Below, in pieces: positions 1-64,000 of a stretch of 64,000 bases of DNA. Positions within the stretch are counted from its first letter, which is position 1; each line of letters opens with the position of its first letter. The stretch is from Psychrobacter sp. ANT_WB68 (GTDB taxonomy: Bacteria > Pseudomonadota > Gammaproteobacteria > Pseudomonadales > Moraxellaceae): NCBI RefSeq assembly GCF_008369115.1, contig NZ_VOAZ01000001.1:496001-560000 (forward strand). Reading direction: 5' to 3'. The translations under genes were made by a program, and so were the position numbers. The notes beneath the pieces are model-generated. The model saw only the letters and a program-made list of their open reading frames with translations. It was not told where the DNA came from and searched no databases.

Positions 1-1
1 T

Positions 2-448
2 GCTTTTAGTCATGGCTCAAACGATATTGCTAACGCCGTCGGTCCTTTTGCTGCAATTATGGACGTTATCCGTACCAACAGCATTGCTACCGAAGCGGCA
101 GTACCACCTGCGGTGATGCTGACCTTTGGCGTGGCGTTGATCGTTGGTTTATGGTTTATTGGTAAAGAAGTCATTCAAACAGTCGGTACTAACTTGGCAA
201 AAATGCATCCCGCTTCTGGCTTCTCAGCAGAATTGGCTGCTGCTGCTGTGGTAATGGGTGCTTCGACCATGGGTCTACCAGTGTCGAGTACGCATACCTT
301 AGTTGGCGCGGTACTTGGTATCGGTATCGTCAATAGAGATACCAACTGGGCGCTGATGAAGCCTATCGGCTTGGCATGGATTATCACCCTTCCTGCGGCA
401 GCTACGATGTCTGCAATCAGTTATATCGTGTTAACAAAAATATTTTAG
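2..448 (+). CDS. pit: Inorganic phosphate transporter, Pit family (C-terminal part)
   Basis: This is the end of a low-affinity Pit/PHO4-type phosphate:cation symporter in the inner membrane. The frame is already open at base 2, so the gene begins outside the window. The first visible residues read [15 protein letters not shown], the Pit-family signature with its conserved [11 protein letters not shown] core, and a second copy-like motif ([20 protein letters not shown], residues about 80-100 of the visible part) matches the C-terminal repeat of the family. Several hydrophobic membrane segments follow. It ends 50 bases before a strong terminator. PitA versus another Pit paralogue cannot be separated from this fragment. 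Confidence 0.93.
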
Positions 449-498
449 AGCTAAGCTATACAGTATTTGAATGTTCACTTACTGGTTAGAGTAATAAA

Positions 499-536
499 AA
501 ACGCTTATTAGCATCATGCCGATAAGCGTTTTTTTA
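499..536. terminator. Rho-independent terminator, pit / alaA convergent
   Basis: A perfect 10-bp stem (AAACGCTTAT with ATAAGCGTTT) with a 13-base loop is followed by a T run on the plus strand and preceded by an A run, so it can serve both the phosphate transporter and the convergent aminotransferase gene. Confidence 0.85.
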
Positions 537-549
537 TATCAAATAAAGT

Positions 550-2247
550 CTAATCGGTGCCAAACTGCTTACGTTTTTTGGCAAAGAAGCGCTCTAAGCG
601 ATCCATAGCATCCTCTAAGTCATGCAGGTTGGGCAAAAATACCAAGCGGAAATGGTCAGGTGCATCCCAGTTAAAGCCCGTACCTTGCACCATTAAAACG
701 TTTTCTTCCACCAGTAAGTCCATCATAAACTGCATATCGTCTTCGATAGGATAGACTGCAGGATCCATTTTTGGGAAGCAATAAAACGCGCCTTGCGGCA
801 TGGTACAAGAAATACCTTTAATGGAATTGAGGCGTGAGACTGCCATTTCGCGCTGCTTATACAAACGCCCTTTTTTAGAGGTCAAATCTTTCATACTTTG
901 ATAACCGCCCATCGCGGTTTGAATCGCATATTGACCTTGGACATTGGAGCATAGGCGCATAGACGCCAGCATATCTAAGCCTTCAATAAAGTCAGCAGCA
1001 TGGTGTTTTTTACCAGAAACCATCATCCAACCGGCACGAAAACCTGCGATACGATGCGATTTTGATAAACCATTGTAAGACAATACAAGCACATCGTCGG
1101 TCAAGGTGCTCATCGGCGTATGCTCCATATCATCATAAAGAATACGATCGTAAATTTCATCAGCCATAATAATTAAATCATGCTGTTTTGCAACCTCGAT
1201 AATTTGCAGCAGTAATTCATCACTATACAGCGCACCGGTTGGATTATTAGGGTTAATAACCACGATGCCTTTAGTTTTAGGCGTGATTTTAGATTTGATG
1301 TCTTCGATATCAGGGTGCCAGTTGTCGTCTTCATTACAGCGGTAATGGACGGCAGTACCACCAGATAGGTTAGCCGCTGCTGTCCACAGTGGATAGTCTG
1401 GCATTGGAATGAGCACTTCATCACCGTCATTCATCAACGCCTGCATGGTCATGACAATGAGCTCAGAAACTCCATTACCCAAATACACATCACGGACATC
1501 AACGGCAGATAGCAGCCCTTTTGATTGATAATATTGCAATACCGCTTTACGGGCCGCAAAAATCCCTTGCGAGTCTGAATAGCCCGTTGCGTCTGGCAAG
1601 TTCATCGCCACATCACGTAAAATCTCATGCGGTGCTTCGAGACCAAAGGGCGCCGGATTACCAACGTTCAGCTTTAAAATACGTTTACCTTCCGCTTCCA
1701 TTTTATTGGCCATCTGTAAAAGAGGGCCACGAATGTCATAGCAAACGTTTTGTAATTTATCGGATTTTTTTATTGTGTTCATAGAGTGCCCACTCATAGG
1801 GTTGTTTTGTGAATTTGTCGCGTTAGTATGCTTTTTCGTTGAAACAGGCGTTGGTACTGCTTGATTTGTCATTGGTTGAGCGGCGGTAATTTGAGTATTA
1901 CGCATTTCATTTTTATTATTAGCATTTACGCTTTGAGTTGAATCTGCGTTGCTAGCAATGTCGCTATCGATGTCAGTATCAATATTCATATCACTTTGCC
2001 ACTCACCACGTAAAAGATAGCCTTCGCTACAACCTAAGATACGCGCTAGAGTCGGCAGCTTCGATGACACAATACCATTTGTCCCACGTTCCCAATTAGA
2101 GATAGCCCCGCGACTGACCTTTGCACCTGCTGCGGTCATCGCTTGCGCCAATTGCTCGGCCGTCATGCCTTTATCGCGGCGAAGTTGTACCAATCGTTCG
2201 GCTTGCGTGCTTTTGCTAGCCTGCAACTCTTTGCTATCAGCCATCAT
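550..2247 (-). CDS. alaA: Alanine aminotransferase (AlaA-type) with N-terminal XRE helix-turn-helix domain
   Basis: The C-terminal ~405 residues are closely similar to E. coli AlaA, a PLP-dependent glutamate-pyruvate aminotransferase (fold-type I): NVCYDIRGP at the start, the VINPNNPTGA loop, ADEIYD, and SYNGLSKSHR with Lys396 as Schiff-base lysine. Ahead of it, residues about 15-80 form an XRE/Cro-like helix-turn-helix (RLVQLRRDKGMTAEQLAQAM ... VSRGAISNWERG), joined by a ~75-residue polar linker rich in Asn, Thr and Gln. The plain AlaA would start at an internal Met (MNTIKKSDKL), so the extension is in frame and uninterrupted. The total of 565 residues compares with about 405 for AlaA. The upstream region carries repeated TGCAAG half-sites, suggesting self-regulation (inference). 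The enzyme call is firm; the regulatory role is not proven. Confidence 0.9.
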   Translation of the reverse strand: MMADSKELQASKSTQAERLVQLRRDKGMTAEQLAQAMTAAGAKVSRGAISNWERGTNGIVSSKLPTLARILGCSEGYLLRGEWQSDMNIDTDIDSDIASNADSTQSVNANNKNEMRNTQITAAQPMTNQAVPTPVSTKKHTNATNSQNNPMSGHSMNTIKKSDKLQNVCYDIRGPLLQMANKMEAEGKRILKLNVGNPAPFGLEAPHEILRDVAMNLPDATGYSDSQGIFAARKAVLQYYQSKGLLSAVDVRDVYLGNGVSELIVMTMQALMNDGDEVLIPMPDYPLWTAAANLSGGTAVHYRCNEDDNWHPDIEDIKSKITPKTKGIVVINPNNPTGALYSDELLLQIIEVAKQHDLIIMADEIYDRILYDDMEHTPMSTLTDDVLVLSYNGLSKSHRIAGFRAGWMMVSGKKHHAADFIEGLDMLASMRLCSNVQGQYAIQTAMGGYQSMKDLTSKKGRLYKQREMAVSRLNSIKGISCTMPQGAFYCFPKMDPAVYPIEDDMQFMMDLLVEENVLMVQGTGFNWDAPDHFRLVFLPNLHDLEDAMDRLERFFAKKRKQFGTD

Positions 2248-2328
2248 TATTTATACCTTCTATTAACCAACCAATGCGTTTGTAATAGGAAATGACCAAT
2301 AGGATGATTAGCCATAACTTAATACCAA

Positions 2329-2416
2329 TGCAAGATATTATTGCAAAATAGCTTCTGATGCAAGTATCTAAATAGTATCAGTAGAAATAATTTATAAATT
2401 GCAAGAATAACTTGCA
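2329..2416. promoter_or_regulatory. Cluster of TGCAAG half-sites, candidate operator of the HTH-aminotransferase
   Basis: TGCAA-N7-TTGCA lies at 2329-2345, a single TGCAAG at 2359-2364, and the near-perfect palindrome TTGCAAGAATAACTTGCA at 2399-2416. All lie 80-170 bases upstream of the aminotransferase start. The spacer sits between divergent genes (aminotransferase and msrB). The binding protein is not known; the N-terminal HTH of the adjacent gene is the obvious candidate, by inference only. Confidence 0.45.
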
Positions 2417-2791
2417 TATATGGGTTCAGCGGCTTTCTTTGAGACATTTTCCTAAACCATTATTTTTGTTTTATTGAGCAGTTGAGTAAGCATTAGTTAA
2501 ATAGTAATAGTAATAGGAAAATGGGCGACTTACTAACGCAATAAAATTACAACTTTACTCATTTAGGCAGCAAAGTAATTTGCTATATTCTACTTCTATA
2601 CATTTTTATAAAATTCTTAAAATCTCATCCTAGATGCTGACAGCGTGCGCACTTTTATAATCTATACCTTGAATAGTCAGCCAATCAGCAGCAGATAAAG
2701 GCTATCGTTTTTATAAGAACGAACGATAAATTTTTGTTAGTAGATGATGCATAGCAAACAAGATAACCCATCATTCAAATAAGGATAAACG
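2417..2791. other. Non-coding spacer upstream of msrB
   Basis: AT-rich spacer of about 375 bases with no ORF or RNA gene that I can recognise. It ends with an AAGGA ribosome-binding site at 2781-2785, six bases before the msrB start. Confidence 0.6.
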
Positions 2792-3217
2792 ATGCAGGAC
2801 AATCAATTAAGCAAAGAAGAAATCAGCCAGCTGACCGAAGCGGACTGGAAAGAGCGCTTGAGTGCTGAAGAATATCATGTGATGCGTGAGAAGGGCACAG
2901 AGCGCCCATTCACTGGCGTCTATAATGACGTCGATGATAAAGGTATCTATCGCTGTAAAGGCTGCGGTGCGAAATTGTTTGATGCTGATAGCAAGTTTGA
3001 CGCCGGTTGCGGCTGGCCAAGCTTCGATCAGGGCATCGATAATAGCGCCATCGATGAGCATATCGACGACTCGCTAGGCATGCGCCGTACCGAAGTGACA
3101 TGCAGCAATTGTGGCGCGCACTTGGGTCACGTATTCCCTGATGGGCCACGTGAAACGACTGGCATGCGCTATTGCATCAACTCAGTGTCTATCGATTTAG
3201 ATAAGTCTGAAGAATAG
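2792..3217 (+). CDS. msrB: Peptide-methionine (R)-S-oxide reductase MsrB
   Basis: Reduces methionine-R-sulfoxide in oxidised proteins using thioredoxin; cytosolic. The 141-residue protein carries the full single-domain MsrB fold: two zinc CxxC pairs (CKGCGAKLF and [12 protein letters not shown]), the GCGWPSFD core, and the C-terminal catalytic RYCINSVS with Cys128. The length matches stand-alone MsrB. The start is supported by AAGGA at a six-base spacing. It is followed 155 bases later by a glutathione peroxidase gene, giving a small oxidative-damage group, although a hairpin between them suggests separate transcripts. Confidence 0.96.
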
Positions 3218-3256
3218 TGACAGCAGCGTGTAAGCTAGCGAAGTAGTAGTAAAAAG

Positions 3257-3290
3257 AGTAGGGAGTATTGATATCTCCCTACTTATTATT
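3257..3290 (+). terminator. Probable terminator after msrB
   Basis: Perfect 9-bp stem AGTAGGGAG / CTCCCTACT with a 9-base loop, followed by a weakly T-rich tract (TATTATTAAT). The tail is poorer than at the other terminators in the window. Confidence 0.5.
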
Positions 3291-3372
3291 AATATCCCTA
3301 AGCTTATTAAACCTATTAATCACAGTGTCTAATGCTTGATAGCAAAAAAAATAACTCATTTAAGGATGAATA

Positions 3373-3858
3373 ATGAATACTATTTATGATTTTACTGCTG
3401 AGCGTATCGACGGAACGACACAAAATTTCTCTGACTATGAAGGTCAAGTGTTGTTAATCGTTAATACCGCAAGCAAGTGTGGCTTTACACCGCAGTTTGA
3501 GGGTTTAGAAGCGCTGTATCAGCAATATAAAGATGAAGGTTTAATGGTTGTTGGCTTTCCATGCAATCAATTTGGTAACCAAGATCCTGCTAGTAATGGT
3601 GAAATTGGGGAGTTTTGTGAAAAGAACTATGGTGTGAGCTTTCCGATGATGGCAAAAATTGATGTTAATGGTAAAGATGCCCATCCGATTTTTGAATGGC
3701 TAAAGAATCAAAAGGGTGGATTACTCACTGATGGCATCAAATGGAATTTCACTAAGTTTTTAATCGACAGTAAAGGGCAGGTAATTGATCGTTATGCACC
3801 AACAACCAAACCTGAAGCGCTTAAATCCGATATTGAGCAAGCGCTGGCTACAAAATAG
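3373..3858 (+). CDS. Glutathione peroxidase (BtuE/GpxA-like thiol peroxidase)
   Basis: Reduces hydrogen and organic peroxides with glutathione or thioredoxin as donor. The sequence has the family landmarks: NTASKCGFTPQ with peroxidatic Cys36 (cysteine, not selenocysteine), the FPCNQFG block, and KWNFTKFL containing the catalytic Trp/Asn. The length of 161 residues is normal for bacterial Gpx. No signal peptide, so cytosolic. The start is set by AAGGA at 3361-3365. Bacterial members of this family often prefer thioredoxin, so the electron donor is left open. Confidence 0.94.
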   Translation: MNTIYDFTAERIDGTTQNFSDYEGQVLLIVNTASKCGFTPQFEGLEALYQQYKDEGLMVVGFPCNQFGNQDPASNGEIGEFCEKNYGVSFPMMAKIDVNGKDAHPIFEWLKNQKGGLLTDGIKWNFTKFLIDSKGQVIDRYAPTTKPEALKSDIEQALATK

Positions 3859-3974
3859 CTATTAAAGCAAAAAATATCACAGGTTTTTTTAAATTATAAA
3901 GTGAATAGAAACAGTTGCTTATAAATTTAATTAATCAAATAAGCAAAAATCTGCGACAAAAATAAAAATAGTGT

Positions 3975-4002
3975 TTGACAGCCATGCGTAAATCTATATA
4001 AT
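3975..4002 (+). promoter_or_regulatory. Sigma-70 promoter of the tRNA-Val/tRNA-Asp unit
   Basis: Consensus -35 TTGACA (3975-3980) and -10 TATAAT (3997-4002) separated by 16 bp, about 75 bases before tRNA-Val. No other promoter-like pair is as good in this stretch, and the two tRNA genes downstream share one terminator. Confidence 0.8.
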
Positions 4003-4081
4003 ACACACCCACAGCAGCAGAGCTTAGTGACAAACTTAGAGCTCTGTTAATGTTGAATAAATTGCCTAGCAATTGTTCGAA

Positions 4082-4157
4082 GGGTGATTAGCTCAGTTGG
4101 TAGAGCGTCTGCCTTACACGCAGAATGTCGGCGGTTCGAATCCGTCATCACCCACCA
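4082..4157 (+). tRNA. tRNA-Val (anticodon TAC)
   Basis: The 76-base cloverleaf has a 7-bp acceptor stem (GGGTGAT/ATCACCC), D arm, anticodon stem TCTGC/GCAGA with loop CTTACAC giving anticodon TAC, a GGTTCGAAT T-loop and an encoded CCA tail. First gene of a two-tRNA transcript. Confidence 0.97.
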
Positions 4158-4222
4158 CTATTTAGTATAGCGTTACTTTTAAGTAATAAGCTAAGTGGTT
4201 AAATAAACTAAGTACGACCTAA

Positions 4223-4299
4223 GCAGCGGTAGTTCAGTTGGTTAGAATACCGGCCTGTCACGCCGGGGGTCGCGGGTTCGAGTCCCGTCCGCTGCGCCA
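4223..4299 (+). tRNA. tRNA-Asp (anticodon GTC)
   Basis: The 77-base cloverleaf has a GCAGCGG/CCGCTGC acceptor stem, anticodon loop CTGTCAC giving GTC, discriminator G and encoded CCA. It lies 65 bases after tRNA-Val and directly before a terminator whose sequence recurs at the far end of the PHA cassette. Confidence 0.97.
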
Positions 4300-4324
4300 T
4301 ATTTAAAACTTAGTTTTAATACAA

Positions 4325-4380
4325 AAGTTTCAACCTCAAGTATTCATTTACTTGGGGTTTTTTTGTGCGTGCTTATTTTT
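4325..4380 (+). repeat. Left copy of a ~56-bp direct repeat bracketing the PHA cassette
   Basis: Matches 11148-11202 at about 46 of 57 aligned positions by eye. The match includes the terminator and extends past it through TTTTTTTGTG and TGCTTATTTTT, bases not needed for termination. Stem differences are compensatory (GTA/TAC here, GCA/TGC in the other copy). Confidence 0.6.
4332..4365 (+). terminator. Terminator of the tRNA unit
   Basis: Stem AACCTCAAGTA / TACTTGGGGTT (with G-T pairing) followed by a run of seven T. Part of the longer repeat at 4325-4380. Confidence 0.85.
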
Positions 4381-4660
4381 GAACATCGAAATATTGGATT
4401 CAAGACATGTCTTTTTACATAATAGGGATTAGGATGTAAAGCTTGATGTCAATCGAACAAGATTAGAGTTTTTTTCTTCTTATCATGTCATTAATAAAAG
4501 TCGACATAATTTCAATAATAAATCCATACAAATACTAATGAATTATATTACCAATATAAGATAAATTAGTATATTCTTATATCCGTATACAGTAGTATAC
4601 TGAAAGTAGTAAACAAGGATAGTAAACTCATTATTTTGTTGTCAACTAGGAATGGCTTCT

Positions 4661-5434
4661 ATGTCAAAAACAACATCACAGTTAAATAAGTCAGATAAAA
4701 AAGTTGCTTTAGTCACAGGTGCACTTGGAGGTATCGGTACTGCTATTTGTGAAAAGTTAGTGGCTAGTGACTACCATGTCATTGCAACTTTAAGTGAAGA
4801 TGATCCAGAGCGTATAAAAAAGTGGTGCAGTGATAATGGACTTGACTCGGATAATTTTGAGTTTCTTGCCGTTGATTTGAGTAATCATGAAACCGCGATG
4901 GCAGCCATTCAACAGACAATCGATAAGTATGACAGCATTTATGCTTTGATAAATGGAGCGGGTATCACTAGTGATAGTAGCTTTAAAAAAATGAGCTTTA
5001 CGCAATGGAAAGAGGTAATTGATACTAATTTAACGTCTCTTTATACTATTGTTCATCCTGTTTTTTTAAAGATGCTAGAACAAAAAACAGGCCGCATTGT
5101 CAATATCAGTTCAATAAATGGCTTGCGTGGTCAGTATGGGCAGACGAACTACTGTGCCGCTAAGGCAGGTATTATTGGATTTACTAAGGCCCTAGCATAT
5201 GAAGGTGCCGCCTCATTAATTACCGCCAATGTCGTCGCTCCTGGATATACACATACACCCATGGTAGAAAGCGTGCCTGAAAAGATCATGGATAAAATCA
5301 AAGAAACTATTCCAATGAATCGTTTAGCCAATGCAAACGAAATCGCCGCTGCTTGTATGTATCTTATTAGTGATGAAGCTATATTTGTCACAGGGGAAAC
5401 AATATCAGTTAACGGCGGTCAATATATGTCTTAA
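4661..5434 (+). CDS. phaB: Acetoacetyl-CoA reductase PhaB (SDR family)
   Basis: NADPH-dependent reduction of acetoacetyl-CoA to (R)-3-hydroxybutyryl-CoA, the monomer-supplying step of polyhydroxybutyrate synthesis. A classical SDR of 257 residues: cofactor loop TGALGGIG near the N-terminus, NGAG, and active-site Ser plus YCAAK with Tyr164. The block SINGLRGQYGQTNYCAAKAG and the C-terminal GGQYMS closely resemble Cupriavidus PhaB. An in-frame ATG at 4652 touches the AGGA motif directly, so the ATG at 4661 (nine bases from AGGA) is the better start. First gene of phaB-phasin-phaC-DUF3141. No phaA thiolase is present in the window. FabG is the alternative, made unlikely by context. Confidence 0.9.
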   Translation: MSKTTSQLNKSDKKVALVTGALGGIGTAICEKLVASDYHVIATLSEDDPERIKKWCSDNGLDSDNFEFLAVDLSNHETAMAAIQQTIDKYDSIYALINGAGITSDSSFKKMSFTQWKEVIDTNLTSLYTIVHPVFLKMLEQKTGRIVNISSINGLRGQYGQTNYCAAKAGIIGFTKALAYEGAASLITANVVAPGYTHTPMVESVPEKIMDKIKETIPMNRLANANEIAAACMYLISDEAIFVTGETISVNGGQYMS

Positions 5435-5518
5435 CTTAAGTGTCATATAAGTTATATATATTGTATTTCTAAGTAGTATCATCAAGTCCTCTTAACAATC
5501 CCCTCATGGAGAAATAGT

Positions 5519-6106
5519 ATGTCACAACCTAATCCTCAAGATTTTCTTAATCAGTTCAACCAATTTAGTGGCGATACGCAAAAAATGTTTGAACCTTGGA
5601 CAAAATTAAATCAAGCATTTTTGAAAAACGCAGAAATGATGACTGAGTTTTCACTTAATACTATTAAGTCTTACTCAGAAATGGGTCTGGAAAATATGCG
5701 CCAAGTTGCGGGTATAGACTCTCCAGAAACTGCGAAAGACTTTAGCGACAAGCAAGCAGAAATGCTGAATGTCATCAGCCAGCAGATGTTAGCAGACGCT
5801 CAACGTATGTCAGAGCTTGGCAGTAGTATGCATGATGAAGTTATAAAAGTTATGGGCGATGTTCAGGGTCAAACCACTGAGCAAATGCAAGCTAACATGC
5901 AAAAAACTGCTGATCAAGCAACAAAAGCAGGTCAAGAGTATGCAGCAAATATGAGCAAGATGGCTGAGCAAGCTTCAGGAACCGTAAAAGCTGCTACAAA
6001 AACAAATACTAGTAATACCACTACTGAAACTAACACTACTGGTACTACGAATACAAAAACTGGTACTGCTGGTGCTAGCAGTACTGGGAAATCGACTAAT
6101 AGATAG
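5519..6106 (+). CDS. phaP: Phasin family protein (PHA granule coat)
   Basis: Phasins coat polyhydroxyalkanoate granules and control their size and number. The 195-residue protein has the phasin_2 look: an N-terminal amphipathic helical region (FNQFSGDTQKMFEPWTKLNQ), long uninterrupted helical stretches with no signal peptide, and many Met and Gln. The last ~45 residues are an unusual low-complexity tail of almost only Thr, Asn, Ser, Gly, Ala and Lys, likely disordered. It has a good ribosome-binding site (GGAGA) and is followed by a hairpin before phaC, which may set a higher expression for the coat protein than for the synthase. Confidence 0.88.
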   Translation: MSQPNPQDFLNQFNQFSGDTQKMFEPWTKLNQAFLKNAEMMTEFSLNTIKSYSEMGLENMRQVAGIDSPETAKDFSDKQAEMLNVISQQMLADAQRMSELGSSMHDEVIKVMGDVQGQTTEQMQANMQKTADQATKAGQEYAANMSKMAEQASGTVKAATKTNTSNTTTETNTTGTTNTKTGTAGASSTGKSTNR

Positions 6107-6198
6107 CTGTAATTATAATGACTGTCAATAACATCATTCATTGATTCAGTTATGTTATAAATCGTCATCGGCACAATACCCTGTACTTATGACACTCA

Positions 6199-6236
6199 AG
6201 AGGTGGGTTAGCGAGAGTTTTCCCACCTTGTTTTTA
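6199..6236 (+). terminator. Hairpin terminator/attenuator between phasin and phaC
   Basis: Stem AGGTGGG (6201-6207) / CCCACCT (6222-6228) with a 14-base loop and a TTGTTTTTATT tail. It lies inside the PHA gene set, so it probably only partly stops transcription, unless phaC has its own promoter. Confidence 0.65.
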
Positions 6237-6300
6237 TTACGTTAGCAGTTGTAGTGTACTTTCACTTTCGTATAAATTAGATATAAACATAGGTACAAGT

Positions 6301-8433
6301 ATGGATAATAAGCAATCTGACGATCAATCAAATGATTCATCCAATGAGCCAAACAAAAAAAATAGCCAAAACAACACTAATAACCTTTTCGACTTTAAAA
6401 GTTTTGGTCAAAATTATCTCAATCAGTTGAACCAACTTCAGCAACTAAGCCAATCTTCCTTCAATCAATCTAGTCAAAATCCAAATCCTTTCGAAACAAA
6501 TATGAAGCTATGGCAAGATTCAATGAAGCATTTTAGTCACTTCATGATGCCAAATGTTACTGAAAATTCTGCTGCCTCTCAATCAAACCAACAACCCAAT
6601 CAACAGTCCAGCCAACACACTGAGCAAACCCGACCTAACCAGAGCACTAATAACGCCATGGGTGATTTGAATGAATTGACCCAAAAGCTTTTCGGCCAAA
6701 TTTTCAAGCAAGGCAATCAAGATAGCCATATAAGCCAATCTCTCATGCTTAACCTTGTAGACGGCTGGAAAAACTTCACTACTGGCGTGACAGATAAAAG
6801 CCCTACTGTGTTAGTTGAACAACAATTAAACCTGTGGCAACAACAATTACAGCTGTATCAAAACACTCTAATGAAAGCAGCAGGAAATCAAACAAAGCCA
6901 ATCATCAGCCCAGCAAAAGGCGATAAACGCTTTACAGATGAAGACTGGTCAGACAACCCTATTTTTGACTTTCTAAAACAAAGCTATCTACTAACGTTTG
7001 ACGGCATAATGGACTCCATTGATACCACAGATGGTATTGATGAAAAAACCCGCCAGCGTTTATCTTTTTTTACTCGTCAGTGGTTGAATGCAGTTGCTCC
7101 AAGTAACTTTTTATGGAGTAATCCTGAAGTATTGCGACTGACAAAAGAGTCGGGGGGACAAAACCTGGTAAGGGGACTTGAGCAGCTAACAGAAGATATG
7201 GAAAAAAGCTCCAAAATGCTGAGTATTCGTATGACTGATGATGATGCTTTTCGGCTCGGTGAAAACATTGCTATAACACCAGGTAAGGTAGTATTCCGCA
7301 ATCGTATGTTTGAGTTAATTGAGTATCATCCAACGGTAGCTAAAGTAAGTAAACGTCCTTTATTAATTGTACCGCCATGGATTAATAAGTTTTATATCAT
7401 GGACTTAAAAGAGGAAAATTCATATATCCGCTGGGCGTTAAACGAAGGGCATAGTGTATTTGTTATCTCATGGGTCAACCCAACTCGCGCCTATAAAGAT
7501 GTCAGTATGGAAACCTATATGCATGAAGGTTTGCTGACTGCTTTAGATGTCGTTAAAGAGATTACTGGTGAGCCAGATGCCAATGTCATCGGTTATTGCA
7601 TCGGTGGTATGTTGCTATCTTTGACTCTATCTTGGTTAACTGAAAACAAGCAGGCAGATCGTATTGCCAGTGCTACGTTTTGGGCCACGATATTTGATTT
7701 TAGTGATCCTGGAGATTTAGGCGTATTTATTGATGAACGTACTGTTTGTGCTGTGGAACAAGAAGGAAATCGTCAAGGTGTGTTTGATGGACGCATGATG
7801 GGCGCTGCCTTTAGTCTATTACGTGAAAACAGCCTTTATTGGAATTACTATGTGCAAAACTACCTAAAAGGTGAGCGCCCGATACCTTTTGATCTCTTGT
7901 ATTGGAACTCTGATTGCACCAATGTAACCGCTGCACTGCACAGCTTTGTACTACGTGAGCTGTACCTAGATAATAAGATGATTGCAAAAGGCAAGCTGGA
8001 ATTTGCCGGTGTGAAGATTGACTTGTCAAAAGTGACCACTCCAACCTATGTCGTGGCGACATTGCAAGATCATATCGCCAAATGGAAAGGGAGCTACCAG
8101 TCTACACAGGTACTTGGCAGTGATGTTACATTTGTACTCGGTGAGTCAGGACACATCGCTGGTATCATCAACCCACCAACGGGTAAATATGGCTTTTATA
8201 CTCATGACGAGTATGTTGCGGATCCTGATGAATGGTATGCCAAAGCAGAAAAACAGGATAGGAGCTGGTGGTTGCATTGGGGAGAATGGATCAAGACGCA
8301 TACTGTAGACAAAATAGATAGCAGACAACCTGGTATAGATCACACCGGCAAAGAATGGCAGGTGCTGTGTGACGCTCCAGGAGAGTATGTACATGTCAGA
8401 GTAGATGAAGCTTTACGTGCGGTTAGTATCTAG
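6301..8433 (+). CDS. phaC: Class I poly(3-hydroxyalkanoate) synthase PhaC
   Basis: Polymerises (R)-3-hydroxyacyl-CoA into PHA at the granule surface. The alpha/beta-hydrolase core holds the synthase lipase-like box GYCIGG with nucleophile Cys433, Asp590 in LQDHIAKW, and His618 in GESGHIAG. The Asp-His distance of 28 equals that of Cupriavidus PhaC and the Cys-Asp distance is close. At 710 residues it is about 110-120 longer than typical class I enzymes. The excess is at the N-terminus: residues 1-125 are extremely rich in Gln, Asn and Ser, with a helical block (FGQNYLNQLNQLQQLSQ) inside. The start has only a weak AGG ribosome-binding site. Class III/IV is excluded by the length and the absence of PhaE/PhaR. 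Confidence 0.95.
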   Translation: MDNKQSDDQSNDSSNEPNKKNSQNNTNNLFDFKSFGQNYLNQLNQLQQLSQSSFNQSSQNPNPFETNMKLWQDSMKHFSHFMMPNVTENSAASQSNQQPNQQSSQHTEQTRPNQSTNNAMGDLNELTQKLFGQIFKQGNQDSHISQSLMLNLVDGWKNFTTGVTDKSPTVLVEQQLNLWQQQLQLYQNTLMKAAGNQTKPIISPAKGDKRFTDEDWSDNPIFDFLKQSYLLTFDGIMDSIDTTDGIDEKTRQRLSFFTRQWLNAVAPSNFLWSNPEVLRLTKESGGQNLVRGLEQLTEDMEKSSKMLSIRMTDDDAFRLGENIAITPGKVVFRNRMFELIEYHPTVAKVSKRPLLIVPPWINKFYIMDLKEENSYIRWALNEGHSVFVISWVNPTRAYKDVSMETYMHEGLLTALDVVKEITGEPDANVIGYCIGGMLLSLTLSWLTENKQADRIASATFWATIFDFSDPGDLGVFIDERTVCAVEQEGNRQGVFDGRMMGAAFSLLRENSLYWNYYVQNYLKGERPIPFDLLYWNSDCTNVTAALHSFVLRELYLDNKMIAKGKLEFAGVKIDLSKVTTPTYVVATLQDHIAKWKGSYQSTQVLGSDVTFVLGESGHIAGIINPPTGKYGFYTHDEYVADPDEWYAKAEKQDRSWWLHWGEWIKTHTVDKIDSRQPGIDHTGKEWQVLCDAPGEYVHVRVDEALRAVSI

Positions 8434-8571
8434 ATCGTGTTATCCGCTTTGACTGATAGTTAGCAGTTCTAAAGAACTATACCTTCTTATTAAGACAAGA
8501 AGGCTAAAAAATAATCACATGTATAAAATTTATGAAAAAACAATCCCCTTAAATTAAGTTTGGAACACACC

Positions 8572-11097
8572 ATGTCAGCTATAATTGAAAAAAATATTGA
8601 AAATCCAAACAAGGCCGAAGTTTGGTTAAGTCGCAATAACCCGCATTATAGAGCGACAGATTCGATACCAAACTTTCAGGAAATGCTAAAACATCAGTTT
8701 CATAAAAATGAAAGTATCATAGATGAATATAACCTGCAAAATCACTATAGGACAGATAGTACTGGTTTGATAATAGAGGTTGCTTCAAGGCATTTAGAAC
8801 AAAATCATCAACAGATCCAAGAAAATGCACAGACACTGAAAGAAGATACTAATGCTGTTATGGAAAGTTGGAAAAAGGTTTCTACGCCAGACAAACTGTG
8901 GAAAGAATGGTTAAGCTACAGTACCGACAGTAGCAAACGCCTGTTACAAACGGTTGACGTTCTTAAGGAACGTGGTGATATTTTTCTTGAGCATGAAAGA
9001 GCCGGTTGTCCACCGGTCTTAGATTATGACTATAAAGTAATCATGGATGCAGCCGAGTTTGAACGCCCCTGTAACTATGTCTTGCTAAGCATAGTACCAC
9101 CTGCAGGAATTATCACTGACGACACTAATCGCCCTTATATTATTATCGACCCTAGAGCTGGGCATGGTGCTGGGATTGGTGGCTTTAAACATGAAAGTCA
9201 AGTCGGTGTCGCACTCAATCAAGGTCACCCCGTCTACTTTGTAGCATTTAAGCGCCTACCAGAGCCAACACAAACCATTGCTGATATTACTTATGCAGAA
9301 GGTAAGTTCGTTCGTGAGGTAGAGAAAAGACACCCAAATGCAGAATCACCAGTAATCGTTGGTAACTGTCAGGGTGGCTGGGCAGCCCTCATTTTAGCGG
9401 CAACCAACTCAGATATTAAAGGTCCTATTGTTTTGAATGGTGCGCCTATCTCAGCTTGGAGCGGAGAGGTTGGTATCAACCCAATGCGTTATAAAGCAGG
9501 GGTTAACGGTGGAAGTTGGCTATCCATGCTTAGTGCTGATATGAATAATGGTGTATTCGATGGGGCTGCGTTGGTAGACAACTTTGAGCAAATGACTCCT
9601 TATCGAAACTATGTAGGAAAATATTACGATTTGTATAAAAACCCAGAGGCTAACCGTAAGCGTTTTCTTGATTTTGAGCGCTGGTGGGGTGGTTTCTTCT
9701 TAATGAATGAAGCGGAAATCAAATGGATTGTAGAAAATATCTTTATTGGTAATCGCCTTGCTCGTAATACAGGGCAGCTAGAACAAGGGGTGAATATTGA
9801 TCTGCGTAATGTCAAAGCACCAATTATAGCTTTTGCCTCGCGCGGTGATGATATTACCCCACCCCAACAGGCATTATCATGGATTTTGGATGCTTATAGT
9901 GATGAAAAAGACGTTGAGGTATGTGGTCAACGCATCATCTATATGATTCATGAACAAGTGGGTCATTTGGGTATCTTTGTAAGCTCAAAAATAGCCAATC
10001 ATGAGCATACAGGTATCGCTTCGATTATGGATATGATTGAAGTGTTACCACCAGGTTTGTATGAAATGAGCATTGATCATTTTGAGGGGCATGGAAAAGA
10101 AAAAACTTTCTCAGTTGATTTGTGTCGCCGTACTTTTTCAGATTTGAGCAAAGCGATAGGTGAAAACCGCAATGACGAAGAGTCATTTAAAGCGGTACAT
10201 CGTCATTCTATGGCTCAAACTCAAGCTTATGAGAAGAATTTGCGTCCATTAGTTAAAGCGATGAGTAATGAGACTTCTGCTCAATTGTTACGTACTATGC
10301 ACCCATTAAGACTACAAAGAAGTGTATGGAGTAGCAAAAATCCGCTAGCCTTAGCAGCTAGTAATCTAAGTCAAGTGGTCACTAGTACTATTGACAAAAA
10401 CCAAAGTGAAGACTTCGTTCCTGCGCAAAGAGCTCAGGAGTCGCATAATGCTTCTGGCGCCTATGCAAGAGTCAGGCTACCAGCCATTGAGTCTATGCAG
10501 CAAGACAATCTTTTCTTGCAAATAGAAAAAATGTTTATGGATAGTACTAGAATGACACTCGACTTCTGGCGAGATTTACAAGGTAGGTATACAGAGAGCC
10601 TATTCTTTGGAATTTGGTCAATGCCTTGGCTTCGTCAATATGGCGAACCAGTAGGCTCACGCCGCCTTATGAATAAAGAGTCATTGCATGAATTACCAAA
10701 GGTAGATGAGGCACTTGCCAAAGTCGCTGAAGGTGATTTTAATGAGGCGGTTGTGCGGATGATGATTTTGAGTAATATTATCGCCGATAATAATATAGAC
10801 CGTGATCAACTTGTGCGTTTAACTGAAGTGCTCACTGAACAAGAACCGTTTGCTCATCTGTCAAAAGCTGATCTAGCGGCTATGATACATACTCAGACAC
10901 TTATCGTTCGTTTTGCTGAAGAACAATCTATCGAGTCACTTAGTACTTTGCTCAAAACCAAACCTAAACGCGTTGACGCTTTCAAGTTAGCTCTTTATGT
11001 TGTTGGTAATAAGTTAGAAGATCGAAACTCTGCTACCTTATCCATAATGGAGAGTATTAAAACGGTGCTAAATTTAACTGATGCTGATATCAAATAG
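8572..11097 (+). CDS. DUF3141 protein, PhaC-like alpha/beta hydrolase
   Basis: A large (841-residue) cytosolic protein of the DUF3141 family, often found next to PHA genes. Residues ~150-480 form an alpha/beta-hydrolase domain with the nucleophile elbow VGNCQGGW. Cys266 stands where PhaC has its catalytic cysteine, and the GxCxGG pattern equals the PhaC lipase-like box. A later Asp in ASRGDDITPP and a His in HEQVGHLGIF are placed to complete a triad. The C-terminal ~350 residues are helical, without a recognisable catalytic motif, and end in a TerB-like EEQSIESLSTLL region (weak). An in-frame TTG at 8560 could add four residues. The function is not established: a second synthase, a hydrolase or a granule-associated factor are all possible. 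Confidence 0.8.
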   Translation: MSAIIEKNIENPNKAEVWLSRNNPHYRATDSIPNFQEMLKHQFHKNESIIDEYNLQNHYRTDSTGLIIEVASRHLEQNHQQIQENAQTLKEDTNAVMESWKKVSTPDKLWKEWLSYSTDSSKRLLQTVDVLKERGDIFLEHERAGCPPVLDYDYKVIMDAAEFERPCNYVLLSIVPPAGIITDDTNRPYIIIDPRAGHGAGIGGFKHESQVGVALNQGHPVYFVAFKRLPEPTQTIADITYAEGKFVREVEKRHPNAESPVIVGNCQGGWAALILAATNSDIKGPIVLNGAPISAWSGEVGINPMRYKAGVNGGSWLSMLSADMNNGVFDGAALVDNFEQMTPYRNYVGKYYDLYKNPEANRKRFLDFERWWGGFFLMNEAEIKWIVENIFIGNRLARNTGQLEQGVNIDLRNVKAPIIAFASRGDDITPPQQALSWILDAYSDEKDVEVCGQRIIYMIHEQVGHLGIFVSSKIANHEHTGIASIMDMIEVLPPGLYEMSIDHFEGHGKEKTFSVDLCRRTFSDLSKAIGENRNDEESFKAVHRHSMAQTQAYEKNLRPLVKAMSNETSAQLLRTMHPLRLQRSVWSSKNPLALAASNLSQVVTSTIDKNQSEDFVPAQRAQESHNASGAYARVRLPAIESMQQDNLFLQIEKMFMDSTRMTLDFWRDLQGRYTESLFFGIWSMPWLRQYGEPVGSRRLMNKESLHELPKVDEALAKVAEGDFNEAVVRMMILSNIIADNNIDRDQLVRLTEVLTEQEPFAHLSKADLAAMIHTQTLIVRFAEEQSIESLSTLLKTKPKRVDAFKLALYVVGNKLEDRNSATLSIMESIKTVLNLTDADIK

Positions 11098-11147
11098 CAA
11101 TTCTGTTTTGAGTAAGCTAACACGAATATAAACTTTCGAGTTTAAGC

Positions 11148-11202
11148 AAGTTTCGCCTCAAGCATTAGATTGCTTGAGGTTTTTTTGTGTCTGCTTATTT
11201 TT
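11148..11202 (+). repeat. Right copy of the direct repeat bracketing the PHA cassette
   Basis: Partner of 4325-4380, in the same orientation. Together the copies enclose about 6.8 kb holding exactly the four PHA genes. Confidence 0.6.
11155..11187 (+). terminator. Terminator at the end of the PHA cassette
   Basis: Stem GCCTCAAGCA / TGCTTGAGGT with a 6-base loop and seven T; 57 bases after the DUF3141 stop codon. Confidence 0.88.
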
Positions 11203-11396
11203 TATGCGCCTTTGATTAAAAGCACGCTCATTTTTTCTGTTAGCCCTATCTACTATTGATCATTCGTCGGATCAAAATATATCGCCTATTCTTCATGTTA
11301 GGTTTTATACTGGTTTTAAGGTGGCGGATAGAACCGCTTATCCTTCTCTTTTGAGCTGTGTTAACCTGCAAATTTTATATAATTTATATCATAGGA
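11203..11396. other. Spacer before D-cysteine desulfhydrase
   Basis: About 190 bases with no recognisable gene. A promoter for the next gene must lie here, but I could not pick a convincing -35/-10 pair. Confidence 0.5.
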
Positions 11397-11408
11397 ATGA
11401 AAAACAAC

Positions 11409-12425
11409 ATGGACTATAACCACATACCTAGAGAGCCATTAGGCTTCTTCCCAACCCCGTTAATTGAGCTGAAAAGATTGAGTGGAGCCCTTGGCGGTCC
11501 CAAAATTTATATGAAAAGAGATGACAATACGGGACTGGCATTAGGGGGCAATAAGACTCGCAAGCTTGAATTCATCATCGGTGATGCGCTTGCCAAAGGC
11601 GCTGATACGATTATTACCGCAGGTGCGATACAGTCAAACCATTGTCGTCAAACGGCAGCGGCGGCGGCAAGCTTAGGACTGGAATGTCATTTGGTCTTAG
11701 GTGGGGAAGAGCCTGAATTGGCAAGTGGCAATCTGTTACTAGATAAGCTATTCGGTTGCCATATCCATTGGGCAGGCGCCAATCGCAAAGGCGAAGATAT
11801 CCCTAGCATTGTTGAGCAATTAAATGGGCAAGGCAAAAAAGTCTATGTGGTGCCATATGGCGGCTCAAGCGAGCGAGGTGCGTTAGCCTTTGTAGAGGCT
11901 TTTAAAGAGCTAGAGTCGCAGCGTCAAAGCATGGGCATATCCTTTACTCATATTGTATTTGCGTCGAGCTCTGGCGGCACACAAGCAGGTTTAATGCTTG
12001 GCAACAAAATTTTTAACTCCCCTTATCAAATCATGGGCATCAATATTGATAAGGGCGAAACGGATAAAGTCTCTTTTGATCAATATACACTGGCGCTTGC
12101 TAATAGCACGGCAAAATTAATCAATACGGATTATGGATTTACCGCGTCAGATTTAATTCTTAACTCTGATTACGTTGGCGAAGGCTATGGTGTGGTGGGG
12201 GCATTAGAAAATGAAGCCATTGCCATGACTGCCCAAATGGAAGGGATATTGGTAGATCCTGTTTATACCGGTCGCGCGATGGGTGGGCTAATAGACATGA
12301 TTCGCACGGGGAAAATCAAGGAAACCGACAGTGTTTTGTTTTGGCATACTGGCGGTGCGCCGGCCTTATTTGCTTATGCCAATGATTTGGAACTGGCTAA
12401 AAAAACCAGTAATCTAGAAGCTTGA
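11409..12425 (+). CDS. dcyD: D-cysteine desulfhydrase (PLP-dependent)
   Basis: Converts D-cysteine to pyruvate, sulfide and ammonium; a tryptophan-synthase-beta-fold PLP enzyme related to ACC deaminase. Key blocks: KRDDNTGLALGGNKTRKLEF with the PLP lysine in GGNK, TAGAIQSNHCRQTAA, the phosphate-binding SSSGGTQAG and WHTGGAPAL near the end. The architecture follows E. coli DcyD. In-frame upstream ATGs exist at 11358 and 11397. The one at 11397 abuts AGGA, so the ATG at 11409 is preferred, giving 338 residues. It is convergent with modB with only 40 bases between stops and occupies the place where modC might be expected. ACC deaminase is the main alternative. Confidence 0.85.
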   Translation: MDYNHIPREPLGFFPTPLIELKRLSGALGGPKIYMKRDDNTGLALGGNKTRKLEFIIGDALAKGADTIITAGAIQSNHCRQTAAAAASLGLECHLVLGGEEPELASGNLLLDKLFGCHIHWAGANRKGEDIPSIVEQLNGQGKKVYVVPYGGSSERGALAFVEAFKELESQRQSMGISFTHIVFASSSGGTQAGLMLGNKIFNSPYQIMGINIDKGETDKVSFDQYTLALANSTAKLINTDYGFTASDLILNSDYVGEGYGVVGALENEAIAMTAQMEGILVDPVYTGRAMGGLIDMIRTGKIKETDSVLFWHTGGAPALFAYANDLELAKKTSNLEA

Positions 12426-12465
12426 TGTCTTAAATTAGAGACTTGATTCGTTATGAATTACACGT

Positions 12466-13182
12466 TTATGGGCGTTGATTGAGCCGACTGACACTAGCAA
12501 TCAGCGCTACCATGATGACGCCCATAATAATGAGAATCCCCGACATCATGTGCGCTGCTTCATAATTTAGCGCCTCCACTTGCTCATAGATAGCAATAGA
12601 GACCACCTTCGTTTCACCTGAGATACTGCCACCTATCATGAGTACCACCCCAAACTCGCCAATCGTATGGGCAAAGCTGATTAAACTGCCCAGAATAATC
12701 CCAATGCGTGCCTGTGGCAGTGCGACTTTTATAAAGCGTTTGAGACGGCTGGGCTCTAATAAGTGTGCCACTTCCATGACACTTTGTGGAATGCGTAAAA
12801 ACTGCGCGTAAACGGGCTGAATATAGAAGGGTAAGGAGTAGATAATAGAGCCTATTACCAGTCCTTCAAAGGTAAAAACCAAGGGGCTGATATTATGCTC
12901 GATAAGCCATTTACCAATACCGACGCTGGGGCTAAATAGTAACAATAAATAAAAGCCAATGACGGTAGGCGGCAAAACGAGTGGCATGGCAATGATGCCC
13001 ATCAGCAGCACTTTAAGACGAGACACAGCTTGCCCACGACTGGGTTTGGCGAGCCAATATGCCACAGGAGTGGCAAACAGGAGCAAGCACAAGGTGGTGA
13101 TACCAGCAAGCTTAATACTTACCCAAACGGGGCTTAGCATGTCTGATATCAGAGATTGAGCAATCATAGCGTCACTTATCAA
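12466..13182 (-). CDS. modB: Molybdate ABC transporter permease ModB
   Basis: Inner-membrane channel of the molybdate importer. The 238-residue protein has five or so hydrophobic segments and the ABC-permease EAA loop (MEVAHLLEPSRLKRFIKVALPQARIGIILG) that docks the ATPase, followed by SFAHTIGEFGVVLMIGG, typical of ModB. It lies 89 bases after modA on the same strand and is the last gene of the moa-mod run. The cognate ATPase ModC does not follow: the next gene is dcyD on the other strand. The start (MISDAMIAQS) is the first ATG of the frame. Confidence 0.93.
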   Translation of the reverse strand: MISDAMIAQSLISDMLSPVWVSIKLAGITTLCLLLFATPVAYWLAKPSRGQAVSRLKVLLMGIIAMPLVLPPTVIGFYLLLLFSPSVGIGKWLIEHNISPLVFTFEGLVIGSIIYSLPFYIQPVYAQFLRIPQSVMEVAHLLEPSRLKRFIKVALPQARIGIILGSLISFAHTIGEFGVVLMIGGSISGETKVVSIAIYEQVEALNYEAAHMMSGILIIMGVIMVALIASVSRLNQRP

Positions 13183-13271
13183 CGGGTTTAATCCATGCTA
13201 CTCGTTTCATTTAATCTCACCGTCTACTTGATGGCTTTATTTAGGTATTGTGAGATGAGGGCAAGGGTCTA

Positions 13272-14117
13272 TCAATCGACAGCGAGATAGCCTGCAGCAG
13301 AAAAGTACTGTTGTCCAGCAGGTGAGCGCAGATAGTCCGAAAAATCTGTCGCAGCAGCGGTGCTACTCAGTACCAGCCCATCTTGTAAAATAGGCGGATA
13401 AGACTCTGGTGCTAACGTATAAAACTGCTCAGGTGTGGCTTTCATCGCCGTCAGCTGTGATTGCGCGACAAAGCCATAATCGACATTGCCAGTATGCGCA
13501 TACTGAAACGCTTGTCCTATATTTTCAGCTTGTATAATACGTTTTTGCTCAGTGAGAGCGTCATAGATATTTTGCGTTTGTAAATAGACTTGTGCTGACT
13601 TGCCATAAGGGGCGAGTTCTGGATTGGCAATGGTGATTTTGCTGTCAGACTCATTCATTAATAATTCGTTTAAGGTAGCAGCATTTAGCCCTTGTAAAGA
13701 TTTAGTAGTGCTATACAGCGCCAGTTGACCTTGGGTATAAGTAAACGGCTGATGGATTGTTTTGTCGGCAGAATTTATTTTTCCTAGTTTTTCTTTGGCA
13801 AGCTTAGCAGGGAATTCTTGATTGGCGGATAAGAATATATCGTAAGGTGCGCCGGAGGTAATCTGCGCATATAGCTTACCTGAAGAAGCATACGTCACCT
13901 CAATCTCTTGAGCGGGCAAGCTCTTATCCTTTTTATAACCGGCAATAATCTCAGGCAGGACATCAGATAAATTAGCAGCAGCAGCGATACGCAGTGTTTG
14001 ACTCTGCTCAGTAGTGTTGTCGGCGTCCGCTTGAACAGGCTGAGTCATTTGCTCTTTGCTACAAGCAGTTAGCGTTAATGCTAAGTAAGCTGAGGTCATG
14101 GTTATTATTTTAATCAT
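13272..14117 (-). CDS. modA: Molybdate-binding periplasmic lipoprotein ModA
   Basis: Captures molybdate/tungstate for the ModB channel. The N-terminus is a lipoprotein signal with lipobox LTAC (MTSAYLALTLTACSKEQ), so the protein is probably anchored to a membrane rather than free in the periplasm. The mature part has the ModA hallmarks: LRIAAAANLSDVLPEI, VTYASSGKLYAQITSGAPYD and IFLSANQEFPAKL. The 281-residue length fits. It is 43 bases after moaE, continuing the molybdenum cofactor gene run. Confidence 0.94.
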   Translation of the reverse strand: MIKIITMTSAYLALTLTACSKEQMTQPVQADADNTTEQSQTLRIAAAANLSDVLPEIIAGYKKDKSLPAQEIEVTYASSGKLYAQITSGAPYDIFLSANQEFPAKLAKEKLGKINSADKTIHQPFTYTQGQLALYSTTKSLQGLNAATLNELLMNESDSKITIANPELAPYGKSAQVYLQTQNIYDALTEQKRIIQAENIGQAFQYAHTGNVDYGFVAQSQLTAMKATPEQFYTLAPESYPPILQDGLVLSSTAAATDFSDYLRSPAGQQYFSAAGYLAVD

Positions 14118-14160
14118 TATTATTCAACCTTGTTATTCGTGCTAATCATCAAACCCAATG

Positions 14161-14652
14161 TTAGCCATTATTACTGAGCCATTTAGAGGAGTCATCTTGG
14201 TAATATTCTTGCTTCCAAACTGGAATATCGGCTTTAATGGTATCTAATATCCAGCGGCAGGCATCAAAGGCAGGATAGCGATGCGCAGAGACCACGCCAA
14301 CCCACACCGCCACATCACCAATCTCTAAAGCGCCGATACGATGGATGGCAATTGCATGGGTAATCTCGAAACGTTTCTTGGCTTCTTCAATAATGGCGCG
14401 ACCTTGATTAATAGCGAGATCTTCATAACCGTAATAAGTTAAGCGATTGACGCTACTGTTATTATTATGGTTGCGAACACGTCCCTCAAAGCATACGAAT
14501 GCCCCGCAGCTATCATTATCAAGAGTTTTTCTAAGTCGATTTTCATCGATATCGATATCTAAAAGTGCAAAACCATCACGTTCAGCGATTAGATAAGCCT
14601 CATCGATGCTGCGCTTAATGCTCATCGACTGGCCATGTACCGTATCTGTCAT
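14161..14652 (-). CDS. moaE: Molybdopterin synthase catalytic subunit MoaE
   Basis: Large subunit of molybdopterin synthase, which transfers two sulfurs from the MoaD thiocarboxylate to cyclic pyranopterin monophosphate. Visible landmarks are GAFVCFEGRVRNHN, LTYYGYEDLAI, AIHRIGALEIGDVAVWVGVVSAHR and the C-terminal KADIPVWKQE containing the active-site lysine region. The length of 163 residues is normal (about 150). Directly downstream of moaD. Confidence 0.96.
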   Translation of the reverse strand: MTDTVHGQSMSIKRSIDEAYLIAERDGFALLDIDIDENRLRKTLDNDSCGAFVCFEGRVRNHNNNSSVNRLTYYGYEDLAINQGRAIIEEAKKRFEITHAIAIHRIGALEIGDVAVWVGVVSAHRYPAFDACRWILDTIKADIPVWKQEYYQDDSSKWLSNNG

Positions 14653-14714
14653 AACTATTTTCTCTGTTTATTATTTTAAGATTATTAGTGATATAAATAA
14701 ATATTTGGAGGGTT

Positions 14715-14993
14715 TTAACCGCCAGCGACCGGCGTGATAAAAACCACACTATCACCGTCATAAATCTCATCTGTCCACTTAGCGAAATAGTCGTTTACTG
14801 CCACCCGCAGCTCTGATTGCGGACGGCTAAAGCGATGTTTTTGGCGCAACTGTGCATACAGTTCAGTTAATGAAGTTGACTGTGGCACCTTGATTTTTTC
14901 TTCATGGCAATTGGCTTCATCAGCCAAGCTGGCAAAGTATAAGACATTAATACTCATCGTGGCATCAGTATTGCCGTCGATTAAAGTGCTCAT
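14715..14993 (-). CDS. moaD: Molybdopterin synthase sulfur carrier subunit MoaD
   Basis: Ubiquitin-fold sulfur carrier of molybdopterin synthase. The protein ends in ...ITPVAGG; the terminal Gly-Gly is the site that is adenylated and thiocarboxylated. The core INVLYFASLADEANCHEEKI fits the family. The ATG at 14993 is used because GGAG lies six bases ahead of it; an ATG four codons further upstream lacks a well-spaced site. The resulting 92 residues include about 12 extra at the N-terminus compared with typical MoaD (~81). Confidence 0.93.
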   Translation of the reverse strand: MSTLIDGNTDATMSINVLYFASLADEANCHEEKIKVPQSTSLTELYAQLRQKHRFSRPQSELRVAVNDYFAKWTDEIYDGDSVVFITPVAGG

Positions 14994-15053
14994 AGAAGTC
15001 TCCATTATTGATTCATTACTAAGCTTTTTGTATATGGCGTTAATGAGGCTGAT

Positions 15054-15560
15054 TTACCCATGCTGATAGTCTGACTTACCGCCAGTTTTTTTCAGTAGAT
15101 GAATATTATCAATCACAATGTCATGCGAGATAGCTTTGGTCATATCATAAATAGTTAGGCAGGCGACACTGACGGCGGTCAACGCCTCCATTTCTACCCC
15201 AGTTTTATGAGTTACTTTGACAGTTGCGGTCACAGTGATACTGTTTTGGTTGTCATCGTATACAAAGGTTAAGGCAATTTTATCTAAAGGCAGGGGATGA
15301 CAAAGTGGAATCAAGTCGTGGGTACGTTTGGCTGCCATGATGCCGGCGATATGAGCAGTTTGAGTAATGCTGCCTTTTTTGGTCATGCCATTAGCGGCTT
15401 TGATTTGCTCATAAATGTCTTCAGGAAAAACAACTTGTCCGGCTGCATGGGCTTCTCTGATGCTAGCTATTTTGCCACTCACATCGACCATAGTGATATC
15501 ACCGTCGCTATCTAAATGCGATAGGACAGATTGATTATTTTTTTTATTGTCGTTATTCAT
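15054..15560 (-). CDS. moaC: Cyclic pyranopterin monophosphate synthase MoaC
   Basis: Second enzyme of molybdenum cofactor synthesis; converts the MoaA product to cPMP. Family signatures are present: TMVDVSGKIASIREAHAAG, AAKRTHDLIPLCHPL, KVTHKTGVEMEALTAVSVACLTIYDM, and the KKTGGKS C-terminal block. Two ATGs further upstream are in frame; the one at 15560 has AGAGA at a seven-base spacing, giving 168 residues, close to the usual 160. Stop to moaD start distance is about 60 bases. Confidence 0.96.
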   Translation of the reverse strand: MNNDNKKNNQSVLSHLDSDGDITMVDVSGKIASIREAHAAGQVVFPEDIYEQIKAANGMTKKGSITQTAHIAGIMAAKRTHDLIPLCHPLPLDKIALTFVYDDNQNSITVTATVKVTHKTGVEMEALTAVSVACLTIYDMTKAISHDIVIDNIHLLKKTGGKSDYQHG

Positions 15561-15602
15561 TTTCATGTCTCTTAAATGACTGGTTTCTCTCAACCAAAGT
15601 TT

Positions 15603-16343
15603 TTATAAGTCGTCCAAAGCTAAACAAGCACGTGCAAAATCTTTAGGCGTATTAAAATTGGTTAAATCTTGCCATGCTTTTGCAAAAGGTACAGGCTGCA
15701 CAATCGGTTTAATAAACTTCATCACTTGTCGCTGTCCATTATCAATATAATGCTTTAACTCAGGCTCAATACTTAAACGATAAACGGCTAATAATGGATA
15801 TAAATGACTGTCATCGGTCAGGCAAGTAACGGACTTATCTGTAGCTTGAGCCATATAAGGTTGCAGTTTTTGCCATAAATTAGTGACAGGAATCAAGCTA
15901 TCACAGCTAATAACCAGAAGCCAAGAGGATCGTATGTCTGGCATTTCGGTTAGTTCAGGCGCATTTGCTAATATCTTCAATGACTGCAGCGCTGATTCAA
16001 TGGCTACCAACGCACCGCCTGTTTCAATTTGTTTATTATCATTACTAGAAAGATAATCAGTAATATAAAAAATTGATGACTGCGGGTTTTTTTCGATCAA
16101 ATCGTGATTGACTGTAAAGTTACGCCCATTATCCGCAATCATGATAGGTATATTACTCATCATCACTGTGCTTAATTCAAGCGCTTGTCTAACATGATAG
16201 TCAAGCAAGCGCTCACCTGTGGGCAGTATAAGCTCGGCTTTTGGCGTTCCCATACGTTTGGATGCGCCGCCTGCCAAGATAACGATACCGGCTAAGCGGT
16301 TCAATCTATCTACTTCGATTAAGCTATCTGCAACTTCAACCAT
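15603..16343 (-). CDS. mobA: Molybdenum cofactor guanylyltransferase MobA
   Basis: Attaches GMP to Mo-molybdopterin to form the bis-MGD cofactor that NarG requires. The nucleotide-binding motif AGIVILAGGASKRMGTPKAEL is near the N-terminus. The middle is more divergent, with SWLLVISCDSL in the place of the usual D-P metal motif, and a long Asn/Glu-rich stretch. Its 246 residues are longer than E. coli MobA (194). It begins four bases after the moaB stop, so the two are translationally close. Confidence 0.9.
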   Translation of the reverse strand: MVEVADSLIEVDRLNRLAGIVILAGGASKRMGTPKAELILPTGERLLDYHVRQALELSTVMMSNIPIMIADNGRNFTVNHDLIEKNPQSSIFYITDYLSSNDNKQIETGGALVAIESALQSLKILANAPELTEMPDIRSSWLLVISCDSLIPVTNLWQKLQPYMAQATDKSVTCLTDDSHLYPLLAVYRLSIEPELKHYIDNGQRQVMKFIKPIVQPVPFAKAWQDLTNFNTPKDFARACLALDDL

Positions 16344-16346
16344 GAA

Positions 16347-16877
16347 TCAATCATGACCTGGGTTGGTGCGCATAAAGTGCGGCACAAAATTACAAGGACG
16401 CGTGCGGCTATCGAGCTGCTCTTGTAAGATGCCTTCCCAAGCAGTGCGGCAAGCACCTGATGAGCCAGGTAAGCAGAAAATACCGGTGCTATTTGCCATG
16501 CCAGCCACGGCGCGAGATTGGATGGTAGACATACCGATATCGTCTTTTGAGATTAAGCGGAACATCTCACCAAAACCATCAATCGATTTATCAAATAATA
16601 CGCCGACCGCCTCTGGCATACTGTCGCGAATATAAAAACCAGTACCGCCAGTGGTGATAATAGCGTGCACATTAGGGTCGGCAATCCAACCGCTGATAAC
16701 GGCTCTGATTTTATAAATATCATCAATAATCAGCTGGCGATCGGCAAGTTGGTGACCTGCTGCGGTCAGTTGGTCGACCAAATACTGCCCTGAAGTATCT
16801 TCTGCAAGAGTACGACTGTCAGAAACCGTTAAGATGGCGATATTAAGCGGGGTAAAGGGTGCTTGCAGCTTACTCAT
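16347..16877 (-). CDS. moaB: Molybdopterin adenylyltransferase, MoaB/MogA family
   Basis: Adenylates molybdopterin ahead of molybdate insertion by MoeA. Motifs: AILTVSDSRTLAEDTSGQYL, IITTGGTGF, and the C-terminal FCLPGSSGACRTAWEGIL characteristic of MoaB. 176 residues. Placed between moaA and mobA in one strand-wise run. MoaB and MogA cannot be separated functionally by sequence inspection; since no other mogA is seen in the cluster, it probably carries the adenylylation role. Confidence 0.92.
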   Translation of the reverse strand: MSKLQAPFTPLNIAILTVSDSRTLAEDTSGQYLVDQLTAAGHQLADRQLIIDDIYKIRAVISGWIADPNVHAIITTGGTGFYIRDSMPEAVGVLFDKSIDGFGEMFRLISKDDIGMSTIQSRAVAGMANSTGIFCLPGSSGACRTAWEGILQEQLDSRTRPCNFVPHFMRTNPGHD

Positions 16878-16939
16878 GAATGTTCCTTAATAAATATCAT
16901 GCTTTATTTTCTTAAATTATTATTAATAGATTGATAGTT

Positions 16940-18043
16940 CTAACCACCAATCATTGATAAATTATTCATCATGCCGCTATTGGACTCATGAAGATGATGA
17001 TGTTCAGGTTTAATTGGCATAAAGCTATGGAGGGTATTAACAAGCCCTGCAACATCATCTTGTTCGAGATAGTGACGAATATCGTAGTTACCTTGGTCAA
17101 ACAAGCACAAATGCACCTTGCCTTGACTGCTAACCCGCAGACGATTGCAGCTGTCACAAAAATGAGCGGCATAAGGGGCAATCATACCGATACGCCCTTG
17201 ATAATCTGGATGGCTATATTCTATCGCTGGGCCATCGTTGCTGCCACGTATATGAGTTTGCCAGCCGTTTTTTAATAAGTAATTGGTAATAATATCGGAC
17301 TGTGCATGCTGCGCAAAAAATAAGCCACTGTTATCACTGGTCTGCATAAATTCAATGAATCGATAAGTAACGGCTCTGTCTTTGATGTATTCGATGGCAT
17401 TCATCAGATTTTCAAAGGCCGTTTCTGCCATTAGAATACTGTTTATTTTCAGCTTAATATCTGTGGTCGCAAGTAAGGTATCCATATCAGCCAAGAGCTG
17501 CGGCAACATATCGAAGCCAGTCATCTTATGAAAAGTAGCAGCATTAAAGCTATCCATACTGATATTGAGCTGATTAAGCCCAGCAGTTTGCCAATTTGCT
17601 AAGTACTTGCCAAGTTTATAACCATTACTGGTCATGGCAACCGTTTCAATACCCTCGGTATTTTTGATGGTTTTAATAATCTCTACCACATCACGGCGTA
17701 TTGAGGGTTCACCGCCGGTAATCCGTACTTTTTTGGTGCCTACTTCAGCGAATCCGCGGATTAACGTGGCAATTTCAGTGACACTCAGCTCATTTTGGGG
17801 TGGTTTTCCTTGATAGCCATTTGGCAGGCAATACTCGCAGCGAAAATTACAGAAATCGGTAATAGATAGACGCAAATAAGTAAGACGTCGTGCGAAACCA
17901 TCTGTCAATGATTGAGAGAGCGCAGTCGGTGAAGACGTCGATGAGACAGCGACTTTCGATGATGAGTCACCATCAAAAATAGCGGGTGCAGCGGCAGGCG
18001 AATACAATTGCGCATTGCCTACGGTGGGGGCAAGATGGTTCAT
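16940..18043 (-). CDS. moaA: GTP 3',8-cyclase MoaA (radical SAM)
   Basis: First step of molybdenum cofactor synthesis, converting GTP to 3',8-cyclo-7,8-dihydro-GTP. The radical SAM cluster motif is CNFRCEYC (CxxxCxxC), followed by the GGEPSIRRD SAM-binding block. The C-terminal second cluster is formed by CDSCNRLRVSSQGKVHLC, and the protein ends with Gly-Gly (SMIGG), needed in MoaA. The 367-residue length includes an N-terminal ~45-residue polar extension before FARRLTYLRLSITDFCN. Its promoter region carries a NarL-like palindrome, which would tie cofactor synthesis to nitrate. Confidence 0.96.
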   Translation of the reverse strand: MNHLAPTVGNAQLYSPAAAPAIFDGDSSSKVAVSSTSSPTALSQSLTDGFARRLTYLRLSITDFCNFRCEYCLPNGYQGKPPQNELSVTEIATLIRGFAEVGTKKVRITGGEPSIRRDVVEIIKTIKNTEGIETVAMTSNGYKLGKYLANWQTAGLNQLNISMDSFNAATFHKMTGFDMLPQLLADMDTLLATTDIKLKINSILMAETAFENLMNAIEYIKDRAVTYRFIEFMQTSDNSGLFFAQHAQSDIITNYLLKNGWQTHIRGSNDGPAIEYSHPDYQGRIGMIAPYAAHFCDSCNRLRVSSQGKVHLCLFDQGNYDIRHYLEQDDVAGLVNTLHSFMPIKPEHHHLHESNSGMMNNLSMIGG

Positions 18044-18176
18044 AGATGATTACCATTAATATTAAGTATAGTGTGTACTTTTAGGCGTTGCCTCAGGTTA
18101 TGAGTGGAAAATTCTATTTAGGTATGATTATGACAGCTTGCAAGCAAATCACAATTAACCATAAGTGACCTAAAAA

Positions 18177-18194
18177 CTACTACCAAAGTAGTAG
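18177..18194. promoter_or_regulatory. NarL-like 7-2-7 palindrome upstream of moaA
   Basis: TACTACC-AA-AGTAGTA, arranged as two heptamers facing each other with a 2-bp gap, about 135 bases before the moaA start. The right half read on the other strand is TACTACT, a full match to the TACYNMT NarL heptamer; the left half misses the last base. The following CTG also matches the copy before narG. Confidence 0.55.
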
Positions 18195-18334
18195 CTGCCA
18201 CTTGATAGTAGTGCATCAGTTTCTCATGATTCATGGTATAAAGAATGATTAACTGTGTAACTCTTTATACCGTTGATTAGCCATGCAGCTTTTTAGCTAT
18301 ACAGTTGTCAATGAATCAATTATTTAGCTGTTAT

Positions 18335-19630
18335 TTAGCAATGTAACCAAGGGAAGGGCTGTACGGTTACTGTTTCGCCAGCAGCTACATTGCCAGAATC
18401 TTGTGCCAAAACAATAAAGCAATTGGCGTGGCTAAGCTGTTTAATACGGTGTGATTGTTGCTTGCTAAAGCTTTCAACTTCAAATTCGCCAGCTCTCTTC
18501 TGCGACAAAATTCCTCTTTGAAAATCCATCCGTCCCGCTGATTTTTTGATATCGTTTTTAAGGGTGGCAGTTAGGCTGAGCTGCATGGGTCGCTCTTGTG
18601 GCGCAGCCCCTGCCATTTGCCACAAAGCTGGAATGACAAATTGCAAGCTGCCAACCACGGTCGATAGCGGATTACCGGGTAAGCCAAAATATAGTACCGG
18701 CTTGGTAAGGTCTTTAGTCAGCTCACCAAAGACAAACGGCTTTCCGGGTTTCATCGCGACTTTATAATGGTTAATCTGCCCAAGCTGCTCAATGACGGTG
18801 GTCAAGAAATCATAGTCGCCAACCGATACGCCCGCAGTAGAGATAAGTACGTCACACTCTTGCATGGCTTGAGTTACGGCAGCGGTAGTTTTGTCTAAAT
18901 CATCAGCAATGATGCCATAATCTCGAATAGTTACGGGCAAGTCAGAGAGCAAGCTTTTTAAAGTGGGGGTGTTTGAGTTATAGATTTGCGCCAAGCTGGT
19001 CAGCTCATTACCTATCGCCACCAATTCATCGCCGGTTGCGAGTACCCCAACGATTAAAGGCTGATATACCTTTACTTTATCAAAACCCAAATTCGCCAGC
19101 AGGCTGATATCACTAGGATTTAAGCGTTTACCTTTTAATAAAACCGCTTCGCCAGTTTCAATTTCTTCGCCTTGCTTACGGATATTATCATCATGCTTAG
19201 CGTCTTGACTGAGGGTGATGGCATAAGGCTGTGATTTATCAATACTGTCTTTTATGGCGGCAAAATTGGTGTTCTCTTGCATGATGACCGTATCGCAGCT
19301 ATCAGGAACGACCGCACCGGTAAATATACGCACCCCTTGTCCTGCTGTGATGTCGCCACTATAAGGGCTACCCGCTTGTGATTCACCGACGATATCAATC
19401 GTGCCGTCTGCTGAGAGTATGCTGTCTTTAGCAATCGCATAACCATCCATCGCCGATAGATTTTGCCTTGGTATCGCAAAAGGCGAGACAATATCTTCTG
19501 CCAATATATGATTACGGCTGTCTAATAAGTCGTAGCACGCGACTGCTCTTTTATTGAGCGGATAGTCGTTGGTATTATAAGTTTCTATACGCTGCTGTAT
19601 TTCAAAGATTAGCCCTGCAACCGTAATCAT
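18335..19630 (-). CDS. moeA: Molybdopterin molybdenumtransferase MoeA
   Basis: Inserts molybdate into adenylated molybdopterin. The domain order fits MoeA: N-terminal SAMDGYAI motif (LSAMDGYAIAKD), IFTGAVVPDSCDTVIMQE, the MPT-binding STAGVSVGDYD, and KPGKPFVFG plus FGLPGNPLSTV near the active site. 431 residues against ~411 in E. coli. It lies between the parvulin gene and moaA on the same strand, separated from moaA by a 291-base spacer with a regulatory palindrome, so it may belong to the upstream transcript. Confidence 0.96.
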   Translation of the reverse strand: MITVAGLIFEIQQRIETYNTNDYPLNKRAVACYDLLDSRNHILAEDIVSPFAIPRQNLSAMDGYAIAKDSILSADGTIDIVGESQAGSPYSGDITAGQGVRIFTGAVVPDSCDTVIMQENTNFAAIKDSIDKSQPYAITLSQDAKHDDNIRKQGEEIETGEAVLLKGKRLNPSDISLLANLGFDKVKVYQPLIVGVLATGDELVAIGNELTSLAQIYNSNTPTLKSLLSDLPVTIRDYGIIADDLDKTTAAVTQAMQECDVLISTAGVSVGDYDFLTTVIEQLGQINHYKVAMKPGKPFVFGELTKDLTKPVLYFGLPGNPLSTVVGSLQFVIPALWQMAGAAPQERPMQLSLTATLKNDIKKSAGRMDFQRGILSQKRAGEFEVESFSKQQSHRIKQLSHANCFIVLAQDSGNVAAGETVTVQPFPWLHC

Positions 19631-19775
19631 AAACGTTTACTCATTTTATTAAAATTGAACTGTATTATTAATATGAAACTGCATATAGGTATAAAGGATA
19701 GGTTATATGCTAACAACCTTTATACTATTGCAGCTACTTTATAACATAAGAGTTAAGCGACTGACAGCGGATTGA

Positions 19776-20894
19776 TTAGCCGCGGAAAATATTCTCTTGC
19801 TCAAGCGTCATGTCGATACCTTCGATTTCAGCTTCGTTCGCTAAAGTAAATAAGTAGTCGCATAATGACTGGTGAAACGCCTGCTGGCTCAGCTTATTGT
19901 GGATAGCAGGGCTAACTTGCTCATAAGTCATCTGTATGCCAGGTTCTTTATTGAGCACATCAACGATATGAAAACCGTAACGGCTCTCGATAGGGCTTGG
20001 GGCAAGTCCTGCGTCTAATTTAAATAACGCACCTTCGAATTCTTGTACGGTTTGCCCTTTGCTAATAACGCCCAGCTCGCCACCTTGCTCTTTTGAAGGG
20101 CAAGCTGAATGCTGGCGTGCTAATTGAATAAACTCGGCGTCAGGATTAGTATTGTTTTTGATTTGTTCAATTAATTCGTAAGCGGTCTTTTTAAGCTTTA
20201 AGCGCTCATCGCCATCTTCAGGCAGGCATGCCAATAAAATATGGTGTACGGTCATAATAGGATCGGTCTTAAAATCAGTGATGTTTTGATTATAATAACG
20301 CTCACAAGTTGCCATATCTGGCATCGTCGCTTCAACGTTTTTGTCTATCAGGCTCGAGATGGCTTGCTCTTCGTCTTTTTCCCATGCTGCTTCACCAAGG
20401 CTTGGCTCATCTAAAACTGCCAATCTAAGTAATTCACGCACAACCAGCGCTTGTGTCGCTAAATATACTGCATCTTCTTTGTTTTCCGCTGGATGATACT
20501 GCAGTTCTTGGGCGATATTGGTTCTATCTATCATCACGCCATTAACCGTCACTGAAGGCAGCTCATCACGGCTAGAGGCAATCAGGTTCTTATGGTTGCT
20601 GCGTTCTTCTGCCATCGCTTTTTCGATAAACTCTTGATCAGAATGTGGTTTTTGTAAATCCGTCAAGGTTGGCATCAGATGCACGATATCATCACCATGG
20701 CTATGGTTGTGCTCATGGCTATGATCGTGGCTGTGGTCATGGCCACAATTATGACCGCTGTGTGTGTTATCAGCACCAGTATGGGCATGAGCGGCATGGT
20801 CAATATGAGTGTCACTACTAACGTTATTATTTACATGGTTATTTACGCTATTAGTCGTCGTGTGGTCGGCTGGATTGTAGGTACTGACAGTCAT
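19776..20894 (-). CDS. Parvulin-type peptidyl-prolyl isomerase with His-rich N-terminus (nar-associated)
   Basis: The C-terminal part (about residues 210-310) is a rotamase domain: MTVHHILLACLPEDGDERL, FIQLARQHSACPSKEQGGELGVISKGQTVQEFEGALFKL and SRYGFHIVDV. The arrangement resembles NifM-like PPIases known from pseudomonad nar operons. The N-terminal 75 residues contain a striking His cluster (HNCGHDHSHDHSHEHNHSHG), a likely metal-binding tract. No signal peptide, so cytosolic. Its position between hmp/narGHJI and the moa genes suggests a role in nitrate reductase folding or cofactor/metal loading (inference). Confidence 0.85.
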   Translation of the reverse strand: MTVSTYNPADHTTTNSVNNHVNNNVSSDTHIDHAAHAHTGADNTHSGHNCGHDHSHDHSHEHNHSHGDDIVHLMPTLTDLQKPHSDQEFIEKAMAEERSNHKNLIASSRDELPSVTVNGVMIDRTNIAQELQYHPAENKEDAVYLATQALVVRELLRLAVLDEPSLGEAAWEKDEEQAISSLIDKNVEATMPDMATCERYYNQNITDFKTDPIMTVHHILLACLPEDGDERLKLKKTAYELIEQIKNNTNPDAEFIQLARQHSACPSKEQGGELGVISKGQTVQEFEGALFKLDAGLAPSPIESRYGFHIVDVLNKEPGIQMTYEQVSPAIHNKLSQQAFHQSLCDYLFTLANEAEIEGIDMTLEQENIFRG

Positions 20895-21063
20895 GGCTTT
20901 TGCTCCACTAAGGGTTCTGGTAATAGGAATTTTAAAATACAGTCAATCTTAAACTACGGTTGATATGAGTATGACGATTAAAAATATTTGTGCTAAAGCT
21001 ACTTGCGTTACAAATTATTTATACTAAAAACTATTTGCATTAAAGATAAAGAGTATGAAAGCG
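20895..21063. other. Spacer between parvulin gene and hmp terminator
   Basis: AT-rich, with no coding or RNA feature that I recognise. It should carry the promoter of the parvulin-moeA unit on the minus strand, because a strong terminator separates it from hmp. Confidence 0.45.
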
Positions 21064-21127
21064 AAATAAAAAAATAGAGCCGCCTTTAAATGATGTTACT
21101 GCTAATGAAGCATTTAAAGGTGGCTCT
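21064..21127 (-). terminator. Terminator of hmp
   Basis: A 17-bp stem with one mismatch (AGAGCCRCCTTTAAATG arms, 21076-21092 and 21111-21127) with an 18-base loop, followed on the minus strand by ATTTTTTTATTT. Confidence 0.9.
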
Positions 21128-21216
21128 ATGGCTGTTGCTAAGTGACTTTACACTATCTTTAACCAAGTATTGAGCGCATTTTCTATCTTACTCAATGCTT
21201 AGTTAGACTGATAATA

Positions 21217-22398
21217 TTAAGCCAGCTCTAGGCTCATCTTCGGACCAAATGGTTCGTAATGAACGCTATCAACGCCATGGTCAAGAGTCATTAAGCCGTC
21301 GATGATGCTTTCCATAAACATCATAGAGCCACAGACATAAATATCGGCAGGCTTCGGTAAATTGGCAAGCCACGCCTCATCTAAAATTTGCCCAGAGTCA
21401 AAGTAGAAGATGTGCTTTTCTACATTTTCGGCAGTGGCAAGCAACTCATTAACTTTGCTGTCAAAGGCATGATGTTCTTTATTCTGACAGGCATAAACCC
21501 AAACGATAGGGCGTAGCGGGTTGGCAGTTACTTGCGCCTCTAACATCGATAGAATTGGGGTGACACCGACACCTGCACTGACCAATACCAATGGGATCTC
21601 GTTTTGTTGTACCAAGTCTTGGTTGAGCTCAAAATCACCGGCAGGGGCAGATAATAAAATCGTATCGCCAACGTCTAAGTGATCATGTAAGTAGTTTGAC
21701 ACTAAACCATTATATTCATTGCGGTTGTCACGTCTAACGGCAAACTGAATGCCTTTGTCGCTATGTGCTGAATATAAAGAATAGTGACGTAGAGCAATAT
21801 GCTCGCTGTCTGTTGGATCAGTTTTAACGGTGATGTATTGACCGGCAGACAGTTTAAGCTTGTTTAAATCAATATCATCGTTTGCAGGAACGACGGTAAA
21901 GGCTGCAATGTCAGTCGCTGCTTCTGATTTTTCGGTAATCGTAAACGGCGCAAAACCTTCCCACATCTCTTGCTCGTACATGCCTTTTTCTAACTGAATA
22001 AAGACATCGGCAATTTCATCATAAGCTTCTGTCCAAGCATCGATGATGTCATCGTTTGCTGCTTCACCGAGAACTTCTTTGATAGCACCCAATAAATGAT
22101 GACCAACGATAGGATAGTGCTCAGGCAAAATTTGCAAAGCACGATGCTTATGGCTGATTTGGGTAACTTGCGGCAATAGTGTCGCTAAGTTTTCCAAATG
22201 CTTGGCTGCTGCCAAAACGGTCATAGCCAGTGCAGTTTGCTGACGGCCTAATTTTTGATTGGTTTCGTTAAAAATGTCTAGCAGTTCAGGATGTTCGTTG
22301 AACATGTTTTTATAAAATACGGTAGTAATCGCTGTCCCATGTTCTTCGAGCACAGGTACGGTTGCTTTCACGATTTCTAATGTTTGTGGTGACGCCAT
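21217..22398 (-). CDS. hmp: Flavohaemoglobin, nitric oxide dioxygenase
   Basis: Oxidises NO to nitrate with O2 and NAD(P)H, protecting the cell from NO. Three modules are visible in 393 residues: an N-terminal globin (residues 1-140) with the proximal-His region SHKHRALQILPEHYPIVG, an FAD-binding ferredoxin-reductase domain with the RHYSLY motif, and an NAD-binding domain (SAGVGVTPILSMLE; C-terminal YEPFGPK). The length equals E. coli Hmp (396). It sits inside the nar/moa cluster but is bounded by its own NsrR-like operator upstream and a strong terminator downstream, so it is probably a separate unit induced by NO. Confidence 0.97.
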   Translation of the reverse strand: MASPQTLEIVKATVPVLEEHGTAITTVFYKNMFNEHPELLDIFNETNQKLGRQQTALAMTVLAAAKHLENLATLLPQVTQISHKHRALQILPEHYPIVGHHLLGAIKEVLGEAANDDIIDAWTEAYDEIADVFIQLEKGMYEQEMWEGFAPFTITEKSEAATDIAAFTVVPANDDIDLNKLKLSAGQYITVKTDPTDSEHIALRHYSLYSAHSDKGIQFAVRRDNRNEYNGLVSNYLHDHLDVGDTILLSAPAGDFELNQDLVQQNEIPLVLVSAGVGVTPILSMLEAQVTANPLRPIVWVYACQNKEHHAFDSKVNELLATAENVEKHIFYFDSGQILDEAWLANLPKPADIYVCGSMMFMESIIDGLMTLDHGVDSVHYEPFGPKMSLELA

Positions 22399-22532
22399 GA
22401 TAGATCCTTTAGTGATATTTCACATTGATAAGTTTAGGGATTGAAGTTCTTTTTAAGAACCTGACAACCATTATTAGACGTTATAAAAAGCGCTGGGATT
22501 GAGCCTGTAATCATCTAATAATTAAGCGACTG

Positions 22533-22563
22533 CCATAAGATTCATTAAAAATGAATCTTATGG
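22533..22563. promoter_or_regulatory. NsrR-like operator upstream of hmp
   Basis: Perfect 14-bp inverted repeat with 3-base centre; its core AAGATTCAT-TAAAA-ATGAATCTT matches the AANATTCAT-N5-ATGAATNTT pattern found twice before norB. It is 135-165 bases upstream of hmp and just past the narI stop. No T run follows, so it is not a good terminator. Confidence 0.65.
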
Positions 22564-22628
22564 TATCGTAACTTTATCTAAACATCAATGCTGTATCGCT
22601 ATTGTGCTTATTTCTATTGGCAACGTTT

Positions 22629-23354
22629 CTATTGCGAACGTTTCTCTCTGACAATCTGATAACGGCGACCGAAATACCAGACTGGCGCGCTTATAATATG
22701 AATAAGGCGTGTGAATGGGAATATTGCAATCAGGGTGATACCAAGCGCCATATGCAGCTGATAAATCAAGTCAGTTTGCTCGATACGCGCCGCTGCCTGC
22801 CAAGGTCTTAAGATAGTGATATCTTGTGCCCAGCCTGCCAAATTCATCATGGTGTAGCCATCTAAATGCTTCACTGAGGTAAAGATGGAAATGAGACCTA
22901 AGTTAAGCTGAATAAATAATAGTACCAGTACCAATTTGTCCGAGAATGATGAAGTGTTTGAGATGCGGTCATCAGTAAAGCGCCGCCATATCAGCATTGC
23001 CAAACCAAACCAACAAAATACCCCCGCGATACCACCGACAACCACCGCTAAAATTTGCTTATGGCCGGCACTGATAAAGCGGTCATAAAGAAAATGCGGC
23101 GTCAACATGCCAAATAAATGCCCAAGCAATACCACGATAATACCGACGTGAAATAAGTTGCTGGCAATGCGCATGTTTTTGGTTCTGAGCATTTGCGTCG
23201 AACCAGATTTCCATGAATACTGAGATAAATCAAAACGTACCCAAGTACCAATGACAGCGATGGTTAATGCCACGTACGGATAAACGCCAAAAAGGAAAAT
23301 TTGCAGCCAACTGAGGTTGGCTAAAGACTGTACACTAGGATCTGCAATATTCAT
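22629..23354 (-). CDS. narI: Respiratory nitrate reductase gamma subunit (cytochrome b) NarI
   Basis: Membrane anchor that oxidises quinol and carries two b haems. Five hydrophobic segments are visible, with family landmarks LFGVYPYVALTIAVIGTWVRFD at the N-terminus, a His in HVGIIVVLLGHLFG (haem ligand region), and LHMALGITLIAIFPFTRLIHIISAPVWYFGRRYQ at the C-terminus, containing further ligand His. 241 residues (E. coli 225). Last gene of narGHJI, 14 bases after narJ. Confidence 0.97.
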   Translation of the reverse strand: MNIADPSVQSLANLSWLQIFLFGVYPYVALTIAVIGTWVRFDLSQYSWKSGSTQMLRTKNMRIASNLFHVGIIVVLLGHLFGMLTPHFLYDRFISAGHKQILAVVVGGIAGVFCWFGLAMLIWRRFTDDRISNTSSFSDKLVLVLLFIQLNLGLISIFTSVKHLDGYTMMNLAGWAQDITILRPWQAAARIEQTDLIYQLHMALGITLIAIFPFTRLIHIISAPVWYFGRRYQIVREKRSQ

Positions 23355-23368
23355 GTCCTTTCTCCCTA

Positions 23369-24217
23369 TTATGGTTTAACCGGCTGGTTGGTTTTAAAGT
23401 CTACCCAGTGCACAGGGGCATCGACAGCATTTGGATTGGCTCTAACACCCGCTTTTGCAGCAAGGTTTTGGGTGCTCGTTTGAGAGGGGCAGCGCTCTTC
23501 TTGCTGCGCATCCAAAAACGTCACCACTTCCTCTTCCCATTCTTTATCTAAGGCCTCAAAGCTGTCATCAGGCTTTTCTTTGCTGATTTTTTCTTGATAC
23601 TCTTCGACTATGTCTAAAGGCTTTCCAGCAATCTGCAATAGTGCATTAAAGCAGCCTTTATACATACTGCCGCGGTGCTCAAGTCTGGCAGCGAGCAAGG
23701 CAATAATATGGCTGACATCGGCGATATCCATACGAATCTGAATATCATCGTCGATAACCGTCGCTTGATACGCTAAAAACTCTAGATATAAAGGCAGATA
23801 ATCAGGCAGCTCTTTAACGCTAATTTCAAAGCCAGCTTCTTGATATTGACCCATCAAATCGACCATGGCTTGACCACGGTCGCGCGACTCGCCATGCACG
23901 TGTTCAAACAACCACAGCGATAAAGAACGACCGCGCTCAAACAGACCGTCATAGCGTGCTTGCGCTTCAAGAGAGCCGGTATCGATTAAATCTTCAATCA
24001 AGTCAATGATTTGCGCACGTACTTCTGGGCTGATGATGGTTGATCTCGCAACAATCTCTGTGCAATCAGCCAACGTATCGCCTAAAAACAGCTCATTGCT
24101 TGGATAATCGATAAGTAAGCTTAGGACTTTGAGTATTTTTAAGTCTGAAGCGCCAATCATCGGCGTCTCAATAATGTCATTTACTGAACTGCTGGTATGA
24201 ACTTGAGTAGTTTGCAT
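23369..24217 (-). CDS. narJ: Nitrate reductase assembly chaperone NarJ
   Basis: System-specific chaperone that holds NarGH and helps cofactor insertion before membrane attachment. Residues LKILKVLSLLIDYPSNELF, FERGRSLSLWLFEHVHGESRDRGQAMVDL and LPDYLPLYLEFLA are TorD/NarJ-family blocks. The start is placed at MQTTQVHTS, one base past the narH stop; a longer frame would run 140 bases into narH and is not needed. The 282-residue length exceeds the usual ~230-240 because of an acidic, low-complexity C-terminal extension (EKPDDSFEALDKEWEEEVV onward). Confidence 0.93.
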   Translation of the reverse strand: MQTTQVHTSSSVNDIIETPMIGASDLKILKVLSLLIDYPSNELFLGDTLADCTEIVARSTIISPEVRAQIIDLIEDLIDTGSLEAQARYDGLFERGRSLSLWLFEHVHGESRDRGQAMVDLMGQYQEAGFEISVKELPDYLPLYLEFLAYQATVIDDDIQIRMDIADVSHIIALLAARLEHRGSMYKGCFNALLQIAGKPLDIVEEYQEKISKEKPDDSFEALDKEWEEEVVTFLDAQQEERCPSQTSTQNLAAKAGVRANPNAVDAPVHWVDFKTNQPVKP

Positions 24218-24218
24218 C

Positions 24219-25757
24219 TTATGACTCCCACTTTTGGACAGTATCGATGAAATCGCGGCGATTGGCTTTACGTTGTCCAAACATACTGTTGTCAGAATGT
24301 CCTGAACAGCCCTCGCCAAAGGTAAATCCGCAACCATTACGTTCAGCAAAAGCGTCACTTAACGCCTCTTCACGATGCGCCGTTGGAATCACAAAGCGGT
24401 CTTCGTAGTTGGCAATGGCCAAGTAGCGATACATCTCTTCAACTTGTAGCTTGGTTAAGCCAACATCATCTAAAATGCTTTGCACTTCTTGTTTTTCGAC
24501 CAATTGCATACGTTTGTAGCTACGCATCGCAAGCAGACGTTTTAGCGCCAAACGTACCGGCTCTTCATCACCAGCGGTCAAGAGGTTGGCTAAATAACGT
24601 AGCGGAATACGTAGGCTGTCGACATCTGGAATCAGACCGTCCATACCAACTTTGCCCGCTTCAGCCGCGTTTTGAATCGGTGATAATGGTGGTACATACC
24701 AAACCATTGGTAGCGTGCGGTATTCAGGATGTAGAGGTAGCGCAAGCTTCCAGTCTACGGCAAGCTTATAGACTGGTGAGCGCTGCGCAGAATCAATCAC
24801 TGACTGCGGCACACCGTCTTTTAATGCTTGAGCAATAACTACAGGGTCATTAGGATCCAAGAATAAATCCAATTGCGCTGGATAAATGTCTTTTTCATTA
24901 GGCGTACTAGCCGCTTCAGCGATTTTGTCAGCGTCATATAGTAAGACGCCTAAGTAGCGAATCCGACCAACACAAGTTTCCGAACAAACCGTTGGCAAGC
25001 CAGCTTCAATGCGTGGATAGCAGAAGATACATTTTTCAGATTTGCCGGACTTCCAGTTGTAGTAAATCTTTTTATACGGGCAGCCTGAGATACACATGCG
25101 CCAGCCGCGACATTTTTCCTGATCAATTAGGACAATACCGTCTTCTTCACGCTTGTAGATCGCACCACTAGGACAAGCCGCTACGCAAGTTGGGTTCAAG
25201 CAATGCTCACACAGACGCGGCAAATACATCATAAAAGTATTTTCGTACTCTCCGTAGATATCCGCTTGAATATTGTCGAAGTTTTTATCTTTACGACGTT
25301 TTTCAAACTCCGTCCCAAGAATTTCTTCCCAGTTAGGACCCCATTCAATCTTTTGCATACGCTTGCCAGTGATGGCTGAACGCGGACGGGCGATAGGCTG
25401 ATGGTTGCTTATCGGTGCGGTATGCAGATGCTGATAATCGAAATCATACGGTTCGTAATAATCATCAATCTCTGGCAAATCCGGGTTGGCAAAGATGTTT
25501 GCCAATACTCTAAATTTACCACCGATGCGCGGATTGATGGTGCCATTGGCATTACGTATCCAGCCACCTTTCCATTTGGTTTGGTTTTCCCACTCTTTGG
25601 GATAGCCAATACCGGGCTTTGACTCAACGTTGTTAAACCACGCATATTCCATACCTTCACGGCTGGTCCAGACGTTTTTACAGGTGACTGAGCAGGTGTG
25701 ACAACCGATACATTTATCAAGGTTAAGCACCATGCCGACTTGCGAACGAATTTTCAT
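24219..25757 (-). CDS. narH: Respiratory nitrate reductase beta subunit NarH
   Basis: Iron-sulfur electron-transfer subunit passing electrons from NarI to NarG. The 512-residue protein has ferredoxin-type clusters: CIGCHTCSVTC at the N-terminus, CEHCLNPTCVAACP, CRGWRMCISGCPYKK (Trp in the cluster III site as in NarH) and the CIFCYPRIEAGLPTVCSETC block. The start MKIRSQVGMVLNLDKC matches known NarH exactly in position, five codons inside the longest frame. One intergenic region of 135 bases separates it from narG, with no terminator. Confidence 0.98.
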   Translation of the reverse strand: MKIRSQVGMVLNLDKCIGCHTCSVTCKNVWTSREGMEYAWFNNVESKPGIGYPKEWENQTKWKGGWIRNANGTINPRIGGKFRVLANIFANPDLPEIDDYYEPYDFDYQHLHTAPISNHQPIARPRSAITGKRMQKIEWGPNWEEILGTEFEKRRKDKNFDNIQADIYGEYENTFMMYLPRLCEHCLNPTCVAACPSGAIYKREEDGIVLIDQEKCRGWRMCISGCPYKKIYYNWKSGKSEKCIFCYPRIEAGLPTVCSETCVGRIRYLGVLLYDADKIAEAASTPNEKDIYPAQLDLFLDPNDPVVIAQALKDGVPQSVIDSAQRSPVYKLAVDWKLALPLHPEYRTLPMVWYVPPLSPIQNAAEAGKVGMDGLIPDVDSLRIPLRYLANLLTAGDEEPVRLALKRLLAMRSYKRMQLVEKQEVQSILDDVGLTKLQVEEMYRYLAIANYEDRFVIPTAHREEALSDAFAERNGCGFTFGEGCSGHSDNSMFGQRKANRRDFIDTVQKWES

Positions 25758-25892
25758 GGATCTGTGCTCCAAATATTAGTAGAAAAAGCAGCCTTTATTC
25801 TTCATTGTGGTCGTTTTAAAAGATTTCGTTTCAAAAGCTATTGTTTAAAAAATAAATTCTAAAACGACCTATTCTCAATAGAAGAAAATGCT

Positions 25893-28800
25893 TTAATCCT
25901 CAATGGTGGTTGGTAATGGACGCGGTAATTCGTTATCCGGTTTGTCTTCTAACCAATCAATTTTTGACATTTTACGAATTACGACAAACTCATCACGGTT
26001 ACAACCCACGGTGCCATAGTAGTTAAAGCCATAAGATTGTTGGGCATAACTACCAATCATATGTGTCGGTTTCAAGATAGTACGAGTCATTGAGTTATGA
26101 ATACCGCCACGCGTACCGGTCTGCTCAGAACCTGGGATATTGACCAGTTTTTCTTGAGCGTGATACATCATGGTCATGCCTTCTTTGACACGCTGACTGA
26201 CGATGGCACGAGCGGTAAGGGCGCCGTTAGCATTGAATAATTCAATCCAATCGTTATCGACGATACCTGCTTTTGCCGCATCGACTTCTGACATCCAAAC
26301 ACAAGGTCCACCGCGGCTTAGGGTCAACATCAGCAAGTTTTCAGAGTAGGTACTGTGGATGCCCCATTTTTGGTGCGGTGTTAAGAAGTTCAGTACAATC
26401 TCTTTATTGCCATTTGGTTTGGCGTCTTTGAGCAGCTCAGTGGTCTTGGTATCAATCGGTGGACGATACTGTTGCATTTGCTCACCAAACGCCTGCATCC
26501 AAGGATGGTCTTGATAAAACTGCTGACGACCAGTCAGGGTGCGCCAAGGAATCAGCTCATGAACGTTGGTATAACCGGCGTTATAACTGACCTGATCCGA
26601 CTCAATCCCTGACCACGTCGGGCTTGAGATAATCTTGCGCGGCTGGGCAACGATATCTTTAAAGCGGATTTTTTCATGTTCGCTAGATTTGGCAAGATGG
26701 GTATGGTCGCGACCGGTGAACTCAGAGAGTGCCGCCCAACCTTTTACCGCCACATGACCATTGGTTTCAGGCGCGAGCATCAAAATCATCTCAGAAGCAT
26801 TGATAGCGGTGTTAAGACTTGGTCTGCCTTCAGAAATACCCGGCTCAGTCACACGGTGGTTTAAATCACCGAGCTGTTTGACTTCGGTTTTCATATCCCA
26901 ATTTAAGCCTTTTGAGCCGTTGCCTAGTTTTTCTAGGGCAGGACCCATAGAAGTAAACTTCTTGTAAGTATTTGGATAATCACGCTCAACCACCATAATC
27001 ATCGGACAGTTCTTACCCGGTACTGGTTTTTCGCCAGCCGTTTTCCAGTCAGTACCGCCAAATGGCTGTGCTAATTCACCCGGGGTGTCATGTTGCATTG
27101 GCAAGGTGACGACATCGGTCTCAACCCCTAAATGACCTTTTGAGACTTCAGAGAAGCTCTTGGCAATGCCTTTATAAATTTCCCAATCCGTTTTAGATTC
27201 CCATGCAGGGTCGGTCGCTGCAGTAAGTGGGTGGATAAACGGATGCATGTCTGAGGTATTCATGTCATCTTTTTCGTACCATGTGGCAGTTGGTAGCACG
27301 ATGTCAGAATACAGGCAGGTCGACGACATACGGAAGTCTAGAGTGACAACTAAGTCCAATTTACCGGTAGGACCTTTTTCTACCCAATCGACTTCTTTTG
27401 GTTGCAGATGACCCTCGGCGTTTTCTTCATTGAGCAAACCGTTTTTGGTACCCAAGAAATACTTGAGCATATATTCATGGCCTTTACCTGATGAGCCCAA
27501 TAAGTTTGAGCGCCAGATAAACATGTTGCGCGGGAAGTTGGCTGGATTATCAGGAGATTCACAAGCAAAGCGTAAGCTGCCATCTTCGAGAGAGTCGACG
27601 ACATATTCTTCTATATCTTTGCCGCTTTCTTTGGCTTTGGCCGCGATGGTCAATGGGTTACGGTTTAATTGTGGCGCTGAAGGCAACCAGCCTGCACGCT
27701 CTGCTTGAATATTGTAATCAAGCATATGCTCTGGAAAGAATTTTTTATTGACAAGTGGCGATAGTATTTCATGGGCAGAAATGGTTTCATGACGCCACTG
27801 TGAGCTGTGCGTATAGAAGAAACTCGTACCCGCCATATGACGTGGTGGACGATGCCAATCAAGGGCAAATGCTAATGGCAACCAGCCGGTCTGTGGACGT
27901 AGTTTTTCTTGACCAACATAATGCGCCCAGCCGCCGCCAGATTTACCGATACAGCCACAAAGCATCAGCATGTTAATCACGCCGCGATAGTTCATATCGA
28001 GGTGATACCAATGGTTCATACCCGCGCCGATGATAATCATCGATTTACCATGGGTTTTATGAGCATTTTCAGCAAATTCACGTGCGACTTGGATAACGCG
28101 CTCACGGCTAAGACCCGTGATGACTTCTTGCCAAGCAGGGGTACCCGGTACAGTCTCGTCATTGTAATCATCGGTGACGTGTTCACCGCCAACACCATTA
28201 TCAACACCAAGGTTGGCAACGGTTAAATCAAACACAGTAGCGACAATCGCTGTGGTACCATCGGCAAGAGTAATGGTTTTGCAAGGGACAGTTTTTTGCT
28301 GTATCGCTTCGCCCGGTACCGAGGTAAAGTGTGGGTGTGATACATGACCAAAGTAATCAAAGCCGACTTTGCAAGTTTCATTGCTATCTTTTAACGTCAG
28401 TGTTAGGTCAATATCTGCGCCTGTGGTGCCGCTTTTTTGCTCAAGATTCCATTTGCCTTTTTCGCCCCAGCGATAACCGATAGAACCGAGTGGAGAGACC
28501 AGCTCGCCATCACTATTTAAACCGATGGTTTTCCATTCTGGGTTGTTTTCTTGACCTAAATTATCGATTAAGTCAGAAGCGCGTAGATAGCGACCAGCAT
28601 GGCGTGCGCCTTCTTCACCTTCTATCATGACCAGTACGGGTAAGTCGGTATAACGCTTGGCGTAATCTAAGAAGTAATCGCTTGGCTGCTTAAGATAAAA
28701 TTCTTTGATAATGACATGGCAAAATGCTTGCGCGACTGCCGCATCAGTACCCTGTTTTGGATTTAACCACAAGTCAGTAAGTTTAGAGACTTCTGCATAG

Positions 28801-29651
28801 TCAGGGGTGATAGAGACGGTTTTGGTGCCTTTATAACGCACTTCGGTAAAGAAATGCGCATCAGGGGTACGCGTTTGCGGAACGTTTGAGCCCCAGGCAA
28901 TAATATAGTCAGAGTTGTACCAATCGGCTGATTCTGGTACGTCAGTCTGCTCGCCCCAAACCATTGGCGATGCTGGTGGTAAATCGCAATACCAGTCGTA
29001 GAATGATAAGCAAACACCACCAATCAGCGATAAATAACGACTACCAGAGGCGTAACTGACCATCGACATAGCAGGAATCGGAGAGAAACCAACAATACGG
29101 TCAGGACCAAAAGTTTTGGCGGTATAGACGTTACTGGCAGCGATGATTTCATTGACTTCCGCCCACGTTGAGCGGATAAAACCACCCAAGCCGCGCTTAG
29201 ATTTGTACTGTTCTGCTTTGATAGGGTCTTGGACAATACTGCCCCACGCATCGACTGGATCAGGATACTGAGCCTTGGCTTCACGCCATAATTTTAGTAG
29301 CGGTTTACGAACTTTAGGATATTTAACACGGTTGGCTGAGTACATATACCAGCTATAGCTTGCACCACGCGGACAGCCACGTGGTTCGTGGTTTGGCAGG
29401 TCTGGACGGGTTTCAGGATAGTCGGTTTGCTGCGTCTCCCACGTCACCAAGCCGTTTTTAACGTAAATCTTCCACGAGCAAGAACCGGTACAGTTGACAC
29501 CATGCGTTGAGCGCACAACTTTGTCATACTGCCAACGGCTACGATATACGTTTTCCCAATCACGAGCTTCATCACGCGTCTCGCCATGCCCATCGGAAAA
29601 TTCGCCCTGTTTACGTTTAAAAAAACGGAATTGGTCGAGTAAATGGCTCAT
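25893..29651 (-). CDS. narG: Respiratory nitrate reductase alpha subunit NarG
   Basis: Molybdenum catalytic subunit reducing nitrate to nitrite on the cytoplasmic side. The N-terminus shows the FS0 cluster HGVNCTGSCSW (His-x3-Cys-x3-Cys) with the later Cys in GCPRGASYSWY, and the Mo ligand region YNSDYIIAWGSNVPQTRTPDAHF. 1252 residues, as in E. coli NarG. There is no Tat-type leader except the vestigial N-terminal segment usual for NarG. The C-terminal NYYGTVGCNRDEFVVIRKM is conserved. Upstream lie NarL-like and FNR-like sites. Confidence 0.99.
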   Translation of the reverse strand: MSHLLDQFRFFKRKQGEFSDGHGETRDEARDWENVYRSRWQYDKVVRSTHGVNCTGSCSWKIYVKNGLVTWETQQTDYPETRPDLPNHEPRGCPRGASYSWYMYSANRVKYPKVRKPLLKLWREAKAQYPDPVDAWGSIVQDPIKAEQYKSKRGLGGFIRSTWAEVNEIIAASNVYTAKTFGPDRIVGFSPIPAMSMVSYASGSRYLSLIGGVCLSFYDWYCDLPPASPMVWGEQTDVPESADWYNSDYIIAWGSNVPQTRTPDAHFFTEVRYKGTKTVSITPDYAEVSKLTDLWLNPKQGTDAAVAQAFCHVIIKEFYLKQPSDYFLDYAKRYTDLPVLVMIEGEEGARHAGRYLRASDLIDNLGQENNPEWKTIGLNSDGELVSPLGSIGYRWGEKGKWNLEQKSGTTGADIDLTLTLKDSNETCKVGFDYFGHVSHPHFTSVPGEAIQQKTVPCKTITLADGTTAIVATVFDLTVANLGVDNGVGGEHVTDDYNDETVPGTPAWQEVITGLSRERVIQVAREFAENAHKTHGKSMIIIGAGMNHWYHLDMNYRGVINMLMLCGCIGKSGGGWAHYVGQEKLRPQTGWLPLAFALDWHRPPRHMAGTSFFYTHSSQWRHETISAHEILSPLVNKKFFPEHMLDYNIQAERAGWLPSAPQLNRNPLTIAAKAKESGKDIEEYVVDSLEDGSLRFACESPDNPANFPRNMFIWRSNLLGSSGKGHEYMLKYFLGTKNGLLNEENAEGHLQPKEVDWVEKGPTGKLDLVVTLDFRMSSTCLYSDIVLPTATWYEKDDMNTSDMHPFIHPLTAATDPAWESKTDWEIYKGIAKSFSEVSKGHLGVETDVVTLPMQHDTPGELAQPFGGTDWKTAGEKPVPGKNCPMIMVVERDYPNTYKKFTSMGPALEKLGNGSKGLNWDMKTEVKQLGDLNHRVTEPGISEGRPSLNTAINASEMILMLAPETNGHVAVKGWAALSEFTGRDHTHLAKSSEHEKIRFKDIVAQPRKIISSPTWSGIESDQVSYNAGYTNVHELIPWRTLTGRQQFYQDHPWMQAFGEQMQQYRPPIDTKTTELLKDAKPNGNKEIVLNFLTPHQKWGIHSTYSENLLMLTLSRGGPCVWMSEVDAAKAGIVDNDWIELFNANGALTARAIVSQRVKEGMTMMYHAQEKLVNIPGSEQTGTRGGIHNSMTRTILKPTHMIGSYAQQSYGFNYYGTVGCNRDEFVVIRKMSKIDWLEDKPDNELPRPLPTTIED

Positions 29652-29809
29652 TTCGCTATCCTCTGTTTTATTGCCTATGGTGTATCTAGAGCTGAGTGCA
29701 GAATGCTTCTATCTTTATCTTGCTATGCACATAAGCCGTAAATATTTTTCGATGATGTCATTTTAGTTAAGCCATTACGCTGTTACTATCAGCTAACATG
29801 AGCAGAGCA

Positions 29810-29827
29810 CTACCACCTTAGTAGTAG
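29810..29827. promoter_or_regulatory. NarL-like 7-2-7 palindrome upstream of narG
   Basis: TACCACC-TT-AGTAGTA, the same heptamer arrangement as before moaA and followed by the same GCTG. It lies about 160 bases before the narG start. Confidence 0.55.
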
Positions 29828-29873
29828 CTGACAAAGGTAAAAACTGATTAAAAATACCGTTAAGCGTTAATAA

Positions 29874-29887
29874 TTGATGCCAATTAA
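29874..29887. promoter_or_regulatory. FNR/Anr-like box upstream of narG
   Basis: TTGAT-GCCA-ATTAA matches the FNR consensus TTGAT-N4-ATCAA at nine of ten positions. It lies ~225 bases before narG, upstream of the NarL-like site; a start site about 40 bases downstream of it would leave a long leader. Confidence 0.5.
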
Positions 29888-29920
29888 TGAGCTAGAAGTT
29901 GCTAACAAAAATTTAAAACA

Positions 29921-29953
29921 AAAAAAGTGCTACTTACCTTGGCAAGCAGCACG
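29921..29953 (-). terminator. Terminator of narK
   Basis: On the minus strand the arms GTGCTGCTT / AAGTAGCAC (one mismatch) are followed by a run of seven T. It separates the narK transcript from narGHJI. Confidence 0.85.
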
Positions 29954-30002
29954 ATTCATAGCGTAAGTTGTGGTTTAAAAGGTCGTTTTTAAAAGCCTAG
30001 CT

Positions 30003-31394
30003 CTAGCAAGGAATTTCAGCGTTGCCACGGCTGTAATACCACCAGGTCAACACGATACAGACGACATAAAAGACAATGAGTGCCATAAAGGTACCGTCAA
30101 CGCCCAACCCTGAGCCAAACATTTTAGGGATAAAGAACGCACCATAGGCTGCGACTGCTGAAGTAAAACCAACCACGGCCGCGGACTCTTTACGTATCTC
30201 GATAAACAACTCTTCTGTTCCTGCTTTTTCAGGCTCACGGCGGTCATGAAAGGTTCTAAAAATAACCGGAATCATGGTAAAGGTCGAGCCGTTACCGATA
30301 CCTGTGGTGATAAATAGCACCATAAAGGAGATAAAGTAGCCGACGAAGCTGCCCTCATGGGTCTCGCTAGGTAGGAAATACATCACCGACAATACTGCCA
30401 ACACCATTACAATATAGTTCCAAAAAGTGACTTTTGCGCCGCTGGTTTTGTCAGATATCCAGCCACCTAGTGGACGAAATAGTGCACCAACCAGAGGACC
30501 TAAAAAGGCAAATTTAAGCGCATCAATGGCGGGAAATGAGTTTTTAATCAACATTGGAAATGCTGCGGAAAAGCCAATAAAAGAGCCAAAGGTCGCCATG
30601 TAAAGGATACACATGATCCAGTTATGTTTGCGTTTAAAGATAACGGATTGGTCTTTAAAAGAAGCCTTGGCGGTGGCAATGTCGTTCATACCAAACCAAG
30701 CCAGTACTGAGAATAGCAGGATAAAGGGTACCCAAATAAAGCCTGCATTTTGTAGATAAAACAATTTACCGCTTTCGGAGACTTGTGGGTCACCGCCCAA
30801 GCTACCAAAGGCCGCTACCAATATAATCATCGGTACAACGAACTGCATGACCGATACGCCAAGATTACCCAAACCAGCGTTTAGCCCTAGCGCTGTGCCC
30901 TGTTCCGCCTTTGGATAAAAGAACGAGATATTGGACATGGACGAAGCAAAGTTACCACCGCCAAAGCCGCAAAGCAGTGCAATAATGGCAAATGTCATAA
31001 ACGGCGTATCAGGATTTTGAACCGCAAAGCCCATCCATAATGCCGGAATTAACAGAGATAAAGTGGATATCGCCGTCCAACGTCGCCCACCAAAAATCGG
31101 CACCATAAAAGAATAAAAAATCCGTAGCGTCGCCCCTGAAAGCCCGGGTAGGGCGGCTAACCAAAACAGCTGTCCTGCATCAAAATCAAAACCAATCTCA
31201 GGCAAACGTACGATCACCGCACTCCATACCATCCATACCGCAAATGCCAGTAGCAATGATGGAATGGATATCCACAAATTTCGAGTGGCGACTTTTTTGC
31301 CGCCGCCTTTCCAAAACTCTTCTACTTCAGGTCGCCAGTCAGTGATGAGCTTACCACCTTTGGAGTTGTAATCATTGCCCATACTATTCCTCAC
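30003..31394 (-). CDS. narK: Nitrate/nitrite transporter NarK (E. coli NarK-like)
   Basis: Major facilitator family carrier for nitrate uptake and nitrite export. 463 residues, the same as E. coli NarK, with twelve hydrophobic segments. The nitrate signature GGGNFASSMSNISFFYPKAEQGTALGLNAGLGNLGVS is clear, followed by the second half signature NGSTFTMIPVIFRTFHDRREP. It is upstream of narGHJI on the same strand but has its own terminator. Divergent from narX across a 408-base spacer with NarL heptamers. Confidence 0.96.
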   Translation of the reverse strand: MRNSMGNDYNSKGGKLITDWRPEVEEFWKGGGKKVATRNLWISIPSLLLAFAVWMVWSAVIVRLPEIGFDFDAGQLFWLAALPGLSGATLRIFYSFMVPIFGGRRWTAISTLSLLIPALWMGFAVQNPDTPFMTFAIIALLCGFGGGNFASSMSNISFFYPKAEQGTALGLNAGLGNLGVSVMQFVVPMIILVAAFGSLGGDPQVSESGKLFYLQNAGFIWVPFILLFSVLAWFGMNDIATAKASFKDQSVIFKRKHNWIMCILYMATFGSFIGFSAAFPMLIKNSFPAIDALKFAFLGPLVGALFRPLGGWISDKTSGAKVTFWNYIVMVLAVLSVMYFLPSETHEGSFVGYFISFMVLFITTGIGNGSTFTMIPVIFRTFHDRREPEKAGTEELFIEIRKESAAVVGFTSAVAAYGAFFIPKMFGSGLGVDGTFMALIVFYVVCIVLTWWYYSRGNAEIPC

Positions 31395-31802
31395 TTAATA
31401 TCATCTATGCTTAGTTATAATGGATATTTTTATAATGCTAAGTAGCTATAAAAATTGCCGTATACAGTCGTTTGGTTATGATGACAAACAGGCGACTACA
31501 ATGGCTTATTAGCGCTAACGGCTCGTACTACCATGCACTTATTGTCTTTATAAAAAATAAGTGTTTATAGAAAATGATAACTCACGATACCGTGTTATCA
31601 CGGTGATGAGTATTCATACATAGTGGTATACTGATGGCTAAAAGGGGTATATTGCGGGCAGAGAGATTACTAAAAGTTCGGATTTTTATTGTCTGGTAGG
31701 TGCTTTTTTTAGAGGTTATGGCTTTAAGCATTTACAACTTTTAATGTTGGCCTTTTTAACAATAACTTTTAAACCTCCTTTTCTGCTAATTTTGACGGGT
31801 GA
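31395..31802. promoter_or_regulatory. Divergent narK / narX control region
   Basis: The 408-base spacer holds two perfect NarL heptamers on the minus strand (TACCACT at 31622-31628 and TACCCCT at 31643-31649), a half-site TACTACC near 31529, and a hairpin-like inverted repeat at 31581-31610 with core ACCGTG-TTAT-CACGGT. No ORF. I found no FNR-like box here. Confidence 0.5.
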
Positions 31803-33869
31803 ATGCTATTTATGAGGTCTATTCAACGACGCCAGTCCTTAACCCTTCATGCTTGGGGCGCTATTATCATCATCGCTATCTTATCTTTGATGTCGGCGCT
31901 AGGGAGTGGGTCACTGGCGTGGGTCGCAAAATCTGATGCTGAAGCCATTAATACGGCAGGCTCGATACGCATGGCCACCTATCGTATCAACTTTCAGATA
32001 GCGACTAATTTTTCGGATGATCATCCTTTTAGCCCAAGTTTAAATATCGGCCAAAACGGCGCAAGCAACAAAGAGAATAAGCAGTCTGTTAAACAAGATA
32101 AATTAGACTTTTCTAATAAGAATACGTCTGAAAAAGTAACTATCCTTATTGAGGATATGGAAAATCGGCTAGAAGAGTTACAGAGCTATCAGCTAACGAG
32201 TGCCAATAGACATGTGCTTATCAACGAGCAGCTCAATGAGATAAAACAGCAATGGTATCGAGACTTAAAACCGGCGTTATTAGCGCAAGACAGGCAAGGG
32301 TTTTATAGCGTTTCAACCAGTTATATCGAAGATGTGAACCGCTTGGTTAATGAGCTGCAGTACAGGAACGAGCAGCGACAGACATGGCAGCAAAACCTAC
32401 AAATACTTTCATTAATACTGATCATCATTATTGTCCTCATTGGTATGCGCAGATTGCATCAATTGGTGCTCACCCCCATTCAACAACTGATTAAAGCCAA
32501 TAATCAATTTAGAAGAGGCAAGACTAACACCAGAGTATCTATCACAGGCTATCGAGAGTTTGAAGTGCTTGGCAGCTCTTTTAATGACATGGCAAGTACG
32601 ATTGAAACCTATCAGCGCTCGCTTGAGAGTGAGGTGCAGATAAAAACCCAGCATCTCGTCAAAGCCAATCGAGTACTGTCGCTATTTTATGACTTCTCAA
32701 AATCGCTCACCACCAGCCAAGTGAGCTTATATCAGCTCGATGCCTTGATTGCAGATTTTAGTAAAACCTTGCCACATTTAGAATTTACCTTGTGTATACA
32801 GAATAAATATATCACCAATAAAAACGCCATCGTGCTGCACGGCGAAAAAATGAAAGAGCTGTGTAAAAAGCTTAGCTGTGACAGTTGTATCACTAAAAAT
32901 GGCGAACATACCAAGACCTATCCCATCGTCCATCAACAAGAAGTGTTTGGGGAATTGCGCGTACGACCAAAGTCGGCGCTGGTGATGAATCGCTCTTTTA
33001 TCGCTGATGATGGTATTAATGATAATAATGAGACAGGTAATAACATAGCGCCAGAACAGCGCATAAACATGACAGAGGCAGGGAATATTTTCCCGTTTAG
33101 CAGTCCTGAATTAGATGCGCAAAATAACGAGCTAATCGTATCGCTGACCAATTTGATCAGCACGGCCTTATCACTACGCAAGCAAAGACAGCAAGAGCAT
33201 CAGCTGATTTTATTTGAAGAGCGCTCGACCATTGCCAGAGAGTTGCATGATTCTCTAGCACAGTCGTTGTCTTATTTAAAAATTCAAGTCAGTGTTTTAG
33301 AGAGACACCTGAAAAATGCTGGTAGCGAGCCAGTACAAGCACCAGTATATCAAAATATTGAGCAGATAAAAATGGGACTGGGTTCTGCTTATCAGCAACT
33401 AAGAGACTTATTAGTGACTTTTCGCCTGACTATAGATAGCGACAATTTTGATGAAGCGCTGCACGACGCCGCCAGTGAATTTGCTGTGAAGGGTAACTTT
33501 AATATGACGGTACACAATGACATTATGACACTCAATTTGAGTGCTCATGAACAAATAGATTTGATTCAAATTGCCAGAGAAGCGCTATCAAATATTAGCC
33601 GTCATGCAAAAGCGCAAAACGTCGCCATCCATCTGCAGTATGAAGAAGGTGATAAGCATATCCTCATGAGTATCATCGATGATGGCATTGGCATGTCAGG
33701 GAGTGTCGATCAAACCCAGCATCATGGCTTAATGATTATGAAAGAGCGCGCCCATAATATTGGCGGCGAACTCATCGTGACGGACAATCAACCACGCGGC
33801 ACCATCATCACCGTCAGATTTGAGCCCAACTTTTTTGATGAAGAAAATAACCAAGACGCTTATTTATGA
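31803..33869 (+). CDS. narX: Nitrate/nitrite sensor histidine kinase NarX/NarQ type
   Basis: Membrane sensor that phosphorylates NarL in response to nitrate. Order of parts in 688 residues: TM1 (~15-38), periplasmic sensor with the P-box NTAGSIRMATYRI, TM2 (~198-216), HAMP (VLTPIQQLIKANNQFRRGK...), a central region with a Cys group CKKLSCDSC, a HisKA_3 dimerisation helix ERSTIARELHDSLAQSL with His482, and an HATPase domain (REALSNISRHA, DDGIGM, GLMIMKERA). About 90 residues longer than E. coli NarX, partly owing to a polar insert in the periplasmic part (residues ~75-115). It has a CTCCT-free, weak ribosome-binding site; the first ATG of the frame is used. Confidence 0.93.
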   Translation: MLFMRSIQRRQSLTLHAWGAIIIIAILSLMSALGSGSLAWVAKSDAEAINTAGSIRMATYRINFQIATNFSDDHPFSPSLNIGQNGASNKENKQSVKQDKLDFSNKNTSEKVTILIEDMENRLEELQSYQLTSANRHVLINEQLNEIKQQWYRDLKPALLAQDRQGFYSVSTSYIEDVNRLVNELQYRNEQRQTWQQNLQILSLILIIIIVLIGMRRLHQLVLTPIQQLIKANNQFRRGKTNTRVSITGYREFEVLGSSFNDMASTIETYQRSLESEVQIKTQHLVKANRVLSLFYDFSKSLTTSQVSLYQLDALIADFSKTLPHLEFTLCIQNKYITNKNAIVLHGEKMKELCKKLSCDSCITKNGEHTKTYPIVHQQEVFGELRVRPKSALVMNRSFIADDGINDNNETGNNIAPEQRINMTEAGNIFPFSSPELDAQNNELIVSLTNLISTALSLRKQRQQEHQLILFEERSTIARELHDSLAQSLSYLKIQVSVLERHLKNAGSEPVQAPVYQNIEQIKMGLGSAYQQLRDLLVTFRLTIDSDNFDEALHDAASEFAVKGNFNMTVHNDIMTLNLSAHEQIDLIQIAREALSNISRHAKAQNVAIHLQYEEGDKHILMSIIDDGIGMSGSVDQTQHHGLMIMKERAHNIGGELIVTDNQPRGTIITVRFEPNFFDEENNQDAYL

Positions 33870-34087
33870 TCCAATGAAACGGTGGTTTCAGGCAGTTGAT
33901 TTGTCATTGTAACGTTTTTATTCTGTGTATTTTCTCATCTTTCTTATAGTATGTTTTGACTGATTTTTCTAGCAATTTTCGCTTTTAAGTATTGTTTTTA
34001 ATTAATAATTTTTACCCATTGTACTATTGAAGTATTAAATTTAAATCATTAAGTTCTTGTACCATTTTTTCTATTTGTGAGTATGTT

Positions 34088-34747
34088 ATGAGCACCAAAG
34101 TTTATACCAGCATGTCACCTGCGCGATTGTTATTGGTCGACGACCACCCGATGCTACGCCGCGGCATATCTGAACTATTGAGTCTTGAGGACGATGTCAA
34201 AGTCGTTGGTGAAGCCAGCAATGGTCAAGAAGCATTAACATTTTTAGAAAATAACGACGTTGATTTGGTGATACTTGACCACAAAATGCCGGTGCTCACC
34301 GGTATCGAAACCTTACGAGAAATCAAAGCCAGAAATATCAATACCAAGACCGTATTGTTTACGGTTTCTGATAGCGGTGAAGACGTGCAAGAGGCGCTAA
34401 AACTGGGCGTCGATGGCTACCTGTTAAAAGATATGGAGCCTGAGCTAATTATTATTGATATTAGAAAAATACTCCGCGGCGAGCTGGTCATCAGTCCCAA
34501 CCTAGCTTCGATACTTGCACAAACGCTGCGCACACCGAGTATCCAAGATATCGCCAGTAATCTGACCAGTAGAGAGTTACAAGTGATTCAGATGATTGCT
34601 GAAGGGCTAAGTAATAAGATGATTGCTAATAATCTAGATATCGCCGAATCAACGGTTAAAGTACACGTCAAACATATCCTCAATAAAACTGGTCTGCGCA
34701 CGCGAGTAGAAGCGGCAGTATGGACAGTGAATCATTTATCTAAGTAG
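34088..34747 (+). CDS. narL: Nitrate response regulator NarL
   Basis: DNA-binding response regulator partner of NarX. Receiver domain (residues ~15-130) with acidic pocket DDHPMLRRG, phospho-acceptor Asp64 in VILDHKMP, and conserved Lys in LLKDMEP; C-terminal LuxR-type helix-turn-helix (LTSREL QVIQMIAEGLSNKMIANNL then STVKVHVKHIL). 219 residues versus 216 in E. coli NarL. It follows narX after 218 bases with no terminator seen. It is the natural candidate to bind the NarL-like palindromes before narG, moaA and narK. Confidence 0.95.
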   Translation: MSTKVYTSMSPARLLLVDDHPMLRRGISELLSLEDDVKVVGEASNGQEALTFLENNDVDLVILDHKMPVLTGIETLREIKARNINTKTVLFTVSDSGEDVQEALKLGVDGYLLKDMEPELIIIDIRKILRGELVISPNLASILAQTLRTPSIQDIASNLTSRELQVIQMIAEGLSNKMIANNLDIAESTVKVHVKHILNKTGLRTRVEAAVWTVNHLSK

Positions 34748-34825
34748 TCATTTCTCTAAGTTACCATTTCTCAAAATAATGATAAGCAAGATAGAAACCT
34801 TTATCTCATTTATCCAAAACTAAAG

Positions 34826-34858
34826 AACCCACCTAACATTATGCTAGGTGGGTTTTTA
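34826..34858. terminator. Terminator between narL and the second narK-type gene
   Basis: Perfect 10-bp stem AACCCACCTA / TAGGTGGGTT with a 9-base loop and a following T run on the plus strand; convergent genes on either side. Confidence 0.88.
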
Positions 34859-34949
34859 GTTTTAGATATAACCATCACAGAGTATGGTTTTTATGTATTA
34901 GTTCTTAATATGAATATTAATGGTTAATATCAGCTTTTAGTACTTACCT

Positions 34950-36431
34950 TTAATAATTACTTTCTGCCGCAATCTGCCGATCAACGGAGGACATTTTATA
35001 TTCATCACCAAAGGCATATTCCGGTTCTGCCAGCCAGAAATAACAGACAATCCACGCAATTAGTGCACCGACCGCGATGATATAAAAGAATTGATTCGGC
35101 TCTACAAAGGTATAAATAAATAAGTAGAAGACCGCGCCAACGTTACCATAAGCGCCTGCCATTCCCGATATTTGACCCGTCAAACGACGCTTGATTGAAG
35201 GAATAATCCCAAAGGTTGCGCCTTCTGCCCCTTGTACAAACACCGAGCATAGAATGGTAAACACCACGGCGATAAATAGCGGCCATTCGGCATTGAGCAT
35301 ACCCATCAGCGCAAAACCAACACCAATACCAAACATATAAATCAGCATCACCAAGCGACGATTGCCGACTTTATCAGAGATATAACCGCCAAGTGGACGC
35401 GCCCATAAGTTCACAAAGGCAAAGGTAGAAGCAATCAAGCCGGCGGCAGTGGGATCAAGCTTCCAAGTCGCTGCAAAGAACATTGGTAGCATGGAAACCA
35501 CCGCAAGCTCTGCGCCAAAGTTGGCAAAATAGCTCACATTCAGCGCTGCCACCGATTTAAAGGGGTATTTATCATCTTCTGGAATACCAGCTTTAATCAT
35601 AGGCACATTGACACTGATGGCTTTATAAATCTGATAAACAACCATCAATACAATCGCGCTGTAGCAAACGATGGCACCCGTAGCACTTAAAAAGCCCATC
35701 GCTTGCGTACGATAAACCAGCAATCCCAATACCCCATATAAAGGAACAATAAACAGGCAATATAACCATAAGTCTTTCCACGTAGATACCTCTAAAGCAC
35801 CTGATTTCCGTGCCTTTTTATGCGTGCCAACTGCTGGACCATCAGTGATTAAAAACCAATATGCCACGCCGTATAACGCCATTAATAAGCCAGATAAAGC
35901 AATTGCCCAGCGCCAGCCATCATCACCGCCAAAAAATTGTAAAGCGACGGTTGGAATGGTAATGGCCGCAGCGGCTGAACCAAAATTCCCCCAGCCTGCA
36001 TAAAACCCTTCGGCAAAACCAATGTCTCTTGGTTTAAACCATAATGCCGTCATATGAATACCGACGACGAAACCTGCGCCGACGATAGACATAAATAAGC
36101 GGGCGACAAATAACTGCATGGCGGAGTCGCCAAAAGCGAAAAACCACGTTGGTATCGCCATCACGACCATTAATATAGAAAACACGCGCCGCGGACCAAA
36201 ACGGTCCAATGCCATGCCGACGATGACGCGCCCCGGAATCGTCAACGCGACGTTGGCAATTAAAAATAATTTGATATGATCAGGGGTCAAATAGCTTTCT
36301 GTCTGTAGCATCGACGTTGCGAGCGGTGCCATATTAAACCAGACGTAAAAAGTTAGAAAAAAAGCAATCCACGTATAGTGAAGCGCCCTTATCTCACGCC
36401 GTTCAACCTCAAGTAATTCTTTTGCATGCAT
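34950..36431 (-). CDS. Second nitrate/nitrite carrier, MFS NNP family
   Basis: A 493-residue MFS protein of the nitrate-nitrite porter family, clearly different from the NarK upstream. Motifs are GRVIVGMALDRFGPRR, GFVVGIHMTALWFKPRDIGFAEGFYAGWGNFGSAAA in place of the NarK signature, and GYISDKVGNRRLVM. Such pairs are known as NarK1/NarK2 in denitrifiers, one favouring proton-coupled nitrate uptake and the other nitrate/nitrite exchange; which is which cannot be settled here. The start at MHAKELLEVE is chosen because GGGGA lies just ahead; the longest frame adds 24 residues with no support. Minus strand, convergent with narL. Confidence 0.9.
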   Translation of the reverse strand: MHAKELLEVERREIRALHYTWIAFFLTFYVWFNMAPLATSMLQTESYLTPDHIKLFLIANVALTIPGRVIVGMALDRFGPRRVFSILMVVMAIPTWFFAFGDSAMQLFVARLFMSIVGAGFVVGIHMTALWFKPRDIGFAEGFYAGWGNFGSAAAAITIPTVALQFFGGDDGWRWAIALSGLLMALYGVAYWFLITDGPAVGTHKKARKSGALEVSTWKDLWLYCLFIVPLYGVLGLLVYRTQAMGFLSATGAIVCYSAIVLMVVYQIYKAISVNVPMIKAGIPEDDKYPFKSVAALNVSYFANFGAELAVVSMLPMFFAATWKLDPTAAGLIASTFAFVNLWARPLGGYISDKVGNRRLVMLIYMFGIGVGFALMGMLNAEWPLFIAVVFTILCSVFVQGAEGATFGIIPSIKRRLTGQISGMAGAYGNVGAVFYLFIYTFVEPNQFFYIIAVGALIAWIVCYFWLAEPEYAFGDEYKMSSVDRQIAAESNY

Positions 36432-36786
36432 GGTAATGTCCCCATTATAAATTCTGATGCTTGTAATGGACACAAGATAGCAATAAGGGGTAATCATGAC
36501 CATTGAGCGAAAGCAGTATAGGGTCTACTTTCCATACTACTTAATGGGGAGTACGCAGGCGTTTTAGCGCGTTACATTTTACTGATAATCAAAAGCATAC
36601 AAGGGTGGTAAACCCCTTTGAAAGATGTTAGTTTATAAAGATGATAATTGTTATCAATTAGGTCTTAATTTTTAAGATTGAAAAAGATACCAGTGTAATA
36701 AAAAATATCAGCAGAATAGATACCATTAACAGTAATAAATCCAAGTTAAGAAAATATAATTTCAGCAAATGAGCCAAGGAGTTATC
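36432..36786. promoter_or_regulatory. Divergent control region, second narK-type gene / DUF1971 gene
   Basis: NarL heptamers: TACCCCT (minus strand, 36486-36492) and TACTACT (36535-36541). A Fur-like 7-1-7 palindrome TGATAAT-T-GTTATCA is at 36642-36656, and a small palindrome TCTTAATTTTTAAGA at 36663-36677. The right end has AAGGAG at 36776-36781. No ORF that I would support. Confidence 0.45.
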
Positions 36787-37206
36787 ATGGATGCCACTAC
36801 GAATACTAACAATACTGCTAATCCCAATCCCGTCATTCCAAGCCATTGGAAAATAAAACGTTCAACACACTTCTTCACCAAAGATAAAGTGCCTAACGCC
36901 TTATTGACCCATCACAATACGGCAGAGGGCGTATACGGGCAAATTTGCGTCATGCAAGGTACGGTAACTTTTTATGGCTTCGCTGATGAAGCCGCTACTG
37001 AGCCAGAAAAGACAGTGGTTATTAATGCCGGACAGTTTGCGGTCAGCCCGCCTCAATATTGGCACCGTGTAGAGTTAAGTGACGATGCTCAATTTAATAT
37101 CAACTTTTGGACAGAAGGTGATAGCGGTAATAAATCACTGTTTAATAGCTCTAAAATCCACAGTAAACCTATCGAAAAGTTGTTTGATAAACCAGAAAAA
37201 TCCTAA
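36787..37206 (+). CDS. DUF1971 (YeaR/TehB-like cupin) protein
   Basis: A 139-residue small cupin-like protein. The block THHNTAEGVYGQICVMQGTVTFYGF, then AGQFAVSPPQYWHRVELSDDAQFNINFW, matches the DUF1971 family, to which E. coli YeaR belongs. The catalytic or ligand role is unknown; YeaR is controlled by NarL and NsrR in E. coli, which fits this position in the nitrate cluster. The ATG at 36787 is used because AAGGAG sits five bases before it; a longer frame from 36769 would overlap that site. Confidence 0.8.
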   Translation: MDATTNTNNTANPNPVIPSHWKIKRSTHFFTKDKVPNALLTHHNTAEGVYGQICVMQGTVTFYGFADEAATEPEKTVVINAGQFAVSPPQYWHRVELSDDAQFNINFWTEGDSGNKSLFNSSKIHSKPIEKLFDKPEKS

Positions 37207-37288
37207 TCATCTAGGGTGGCTATACAGTGATTGTGCTATTACAAGCACTTTTATGATGGCACAATCGCGCTAAATATTGATAAGATGA

Positions 37289-37316
37289 CTATTTACCTAT
37301 TTACCTATTTACCTAT
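37289..37316 (+). repeat. Octanucleotide tandem repeat CTATTTAC x3.5
   Basis: Three and a half exact copies of an 8-bp unit ending 11 bases before the CitE-like start codon, between it and any upstream promoter. Confidence 0.85.
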
Positions 37317-37327
37317 GGGAACTAAGC

Positions 37328-38245
37328 ATGTCAGCTTCTAGCAATCAGCCTGCCAATAAAAACACGAGCAGCGATACTCACACTGACTCGCAAAATTACC
37401 GAGCAATGATTAAATCGCTTGCGGATACCAAGACATGGTTATTTGTCCCAGCAACGCGAATAGATAGGGTAGAAAAAGCTTTTGCCAGTGGTGCGGATGC
37501 AGTGATTGTTGATTTAGAAGATGCGGTTGCGCAAACAGACAAAGCCCAAGCTCGCGCGGCATTAAAGGACTATTATGATACTCAACATGAGGCTAAAAAC
37601 TATCGACCGATTTGGCTGCGTATCAATCAAGCGGACAGTGCGGAATTTGCTAAAGATTTGACCCTATGCCAGCAGCTGCCTAAGCTGGCAGGTGTCCTGT
37701 TAGCAAAAGCTGAACAGGCAGCAGATATTGAGAAAATCCACCAACAGACAGGTCTGCCCGTGATTGCCTTGATAGAAAGCGCTGTAGGCTTATACCGTAT
37801 TGATGAGGTGGCAAAAGCCTCAGGACTGCTTGCATTTAGCTATGGTTTTTTAGATTTATGCAATGATTTAAAGGTGCAAGTGGACACATCATCAGCGGAT
37901 ATTATTGCCAATCAGATTCGTTATCAGCTTATTCTGACCTCAAAAATCCATCAACTGCTCGCACCCATTGATAGTATTTATGCGGATTTTAACGATAGTA
38001 CAGGGCTGCATAAGCGCGTGCAGCTATGGTCACAGATGGGCATGTCCGGCATGCTTTGCATTCATCCTAAGCAAGTTGATGTCGTCAAGCAAGCACTGCA
38101 ACCGACAGCTGCTGATTTATCATTTGCGCAGCGTGTGGTCGCAGAATACGAGCGTAGTGGACAAGCAATTTTTAAAGTAGACGGTAATATGGTTGATGCG
38201 CCGGTGATTGAGCGCAGTTATCAGGTATTATCAAGCGCTAAATAA
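37328..38245 (+). CDS. CitE-like CoA-ester lyase (HpcH/HpaI aldolase family)
   Basis: TIM-barrel Mg-dependent lyase acting on CoA esters such as citryl-, malyl- or citramalyl-CoA. The family blocks are WLFVPATRIDRVEKAFASGADAVIVDLEDAV (substrate/metal region, with Glu-Asp), PIWLRIN, GVLLAKAE, VIALIESAVGLYRID and GMLCIHPKQVD. 305 residues including a ~30-residue polar N-terminal tail. No citD/citF or malate-CoA ligase partner is nearby, so it is not a citrate lyase subunit by context; the substrate is undetermined. It directly follows a tandem repeat, and a terminator follows the gene. Confidence 0.85.
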   Translation: MSASSNQPANKNTSSDTHTDSQNYRAMIKSLADTKTWLFVPATRIDRVEKAFASGADAVIVDLEDAVAQTDKAQARAALKDYYDTQHEAKNYRPIWLRINQADSAEFAKDLTLCQQLPKLAGVLLAKAEQAADIEKIHQQTGLPVIALIESAVGLYRIDEVAKASGLLAFSYGFLDLCNDLKVQVDTSSADIIANQIRYQLILTSKIHQLLAPIDSIYADFNDSTGLHKRVQLWSQMGMSGMLCIHPKQVDVVKQALQPTAADLSFAQRVVAEYERSGQAIFKVDGNMVDAPVIERSYQVLSSAK

Positions 38246-38286
38246 TTAGTATGATATCGGTTTTAAAGTGAATTAATGATATACCT

Positions 38287-38318
38287 ACCAGATAACTTAG
38301 CGTTGTCTGGTTTTTTTC
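38287..38318 (+). terminator. Terminator after the CitE-like gene
   Basis: Stem ACCAGATAAC / GTTGTCTGGT with a 5-base loop and a run of seven T. Confidence 0.88.
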
Positions 38319-38456
38319 TATCCGTTTACCGTGAACCATCATCAGCATTCATGTTTTCGTCTAGATTTTGGCTATTTATAATCACTATAACAGGTCGTTT
38401 TATAGAGAGTGAACGGCGCAGTTCATAATAACAATAAGAATAAAAATAAATAATCC

Positions 38457-38483
38457 TTAACATTCATATTAAATGAATGTTAA
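38457..38483. promoter_or_regulatory. NsrR-like operator, distal to norB
   Basis: TTAACATTCAT-ATTAA-ATGAATGTTAA, a perfect 11-bp inverted repeat with 5-base centre, about 280-305 bases upstream of norB. Confidence 0.6.
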
Positions 38484-38702
38484 AATGTTTCCAATTTGAT
38501 GCTAGATGTAAATTTTCATCAAGTAATTTTAGTAATGAAATGATAAATTTTATCAGTTAGATCGTGATATAACCTTGAATTTGAGTCTGCTATTTCAATA
38601 TCTAATCGGATTGCAGCAAGCGCGATATTGATAGGATTAATAAAGGTTACTCTCAACGGGCAGTATTATTTTTTTCACTTTTGGAAACATGATTGCGCTT
38701 AT

Positions 38703-38727
38703 AAACATTCATTGAAAATGAATGTTT
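38703..38727. promoter_or_regulatory. NsrR-like operator, proximal to norB
   Basis: AAACATTCAT-TGAAA-ATGAATGTTT, a perfect 10-bp inverted repeat, ending 35 bases before the norB start. The same pattern occurs before hmp. Between the two norB sites (38484-38702) I see no gene. Confidence 0.65.
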
Positions 38728-38762
38728 GAGTGTTCAATTTATCTAGCCAGCAGGAGCAAGAT

Positions 38763-41036
38763 ATGGGCGAGTACAAGAAGTATTGGTGGGGTTTAATCGC
38801 TGTCCTCGTGGTTACCTTTACCTTTTTAGGTTGGGGCGGCGTAGAAGTTTATCGTACCGCACCTCCTATCCCTGATCAGTATATTGATAGCAACGGGAAG
38901 GTTTTAATCACAGAAGAGGATATTTTAGATGGTCAATCTGCTTGGCAGCGTACCGGTGGGCAGCAACTTGGCTCAGTGCTCGGGCATGGGGCTTATCAAG
39001 CACCCGACTGGACCGCAGATTGGTTACACAGAGAGCTTGTGGCTTGGTTAGACATCAGGGCACAAGAGTTATATGGGCATGATTTTGCCTCCGCAACAGA
39101 TGATCAAAAAGCGGTGCTTAATGCGCAGTTGAAAAAAGAGTATCGTGGTAGCAATACCAATGATAAAAATCAAGTGGTGTTGTCGGATACGCGTATCGCC
39201 GCCATCAATGAAGTCGCGCCTTACTATATCGGCTTGTACGGTAATGAGCCGTCATTGCAAAAGTCGCGTGAAAACTTTGCCATGAAAAACAATACTTTGG
39301 CAGATCTTGAAGACAGACAAAAACTGACGAACTTTTTCTTTTGGACCACTTGGATTGCCTCTACCGAACGTCCTGGTACAAATGCCACTTATACCAATAA
39401 CTGGCCGCATGAGCCGCTGATTGATAACGTACCAACGTCAGAAAATATTATGTGGTCTATCGCTAGTGTGGTGTTCTTAATTGCTGGGGTTGGATTCCTT
39501 ATTTGGGGCTGGTCGTTCTTACGTAAAGAAGAAGACGTTAAAGAAATTACACCAGACGCTGATCCATTAACCAAAATAGCGTTAACGCCGTCGCAAAAAG
39601 CGTTGGCAAAATACGGTGTTTTAGTCATGGGATTGTTCGTCTTCCAAGTATTTATTGGCGGTTTCGTTGCGCATTATACCGTTGAAGGACAAGAGTTTTA
39701 CGGTATTGCCGTCGCCGATTACTTCCCATACTCGTTAGTACGTACGTGGCATATTCAGGCAGCGTTATTTTGGATTGCCACCGCTTTCTTGATGGCAGGG
39801 TTGTACTTAACGCCGCTTATCAATGGTGGTAAAGATCCTAAATACCAAAAATTGGGCGTTGATATACTTTGGGTGGCATTAATCATCGTGGTCGTTGGCT
39901 CATTTATTAGTCAATACTTTGCGATTGCGGGTATTATGCCTGCAAAATATAACTTTTGGTTTGGTCATCAAGGCTATGAATTCATTGACCTTGGTCGCTT
40001 CTGGCAGATTTTAAAATGGGTCGGTGTGTTGTTCTGGTTGGTATTAATGACCCGTGGTTGCTTACCGGCATTTAAACAACCAGGTGATAAAAACTTATTA
40101 GCAATATTCTTCGCGTCGGTGGTTTGCGTGGGATTATTCTACGGTGCAGGCTTGTTCTACGGCGAGCGTACACACTTGACCATCATGGAATACTGGCGCT
40201 GGTGGGTGGTACATTTATGGGTAGAAGGCTTCTTTGAAGTATTCGCCACCGTCTCATTGGCTTTCATTTTCTATAACTTAGGCTTGGTCAATAAAAAAAT
40301 CGCCACTGGTTCAGCCATCGCTTCTGCAGCACTATTTATGCTCGGCGGTGTACCAGGCACGTTCCACCATTTATACTTTTCAGGCACAACCACGCCAGTC
40401 ATGGCAATCGGCGCCTCATTTAGTGCCTTGGAAGTTGTACCCTTAGTGGTATTAGGTTACGAAGGTTATGAGCATTGGTCTATGCAGCGTCAAGCACCAT
40501 GGATGAATAAGCTTAAATGGCCTATCATGTGTTTCGTTGCGGTAGCATTCTGGAATATGTTGGGTGCGGGCGTGTTTGGCTTTATGATTAACCCACCTGT
40601 GTCACTGTTCTATTTACAAGGGTTAAATACCACTGCCGTTCACTCGCATGCTGCTTTATTCGGGGTCTATGGATTCTTAGCGATTGGCTTTGTATTACTG
40701 GTCATGCGTTATATTCGTCCAGACTACGTGTTTAGTGAAAACCTCATTAAAACGGGCTTTTGGGCGCTAAATGCAGGCTTGGTATTGATGATTGTCACTA
40801 GCTTATTGCCGATTGGTATTTTCCAAGCGCACGCTTCGATGACCGAAGGCTTATGGTACGCTCGTAGTGAAGGCTTCTTACAGCAAGATTTCTTACAAAC
40901 CCTACGCTGGATTCGTACCTTTGGCGACGTGGTATTAATCACTGGTGCCGTTTGTGTGGCATTGCAGGTGGTTAAGTTTGCCTTTGCAAAACCCTCACAT
41001 TCAAACTACCAACCTGATAATCCAGTGAACGATTAA
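38763..41036 (+). CDS. norB: Quinol-dependent nitric oxide reductase NorB (qNOR)
   Basis: Reduces NO to N2O with quinol electrons in the inner membrane. The 757-residue single-subunit form has an N-terminal periplasmic extension (after TM1: WQRTGGQQLGSVLGHGAYQAPDWTADWLHRE) fused to a 12-13 helix haem-copper oxidase-type core with haem/FeB ligand regions (VRTWHIQAALFW, WRWWVVHLWVEGFFEVF with the HxxxE pattern, GTFHHLYFSG, VHSHAALFGVYG). That is qNOR rather than the cytochrome-c type, as no norC is present. The ATG at 38763 has AGGAG six bases away; the longest frame adds 11 residues without such a site. It is a single-gene unit ended by a terminator. Confidence 0.97.
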   Translation: MGEYKKYWWGLIAVLVVTFTFLGWGGVEVYRTAPPIPDQYIDSNGKVLITEEDILDGQSAWQRTGGQQLGSVLGHGAYQAPDWTADWLHRELVAWLDIRAQELYGHDFASATDDQKAVLNAQLKKEYRGSNTNDKNQVVLSDTRIAAINEVAPYYIGLYGNEPSLQKSRENFAMKNNTLADLEDRQKLTNFFFWTTWIASTERPGTNATYTNNWPHEPLIDNVPTSENIMWSIASVVFLIAGVGFLIWGWSFLRKEEDVKEITPDADPLTKIALTPSQKALAKYGVLVMGLFVFQVFIGGFVAHYTVEGQEFYGIAVADYFPYSLVRTWHIQAALFWIATAFLMAGLYLTPLINGGKDPKYQKLGVDILWVALIIVVVGSFISQYFAIAGIMPAKYNFWFGHQGYEFIDLGRFWQILKWVGVLFWLVLMTRGCLPAFKQPGDKNLLAIFFASVVCVGLFYGAGLFYGERTHLTIMEYWRWWVVHLWVEGFFEVFATVSLAFIFYNLGLVNKKIATGSAIASAALFMLGGVPGTFHHLYFSGTTTPVMAIGASFSALEVVPLVVLGYEGYEHWSMQRQAPWMNKLKWPIMCFVAVAFWNMLGAGVFGFMINPPVSLFYLQGLNTTAVHSHAALFGVYGFLAIGFVLLVMRYIRPDYVFSENLIKTGFWALNAGLVLMIVTSLLPIGIFQAHASMTEGLWYARSEGFLQQDFLQTLRWIRTFGDVVLITGAVCVALQVVKFAFAKPSHSNYQPDNPVND

Positions 41037-41068
41037 TAAGTTAATGATTAATAAGCTAGCGTAACCAT

Positions 41069-41096
41069 AAAAAGCCCTGAGAATTCAGGGCTTTTT
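41069..41096 (+). terminator. Terminator of norB
   Basis: 12-bp stem AAAAAGCCCTGA / TCAGGGCTTTTT with a GAAT loop. Confidence 0.9.
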
Positions 41097-41281
41097 ATTG
41101 ACTGGTTAAAAGTCTTTTCTATTAAAAATCTTTTATCATTTAGTCTGTTGAAGGTTCTATTTTTCGTAGAAATACACATCACTTACTTCATTCGATGCCG
41201 CTAGAATGATCTATATTTATTATTTATTTTATAAAGGCATGCTATGCTAATTTTATCGCTCAAAGGTTAAAGGAGATGACG

Positions 41282-42295
41282 ATGTCACGTTATTTAAGCG
41301 TTTTACTTTTGCTATCGATAATGCCGCTATCGCTGGCTGAAGCAAGTACTAAGGCTGCTAGCAATAAAACTAATAAGGTTGTGCTGCCAAAAAATCTCAT
41401 TGTCGAATTGATAGAAAGACGCTGTTCTTCACCAAAGCCTAATCCCAAAGTGAGTCCTTCTCTTGAATACGACTGTTCGGATAAGTATGAAGACGCAGAT
41501 GGTGAAGAGCAGAGCATGGATTATAGTCTACGCTTATTACCACTGATAAAAGAGGATTTTAATCGCGATGGCTTTGAGGATATCGCCTTAGAAGTCGAAT
41601 CTATGGGTCCATTGGGAGCGAGCGTTTATTCCAATAGTTCGATTTATTATCTGCTGTTAAATAAGAATAGAAATATTATCACTGAACATGAGATATTGCT
41701 ATATGCGCCCTTTAGCGAGCATATCGTTGATTATGAAGTAAAAGGTAAACAAATTCATTATAGTGCCGTGCCTAACTTTCGCTCACATCCTGAGGCATAT
41801 GAGGATGGTGAGCTGCTAGAGCCTGCGCTTGAGTTTACGCTAAATTGGGAGAAGGGTAGTCCTGTTAGTAGTGTCTATCGGGATAATTGCCGACTATCTC
41901 GTATCAAAGATAAGAGCTTATTAGACCTTAGTCTTGGTGGCACCAGTCAGAAAGATATCGATATACATGACTATACTCAGGTGATAACTGAATCCATTCA
42001 GACAAATGGCTTAAATATTCAAGCGACCTTATCAGGGTGTGACTTAAGTAGCGTTTCATACTATGTTAAGCCACAAGAAGGAAAGTCTTTACCTGTGTTT
42101 TCAGAGGTGCTAAAGACTCTAATACCTGTGGCGCATCATACTAAGCAGCTAAAGACACTGCAATCGTTAGAAAAACGCTCGTCGCTAAAATTTGCTGAGG
42201 AAATATCTCTATATAGTGGCTGGCAAGCTATCGTGCACGTTGATAGAGAGGATAAAACACCACACATACTCATTGTTATTGAACAAACTGAATAG
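41282..42295 (+). CDS. Secreted hypothetical protein with a Ca-loop-like motif
   Basis: I do not recognise this family. The 337-residue product has a classical signal peptide (MSRYLSVLLLLSIMPLSLAEA), so it is periplasmic or secreted. Near residue 95 is LIKEDFNRDGFEDIALEV, a DxNxDGxxD loop as in calcium-binding EF-hand/VCBS-type repeats, seen once. Four Cys lie in the mature part (an N-terminal pair RRCSSPK...YDCSD, then DNCRL and LSGCDL), possibly forming disulfides. The ATG at 41282 is preferred because AGGAG is six bases away. No operon partner: terminators lie on both sides. Confidence 0.7.
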   Translation: MSRYLSVLLLLSIMPLSLAEASTKAASNKTNKVVLPKNLIVELIERRCSSPKPNPKVSPSLEYDCSDKYEDADGEEQSMDYSLRLLPLIKEDFNRDGFEDIALEVESMGPLGASVYSNSSIYYLLLNKNRNIITEHEILLYAPFSEHIVDYEVKGKQIHYSAVPNFRSHPEAYEDGELLEPALEFTLNWEKGSPVSSVYRDNCRLSRIKDKSLLDLSLGGTSQKDIDIHDYTQVITESIQTNGLNIQATLSGCDLSSVSYYVKPQEGKSLPVFSEVLKTLIPVAHHTKQLKTLQSLEKRSSLKFAEEISLYSGWQAIVHVDREDKTPHILIVIEQTE

Positions 42296-42369
42296 ATTAA
42301 TATCTTAGAAGGACAGTATATAAAAGAATTTATTGATTGATATCTTGTGATTGTTCAATAACAAAGATA

Positions 42370-42403
42370 AAACCCAGCTAAGAAATCTCTTAGCTGGGTT
42401 TAT
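42370..42403. terminator. Bidirectional terminator
   Basis: Perfect 14-bp stem AAACCCAGCTAAGA / TCTTAGCTGGGTTT with a 5-base loop between convergent genes. Confidence 0.88.
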
Positions 42404-42446
42404 TTGTAGACAGTGATTACGCTTTCAAGCCGTAATTATAGGTCTT

Positions 42447-42962
42447 TTAGACATTTTTACCATGCTGCTTTTGCTGAATGTCTTTTGCTAGGTTATAGCA
42501 TTGATTGATATGGTCAGTGGCGATTTTTTTGAAAATCATATAACCCATGGTTGCCGCAACCATTTGACCGCCCAATGGGATAAACTTGGTCACTTGCTTG
42601 GCCGCAATACGACCACCAAAACCTTGGACGGTCTTCTTTACGATACCACGTGTCGCCATTAAGCCTGCAAAATCAACAGTGCGGTCTTTTAGCGCAGCCC
42701 AATGAATGGCGCGTGACTCTAAATCAATGGCAGATTGACGCCCTTCAATCAGACCAAAACGTTCGCTAATCTCAGGTAATAGCATGGTTAGCATACTGGC
42801 ATCAACTGCCACGTCAAAGAAAGGCACCGGAACGATAGCTACGCCAGCTGAGAGCTTAGCGCGTTTTTTGACCAGTTTTTCGCAGTCTTTTTTAACTTTC
42901 TCAAGATCTAAATTAGGGTCTATCGTATTAGGTAATTTTTCAGCGGTGGGTGTGGTTTTCAT
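42447..42962 (-). CDS. Conserved hypothetical protein, DUF697/COG3597-like
   Basis: 171 residues with a charged N-terminal helix (DPNLDLEKVKKDCEKLVKKRAKLSAG) followed by two or three moderately hydrophobic stretches (VAIVPVPFFDVAVDASMLTMLLPEISERFGL and FIPLGGQMVAATMGYMIFKKI). The P-F-F-D-V-A-V-D pattern and the paired glycine-rich segments recall DUF697-type membrane-associated proteins and EcsC-like proteins; I cannot decide. No signal peptide. Likely peripheral or integral inner-membrane protein of unknown role. Single gene. Confidence 0.65.
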   Translation of the reverse strand: MKTTPTAEKLPNTIDPNLDLEKVKKDCEKLVKKRAKLSAGVAIVPVPFFDVAVDASMLTMLLPEISERFGLIEGRQSAIDLESRAIHWAALKDRTVDFAGLMATRGIVKKTVQGFGGRIAAKQVTKFIPLGGQMVAATMGYMIFKKIATDHINQCYNLAKDIQQKQHGKNV

Positions 42963-43321
42963 AAAGCGTCCTTAAAATGTGTAAAAGAAAATATTCGTAA
43001 AATAAATAAGCAAAAATTGCAAAAATGATAAGTATCTTATAAGTTTCTCAGATGTTTACCATTTTATGGATTTATAAGCTCCATACAATCATTGCTTTGT
43101 AGCAAAATGCAGGAAATTACAGTCACTCTGCACCGTTTTTGTAAATAAGTTGCCGATTAGCAATGCGGCGTTTAGAAATGAGTCATATAGAGGAGTTATA
43201 CGGCATACATTAGGTGGCATATAAATTACGCCATGAGACGCGCCGAAGCAATCGCTAAACCTAGACGATAGCGCTAAAAATTCTCATTGTGACCACCTGC
43301 TAAAGCCAGTAGAATACCAAC
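42963..43321. other. Non-coding spacer before recJ
   Basis: About 360 bases between divergent genes; I see no RNA gene or clear operator. The promoters of both neighbours must lie here. Confidence 0.5.
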
Positions 43322-45184
43322 ATGCTAAATTTAACCCCCCGTTATACCAGCACTCGCATCGACGAGTTGCCCGCCGCGTTGCAACCACTTGCCGCCCAAT
43401 CGTTCACCCTTGCTAGGCTTTATGCCGGTCGCGGTATCACTGCGCCTGATGAGATAGAGACTGGATTATCTGGTTTACTGCCTGCTGAGACGTTGCATGG
43501 CGTCACCGAAGCGGTGCGTCTATTAGATATTGCTATTGATGAAGGGCAGCGTATCTTAATTGTCGGTGATTTTGATTGCGATGGGGCAACCAGTACGGCG
43601 CTTATGATGCGCGCCCTGACAAAAATGGGGGCAGTGGTTGATTTTTTAGTCCCTGACCGTTTTAAATACGGCTATGGTCTGACGCCAGAGATTGTTGACT
43701 TGGGAATCAAGACCTATCAACCGCAAGTCATCGTCACGGTAGACAATGGTATCTCAAGCCATGAAGGCGTGGCGCGTGCGCAAGCTGATGGCATTACGGT
43801 GATTATTACTGACCATCACCTGACTACCAAAGAGACGCCGCCTGCAGAAGCTGTGGTCAATCCCAATCAGCTCGACTGTAACTTTAGCAGTAAGGCATTG
43901 GTAGGGGTTGGCGTGGCGTTTTATGTACTGGGACGCTTGGCAAAATTACGCCGTGAAGCAGGCAAGTCTAGCGTGCAAGTCAGCCAGTATTTGGATTTGG
44001 TCGCGCTTGGAACGATTGCTGATGTGGGCGTACTTGATAAAAACAATCGCATTTTAGTCCATCATGGACTGAACGCCATTCGTCAAGGTCGCTGTTCGCT
44101 CGGTATATTGGCACTGCTTGAACAAGCGGGTCGTGACCCTAAGCAATTACAGGCGCAGGACTTTGGTTTTGTCTTAGGTCCACGTATCAATGCTGCTGGG
44201 CGTATGGATAATATGCGCATCGGTATCGAGTGCTTACTAACCGATGACTGGAGCACCGCACAGCGTTTGGCACAAGAGCTTGAACAGCTGAATCGTACCC
44301 GCCGCCATGTGGAAAGTGAGATGCGCGCACAAGCGGATAGTATTGTGCAAGCATTAACTGCTACTGATTCTAATAATAGTTCTGATGGGAGCGATGCTAC
44401 TATTATTCAGCGTAAGCCTGAGAAACAGGTTGTTAATAATCAAAATCGCAGCATTATTTTATATCAAGACGATTGGCATCAAGGCGTTATCGGTATCGTC
44501 GCTGGTCGTCTAAAAGAAAGTCATTATCTGCCCAGTATTGTCTTTGCGCCAGCAGACACAGAGCGTACGGGGGACGACGATGATATCAAGGGCTCGGCAC
44601 GCTCTATCGCTGGCGTACATATTCGTGATGCGATTGAGCAAGTGGCCGAACGATATCCTGATTTAATCAGCCATTTTGGTGGTCATGCTATGGCCGCTGG
44701 CTTAACGATTAAACGTCGCAACTTTGATGGCTTTGTGAGCGCGTTTAACGAAGTGATGGCGCAGATGGATGATGAAGTCTTTGCCGAGCAGAAATTTACC
44801 GATGGAGCACTACAAGCGGGCGATTTTAGCTTATGGTTTGCGGAGCATTTAGCCAATGCCAGTATTTGGGGTCATGGCTTTGCGCCGCCGATATTTGACG
44901 GCGTGTTTGAGGTACTGAGCTTTAAGATATTAAAGGACAAACACCTCAAATTGTCGTTACGTTATCCCGATGTGCAATACCCGATTGAGGCAATTCAATT
45001 CAATTTTGATAGCAGTGCTTGGGATTACCGCGCCGAAAAAGTGCATGTATTGTTTCAGCTAGACATTAACGAGTGGAACGGCAAACAAAGTTTGCAGTTG
45101 ATGGTCAAAGATTTGGCGCTCGTAAAAGAGACGGTAGAAGAAAGCCAGCAGGTTAATGGTGCTGACCGTAATGGTATGTGCTAA
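43322..45184 (+). CDS. recJ: Single-stranded-DNA-specific exonuclease RecJ
   Basis: 5'-3' ssDNA exonuclease used in recombination and mismatch/base-excision repair. The DHH phosphoesterase motifs are present: ILIVGDFDCDGATSTALM, VTVDNGISS, TDHH, LVALGTIADVG, the DHHA1 part with SHFGGHAMAAGLTIKR, and the C-terminal OB-fold region. The 620 residues exceed E. coli RecJ (577), partly through a Ser/Asn-rich insert near residues 345-380. The start ATG is at MLNLTPRYTSTRIDELP. Its stop is 13 bases before the convergent stop of the next gene. Confidence 0.96.
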   Translation: MLNLTPRYTSTRIDELPAALQPLAAQSFTLARLYAGRGITAPDEIETGLSGLLPAETLHGVTEAVRLLDIAIDEGQRILIVGDFDCDGATSTALMMRALTKMGAVVDFLVPDRFKYGYGLTPEIVDLGIKTYQPQVIVTVDNGISSHEGVARAQADGITVIITDHHLTTKETPPAEAVVNPNQLDCNFSSKALVGVGVAFYVLGRLAKLRREAGKSSVQVSQYLDLVALGTIADVGVLDKNNRILVHHGLNAIRQGRCSLGILALLEQAGRDPKQLQAQDFGFVLGPRINAAGRMDNMRIGIECLLTDDWSTAQRLAQELEQLNRTRRHVESEMRAQADSIVQALTATDSNNSSDGSDATIIQRKPEKQVVNNQNRSIILYQDDWHQGVIGIVAGRLKESHYLPSIVFAPADTERTGDDDDIKGSARSIAGVHIRDAIEQVAERYPDLISHFGGHAMAAGLTIKRRNFDGFVSAFNEVMAQMDDEVFAEQKFTDGALQAGDFSLWFAEHLANASIWGHGFAPPIFDGVFEVLSFKILKDKHLKLSLRYPDVQYPIEAIQFNFDSSAWDYRAEKVHVLFQLDINEWNGKQSLQLMVKDLALVKETVEESQQVNGADRNGMC

Positions 45185-45197
45185 TAGTTGCTAGGCT

Positions 45198-45860
45198 TTA
45201 ATATTTCCATTCAATGGTCGGAAACTGCCAGTCATAACGAATGGCCAGCATGCGCAAGGTAAAAATCGTCGCCATTGCCGAGATATCGGCAATCCAAGCG
45301 GTCACGCCAAGATTGTGCAGCGCAAAGTAAAGGATACCGCCTGTTAAAGCGGCACTGATATAAATCTCTTGCTGTAGCACCAGTGGAATTTCATTACAAA
45401 TCATATCGCGGATGATGCCGCCGACAATAATGGTGATCACTCCCAGTAGTAATGCAACCGGCACATTTGCACCCATACTATCAGCAACTTTGATACCGAT
45501 TAAGGTAAAGGCTGACAGCCCAATGGTATCGGAGAGTTTTAGGAATTTATCGACACGTTTAGAGTTGGGGTGAAAGAATATCTGCATCACCAGTGAAGAG
45601 AAGGTAATAACCGTCAGATAGCTCATGTCCACCATCCAAAACAGGGGATGACGATCCAAAATCACATCACGCACCGTACCGCCGCCGATGGCAGTCACAA
45701 TCGATACCAGTAAGCAGCCGAATACATCAAAATTCTTATGCTTGGCTAATATCGTCCCCGAAATACTACAAGCGACAATCCCAATCATATCAAACAGATA
45801 AATCAGTGAGCGCGGGTCAAAGGTAGTAATCAGATCAGAATCTAAGGCGATGGCGAGCAT
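45198..45860 (-). CDS. TRIC-type cation channel family protein (UPF0126), copy 1
   Basis: 220-residue membrane protein with six to seven hydrophobic segments and two internal repeats, each holding a GGG/GG-x-x-RD motif (TAIGGGTVRDVILDRHPLFWM and IIVGGIIRDMICNEIPLVL). These are the UPF0126/YadS signatures, related to prokaryotic trimeric intracellular cation channels. Ion selectivity is not inferable. It lies 57 bases from a paralogue on the same strand, a tandem duplication that probably forms one transcript. Confidence 0.88.
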   Translation of the reverse strand: MLAIALDSDLITTFDPRSLIYLFDMIGIVACSISGTILAKHKNFDVFGCLLVSIVTAIGGGTVRDVILDRHPLFWMVDMSYLTVITFSSLVMQIFFHPNSKRVDKFLKLSDTIGLSAFTLIGIKVADSMGANVPVALLLGVITIIVGGIIRDMICNEIPLVLQQEIYISAALTGGILYFALHNLGVTAWIADISAMATIFTLRMLAIRYDWQFPTIEWKY

Positions 45861-45917
45861 GAATTTTTCTCATTAAAGCACTGATATTAAAACACTGATG
45901 TTTTCTTCGCTAATCAG

Positions 45918-46553
45918 TTAATCGACCAAACGAATCGAAGGCAAGTGCCAATCGAACTTAAGCGCCAGCATACGCACGGCGAAGATGATAAACAGCATCA
46001 TAAATTCATTGATAACCGCATCAACGCCCCAGTAATCAAGCGCTAAATAAGTCAAAGAGCCTGCAATACTGGCAGTGATATAAATCTCACGCTGCAACAG
46101 TAAAGGTATCTCATTACAGATAATATCACGCAATAAACCACCTATAATCGCCGTCCATACCCCCATCATGACAGCAATCACGGGTGACATATCTTGTGCC
46201 AAAGCCACTTTAAAACCAATCACACTAAAGGCAGCCAAACCAATCGCATCAAAGAGTTTAAGTGCTTTATCAATCTTATGATACAAATGAAAGAAAATTT
46301 GTAAGATAAGGGAAGTAATGGTAATGACGATGACATAGTTGAGGTCAGTCATCCAAAACAGCGGATGACGATCAAGCGCCATGTCACGTAATGTACCGCC
46401 GCCAATGGCATTGACCATAGAAACCAAAATACAGCCAGCAATATCAAAGCCTTTATGTTGCGCGAGCAAGGTACCCGCGATGGCGCAAGCAATGACGCCA
46501 ACCATATCTAATAAATACAGCAGAATATCGGGGAAAATAAAGTTATTTATCAT
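45918..46553 (-). CDS. TRIC-type cation channel family protein (UPF0126), copy 2
   Basis: 211 residues with the same two half-repeats as its neighbour (NAIGGGTLRDMALDRHPLFWM and AIIGGLLRDIICNEIPLLLQREIYITAS). The two proteins align end to end without gaps of note, but many positions differ, so the duplication is old. The gene starts 14 bases after the stop of the exporter gene, pointing to a three-gene transcript. Confidence 0.88.
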   Translation of the reverse strand: MINNFIFPDILLYLLDMVGVIACAIAGTLLAQHKGFDIAGCILVSMVNAIGGGTLRDMALDRHPLFWMTDLNYVIVITITSLILQIFFHLYHKIDKALKLFDAIGLAAFSVIGFKVALAQDMSPVIAVMMGVWTAIIGGLLRDIICNEIPLLLQREIYITASIAGSLTYLALDYWGVDAVINEFMMLFIIFAVRMLALKFDWHLPSIRLVD

Positions 46554-46567
46554 GGTTTATTTAAGCC

Positions 46568-47665
46568 TTAACCGTCCTTTGCAAATAGTATCAGCCCCAG
46601 TATAATCAGCCCGATACCGACCAACCCCAATGCTGAGGGTATCGTATTGTTCAACAATAATATACCGCCAATCAAAGCAAAGATTACCTCGCTGGCTTGG
46701 GTTGAGTCAACGCCTGCCACTTCACTTGAGGTCACCGCTTGTTCACGTGCATATAAAAATATGCTCGTCGCTGCGACTCCAGCCAAAAGTGCGACGAGCA
46801 AGGTATTAAATACTTGTGTCGTTGCAGGCGGTTCAGGATGTACAAGCACACCTAAAATTACCCAAAATGGCAAGCTACCGAGGGTCATTAGCCAGATTTT
46901 GTTAAAGGCGTTTTGTAGCAGCGTCGTCTCGATAGCAGGAATACGGGCGATGAGGTTTTGTAGCCGTGACGCAGTTTGCCTATCAATAGGTAATATAGGG
47001 GCTTCGGTAATGATGCGCTGGGTATGAGTGTCGGGGTCGTTTGGCTGAAGATTATCACGAGCCTGTTGCTGCTCAGTGCTGTGTTTGCGAGTGTTGTAAG
47101 AAACTTGCCAAACCAGCTGATTACCGACGGGGTAACTAAAGGCGGAAATTAGTGCAGGCACAGCACCGTAAAGCAGCATTTCTACCATCGGCGTGCTATC
47201 AATATCGGTTAGGGCAGAAGCGCCTAATCCTTCGCTGACGTTGACCAATACTACCCCTATAAAGACCAACAGCGCGTAAATAATGAACTTTTTATCGAAG
47301 CGCTGCCCAAATGCCATTAATACAATAAGGCTGGTCACCACGGTAAACATAAAGGTTGCAGCAACCACCCAGCCTGCGACGTGGTCACCAGCATAGCAAA
47401 TGCCCGTATAAAATAATCCAAAGCCAATAGTACCGGTAATACACCAAAAGCCCCAATGCTGACAAAAAATGGTCATCAGCGCTTTCATACGACCAAAGCC
47501 GTGTTGGAGGATAATAATGGCAGTAATAATCAACCACATAAAGACATAGCGCAGGCTTGCTGACCAAAACCAATGACCACCGGCATTACTCATCAGCTCA
47601 TTTAAAATAAATGTCGAGCTAAAAAACGCACCCGCCAATAAGCCCAATAAAATCAGTTTGACCAT
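46568..47665 (-). CDS. DMT-superfamily exporter (multidrug resistance efflux / EmrE-like family)
   Basis: 365 residues with about ten hydrophobic segments and the look of a two-repeat DMT (EamA/PF13536-like) protein. The N-terminal KLILLGLLAGAFFSSTFILNELM and C-terminal ASEVIFALIGGILLLNNTIPSALGLVGIGLIILGLILF are typical. A long polar cytoplasmic loop (residues ~200-250, Gln/Asn-rich, with PNDPDTHTQ) links the halves. The substrate is unknown. First gene of the exporter-UPF0126-UPF0126 run. Confidence 0.78.
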   Translation of the reverse strand: MVKLILLGLLAGAFFSSTFILNELMSNAGGHWFWSASLRYVFMWLIITAIIILQHGFGRMKALMTIFCQHWGFWCITGTIGFGLFYTGICYAGDHVAGWVVAATFMFTVVTSLIVLMAFGQRFDKKFIIYALLVFIGVVLVNVSEGLGASALTDIDSTPMVEMLLYGAVPALISAFSYPVGNQLVWQVSYNTRKHSTEQQQARDNLQPNDPDTHTQRIITEAPILPIDRQTASRLQNLIARIPAIETTLLQNAFNKIWLMTLGSLPFWVILGVLVHPEPPATTQVFNTLLVALLAGVAATSIFLYAREQAVTSSEVAGVDSTQASEVIFALIGGILLLNNTIPSALGLVGIGLIILGLILFAKDG

Positions 47666-47761
47666 TCATGCGTCCTTGCAGTCGGCTCGTTGGCTATTTA
47701 GAGTGTATTTATTTTTTATCTTTAGGTTGCTGATTGCCTAAATCGTACGGATGTTAGGCGG

Positions 47762-48508
47762 TTATTTACCTTTGGCATCTGCCCAAATAATCTTATGCAA
47801 TTGCAATTGGAAACGTACAGGTAGGGCGTCAGCTAACATCCATTCGGCAAGCTCGCGTGCCAATACTGGTACCTCTGGGCTGCCCATTTCTTTATTTGCA
47901 GCTACAGTAACATCATCTGCGACATTAAACATCGGTGAAAACCAAACCGTACCAACCAATTTATCCAGCTGATGCTCAAGCAGTTTTTCTTTTGCCCACT
48001 CATAATCCGCACGGTTCATAATGACAAATTTGATTTGGTCATGTTGAGTCAGATAGTCGAGATTTGACCAAAGATTCTTATCGACTTCACCCGAGCTGGG
48101 CGTTTTAAGGTCCATGACTTTGCTGACCGCGGGTGGTACATTTTCTACCGTTAATGCCCCTGCGGTTTCAAGCGATATCTCATAACCCTCATCCAATAAA
48201 CGCGTCATTAATTCAATGGCGTTTGGCTGTGCTAATGGCTCACCACCGGTCAAGCAAATACGCTTGCAGGGAAAGCTTGCAATAGTCGCCATAATGGTCT
48301 CAAGCGATTGACGCTCACCGCCACTAAAAGCGTATTCAGTATCACAATAGACGCAGCGCAGCGGACAGCCGGTCAAGCGCACAAATATCGTCGGCAAGCC
48401 TGAGGTTAAGGCTTCACCTTGCAAGGAATAAAAAATCTCGGTCAAACGTAACCCTGCTTCGGGATCGGTGACAGGAATCGCCGAGGTGCGTAAAGATAGC
48501 TCACTCAT
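47762..48508 (-). CDS. queE: 7-carboxy-7-deazaguanine synthase QueE (radical SAM)
   Basis: Ring contraction of CPH4 to 7-carboxy-7-deazaguanine in queuosine/preQ0 synthesis. The cluster motif CPLRCVYCDTEYAF (CxxxCxxC) lies near residue 50 after EIFYSLQGEA, with CLTGGEPLAQPNAIEL as the SAM-binding GGEP block and KTPSSGE as conserved later block. The 248 residues are in the family range. No queC or queD nearby in the window. A single gene with spacers on both sides. Confidence 0.95.
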   Translation of the reverse strand: MSELSLRTSAIPVTDPEAGLRLTEIFYSLQGEALTSGLPTIFVRLTGCPLRCVYCDTEYAFSGGERQSLETIMATIASFPCKRICLTGGEPLAQPNAIELMTRLLDEGYEISLETAGALTVENVPPAVSKVMDLKTPSSGEVDKNLWSNLDYLTQHDQIKFVIMNRADYEWAKEKLLEHQLDKLVGTVWFSPMFNVADDVTVAANKEMGSPEVPVLARELAEWMLADALPVRFQLQLHKIIWADAKGK

Positions 48509-48689
48509 AATATTTCAAATACAGTTAGAGATTGATAATGCCATTGAGCATTGATCAAATAAAAAAGAGGGTTTAATCGTCTGGTCAGCGTTAGTACTAA
48601 ACTATTCTAAAAGAGGTTAGCTCAGGCTACAGCAAGACATGGATTATAACGTAATGTCCTACATTAAGCTGCTATTAAGCATTAGAAAA

Positions 48690-48720
48690 GATGCTAGAGT
48701 CAGCCCTAGCATCTTTTTTT
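48690..48720. terminator. Terminator downstream of dapD
   Basis: Perfect 8-bp stem GATGCTAG / CTAGCATC with an 8-base loop. The T run is longer on the plus strand (eight T) than on the minus strand (TTTTCTAAT), where dapD is the only upstream gene. Confidence 0.75.
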
Positions 48721-48751
48721 TATGAAAGTAATAAACGCAATGACTAAAGTA

Positions 48752-49573
48752 TTAGGCTAAACGTAATAGCTCATTGACTGATGTTTTAGCACGGGTTTGC
48801 GCATCGACTTTTTTTACGATAATGGCAGCATATAAGCTGTGGGTGCCGTCTTCCGATGGTAAGCTACCTGGGACGACGACTGAACCAGCCGGTACACGGC
48901 CGCGATGAATCTCACCCGTTTCGCGATCATAAATACGGGTAGATTGACCGATAAACACACCCATAGAAATTACTGAGCCTTCTTCGACAATCACACCTTC
49001 AACGATTTCAGAGCGTGCGCCGATAAAGCAGTTGTCTTCGATGATCGTTGGGTTGGCTTGTAATGGCTCTAAGACACCGCCGATACCAACGCCGCCTGAT
49101 AGATGGACGTTTTTACCGATTTGGGCACAAGAGCCTACGGTCGCCCACGTATCTATCATAGCGCCTTGATCAACATAGGCACCAATGTTGACATACGATG
49201 GCATCAATACGGCACCAGCTGCGATATATGAACCTTTACGGGCAACCGCTGGTGGTACCACGCGTACGCCAGCTTCTTTAAACTGCGCTTGCGTCCAATC
49301 GGCAAATTTAGTCGGTACTTTGTCATAAAACTGCACATGTTCGCCAGCTGCCATGACGTAGTTGTCATTAAGGCGGAATGATAATAAAACCGCTTTTTTA
49401 GCCCACTGATTGACCACCCATGCGCCATCTTTTTTCTCTGCAACACGCAAGCTACCGTTGTCTAGTTGCTCAAGCACTTCATTAATGGCATCGCGTACGT
49501 CTTGTGGCATGGTTGCTGGGCTGTATTCGTTACGATTTTCAAAGGCTTGTTCGATAACTTGTTGTAATGACAT
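48752..49573 (-). CDS. dapD: Tetrahydrodipicolinate N-succinyltransferase DapD
   Basis: Succinylates tetrahydrodipicolinate in the lysine/diaminopimelate pathway. The 273 residues equal the E. coli enzyme in length. The hexapeptide-repeat left-handed beta helix is visible ([80 protein letters not shown]). The N-terminal helical domain carries [22 protein letters not shown]. Stand-alone gene. Confidence 0.97.
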
Positions 49574-49736
49574 AAATATTCCTAAAATGGATGGAAGGTA
49601 AATAAATAAAAAGTAATCAAAAGAGAGGTTTTAATTAAATGAGTAATAACGTCTGAACTAAAAAAATTGCTTGTCTTATGGCTGCTAATTTAGCGAGTTT
49701 TAGTAAATAAGTTAAGCGCCAGTCACAGCCATGCTA

Positions 49737-50678
49737 TTAATGAGCAGAAGTATTACTATTTATCCAATCTAATATATCTTGGTAAACCTGCTCTTTATTC
49801 TGCTCATGTAGCGGCTCATGGCGCATGTGTGGGTAGAGCTGAAGGGTAATGTTGCTAAAGTTCTGCTTTTCTAAGCGGCTGGCAATTTTGCGAATACCTT
49901 TTCCCATATCGCCAATAGGATCGTTCTCGCCACTGACCAATAACATCGGAAAGTTTTTAGTAATCGTCGTTGCCCAGTTCTTGTTGAGACCAGCTTCCAT
50001 TAAGGTAAATAAGGTCATAAAACCATTGTTGGTAAATTCAAAGCCGGTTAGTGGATCGGCTTCGTAGGCTTCGACAGCCGCGGGATCTTCGTTTAACCAT
50101 GCAAACGGTGAGGAGGAAGTACGATTGTTAAGCTTGCTATTGAGCACTTTATTCATCGTATTAGCAAGCAGGGTATTTTTCTTTTTAGGCGCCGCTTTTG
50201 CCAGTACTTTATTGACAGGCAATAGTACTTTGGTCAATGGGTTGGCATCAGCGGTACCCATTAATATAGCGCCGTTAAAGTTACGCGCGTGATGTTTTAA
50301 GACGTTACGTACGATAAATGAGCCCATCGAGTGACCCATGATAAAGTGAGGTACGTTAGGGTGGCGCGCTTTTAGGCTGTCTGCCATGATGATGACATCT
50401 TTTAATAATGACTGTACCGGATGCTCTTCAGCGAAAAATCCCAAATCATCTGCTGATTTAATGGTTTGTCCATGACCAAGCTGATCATAAGTGGCAACCG
50501 CAATACCATGATCCGCTAAAAACTGCGCAAATTCTGCATAGCGTCTGCTGTGTTCTGCCATACCATGCACAATCAGTAAAGTGGCATTAATCGCCGTAGT
50601 ATTATCGCTTGGCTCAAAAAAATTATGGTGTAGATAATGGATATTATCAGAAGAGGTGATTTGTTCGGTGTTAATCAT
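49737..50678 (-). CDS. Alpha/beta hydrolase, monoacylglycerol lipase/lysophospholipase-like
   Basis: 313 residues of the serine-aminopeptidase S33/Hydrolase_4 type. Oxyanion region LIVHGMAEHSRRYAEFAQFL, nucleophile elbow GHSMGSF, acidic residue in SGENDPIGD, and the catalytic His in LYPHMRHEPLHE. A cap with KAAPKKKNTL is Lys-rich. No signal peptide. The substrate is probably a monoglyceride or lysophospholipid by family likeness; unproven. Separate from its neighbours. Confidence 0.88.
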   Translation of the reverse strand: MINTEQITSSDNIHYLHHNFFEPSDNTTAINATLLIVHGMAEHSRRYAEFAQFLADHGIAVATYDQLGHGQTIKSADDLGFFAEEHPVQSLLKDVIIMADSLKARHPNVPHFIMGHSMGSFIVRNVLKHHARNFNGAILMGTADANPLTKVLLPVNKVLAKAAPKKKNTLLANTMNKVLNSKLNNRTSSSPFAWLNEDPAAVEAYEADPLTGFEFTNNGFMTLFTLMEAGLNKNWATTITKNFPMLLVSGENDPIGDMGKGIRKIASRLEKQNFSNITLQLYPHMRHEPLHEQNKEQVYQDILDWINSNTSAH

Positions 50679-50785
50679 AAGCGAATCCTGAAATTGATAT
50701 AAAAGATAGAGAGAAACTGAACCTAGTCAAATCTATATGGATTTGACTATAAAGCATTCATTATTAGTATGCCGTCACCACAGTG

Positions 50786-52522
50786 TTATTTTGCTGGGCG
50801 CTGATAGATTATTTTACCTTCTTTGATAGTGGTTACCACGTTAATGTCTTTAAGCTTACTCGCATCTACCGTCAAAGGATTGGCATCTAATATAACCAAA
50901 TCAGCCAGCTTACCCTCAGTTAAGGTACCCTTGCTATTTTCTTCATAATACTCATAAGCGGCATTGGTCGTAATGGCTTTGAGCGCTTGATAAGGCGTAG
51001 CGCGTTGCTCTTTACCGATAATCTCGCCTGAGCGCGAGGTGCGATTAACGGCAGACCAAACGGTAAATAGCGGATCGACTGGGGTCACGGTATCATCAGA
51101 ATGGTTGGTATATTTTAACCCCATTTTATCAGCCGCCGCTATCGGGCTCGAAAAATCAGCGCGTTTTTTACCTAAGTTCTGCACATGCACATCACCCCAA
51201 AAGTAGGTATGATTGGTGAAAAACGACGGTAGCATCTTATATTTTTTAAAGGCTTCTAGCTGGTCAGGGCGTGCAAACTGGGCGTGGATGGGCACCGTAC
51301 GGCGATCTTTGTCAGCGGCTTGTCCGGTCTTCTTAACCGCATATTCGTGTGCTTTAATAATCATATCTGTCGTGCCATCACCATTGTTATGAATAAACAA
51401 TTGGTTATCACGCTGATAAGCCTTTACAAACATCTTATTAAGCTCATCTTGGCTAACACTTGGTAATCCGCGACAGTCCTTTTCGCAGTCTGGTACTGGC
51501 GTCAAATAAGGCTGACTAAAGTAAGCGGTTTTACCTTGCGGCGAGCCGTCGGCAATGATTTTAGTCCCTTGTACTTTAAAGCCGTTTTGATAGGTTTTCC
51601 ATACAAAGTTTTTGTCCGCTAAGTTTTCATCTAAATCACTGACACCAGCCAGTGCGACCAAGTCTATTTTAAGCTTACCCGCATCGGCTTGTTTTTGGAA
51701 AAACTGAATGGTATTACGAGCCGTTGAGCCATTGTGCGCGGTAGTCAAACCGTTTTTGGCATAATAATCTTGTGTCTGCTCAAAGAACTTGGCTTGATTG
51801 GGCTCTAACACCTCTAACATCCGCCCCACAAAGGGGTACATAGCGGTTTCTTGGACAAGTCCATTCGGCTCATTGGAACCTTTAACTCGTGCAATATTAC
51901 CACCATCTGGGTTTTTACTGTCAGCAGTAATTTTCATGGCTGCCAAGCCTTTGCTGTTGGCCACACCCATATGACCACTGGTATGTTGCAAGTATACTGG
52001 GTTATTAGGTAATACTTTATCGATGTCTTCTTTGGTTGGATGACGCTCCTCCGCTAATTGACTCTCATCATAACCCCAACCATATATCCATTCACCATCA
52101 GCAATATTATTGTCTTTTTTATAGGCTTTTAAGGCTTGTAGTATTTTCTCAATACTATCGACTTTGCCGACTGGGGGCGGGTTTAAGTTGACCTGACCCA
52201 TGGTGTTTGACACCATGTCAAAGTGACTGTGCGGATCAATAAAGCCTGGTAATAAGGTTTTGCTGTTTAAATTCACTTGCGCTGCGTTCTTATATTTTGA
52301 TTGGGCAGTATTTAGATCACCAACATAGGCAATCTTGCCTGCTTGAGTAACTAGCGCTTCAACCATCTGCGGTTGCTCACCTTCCATCGTGATGATATGG
52401 CCATTGTAATAAACAGTTGCTGAGTTACTTGCTTGTTCTATGCTGGTCTGCATGGCAGTACAGCCCATGATACTCATCAGCCCAATACTCAGTAACGTCG
52501 GCTTAATGATGCTTATAGTCAT
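50786..52522 (-). CDS. Lipoprotein amidohydrolase, YtcJ-like (Amidohydro_3)
   Basis: 578 residues. The N-terminus is a lipoprotein signal (TLLSIGLMSIMGCTAMQTS, lipobox IMGC), so the enzyme is likely membrane-anchored in the periplasm. The amidohydrolase fold shows the metal motif FIDPHSHFD, WIYGWGYDE, TAHNG, and the catalytic NHSDDTVTPVDP, with the LADLVILDANPL C-terminal beta block. The family acts on various amides and imides; the substrate is unknown. The exported form is the notable feature. Single gene. Confidence 0.88.
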   Translation of the reverse strand: MTISIIKPTLLSIGLMSIMGCTAMQTSIEQASNSATVYYNGHIITMEGEQPQMVEALVTQAGKIAYVGDLNTAQSKYKNAAQVNLNSKTLLPGFIDPHSHFDMVSNTMGQVNLNPPPVGKVDSIEKILQALKAYKKDNNIADGEWIYGWGYDESQLAEERHPTKEDIDKVLPNNPVYLQHTSGHMGVANSKGLAAMKITADSKNPDGGNIARVKGSNEPNGLVQETAMYPFVGRMLEVLEPNQAKFFEQTQDYYAKNGLTTAHNGSTARNTIQFFQKQADAGKLKIDLVALAGVSDLDENLADKNFVWKTYQNGFKVQGTKIIADGSPQGKTAYFSQPYLTPVPDCEKDCRGLPSVSQDELNKMFVKAYQRDNQLFIHNNGDGTTDMIIKAHEYAVKKTGQAADKDRRTVPIHAQFARPDQLEAFKKYKMLPSFFTNHTYFWGDVHVQNLGKKRADFSSPIAAADKMGLKYTNHSDDTVTPVDPLFTVWSAVNRTSRSGEIIGKEQRATPYQALKAITTNAAYEYYEENSKGTLTEGKLADLVILDANPLTVDASKLKDINVVTTIKEGKIIYQRPAK

Positions 52523-52834
52523 GGCGCTATCCTTAACATTGTTTTTAGATATATAAGTGCTGTCACCAATTTAACGACAAAGCTTTAAGGGGTCAATGCT
52601 ATTTATGATTTTATCGTTAGCACACAATAGATTAGTCTCAAACTCTTTTAAATGATGTTTCAATTTCTATTGAAGTTTGATGAAATGCTAACCCCTAAGC
52701 TTATTTTATTTGCGGATTTTATTCTCTCAAACAACCAATCAGTTAATCAGTAATATTATGAAGCTATAAAGGGTTATCGATAAAAGATTATCAACTTTAG
52801 GCATTATCAGCTTATATAATATAAAATAGCAGCC
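52523..52834. other. Non-coding spacer between amidohydrolase and tRNA-Asn
   Basis: About 310 bases, AT-rich. I see no gene, RNA or repeat in it beyond what is needed for the amidohydrolase promoter. Confidence 0.5.
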
Positions 52835-52867
52835 ATAAAAAAACCCCCATCAAAGTGATGAGGGTCT
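52835..52867 (-). terminator. Terminator of tRNA-Asn
   Basis: On the minus strand ACCCTCATCA / TGATGGGGGT with a 3-base loop and a run of seven T. Confidence 0.9.
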
Positions 52868-52921
52868 TGGCAAATGCCATAATCGAATCAAAGAAGATTC
52901 AAAAGATTTACTACTAAAATA

Positions 52922-52997
52922 TGGCTCTCCAACCTGGGCTCGAACCAGGGACACACGGATTAACAGTCCGTTGCTCTACCAACTGAGCTATTGGAGA
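52922..52997 (-). tRNA. tRNA-Asn (anticodon GTT)
   Basis: 76-base cloverleaf on the minus strand: acceptor stem TCTCCAA with TTGGAGA, anticodon loop CTGTTAA giving GTT, GGTTCGAGC T-loop, encoded CCA. Single-gene unit with its own promoter and terminator. Confidence 0.97.
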
Positions 52998-53069
52998 ATA
53001 AGCGGTAAGGGTTTAGTTTCTTACAGCGGTCTTAGAAAGTCTCTAACGAGTTCTTGCTAAGTGGGGCGT

Positions 53070-53097
53070 ATTCTAGCAAAGATAAAAAATACGTCAA
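53070..53097 (-). promoter_or_regulatory. Promoter of tRNA-Asn
   Basis: On the minus strand -35 TTGACG (53092-53097), 16-bp spacer, -10 TAGAAT (53070-53075), followed about 70 bases later by the tRNA. Confidence 0.65.
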
Positions 53098-53369
53098 GCT
53101 TTTTTTGCATATTTAGCAAAGATTATGCATTTATTGAGTAGATAAGCGTTATTGCAGGTCAGCTGTTATAGGCATGATTGCGAAGTAACAACAAATCAAG
53201 CTGACACCTTATACTATAATTATTTAGATTTGATAAATAAGTGTAGGGCTTGGTTAATAAAAACATTGCTAATAGCTTGGGCGTAGTCACAATAAAAATG
53301 AGAGGGTTAAAACGTTATCAAAATAAAAATACACGGACGATAAAAAAACGACTAAAAAGGATGTTTACC

Positions 53370-54107
53370 ATGACAAATTCTTCTAAAAAACAACATATTC
53401 TTATTACTGGTGCGACCTCTGGCATTGGTAATCAGCTAGCAAAAGATTATCTAATAGCAGGTCACACTGTTTATGCAGTAGGACGTGACGACGAGTCATT
53501 GGCTGAATTAAAGTCGTTGGGGGCAGAAACGCTTGATTTGGATTTGATGGATCGAGATAAAGTGCTCGCTGCTTTCGATAAAATCAGTCAGATTGATTTG
53601 GCAATTTGTGGTGCGGGCATGTGCGAGTACTTAGATATGCCAAACTTCGATAGCAGTGTTTTTATGAAAGTAATGTCAGTGAATATGGGTACGTTATCGC
53701 ATGCCATTGAAGGGGTGTTGCCAAAGCTCATTGCTTCAAAAGGTCGTTTGGTAGGCATTGGCTCGGCATCGGCTTATGTGCCTTTTGCTCGCGCAGAAGC
53801 TTATGGCAGCTCAAAGGTAGCTATCCACTATTTAATGAAAACTCTACAGATCAGCCTTGCACCGTACGACGTGTCGGTCAGCTTGGTTGTACCTGGTTTT
53901 GTTGAGACGCCAATGACCAAGCAAAACGATTTTTCGATGCCGTTTTTACAAACGCCTGAACAGGCAAGCAAAGCGATTCGTACTGGTATTGAGAGCGGTC
54001 ATGACGTCATTGAATTTCCTAAAAAATTGACTTTACCATTAAAGGTATTGGGGACATTACCTGATGTGGTTTGGCAACATGTCAGTGAAAAAATCAATAA
54101 AAAATAG
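53370..54107 (+). CDS. Short-chain dehydrogenase, first gene of the lipid-modification operon
   Basis: 245-residue SDR: cofactor loop ILITGATSGIGNQLA, active-site serine in LVGIGSASAY, and the tyrosine-lysine pair in EAYGSSKVAIHYL. The C-terminal half contains VSLVVPGFVETPM. The longest frame starts at 53250, but AAGG at 53357-53360 sits nine bases before the ATG at 53370 and the alignable domain begins there. Its stop is only 57 bases from the FAD oxidoreductase start. It likely reduces or oxidises a lipid intermediate in concert with the following genes (inference); the specific reaction is unknown. Confidence 0.86.
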   Translation: MTNSSKKQHILITGATSGIGNQLAKDYLIAGHTVYAVGRDDESLAELKSLGAETLDLDLMDRDKVLAAFDKISQIDLAICGAGMCEYLDMPNFDSSVFMKVMSVNMGTLSHAIEGVLPKLIASKGRLVGIGSASAYVPFARAEAYGSSKVAIHYLMKTLQISLAPYDVSVSLVVPGFVETPMTKQNDFSMPFLQTPEQASKAIRTGIESGHDVIEFPKKLTLPLKVLGTLPDVVWQHVSEKINKK

Positions 54108-54164
54108 CCAGTTTTGATGCTTTTGAGCAGCTATAAAGAAAATAATAAGGAAAAGGAATACGCT

Positions 54165-55898
54165 ATGCCATTTTTGCGCCGTAAATCTAAGCACACAGAA
54201 GCCGTTATTGATCATACAAGCCGTCATCTACAGGATACGCGAAATGCCCAAGCTAAAAAGCGTATCGCTATCATTGGCTCGGGTGTGTCAGGACTGACAT
54301 GTGCGCATTATCTAGCAGCGCAATTTGAAGTCACAGTGTTTGAAGCCAATGACTATATCGGCGGGCACGTCAATACCATCGATGTGGCGCTGCAAGATGG
54401 TAAAAAATCCAAGTCTAATAAGGTTGAAAAAAGCGCCATAGATACTGGTTTCATCGTTTTTAATGAGCGAACGTATCCCAATTTTTTTCGTTTACTATAT
54501 GAGCTGCAAGTGCCGTTTCAATCGACGGATATGAGTTTTTCTGTCAAGAATACCGCGCGCAATTTTGAATACAACGGTCATACGCTCAATACTTTGTTAT
54601 CGCAGCGCAAAAATATTCTTAGTCCTAAGTTTTGGGCATTTATCACCGATATTTTGCAGTTCAATAAGCAAGTGCGCCAGCTGCGCCAAGATTATGAGGC
54701 AGCTCGTACACAAGGGCAGGATATCAGTGTTTTTACCAAACAAACGCTAGGCGAGTATCTAGATACTAAAAAGTACGGTGACTTATTCACGGACAATTAT
54801 TTACTGCCGATGGTATCTGCTATCTGGTCAACTAGCTTGAATGACGTGCAAGAATTTCCGTTAATATTTTTTGCTCAATTTTTTGACAATCATGGTTTGC
54901 TTGATGTGGTCAATCGCCCGCAATGGTTCACTATCAAAGGTGGTTCTAAACAGTATGTCAATAAACTGGTGACACGCTTTGTAAAAATGGGTGGTACCGT
55001 TTTGGTCAACAGTCCCGTGCAGTCTGTCATCCGCCATAATGATAAAGTCACGTTGACGCTTGCTGATAAAACTGACGCCAATGACAAAGGTAGTATGAAT
55101 AATGAAGCTAAAGTAGCTGTGCAAGCACTGGTTTTTGATGAGGTTATCTTTGCTTGTCATGCAGATACAGCGCTTAAAATATTACAAGATGCCAGTCCGA
55201 CTGAGCAAGAAGTATTGAGCCCTTTTACCTTTACCAGTAACACTGCTGTTTTACATACCGATACTTCAGTCTTACCAAAGAGGTCGCTCGCTTGGGCAAG
55301 TTGGAATTATTTAATCGGTGATAGAAATTCTATTCAGAATGATAAAGAACCGCTTCAAACTACCATAAAGCCTGTATTGACCTATCATATGAATATTTTG
55401 CAGCGCTTGACCAAACAGCATAATTACTTAGTGACGCTCAATCATGAGGTGGACGAGAGTCAAGTTATCAAGCGTATAGACTATAGCCATCCAGTGTTTA
55501 ATAACCAGATGATTGCTGCACAAGATGAGTGGTCACGTATTTCTGGTGTTGATTTGCATACCCATTTTTGCGGTGCTTATTGGTTCAATGGCTTTCATGA
55601 AGATGGCGTAAGAAGTGCGCTACGCGTCTGTCAGGCATTAGGATGCGACATCGATATTAAGGATACCGTTGACCCAAATCATCTGCCTGATACCGAGAGT
55701 GCTCATACGCCGTTCCGATATAAAGACTTGCCAATAAAGGCAGACAAACAGTTACGTAAACTTAAAAAACGTCAGATAATCACTGCCACGACCAATCAAG
55801 AATTAGTGGTATATATTGCAACTCTAGAGCCATCTGCCAAAGTAGACAGTAAGAAAAAACTGGGATTTTTTACGCGTCGTAAAGCCAAAAACACTTAG
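54165..55898 (+). CDS. FAD/NAD(P)-dependent oxidoreductase (COG2907-type, UfaD-like)
   Basis: 577 residues of the amine-oxidase/phytoene-desaturase-like flavoprotein class. The dinucleotide loop is RIAIIGSGVSGLTCAHYLA (GxGxxG), followed by TVFEANDYIGGHVNT, DTGFIVFNERTYPNFF, and SIWSTSL. The C-terminus has GVDLHTHFCGAYWFNGFHEDGVRSA. Family members encoded beside CFA-synthase-like methyltransferases are desaturases of methylated fatty acids (UfaD of Rhodobacter). The ATG at 54165 has AAGG at eight bases; the longest frame lacks support. Confidence 0.88.
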   Translation: MPFLRRKSKHTEAVIDHTSRHLQDTRNAQAKKRIAIIGSGVSGLTCAHYLAAQFEVTVFEANDYIGGHVNTIDVALQDGKKSKSNKVEKSAIDTGFIVFNERTYPNFFRLLYELQVPFQSTDMSFSVKNTARNFEYNGHTLNTLLSQRKNILSPKFWAFITDILQFNKQVRQLRQDYEAARTQGQDISVFTKQTLGEYLDTKKYGDLFTDNYLLPMVSAIWSTSLNDVQEFPLIFFAQFFDNHGLLDVVNRPQWFTIKGGSKQYVNKLVTRFVKMGGTVLVNSPVQSVIRHNDKVTLTLADKTDANDKGSMNNEAKVAVQALVFDEVIFACHADTALKILQDASPTEQEVLSPFTFTSNTAVLHTDTSVLPKRSLAWASWNYLIGDRNSIQNDKEPLQTTIKPVLTYHMNILQRLTKQHNYLVTLNHEVDESQVIKRIDYSHPVFNNQMIAAQDEWSRISGVDLHTHFCGAYWFNGFHEDGVRSALRVCQALGCDIDIKDTVDPNHLPDTESAHTPFRYKDLPIKADKQLRKLKKRQIITATTNQELVVYIATLEPSAKVDSKKKLGFFTRRKAKNT

Positions 55899-55921
55899 TT
55901 GGCTTAGCCAAGGAGGGCATG

Positions 55922-56953
55922 ATGAATACTGCGTTACAACCGTCTAATATTAAGTCAAATGAAGACTTAGATGATATTCATACTAGATTGCCGCACCAAA
56001 TTTTTTATGGAAGTACATGGCACAGTCGCTTGTTACCCAGTATGCATAAATTTGCTTATCCTTATCGTTATTGGGGGGTCAATATTAGTGCATTAGCGGC
56101 AGGGCAACCACTCCCAGAAGTTAATATTAATACGTCAGTTTTTCCCAAAAGTAAGATTTTAAAAAAACTGCTCTTATTCTCTGGTACCAAAAAGGCCTTG
56201 CAGCAATTCCACCCCAATGATTATTTACCAGGGTTAGGTTTAGAAGAAAATAGCCTAAGTAAAAATAAGAATACAGAATCAAATACAGCAAAGGCATTTA
56301 GCGCTGACCAAGCGCTAGAGCAGCGTTTAATACAGGCATTTACTAAACAGACGGGTAGTGCGCCAACAGGCGATATGATTGGGATGCTTGTTTGCCGCAA
56401 TGCTGGTATTTATTTTAGCCCAGTGAATTTCTATCTAGGTTTTGATAGCGAGCAAAATCCTACCCATCTGCTAGCAGAGGTGTCAAATACTCCATGGGAC
56501 AAACGCCATTATTATGGGTTTCTATTAGACGGCGCAAATACAGAGTTTTGTCATGATAAAGACTTTCATGTGTCGCCGTTTAATCCCATTGATCAGCAGT
56601 ATTGCTGGCAAGTTGCGATAAAAAGTACAGTAAAAACTGAGACAAAAAAACAGTCGCAAAACGGTTTACAAGTTCGGATTGCTATTAATATCAGTGACTC
56701 GCGCGGTGAGGTTTTAAAAACAGGTATAAAAATGTCTGGTACACCAATGACAGCAATCACCATTCTCGAAAGTTTGCGCAAAAACCCATTGATGAATGTG
56801 ACGTCTTTGACCCGCATCTATTGGCATGCTTTCAAACTCTATGCCATTAAAAAAGTGCCTTATATTAACTATGATGAAAAGTTAGCCGATAGCCAACAGC
56901 AGCAATCGGAGACGGGTAAAAAACCGGGTATGAGAAATAAACTGCAAAAATAA
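55922..56953 (+). CDS. DUF1365 protein
   Basis: 343-residue cytosolic protein with the DUF1365 pattern: HQIFYGSTWHSRLLPSMHKFAYPYRYW, ALQQFHPNDYLPG, FSPVNFYLGFD, AEVSNTPWDKRHYY, KDFHVSPFNPIDQQYCWQV. The family is of unknown biochemistry and occurs between the FAD oxidoreductase and the CFA-like methyltransferase in many proteobacteria. The N-terminal ~20 residues are variable. AGGAGG precedes the ATG at 55922 by five bases; an ATG three bases earlier is also possible. A polar insert occurs around residues 105-125. Confidence 0.85.
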   Translation: MNTALQPSNIKSNEDLDDIHTRLPHQIFYGSTWHSRLLPSMHKFAYPYRYWGVNISALAAGQPLPEVNINTSVFPKSKILKKLLLFSGTKKALQQFHPNDYLPGLGLEENSLSKNKNTESNTAKAFSADQALEQRLIQAFTKQTGSAPTGDMIGMLVCRNAGIYFSPVNFYLGFDSEQNPTHLLAEVSNTPWDKRHYYGFLLDGANTEFCHDKDFHVSPFNPIDQQYCWQVAIKSTVKTETKKQSQNGLQVRIAINISDSRGEVLKTGIKMSGTPMTAITILESLRKNPLMNVTSLTRIYWHAFKLYAIKKVPYINYDEKLADSQQQQSETGKKPGMRNKLQK

Positions 56954-57014
56954 GCCCCACGACTTTAGAAGTCTAATATTCAGCATGATGCATTTAAACA
57001 AGGATGATTACAGA

Positions 57015-58373
57015 ATGTCAGCACGACCAACCGACAGAGCACCCGCCTCAAAATTAGGAAGAATTAGCGCCCGTATGAGCCGAACGATTAATGAAAGCGC
57101 TATTTTACAACCTATCAATAGCAGCGTGAATTATGTAGCAAAACAAGCCATATTTCGTGCTCTCACTCATATTCAATTTGGCAGTATTACTATTATTGAG
57201 GATTTTGTTGGACAAGATGCTAAGCCGCATCTTTTTGGCAAACCATCTTCTGACAACATGAGCAGCTCAGCTATCGGTCGTCATCCGTTAGACATCACAC
57301 TTATGATTCATGACAGCAACGTTTATCGTCAGTTGTTATTTGGCGGTTCTATTGCGCTAGCGGACAGCTATATCAATGGCGAATGGGATACGGATGATTT
57401 GACAGGTTTGATTCGACTGGCGGCACGTAATTTGGCAGTGCTTAATCAGTTAGAAAGCCGTTTTGCAGGTATCAATAAAACGTTTGAGCGGGCTAATCAT
57501 AAGCTGCGCAGCAATGATAAATCTGGCGCGAAATCTAATATCTTAGCGCATTATGATTTGGGTAATGAGATGTACCAGCGTTTTTTAGACGATACGATGA
57601 TGTATTCATCAGCAGTTTATAAAAATGTAGATACGACATTGGCTGAGGCGCAGCAGCACAAACTGGCCTTGATTTGTGAGCGTCTACAACTAAAACCTGA
57701 GGATACTGTGCTAGAGATTGGCACTGGTTGGGGCGGTTTTGCCATTTATGCCGCGCATCATTATGGCTGTCAGATAACGACCACAACTATATCGGACGCG
57801 CAATATGAAGAGGCGCAGCGCCGTGTTGCAGCGGCTGGGCTAGCAGATAAGGTCACGCTATTAAAACAAGACTATCGTGAGCTGACCGGACAGTATGATA
57901 AGTTGGTCAGTATCGAGATGATTGAGGCAGTCGGACACGAATATCTGCCGACGTTTTTTGCCAAATGCAATAGCCTGCTGAAGCCGACGGGCTTGATGGT
58001 ATTGCAAGCCATTACTTTTAATGATCAACATTATAAAGATTATATAAAGTCAGTCGATTTTATTCAGACCCACATTTTCCCCGGTGGTTGTCTATTATCC
58101 AATCAAGAATTAACTACGCAATTTACCGAAAAGACAGATATGGTCATTAAGCAGTTGCATGACTACGGCTTTGATTATGCTTACACACTGCGCGATTGGC
58201 GTACTGCGTTTATGGCACAGCGTGAAGAGATTAAAGCGCTCGGTTATGATGAAGCGTTCATTCGCCTATGGGAGTTTTACTTCTGCTACTGCGAAGGCGG
58301 ATTTTTGGAGCGGACGATTGGAGTAGTACAAGTCACCGCGGTCAAGCCAAACAATATTGATGCATGGCATTAA
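57015..58373 (+). CDS. Cyclopropane-fatty-acyl-phospholipid synthase family methyltransferase (CfaB/UfaM-like)
   Basis: 452 residues. The SAM-binding motif is VLEIGTGWGGFAIYAAHHYGCQ, followed by TTTISDAQYEEAQRRV, KLVSIEMIEAVGHEYLPTFF, DFIQTHIFPGGCL and a C-terminal RLWEFYFCYCEGGF, all standard for CFA synthases. It acts on unsaturated acyl chains of phospholipids at the inner leaflet. The longest frame begins at 56985; the ATG at 57015 has AAGGA upstream, though at a long spacing (~11). It might methylate without making a cyclopropane, as in the furan fatty acid pathway; the sequence alone does not decide. Confidence 0.93.
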   Translation: MSARPTDRAPASKLGRISARMSRTINESAILQPINSSVNYVAKQAIFRALTHIQFGSITIIEDFVGQDAKPHLFGKPSSDNMSSSAIGRHPLDITLMIHDSNVYRQLLFGGSIALADSYINGEWDTDDLTGLIRLAARNLAVLNQLESRFAGINKTFERANHKLRSNDKSGAKSNILAHYDLGNEMYQRFLDDTMMYSSAVYKNVDTTLAEAQQHKLALICERLQLKPEDTVLEIGTGWGGFAIYAAHHYGCQITTTTISDAQYEEAQRRVAAAGLADKVTLLKQDYRELTGQYDKLVSIEMIEAVGHEYLPTFFAKCNSLLKPTGLMVLQAITFNDQHYKDYIKSVDFIQTHIFPGGCLLSNQELTTQFTEKTDMVIKQLHDYGFDYAYTLRDWRTAFMAQREEIKALGYDEAFIRLWEFYFCYCEGGFLERTIGVVQVTAVKPNNIDAWH

Positions 58374-58413
58374 TAGGCTGCATTTTTAGTCCCTATTATA
58401 AAAGGATATTATT

Positions 58414-58824
58414 ATGGGTTATGTATATATCTATCTTGCTGCTGTGGCTATATTTTTAGGCATCGATGCGGTCTGGCTAAAGACGATGACTGGTCTTTTT
58501 TATGAAAAGCGCATCGGACATCTGCTTGCCGATGAGCCCAATATGATTGCAGCGGGCGTGTTTTATCTGTTTTATTTATTGGCGCTGTGCATCATTATCT
58601 TATACCCACAAATCAAAGCACAGGCTTCGCTCGGTCATATTTTTTTAATGGGTGCTTTGATAGGGTTGATGGCTTACGGTACTTATGACTTTACCAGCTT
58701 GGCACTGTATAAAGGCTATACCTTAGATACTGCATTGGTAGACTTTGTCTGGGGCGGACTGTTAACAGGCACGGTTAGCGCGATTGTCGCTTGGCTTGCG
58801 TATCGTTTTCATTGGTTGAGCTAA
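58414..58824 (+). CDS. DUF2177 membrane protein
   Basis: 136 residues with four hydrophobic helices (YIYLAAVAIFLGIDAVWLK at the N-terminus, then FYLFYLLALCIIILYP, LGHIFLMGALIGLMAYGTYDFTSLAL and GLLTGTVSAIVAWLAYRF). DUF2177 proteins occur beside CFA-synthase-like genes; their role is unknown, possibly export or membrane handling of the product. Starts 40 bases after the methyltransferase gene with AAAGGA upstream, so very likely the last gene of the operon. Confidence 0.85.
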   Translation: MGYVYIYLAAVAIFLGIDAVWLKTMTGLFYEKRIGHLLADEPNMIAAGVFYLFYLLALCIIILYPQIKAQASLGHIFLMGALIGLMAYGTYDFTSLALYKGYTLDTALVDFVWGGLLTGTVSAIVAWLAYRFHWLS

Positions 58825-59019
58825 TGAGCCGATTCAGTGAGCGCATTTACGAGTTAATCAAAGATACTTTGGTTAATTGCTATTTATTATCATGACATAA
58901 AATTTGGCATTTATACCCGTAAGACTGTACTTTAGCGGGCATTTATTTGCGATTTATCAGAGGCTGCTGTATAACGGACATTCAAAATAGATAGGCTTCT
59001 GATAACGGTAAGGAATATT

Positions 59020-59628
59020 ATGTCGCAATACAATACCAGCTCTACTGCCAAAAGTGCACCTTTAAACCATGAGTTATATATGTCGGTGTTAATGACGCCA
59101 GATATGGCAAACTTTATAGGCAATGTGCACGGCGGTGATTTGCTCAAGATGCTTGATCAAGTCGCTTATGCTTGCGCCAGTCGCTATAGTGGTAGTTACG
59201 TCGTGACGCTATCGGTCGATCAGGTAATGTTCCGTGAGCCTATCTATGTCGGCGAGTTGGTTACCTTTGCAGCCAGTATCAACTACGTCGGCAGAACGTC
59301 TATGGAAGTGGGAATTCGTGTTGAAGCCGAAGATGTTCGCGCCCGTACGATTCGCCATACCAATAGCTGCTATTTTACTATGGTAGCAATTGACGATAAT
59401 GGTAAGCCAACCCCTGTGCCTGAGCTTGAAATTAAAAATGAGATGCAACAATGCCGTTTTGATGCAGGCTTAGCGCGTAAAAACCTACGTATGGAAGGCT
59501 CGCATCGTCCCAGTTGTGATATTAATCAAATGATTGGTGAAAGTTTAGGCGCTGGAAATCTAGACGCTGAAAACAAGGCGGATAAAGGCATGGTTGGCGA
59601 GCTTTCTCAGCGTAGCAATGCGAAGTAG
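59020..59628 (+). CDS. Acyl-CoA thioesterase, YciA-type hotdog protein
   Basis: Hydrolyses acyl-CoA to free acid and CoA. One hotdog domain: MTPDMANFIGNVHGGDLLKMLDQVAYACASRYSG, VDQVMFREPIYVGELVTFAASINYVGRTSMEVGIRV. The 202-residue length includes a ~60-residue C-terminal tail without clear homology (PVPELEIKNEMQQCRFDAG). It lies apart from the lipid operon by 195 bases. Chain-length preference is not visible. Confidence 0.92.
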   Translation: MSQYNTSSTAKSAPLNHELYMSVLMTPDMANFIGNVHGGDLLKMLDQVAYACASRYSGSYVVTLSVDQVMFREPIYVGELVTFAASINYVGRTSMEVGIRVEAEDVRARTIRHTNSCYFTMVAIDDNGKPTPVPELEIKNEMQQCRFDAGLARKNLRMEGSHRPSCDINQMIGESLGAGNLDAENKADKGMVGELSQRSNAK

Positions 59629-59827
59629 GGCGCTCTCAAACTATCGCGTCTATTAAAGCTATCAATACTTAAACAAAGTCTCACGAAAACCTTACTGACT
59701 AGCGCTCGGTTTTTGGTTAAATTTAATGGTAAATAAGGCAGATAAAAAAACAGGTAAAACGGCTAACATTGATAGCTCGACTGTTTTATTTGGCTGCCTT
59801 AACCCATTATATAAAACAGAGACTCAT

Positions 59828-60916
59828 ATGAGTTCAAAACCCTCAGGATTATCAGAATCCTACTCTACAGAGCAGTCAATACTGCAGGCCAGTCGCACTC
59901 GCGGTGGTAATAGCACGCGTTTTGATGTCACGAATACTTCCTCTCAACCTGCACCCAATGATAATGACAAAAAAGATGATCATAAATCTTCATCATTGAT
60001 CACTGTGCTGATTGCGGTTGGGGCAAATCTTATTATTGCCATTGCCAAAACAATTGCGGCCTTTATGACCGGTTCTGCTTCTATGATAGCGGAATCCGCG
60101 CACTCTTGGGCAGATGCGGGTAATGGTACTTTATTAATCGTTGCAGAAAAAAAGTCGATCAAACCTGCTGATAAAAGCCATCCATTAGGCTATGGTAAAG
60201 AATCATACGTGTGGTCGATGATTGCTGCCTTTGGCGTCTTTATGGCGGGCTCCATTGTTTCTATTTATACCGGTATTACCGAATGGAATGCGTCCGAAAC
60301 TGACACCAACTATACCATCGGCTTTATTGTCTTAGCAGTGGCCTTTGTCCTTGAAGGCTTTTCCTTATTGCAAGCTTATTTGCAAAGTAAAAAACATGGC
60401 GAGGCTATCAACCTTAGCGCCCTTGGTTATGTTATTGATACCTCAAACCCAACATTGCGCGGCGTCTTCTTTGAGGATTTAGCAGCGGTCATTGGCTTGG
60501 TCATTGCCGCAGCGGCGATGGGCATGCATGCTTATACCGGGCAACCTTTTTGGGATGCACTTGGGTCGATTGTTGTCGGTATACTGTTGGGTATGGTCGC
60601 TATCTTTTTAATCAGCCGCAATCGCGACTTTTTGGTGGGCTATAAAGTCTCAGAAAAAATGCATTGCTACATATTAACTGAGTTATTAAATCATCCGGAT
60701 ATTGATAGCGTCTCTTATTTACATTTGGAATGGGTCGGACCCAAAAAAGTATTTATGGTGGCTGCAGTAGACATCGCTGGTAACCAGAAAGAACAGCAAA
60801 TCGCGCAAAAATTTGAAGATATTGAAAATCAGTTTCGCGCCAATCCGCTATTTCAAGAAGCCATCCTAACGCTGTCAATTCCTAATGCTGAGATTTTACG
60901 CCCACCAGATAGCTGA
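59828..60916 (+). CDS. Cation diffusion facilitator family transporter (ZnT9-like)
   Basis: 362 residues from the chosen start. Six membrane segments after a long polar N-terminal region, with the metal site in the second helix MIAESAHSWADAGNG (HxxxD) and the matching site in the fifth helix FFEDLAAVIGLVIA, where Glu replaces the usual His (ExxD-like). The latter pattern is typical of the ZnT9-like branch of the family. The frame is open back to 59726 but without a ribosome-binding site. Substrate metal not inferable, zinc or another divalent cation most likely. Confidence 0.85.
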   Translation: MSSKPSGLSESYSTEQSILQASRTRGGNSTRFDVTNTSSQPAPNDNDKKDDHKSSSLITVLIAVGANLIIAIAKTIAAFMTGSASMIAESAHSWADAGNGTLLIVAEKKSIKPADKSHPLGYGKESYVWSMIAAFGVFMAGSIVSIYTGITEWNASETDTNYTIGFIVLAVAFVLEGFSLLQAYLQSKKHGEAINLSALGYVIDTSNPTLRGVFFEDLAAVIGLVIAAAAMGMHAYTGQPFWDALGSIVVGILLGMVAIFLISRNRDFLVGYKVSEKMHCYILTELLNHPDIDSVSYLHLEWVGPKKVFMVAAVDIAGNQKEQQIAQKFEDIENQFRANPLFQEAILTLSIPNAEILRPPDS

Positions 60917-61021
60917 TACTGTTTAAAAGGTCTATTTAGTAACTGAACATTCATAACTGAAAACTGATAGCCGTACTACTTAAAACTATAATACCGAAAA
61001 CTATAATAATGAGAGCCTAAT

Positions 61022-61753
61022 ATGAAACGTTCTAATAACGCTACTATAAAAAAATCAAACCAACGTACGACCATTATCAGTCCATTACTTAGCTTAGTTG
61101 TGGCAACGCTTATGTCAGCTCCTATAGTCCATGCCAATGCAGAATTGATTATCCATAGTGAGCCTAAGCAAGCCAGTCAGTCTAATCAAAAACAACAAGT
61201 CGCGACGCCAGTAAATAATGCTATTAACAATATCGCCAATCAGCAAAATAATAATAAACAAGCACCGGCCGATGTTTCTATTATTAAGCTTATGCAGGTG
61301 ATGCATATTGACGAGCAAATACAATCTATCGTTAATGGCCAACAGGCGGCTATGGATGCCATCAATATGCAAACACAACAACAGGCTCAAAACGCCAGTC
61401 AGCAAGTAAATGATAAGCCACTAAATAAGCGTCAACGTCAGCTGCAGGAGCAAATTCAAAGTGTCTTAGGCCAGTATGCTAAGATTATGAGCAATGGGAT
61501 AGGCAATGCAACAGACGCGCAAACTTTGACGAAAGCTTATATCAGTGCGGCTAAGACTTACTATACGCAATCGGAAGTTGATGCCCAAATCAAATTTTAT
61601 GATACGGAAACGGGTCAAAGTATTCTCGCAAAACAGCCGCAAATTACGGCTGCTTTTTTACAGCAATCTTTACCTGAAGATACCAGTGAAACCGAAGCAC
61701 AACTAGGCGAGCTGCTACCGCAGATGAAGCAAATAATTAAAGGTGTTTTTTAA
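61022..61753 (+). CDS. Secreted DUF2059 protein
   Basis: 243 residues with a signal peptide (LLSLVVATLMSAPIVHANA after a short basic N-terminus), then a Gln/Asn-rich linker, and a DUF2059 helical domain: IIKLMQVMHIDEQIQSIVNGQQAAMDAI, SVLGQYAKIMSNGI, and YYTQSEVDAQIKFYDTETGQSILAKQPQIT. The family is of unknown function. No operon partner; terminator follows. Confidence 0.85.
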   Translation: MKRSNNATIKKSNQRTTIISPLLSLVVATLMSAPIVHANAELIIHSEPKQASQSNQKQQVATPVNNAINNIANQQNNNKQAPADVSIIKLMQVMHIDEQIQSIVNGQQAAMDAINMQTQQQAQNASQQVNDKPLNKRQRQLQEQIQSVLGQYAKIMSNGIGNATDAQTLTKAYISAAKTYYTQSEVDAQIKFYDTETGQSILAKQPQITAAFLQQSLPEDTSETEAQLGELLPQMKQIIKGVF

Positions 61754-61861
61754 CACTATTGTTTTAAGGTCTGACCTAAACGCTCATGATTAAAGTCACT
61801 GACTAACAAGCTACTGACTAAACTCGAATTTTCTAAACACAAATAAAAAACTCTTAAATAT

Positions 61862-61892
61862 AAAAAAGGTCACTATAAAAGTGACCTTTTTA
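61862..61892. terminator. Bidirectional terminator between DUF2059 gene and dps
   Basis: Perfect 12-bp stem AAAAAAGGTCAC-type with GTGACCTTTTTA and a 7-base loop; A and T runs on both sides. Confidence 0.9.
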
Positions 61893-61935
61893 TAACTTAT
61901 ATTATAAATGCGTATTTTATTTTTTCATATAATGC

Positions 61936-62418
61936 CTATTTCTTTGGCGCATTGGCACCAATAAACCAAGCATCTTTATCGACAATACGGCTGACTTCCG
62001 TTAATAGGTCAGCGGTATCTTCATCACCCGCATCACCTGCAGTATCGATCCCTTCACGTAATGAGGCTGCAATGGTTTTATAGCGATTGGTCAGCTCACG
62101 CACGTGCTCATCTACTTTAGTGATGTCAGTCGGGTAAGTCTCTAAGATAGAGTCCTCAACGACACGTTTAGAGATACCATTGGCTTTACCACCAAGGATA
62201 ACGATACGTTCAGCAACGGTATCATAAGCCTCCGTTAAGCGCCCATAAGTGTCATCTAATAGCTGATGCACCCCGATAAAGCCAGTACCTTGCAAGTTCC
62301 AATGGCACTGCTTGCTGTCCATACTTAAATCAATCAGATTCGCTAAGTTAGCGTTTAATAGATCAATCATCTTCTTTGCGGTTGAGTCATCTATTCCACT
62401 TGCGTAACGTTCTCTCAT
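61936..62418 (-). CDS. dps: Dps-family ferritin-like DNA protection protein
   Basis: Mini-ferritin that oxidises and stores iron and protects DNA during stress. The 160 residues hold the Dps ferroxidase ligands SMDSKQCHWNLQGTGFIGVHQLLDDTYGRLTEAYDTVAERI (His and Asp/Glu positions), followed by ILGGKANG. The start MRERYASGIDDSTAKKMI follows from the frame. The N-terminus is not Lys-rich as in E. coli Dps, so DNA binding may be weak. Transcribed toward the terminator shared with the DUF2059 gene. Confidence 0.93.
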   Translation of the reverse strand: MRERYASGIDDSTAKKMIDLLNANLANLIDLSMDSKQCHWNLQGTGFIGVHQLLDDTYGRLTEAYDTVAERIVILGGKANGISKRVVEDSILETYPTDITKVDEHVRELTNRYKTIAASLREGIDTAGDAGDEDTADLLTEVSRIVDKDAWFIGANAPKK

Positions 62419-62884
62419 ACTTTACTCCATTATTTTAAGTTTTTATTAGGTTTTGTATTAACTTTTCAGCATCTTGTTAACTGTACTTAGGGCTTACTGA
62501 TTAATATTACTTGTCGATTAATTCAGTATTTATAGTAGCAACTTATGAAAATGATTGAACCACTATGTTTTAGGCTTTATTAAGTGGTCGTGTAAGGACT
62601 TTGTTAATCGTGAAAAGCTTTGTAAGTTTAAGCACCATTCTGTGCGCTTTTTATAAACAACCAATGCTTATATTGCAGTAGGAGTCCTAGAAATAAGAGC
62701 GTTAAAGCTTCTGTTTTGGACGCTATTTAGCTGTTCGTTTAGGGCTTACTTTAATCTTTACTTTGGTTTTTACATACTATGTCCGTTAGAGGATAAACGC
62801 AGTCATTACCCTTTAAAAACGGCTATTTAGACCCCACATCGTTATAAACCTAACCTATTATAAAAAATCAGGAAGACAGCCATT
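62419..62884. other. Divergent spacer dps / uvrB
   Basis: 466 bases with no gene that I recognise. I found no LexA-type SOS box (CTGT-N8-ACAG), which fits Moraxellaceae lacking LexA. AGGAAG precedes the uvrB start. Confidence 0.55.
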
Positions 62885-64000
62885 ATGCGAATGCCTGAAC
62901 CGCGCTCGTCGCGTCAGTTAAACCAATTGGCCACTCAGCTGCAAGGCGAAGCTGAAATTAGTGGTGTCAATGCGTCTGGTACGCAAATATCAAGTCGCGC
63001 CTTTGAGATGGTCACCGAATTTGAGCCCGCAGGCGATCAGCCGCAAGCCATTAAAAAACTGGTTAACGGTATTAATTCTGGCATGGATGAGCAGCTACTA
63101 CTGGGTGTGACGGGCTCTGGTAAGACCTATACCATGGCAAAGGTTATCTCTGAGACTCAACGTCCTACCATTATCATGGCGCATAATAAGACGCTTGCCG
63201 CGCAGTTATATGGAGAGTTTAAATCGTTCTTTCCCAATAACGCGGTTGAGTATTTCGTCAGTTATTACGACTATTATCAGCCGGAAGCATATGTCGCAGC
63301 GAGCGATACCTTTATCGAAAAAGACAGTGCCATTAATGATCATATTGACCAAATGCGTCTTTCAGCCACGCGTGCTTTATTAGAGCGTCGTGATGCGATC
63401 ATCGTCGCGTCGGTATCGTGCATCTATGGCTTGGGTGATCCAGAAAGTTATCTCAAAATGCTGCTGCATGTCGTCGTTGGTGACAAAATAGACCGCACTG
63501 CGACGATTAAGCGCTTGGTTGAAATGCAATATATGCGTAACGAGCTCGACTTTGGGCGTGGTACGTATCGTCTGCGCGGTGAGCTGTTGGATATTTATCC
63601 TGCTGAGTCTGAGCAGCTGGCGGTACGTGTGCATTTGTTTGATGATGAAGTCGAAAAAATTACATGGTTTGACCCTTTAACGGGCAAAACGGTGCGTACG
63701 GTGCCGCGTATTACTATTTATCCAAAATCGCATTATGTGACGCCGCGTAATAAGTTAGAGGCGGCCAGTCATACGATTCGTGCGGAGCTTGAGCCACGTC
63801 TTGAGTATTTTCGCGACAATAATAAGTTGGTTGAAGCTCAGCGTCTTAAAGAGCGTACCCAGTATGATCTAGAGATGATTCAACAGCTAGGTTACTGTAA
63901 TGGTATCGAAAACTACTCGCAGCATCTGTCTGGTCGTCCGTCAGGCGAGGCGCCTCCGACCTTGTTTGATTATATTCCAGAAGATGCGCTGCTATTCATT
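62885..64000 (+). CDS. uvrB: Excinuclease ABC subunit B UvrB (N-terminal part)
   Basis: Damage-verification helicase of nucleotide-excision repair. The frame is open from the ATG at 62885 to the window edge, so the C-terminus is missing. Seen: [15 protein letters not shown], Walker [16 protein letters not shown], the beta-hairpin [48 protein letters not shown], and the [24 protein letters not shown] region. It carries ~40 extra N-terminal residues before FEMVTEFEP compared with E. coli UvrB. Confidence 0.97.

Follow-up and report, generated by a model that had tools for sequence, protein, structure and literature searches.

In PutA, NadR, and BirA, one polypeptide acts both as an enzyme and as the repressor of its own pathway; such self-repressing enzymes are known as individual cases. 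The XRE-AlaA fusion described here would, as proposed below, work like these autoregulatory enzymes. It differs from them in the enzyme involved and in that different N-terminal domains, with different DNA sites, are found on one ortholog within one family.

MocR/GabR regulators combine a GntR-family helix-turn-helix (HTH) with an aminotransferase-like sensory domain (PMC5320631). XRE-AlaA resembles them in carrying an N-terminal DNA-binding domain on a fold-type-I aminotransferase fold, but differs in its XRE-type HTH, in an AlaA ortholog with a full active site, and in sites that lie at its own gene. Membership in the MocR group was considered and rejected, since Pfam found no GntR-family HTH in the protein. 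In searches of the open-licence PMC literature, none of the papers listed deals, by title and beginning of abstract, with an XRE- or StbA-fused alanine aminotransferase. Within the reach of these searches, what is new is the identity of the enzyme and of its fused domain (XRE or StbA-like) and, most of all, the occurrence of different domains with matching sites on one ortholog.

The window (the whole 64,000-nucleotide stretch of Psychrobacter sp. ANT_WB68 DNA that was analyzed) encodes the fusion and its parts as follows.

550..2247, minus strand: XRE-AlaA fusion gene, one uninterrupted ORF with an ATG start, 565 amino acids, stop codon included in the coordinates
2002..2211, minus strand: XRE (HTH_3) DNA-binding domain, residues 13–82, placed by Pfam, structure model, and selection
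2089..2112, minus strand: third helix, residues 46–53 (RGAISNWE), presumed recognition helix, as in other XRE proteins
1783..2001, minus strand: hypervariable disordered linker, residues 83–155, placed by pLDDT and pN/pS
553..1782, minus strand: AlaA (glutamate-pyruvate aminotransferase) part, placed by its best solved relative and active-site residues

A Pfam scan of the window protein placed HTH_3 at residues 21–78 (27.0 bits, cut-off 23), with HTH_19 and HTH_31 below their own cut-offs and HTH_26 also in the list, and Aminotran_1_2 at residues 190–549 (E 3.2e-58). Both HTH_3 and Aminotran_1_2 were found in 34/34 fused proteins scanned. The nearest solved HTH by sequence is that of the P22 c2 repressor (E 0.0013). 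Residues 11–80 are confidently predicted (block means of pLDDT 81–97), and the linker is predicted to be disordered, with pLDDT below 50 at residues 85–152. The model of the whole protein is modest (pTM 0.54), and the domain arrangement was therefore not used as the basis for any claim.

The best solved relative of the enzyme part is Escherichia coli AlaA (4cvq; residues 154–556, E 8.2e-172), with which it shares 59% identity, and Met156 of the window protein aligns with Met1 of E. coli AlaA. The best NCBIfam model, alanine aminotransferase PRK08363.1, scored 346.6, below its cut-off of 534. Twelve active-site residues were taken from the description of E. coli AlaA (PMC4094517): Tyr-15, Ile-17, Arg-18, Tyr-68, Tyr-129, Asn-179, Asp-207, Tyr-210, Ser-239, Lys-240, Arg-248, and Arg-378 in E. 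coli numbering. All twelve are unchanged in 144/144 family loci, a count that excludes one locus with an interrupted gene (L063). By sequence, the enzyme part is an AlaA ortholog with the full set of catalytic residues and is predicted to be catalytically competent. E. coli AlaA itself, with the same start position and the same twelve residues, has 405 residues and no DNA-binding domain. The sequence-only reading had seen an HTH of the XRE and not the GntR class, a linker, and a complete, fully catalytic AlaA-like enzyme in one uninterrupted frame; the single ORF, the Pfam and 4cvq matches, and the invariant active site bear this out.

Directly after Met156, the gene contains a run of seven A (ATA AAA AAA TCC, window 1765–1771) that is retained in many XRE fusions; read in frame as A AAA AAA, it is a possible slippery sequence. 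By reading only, the divergent neighboring ORFs at window 2792–3217 and 3373–3858 resemble MsrB and glutathione peroxidase, and window 4652–6106 holds a PhaB-type reductase-like ORF followed by a phasin-like ORF. An MsrB-like ORF also lies upstream of alaA at L180, and a similar trio is presumably present in Pseudomonas.

The fusion is present in 105/105 Psychrobacter genomes. The match starts at residue 13 or earlier in 97 of the 105, and the other eight were read individually and contain the XRE domain (one of them, L163, was assigned to the XRE class by hand). In 41 Psychrobacter pairs with an AlaA pS of 0.15–0.5, median pN/pS was 0.029 for the XRE part, 0.026 for AlaA, and 0.445 for the linker (residues 83–148). 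Purifying selection acts as strongly on the XRE part as on the enzyme part. This N-terminal value, as low as that of AlaA, indicates that the N-terminal part is translated and constrained. Within helix 3, Arg-46, Asn-51, Trp-52, and Glu-53 are invariant in 62 g1, 19 g10, and 6 g7 loci (genus codes), and Ile-49 is kept in 86/87 of these tabulated loci. The sequence-only reading had named two ways in which it could fail, an N-terminal part that is never translated and an HTH without DNA-contact residues; selection on the N terminus speaks against the first and the conservation of helix 3 against the second. We also note that L302 (BMPS01000003.1), a record under the name Streptomyces cinereus JCM 3040, contains a gene for an XRE-AlaA of the Moraxellaceae type and is probably from a mislabeled or contaminated genome.

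The region 2329–2416 upstream of the gene, proposed earlier as the DNA target, indeed holds two conserved palindromes of 17 bp each, together with a putative promoter.

2400..2416: distal palindrome TGCAAGAATAACTTGCA (TGCAAG-N5-CTTGCA), proposed operator
2329..2345: proximal palindrome, TGCAATAATATCTTGCA on the gene strand, proposed operator
2335–2340: −10-like TAATAT, inside the proximal palindrome
2358..2364, minus strand: middle half-site CTTGCAT, 17 bp ahead of TAATAT and proposed as the −35 region

The motifs were first spotted by eye in the same sequences and then sought by an unbiased count of all 5-mer dyads with spacers of 0–12 bp in the 300 nt upstream. TGCAA-N7-TTGCA was the top dyad of the XRE-class genes (76/88; L155, with a short upstream region, was omitted from the motif table). 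With its definition fixed, this dyad occurs in 61/61 Psychrobacter and 16/19 g10 XRE-alaA genes (g10 is probably Moraxella), in 0/25 unfused alaA genes of the family, and in 0/30 genes of the other classes; dinucleotide shuffles yield it in 0.2 of the 61 Psychrobacter genes. None of the six g7 XRE genes has the exact dyad, and five of them have a longer form of it with up to two mismatches (shuffles 0.15).

In Psychrobacter, the sequence around the palindromes is little conserved. Among 59 loci with context, the proximal palindrome is identical in 54 and carries one change in 5, and the middle TTGCA lies exactly 18 nt ahead of it in 44. The exact distal form is found within 420 nt upstream of alaA in 54/62 genus loci, and its spacer varies but is nearly always A/T. 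The window arrangement, TTGCAT-N17-TAATAT, has counterparts elsewhere: TTGCA stands 16–18 bp before a hexamer with at most one mismatch to TATAAT in 17/19 g10 genes, and 15–19 bp before such a hexamer in 71/89 of all XRE genes, compared with about 25.5/89 for random positions. A consensus scan of 2200–2850 for sigma-70-like promoters gave no match on the minus strand and one on the plus strand (3.5 in shuffles); we therefore infer the place of the promoter only weakly.

The conserved sites preceding the gene suggest that the fused enzyme controls its own synthesis. The reading that we favor, and in which we have good confidence, is that a competent AlaA with two XRE domains would bind the palindromes at the alaA promoter and repress alaA, free enzyme being made from Met156. 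The AlaA homodimer would carry two XRE domains on long flexible linkers, and this pair would bind 17-bp palindromes of the TGCAAG-N5-CTTGCA type around the promoter. Binding at the proximal palindrome, over the proposed −10 element, would block the promoter, resulting in negative autoregulation by the enzyme. In E. coli AlaA, the N-terminal arm belongs to the dimer interface and, with a substrate mimic bound, adopts an ordered conformation across the active site (PMC4094517). Because of this position of the arm, the substrate or cofactor state could alter operator binding. A second start at Met156 would add free enzyme without the XRE domain.

This second start is proposed from the following features.

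1780..1782, minus strand: internal ATG (Met156), matching Met1 of E. coli AlaA in position, candidate second start
1789..1795, minus strand: Shine-Dalgarno (SD)-like GAGTGGG upstream of the internal ATG

In 89/90 XRE fusions, a methionine occurs in the 25 codons preceding the AlaA core, whereas the remainder of the linker would predict this for 27%; the other fusion types also have a methionine before the core (18/18, 4/4, and 7/7). The mean duplex energy with the 16S tail in XRE fusions amounts to −3.84 for the last such methionine, −2.68 for the first start, and −0.64 for the remaining codons of the linker; it averages −1.60 over all extension codons and −3.23 at the starts of unfused alaA. 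In Psychrobacter, the internal methionine reaches −3.99 versus −2.80 after synonymous randomization and is stronger in 55/61 cases. In the other fusion types, the SD-like energy (the best of several methionines) is weaker than at the first start, and in the third, or P, type (see below) it is no better than elsewhere in the extension. On these sequence features, the case for an internal start is strong for the XRE fusions only, where the Met156 start probably also yields free enzyme lacking the DNA-binding domain.

It could also be that most of the cellular protein is made from Met156 and that the XRE form is minor and kept only as a regulator. We regard this as unlikely. The nearly universal methionine ahead of the core would fit it, as would the window energies, which are stronger at Met156 (−5.4) than at the first ATG (−4.6). 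The first start has an SD-like site too, however, and the XRE part is strongly selected, which argues that the XRE form is made. The internal methionine, raised earlier as a possible sole start, is probably a second start that adds to the first and does not replace it.

The favored reading, autoregulation by the fused enzyme, is consistent with how the site is distributed. The exact 17-mer pattern occurs once in the 3.1-Mb genome of the window, at alaA. With at most one mismatch, it occurs at 10 places, the two alaA sites included, compared with 4 for the reversed control. Of the eight other one-mismatch places, five are in ORFs and three (L202, L203, and L207) lie outside ORFs of at least 100 amino acids. 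Across the genus, 91/105 genomes contain the exact 17-mer and 77/105 contain exactly one (reversed control 2/105); some copies are not at alaA, as in G023 and as with both copies in G064. An exact site found once in the genome, and exactly once in most genomes of the genus, fits mainly local autoregulation. A regulon as the target is disfavored by the single exact site in the window genome, although a small one may exist, given the three one-mismatch places outside ORFs. The earlier proposal of an enzyme-regulator keeps its XRE HTH, its catalytic AlaA, and its conserved palindromes, with a target that seems to be alaA itself and not a regulon.

The same protein and operators might instead activate alaA or mainly regulate other genes, which we consider quite unlikely. 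With its place upstream of the proposed −35 region, the distal palindrome could serve activation, but it is the proximal palindrome, covering the proposed −10 element, that is better conserved (54/59 identical, compared with a free spacer in the distal one). Regulation of other genes could use the one-mismatch places, which outnumber those of the control and include the three loci outside ORFs, but 77/105 genomes have exactly one exact 17-mer.

The sequence-only reading had suggested a search for the XRE-AlaA architecture across Moraxellaceae. XRE fusions are the most frequent type, with 90 of 145 family loci (six genus codes); other genera carry different domains with different sites: 19 loci have an StbA-like domain, 7 a third (P), and 4 a fourth (Y), and 25 are unfused.

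The StbA-like domain heads AlaA in 4 g9 loci and in 15/31 g15 loci; we take g15 to be Acinetobacter because the domain matches A. baumannii at 94%. One such A. baumannii match is annotated as a pyridoxal phosphate-dependent aminotransferase. The domain matches NCBIfam StbA (NF041290) weakly (E 3.2e-5, 24.6 bits, cut-off 100), has no Pfam match, and has relatives on plasmids of Acinetobacter, Moraxella, and Psychrobacter. StbA of plasmid R388 binds to direct repeats of 9 bp, TTGCATCAT, with two nucleotides between them (PMC3098194). StbA of R388 is a free plasmid protein, whereas in Acinetobacter a weak relative heads a metabolic enzyme. Upstream of the StbA-like alaA genes, GTAAGCAA direct repeats (reverse complement TTGCTTAC) are present in 19/19 loci, compared with 0/25 unfused genes, and 63/82 neighboring repeat pairs are 21–23 or 30–32 bp apart. 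This motif (motif B) was defined on these first 19 loci and tested on 40 new g15 loci. A survey of 80 more g15 genomes gave 63 in which the alignment to the StbA-like AlaA begins at residue 1 and 17 in which it does not; the test used every one of the 17 unfused genomes and 23 of the 63 fused ones. At least two repeats were found in 23/23 StbA-like loci, and none in 17/17 unfused ones. In L063 (G243:C1), an StbA-like alaA of an Acinetobacter-type genome, the gene seems to be interrupted, the frame with the AlaA start being only 191 amino acids long.

The third domain (g13, 7 loci) has no trusted Pfam or NCBIfam match. ATAGG-N6-CCTAT precedes 7/7 of its genes and is the top dyad of the class in the unbiased count; from these sites and its HTH-like look, we infer that the domain binds DNA. 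The fourth, of the MYFVNKK type, occupies the first 80 codons of L044, L045, L050, and L065 (g11, three genomes). Its Pfam matches are unreliable, no fold match was found at E 0.001, its model is modest (pLDDT 69), and the unbiased dyad count found no shared upstream motif in the four loci. Weakly related sequences are present on small mobilizable plasmids.

The 25 unfused alaA genes contain none of the three motifs under the definitions used. By sequence comparison, three of the four domains are each accompanied by their own type of site, and where the domain is missing, so is the site. Beyond the family, the order search matched 127/145 genomes and the class search 25/232; none of the four domain types was found in the 64 out-of-family AlaA loci that were classed (L095, L114, and L115 were unmatched in the scripted classing), and long upstream frames in ten out-of-family loci gave no Pfam match.

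This correspondence bears on whether the palindromes serve another, trans-acting regulator while the fused XRE domain has some other role, such as oligomerization. Two fused XRE genes, L043 and L057, have no motif even at two mismatches, as such a regulator would allow. The site type changes with the fused domain, however, and the sites are absent from L180, a g10 alaA with neither XRE domain nor palindrome, and from 33 unfused g15 genes; an unrelated regulator would not predict this match of site and domain. Helix 3 is, in addition, nearly invariant. We judge this alternative to be very improbable. That the HTH-like stretch is functionless and in frame with AlaA by chance or misannotation can practically be dismissed: the window HTH_3 score is only modestly over its cut-off, but the fusion is present in 105/105 genomes with a pN/pS of 0.029 in the XRE part, a confident HTH model, and conserved sites.

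A quick tree of 106 AlaA cores (SH-aLRT support only, 12 of the 62 genus loci included) implies a minimum of 10 changes in the N-terminal type. The types of g13 and g11 each form a single clade (support 99 and 100), and one clade of 79 rows combines XRE, StbA-like, and g11 rows with 17 unfused ones. We take this to reflect independent gains or exchanges of domains along with losses, the tree being compatible with gain as well as loss in Acinetobacter. The fused state agrees with the motif (the XRE-class motif at up to two mismatches) in 100/106 rows; the six exceptions, four g11, one g14, and one g16, are among the 69 fused rows and have none of the three motifs. Related loci are not independent, and kinship limits the formal significance of the counts. 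Fused and unfused loci form 8 pairs over all branches and 3 on well-supported ones, all 3 concordant (sign test, p = 0.25). With only three well-supported contrasts, the case for site-domain matching rests on motif specificity and not on many independent events.

A wider proposal, which we put forward tentatively and hold to be somewhat short of probable, is that AlaA is a regulatory platform. Within one bacterial family, at least four different N-terminal domains would have been joined to it, all at one junction, and for three of them the matching operators would have come and gone with the domain. Each gene would give two products, a self-repressor and free enzyme from the ancestral start, and the substrate-gated arm would act as a switch for any attached DNA-binding domain.

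One and the same housekeeping enzyme appears to have become coupled to its own promoter repeatedly, through different N-terminal domains, with the unfused relatives as natural controls. This case allows direct tests of how metabolic enzymes turn into transcription factors and of protein–operator co-evolution, and it bears on whether a pre-existing ligand-gated arm eases such a conversion. It also bears on A. baumannii, where the domain is hidden under a plain pyridoxal phosphate-dependent aminotransferase annotation.
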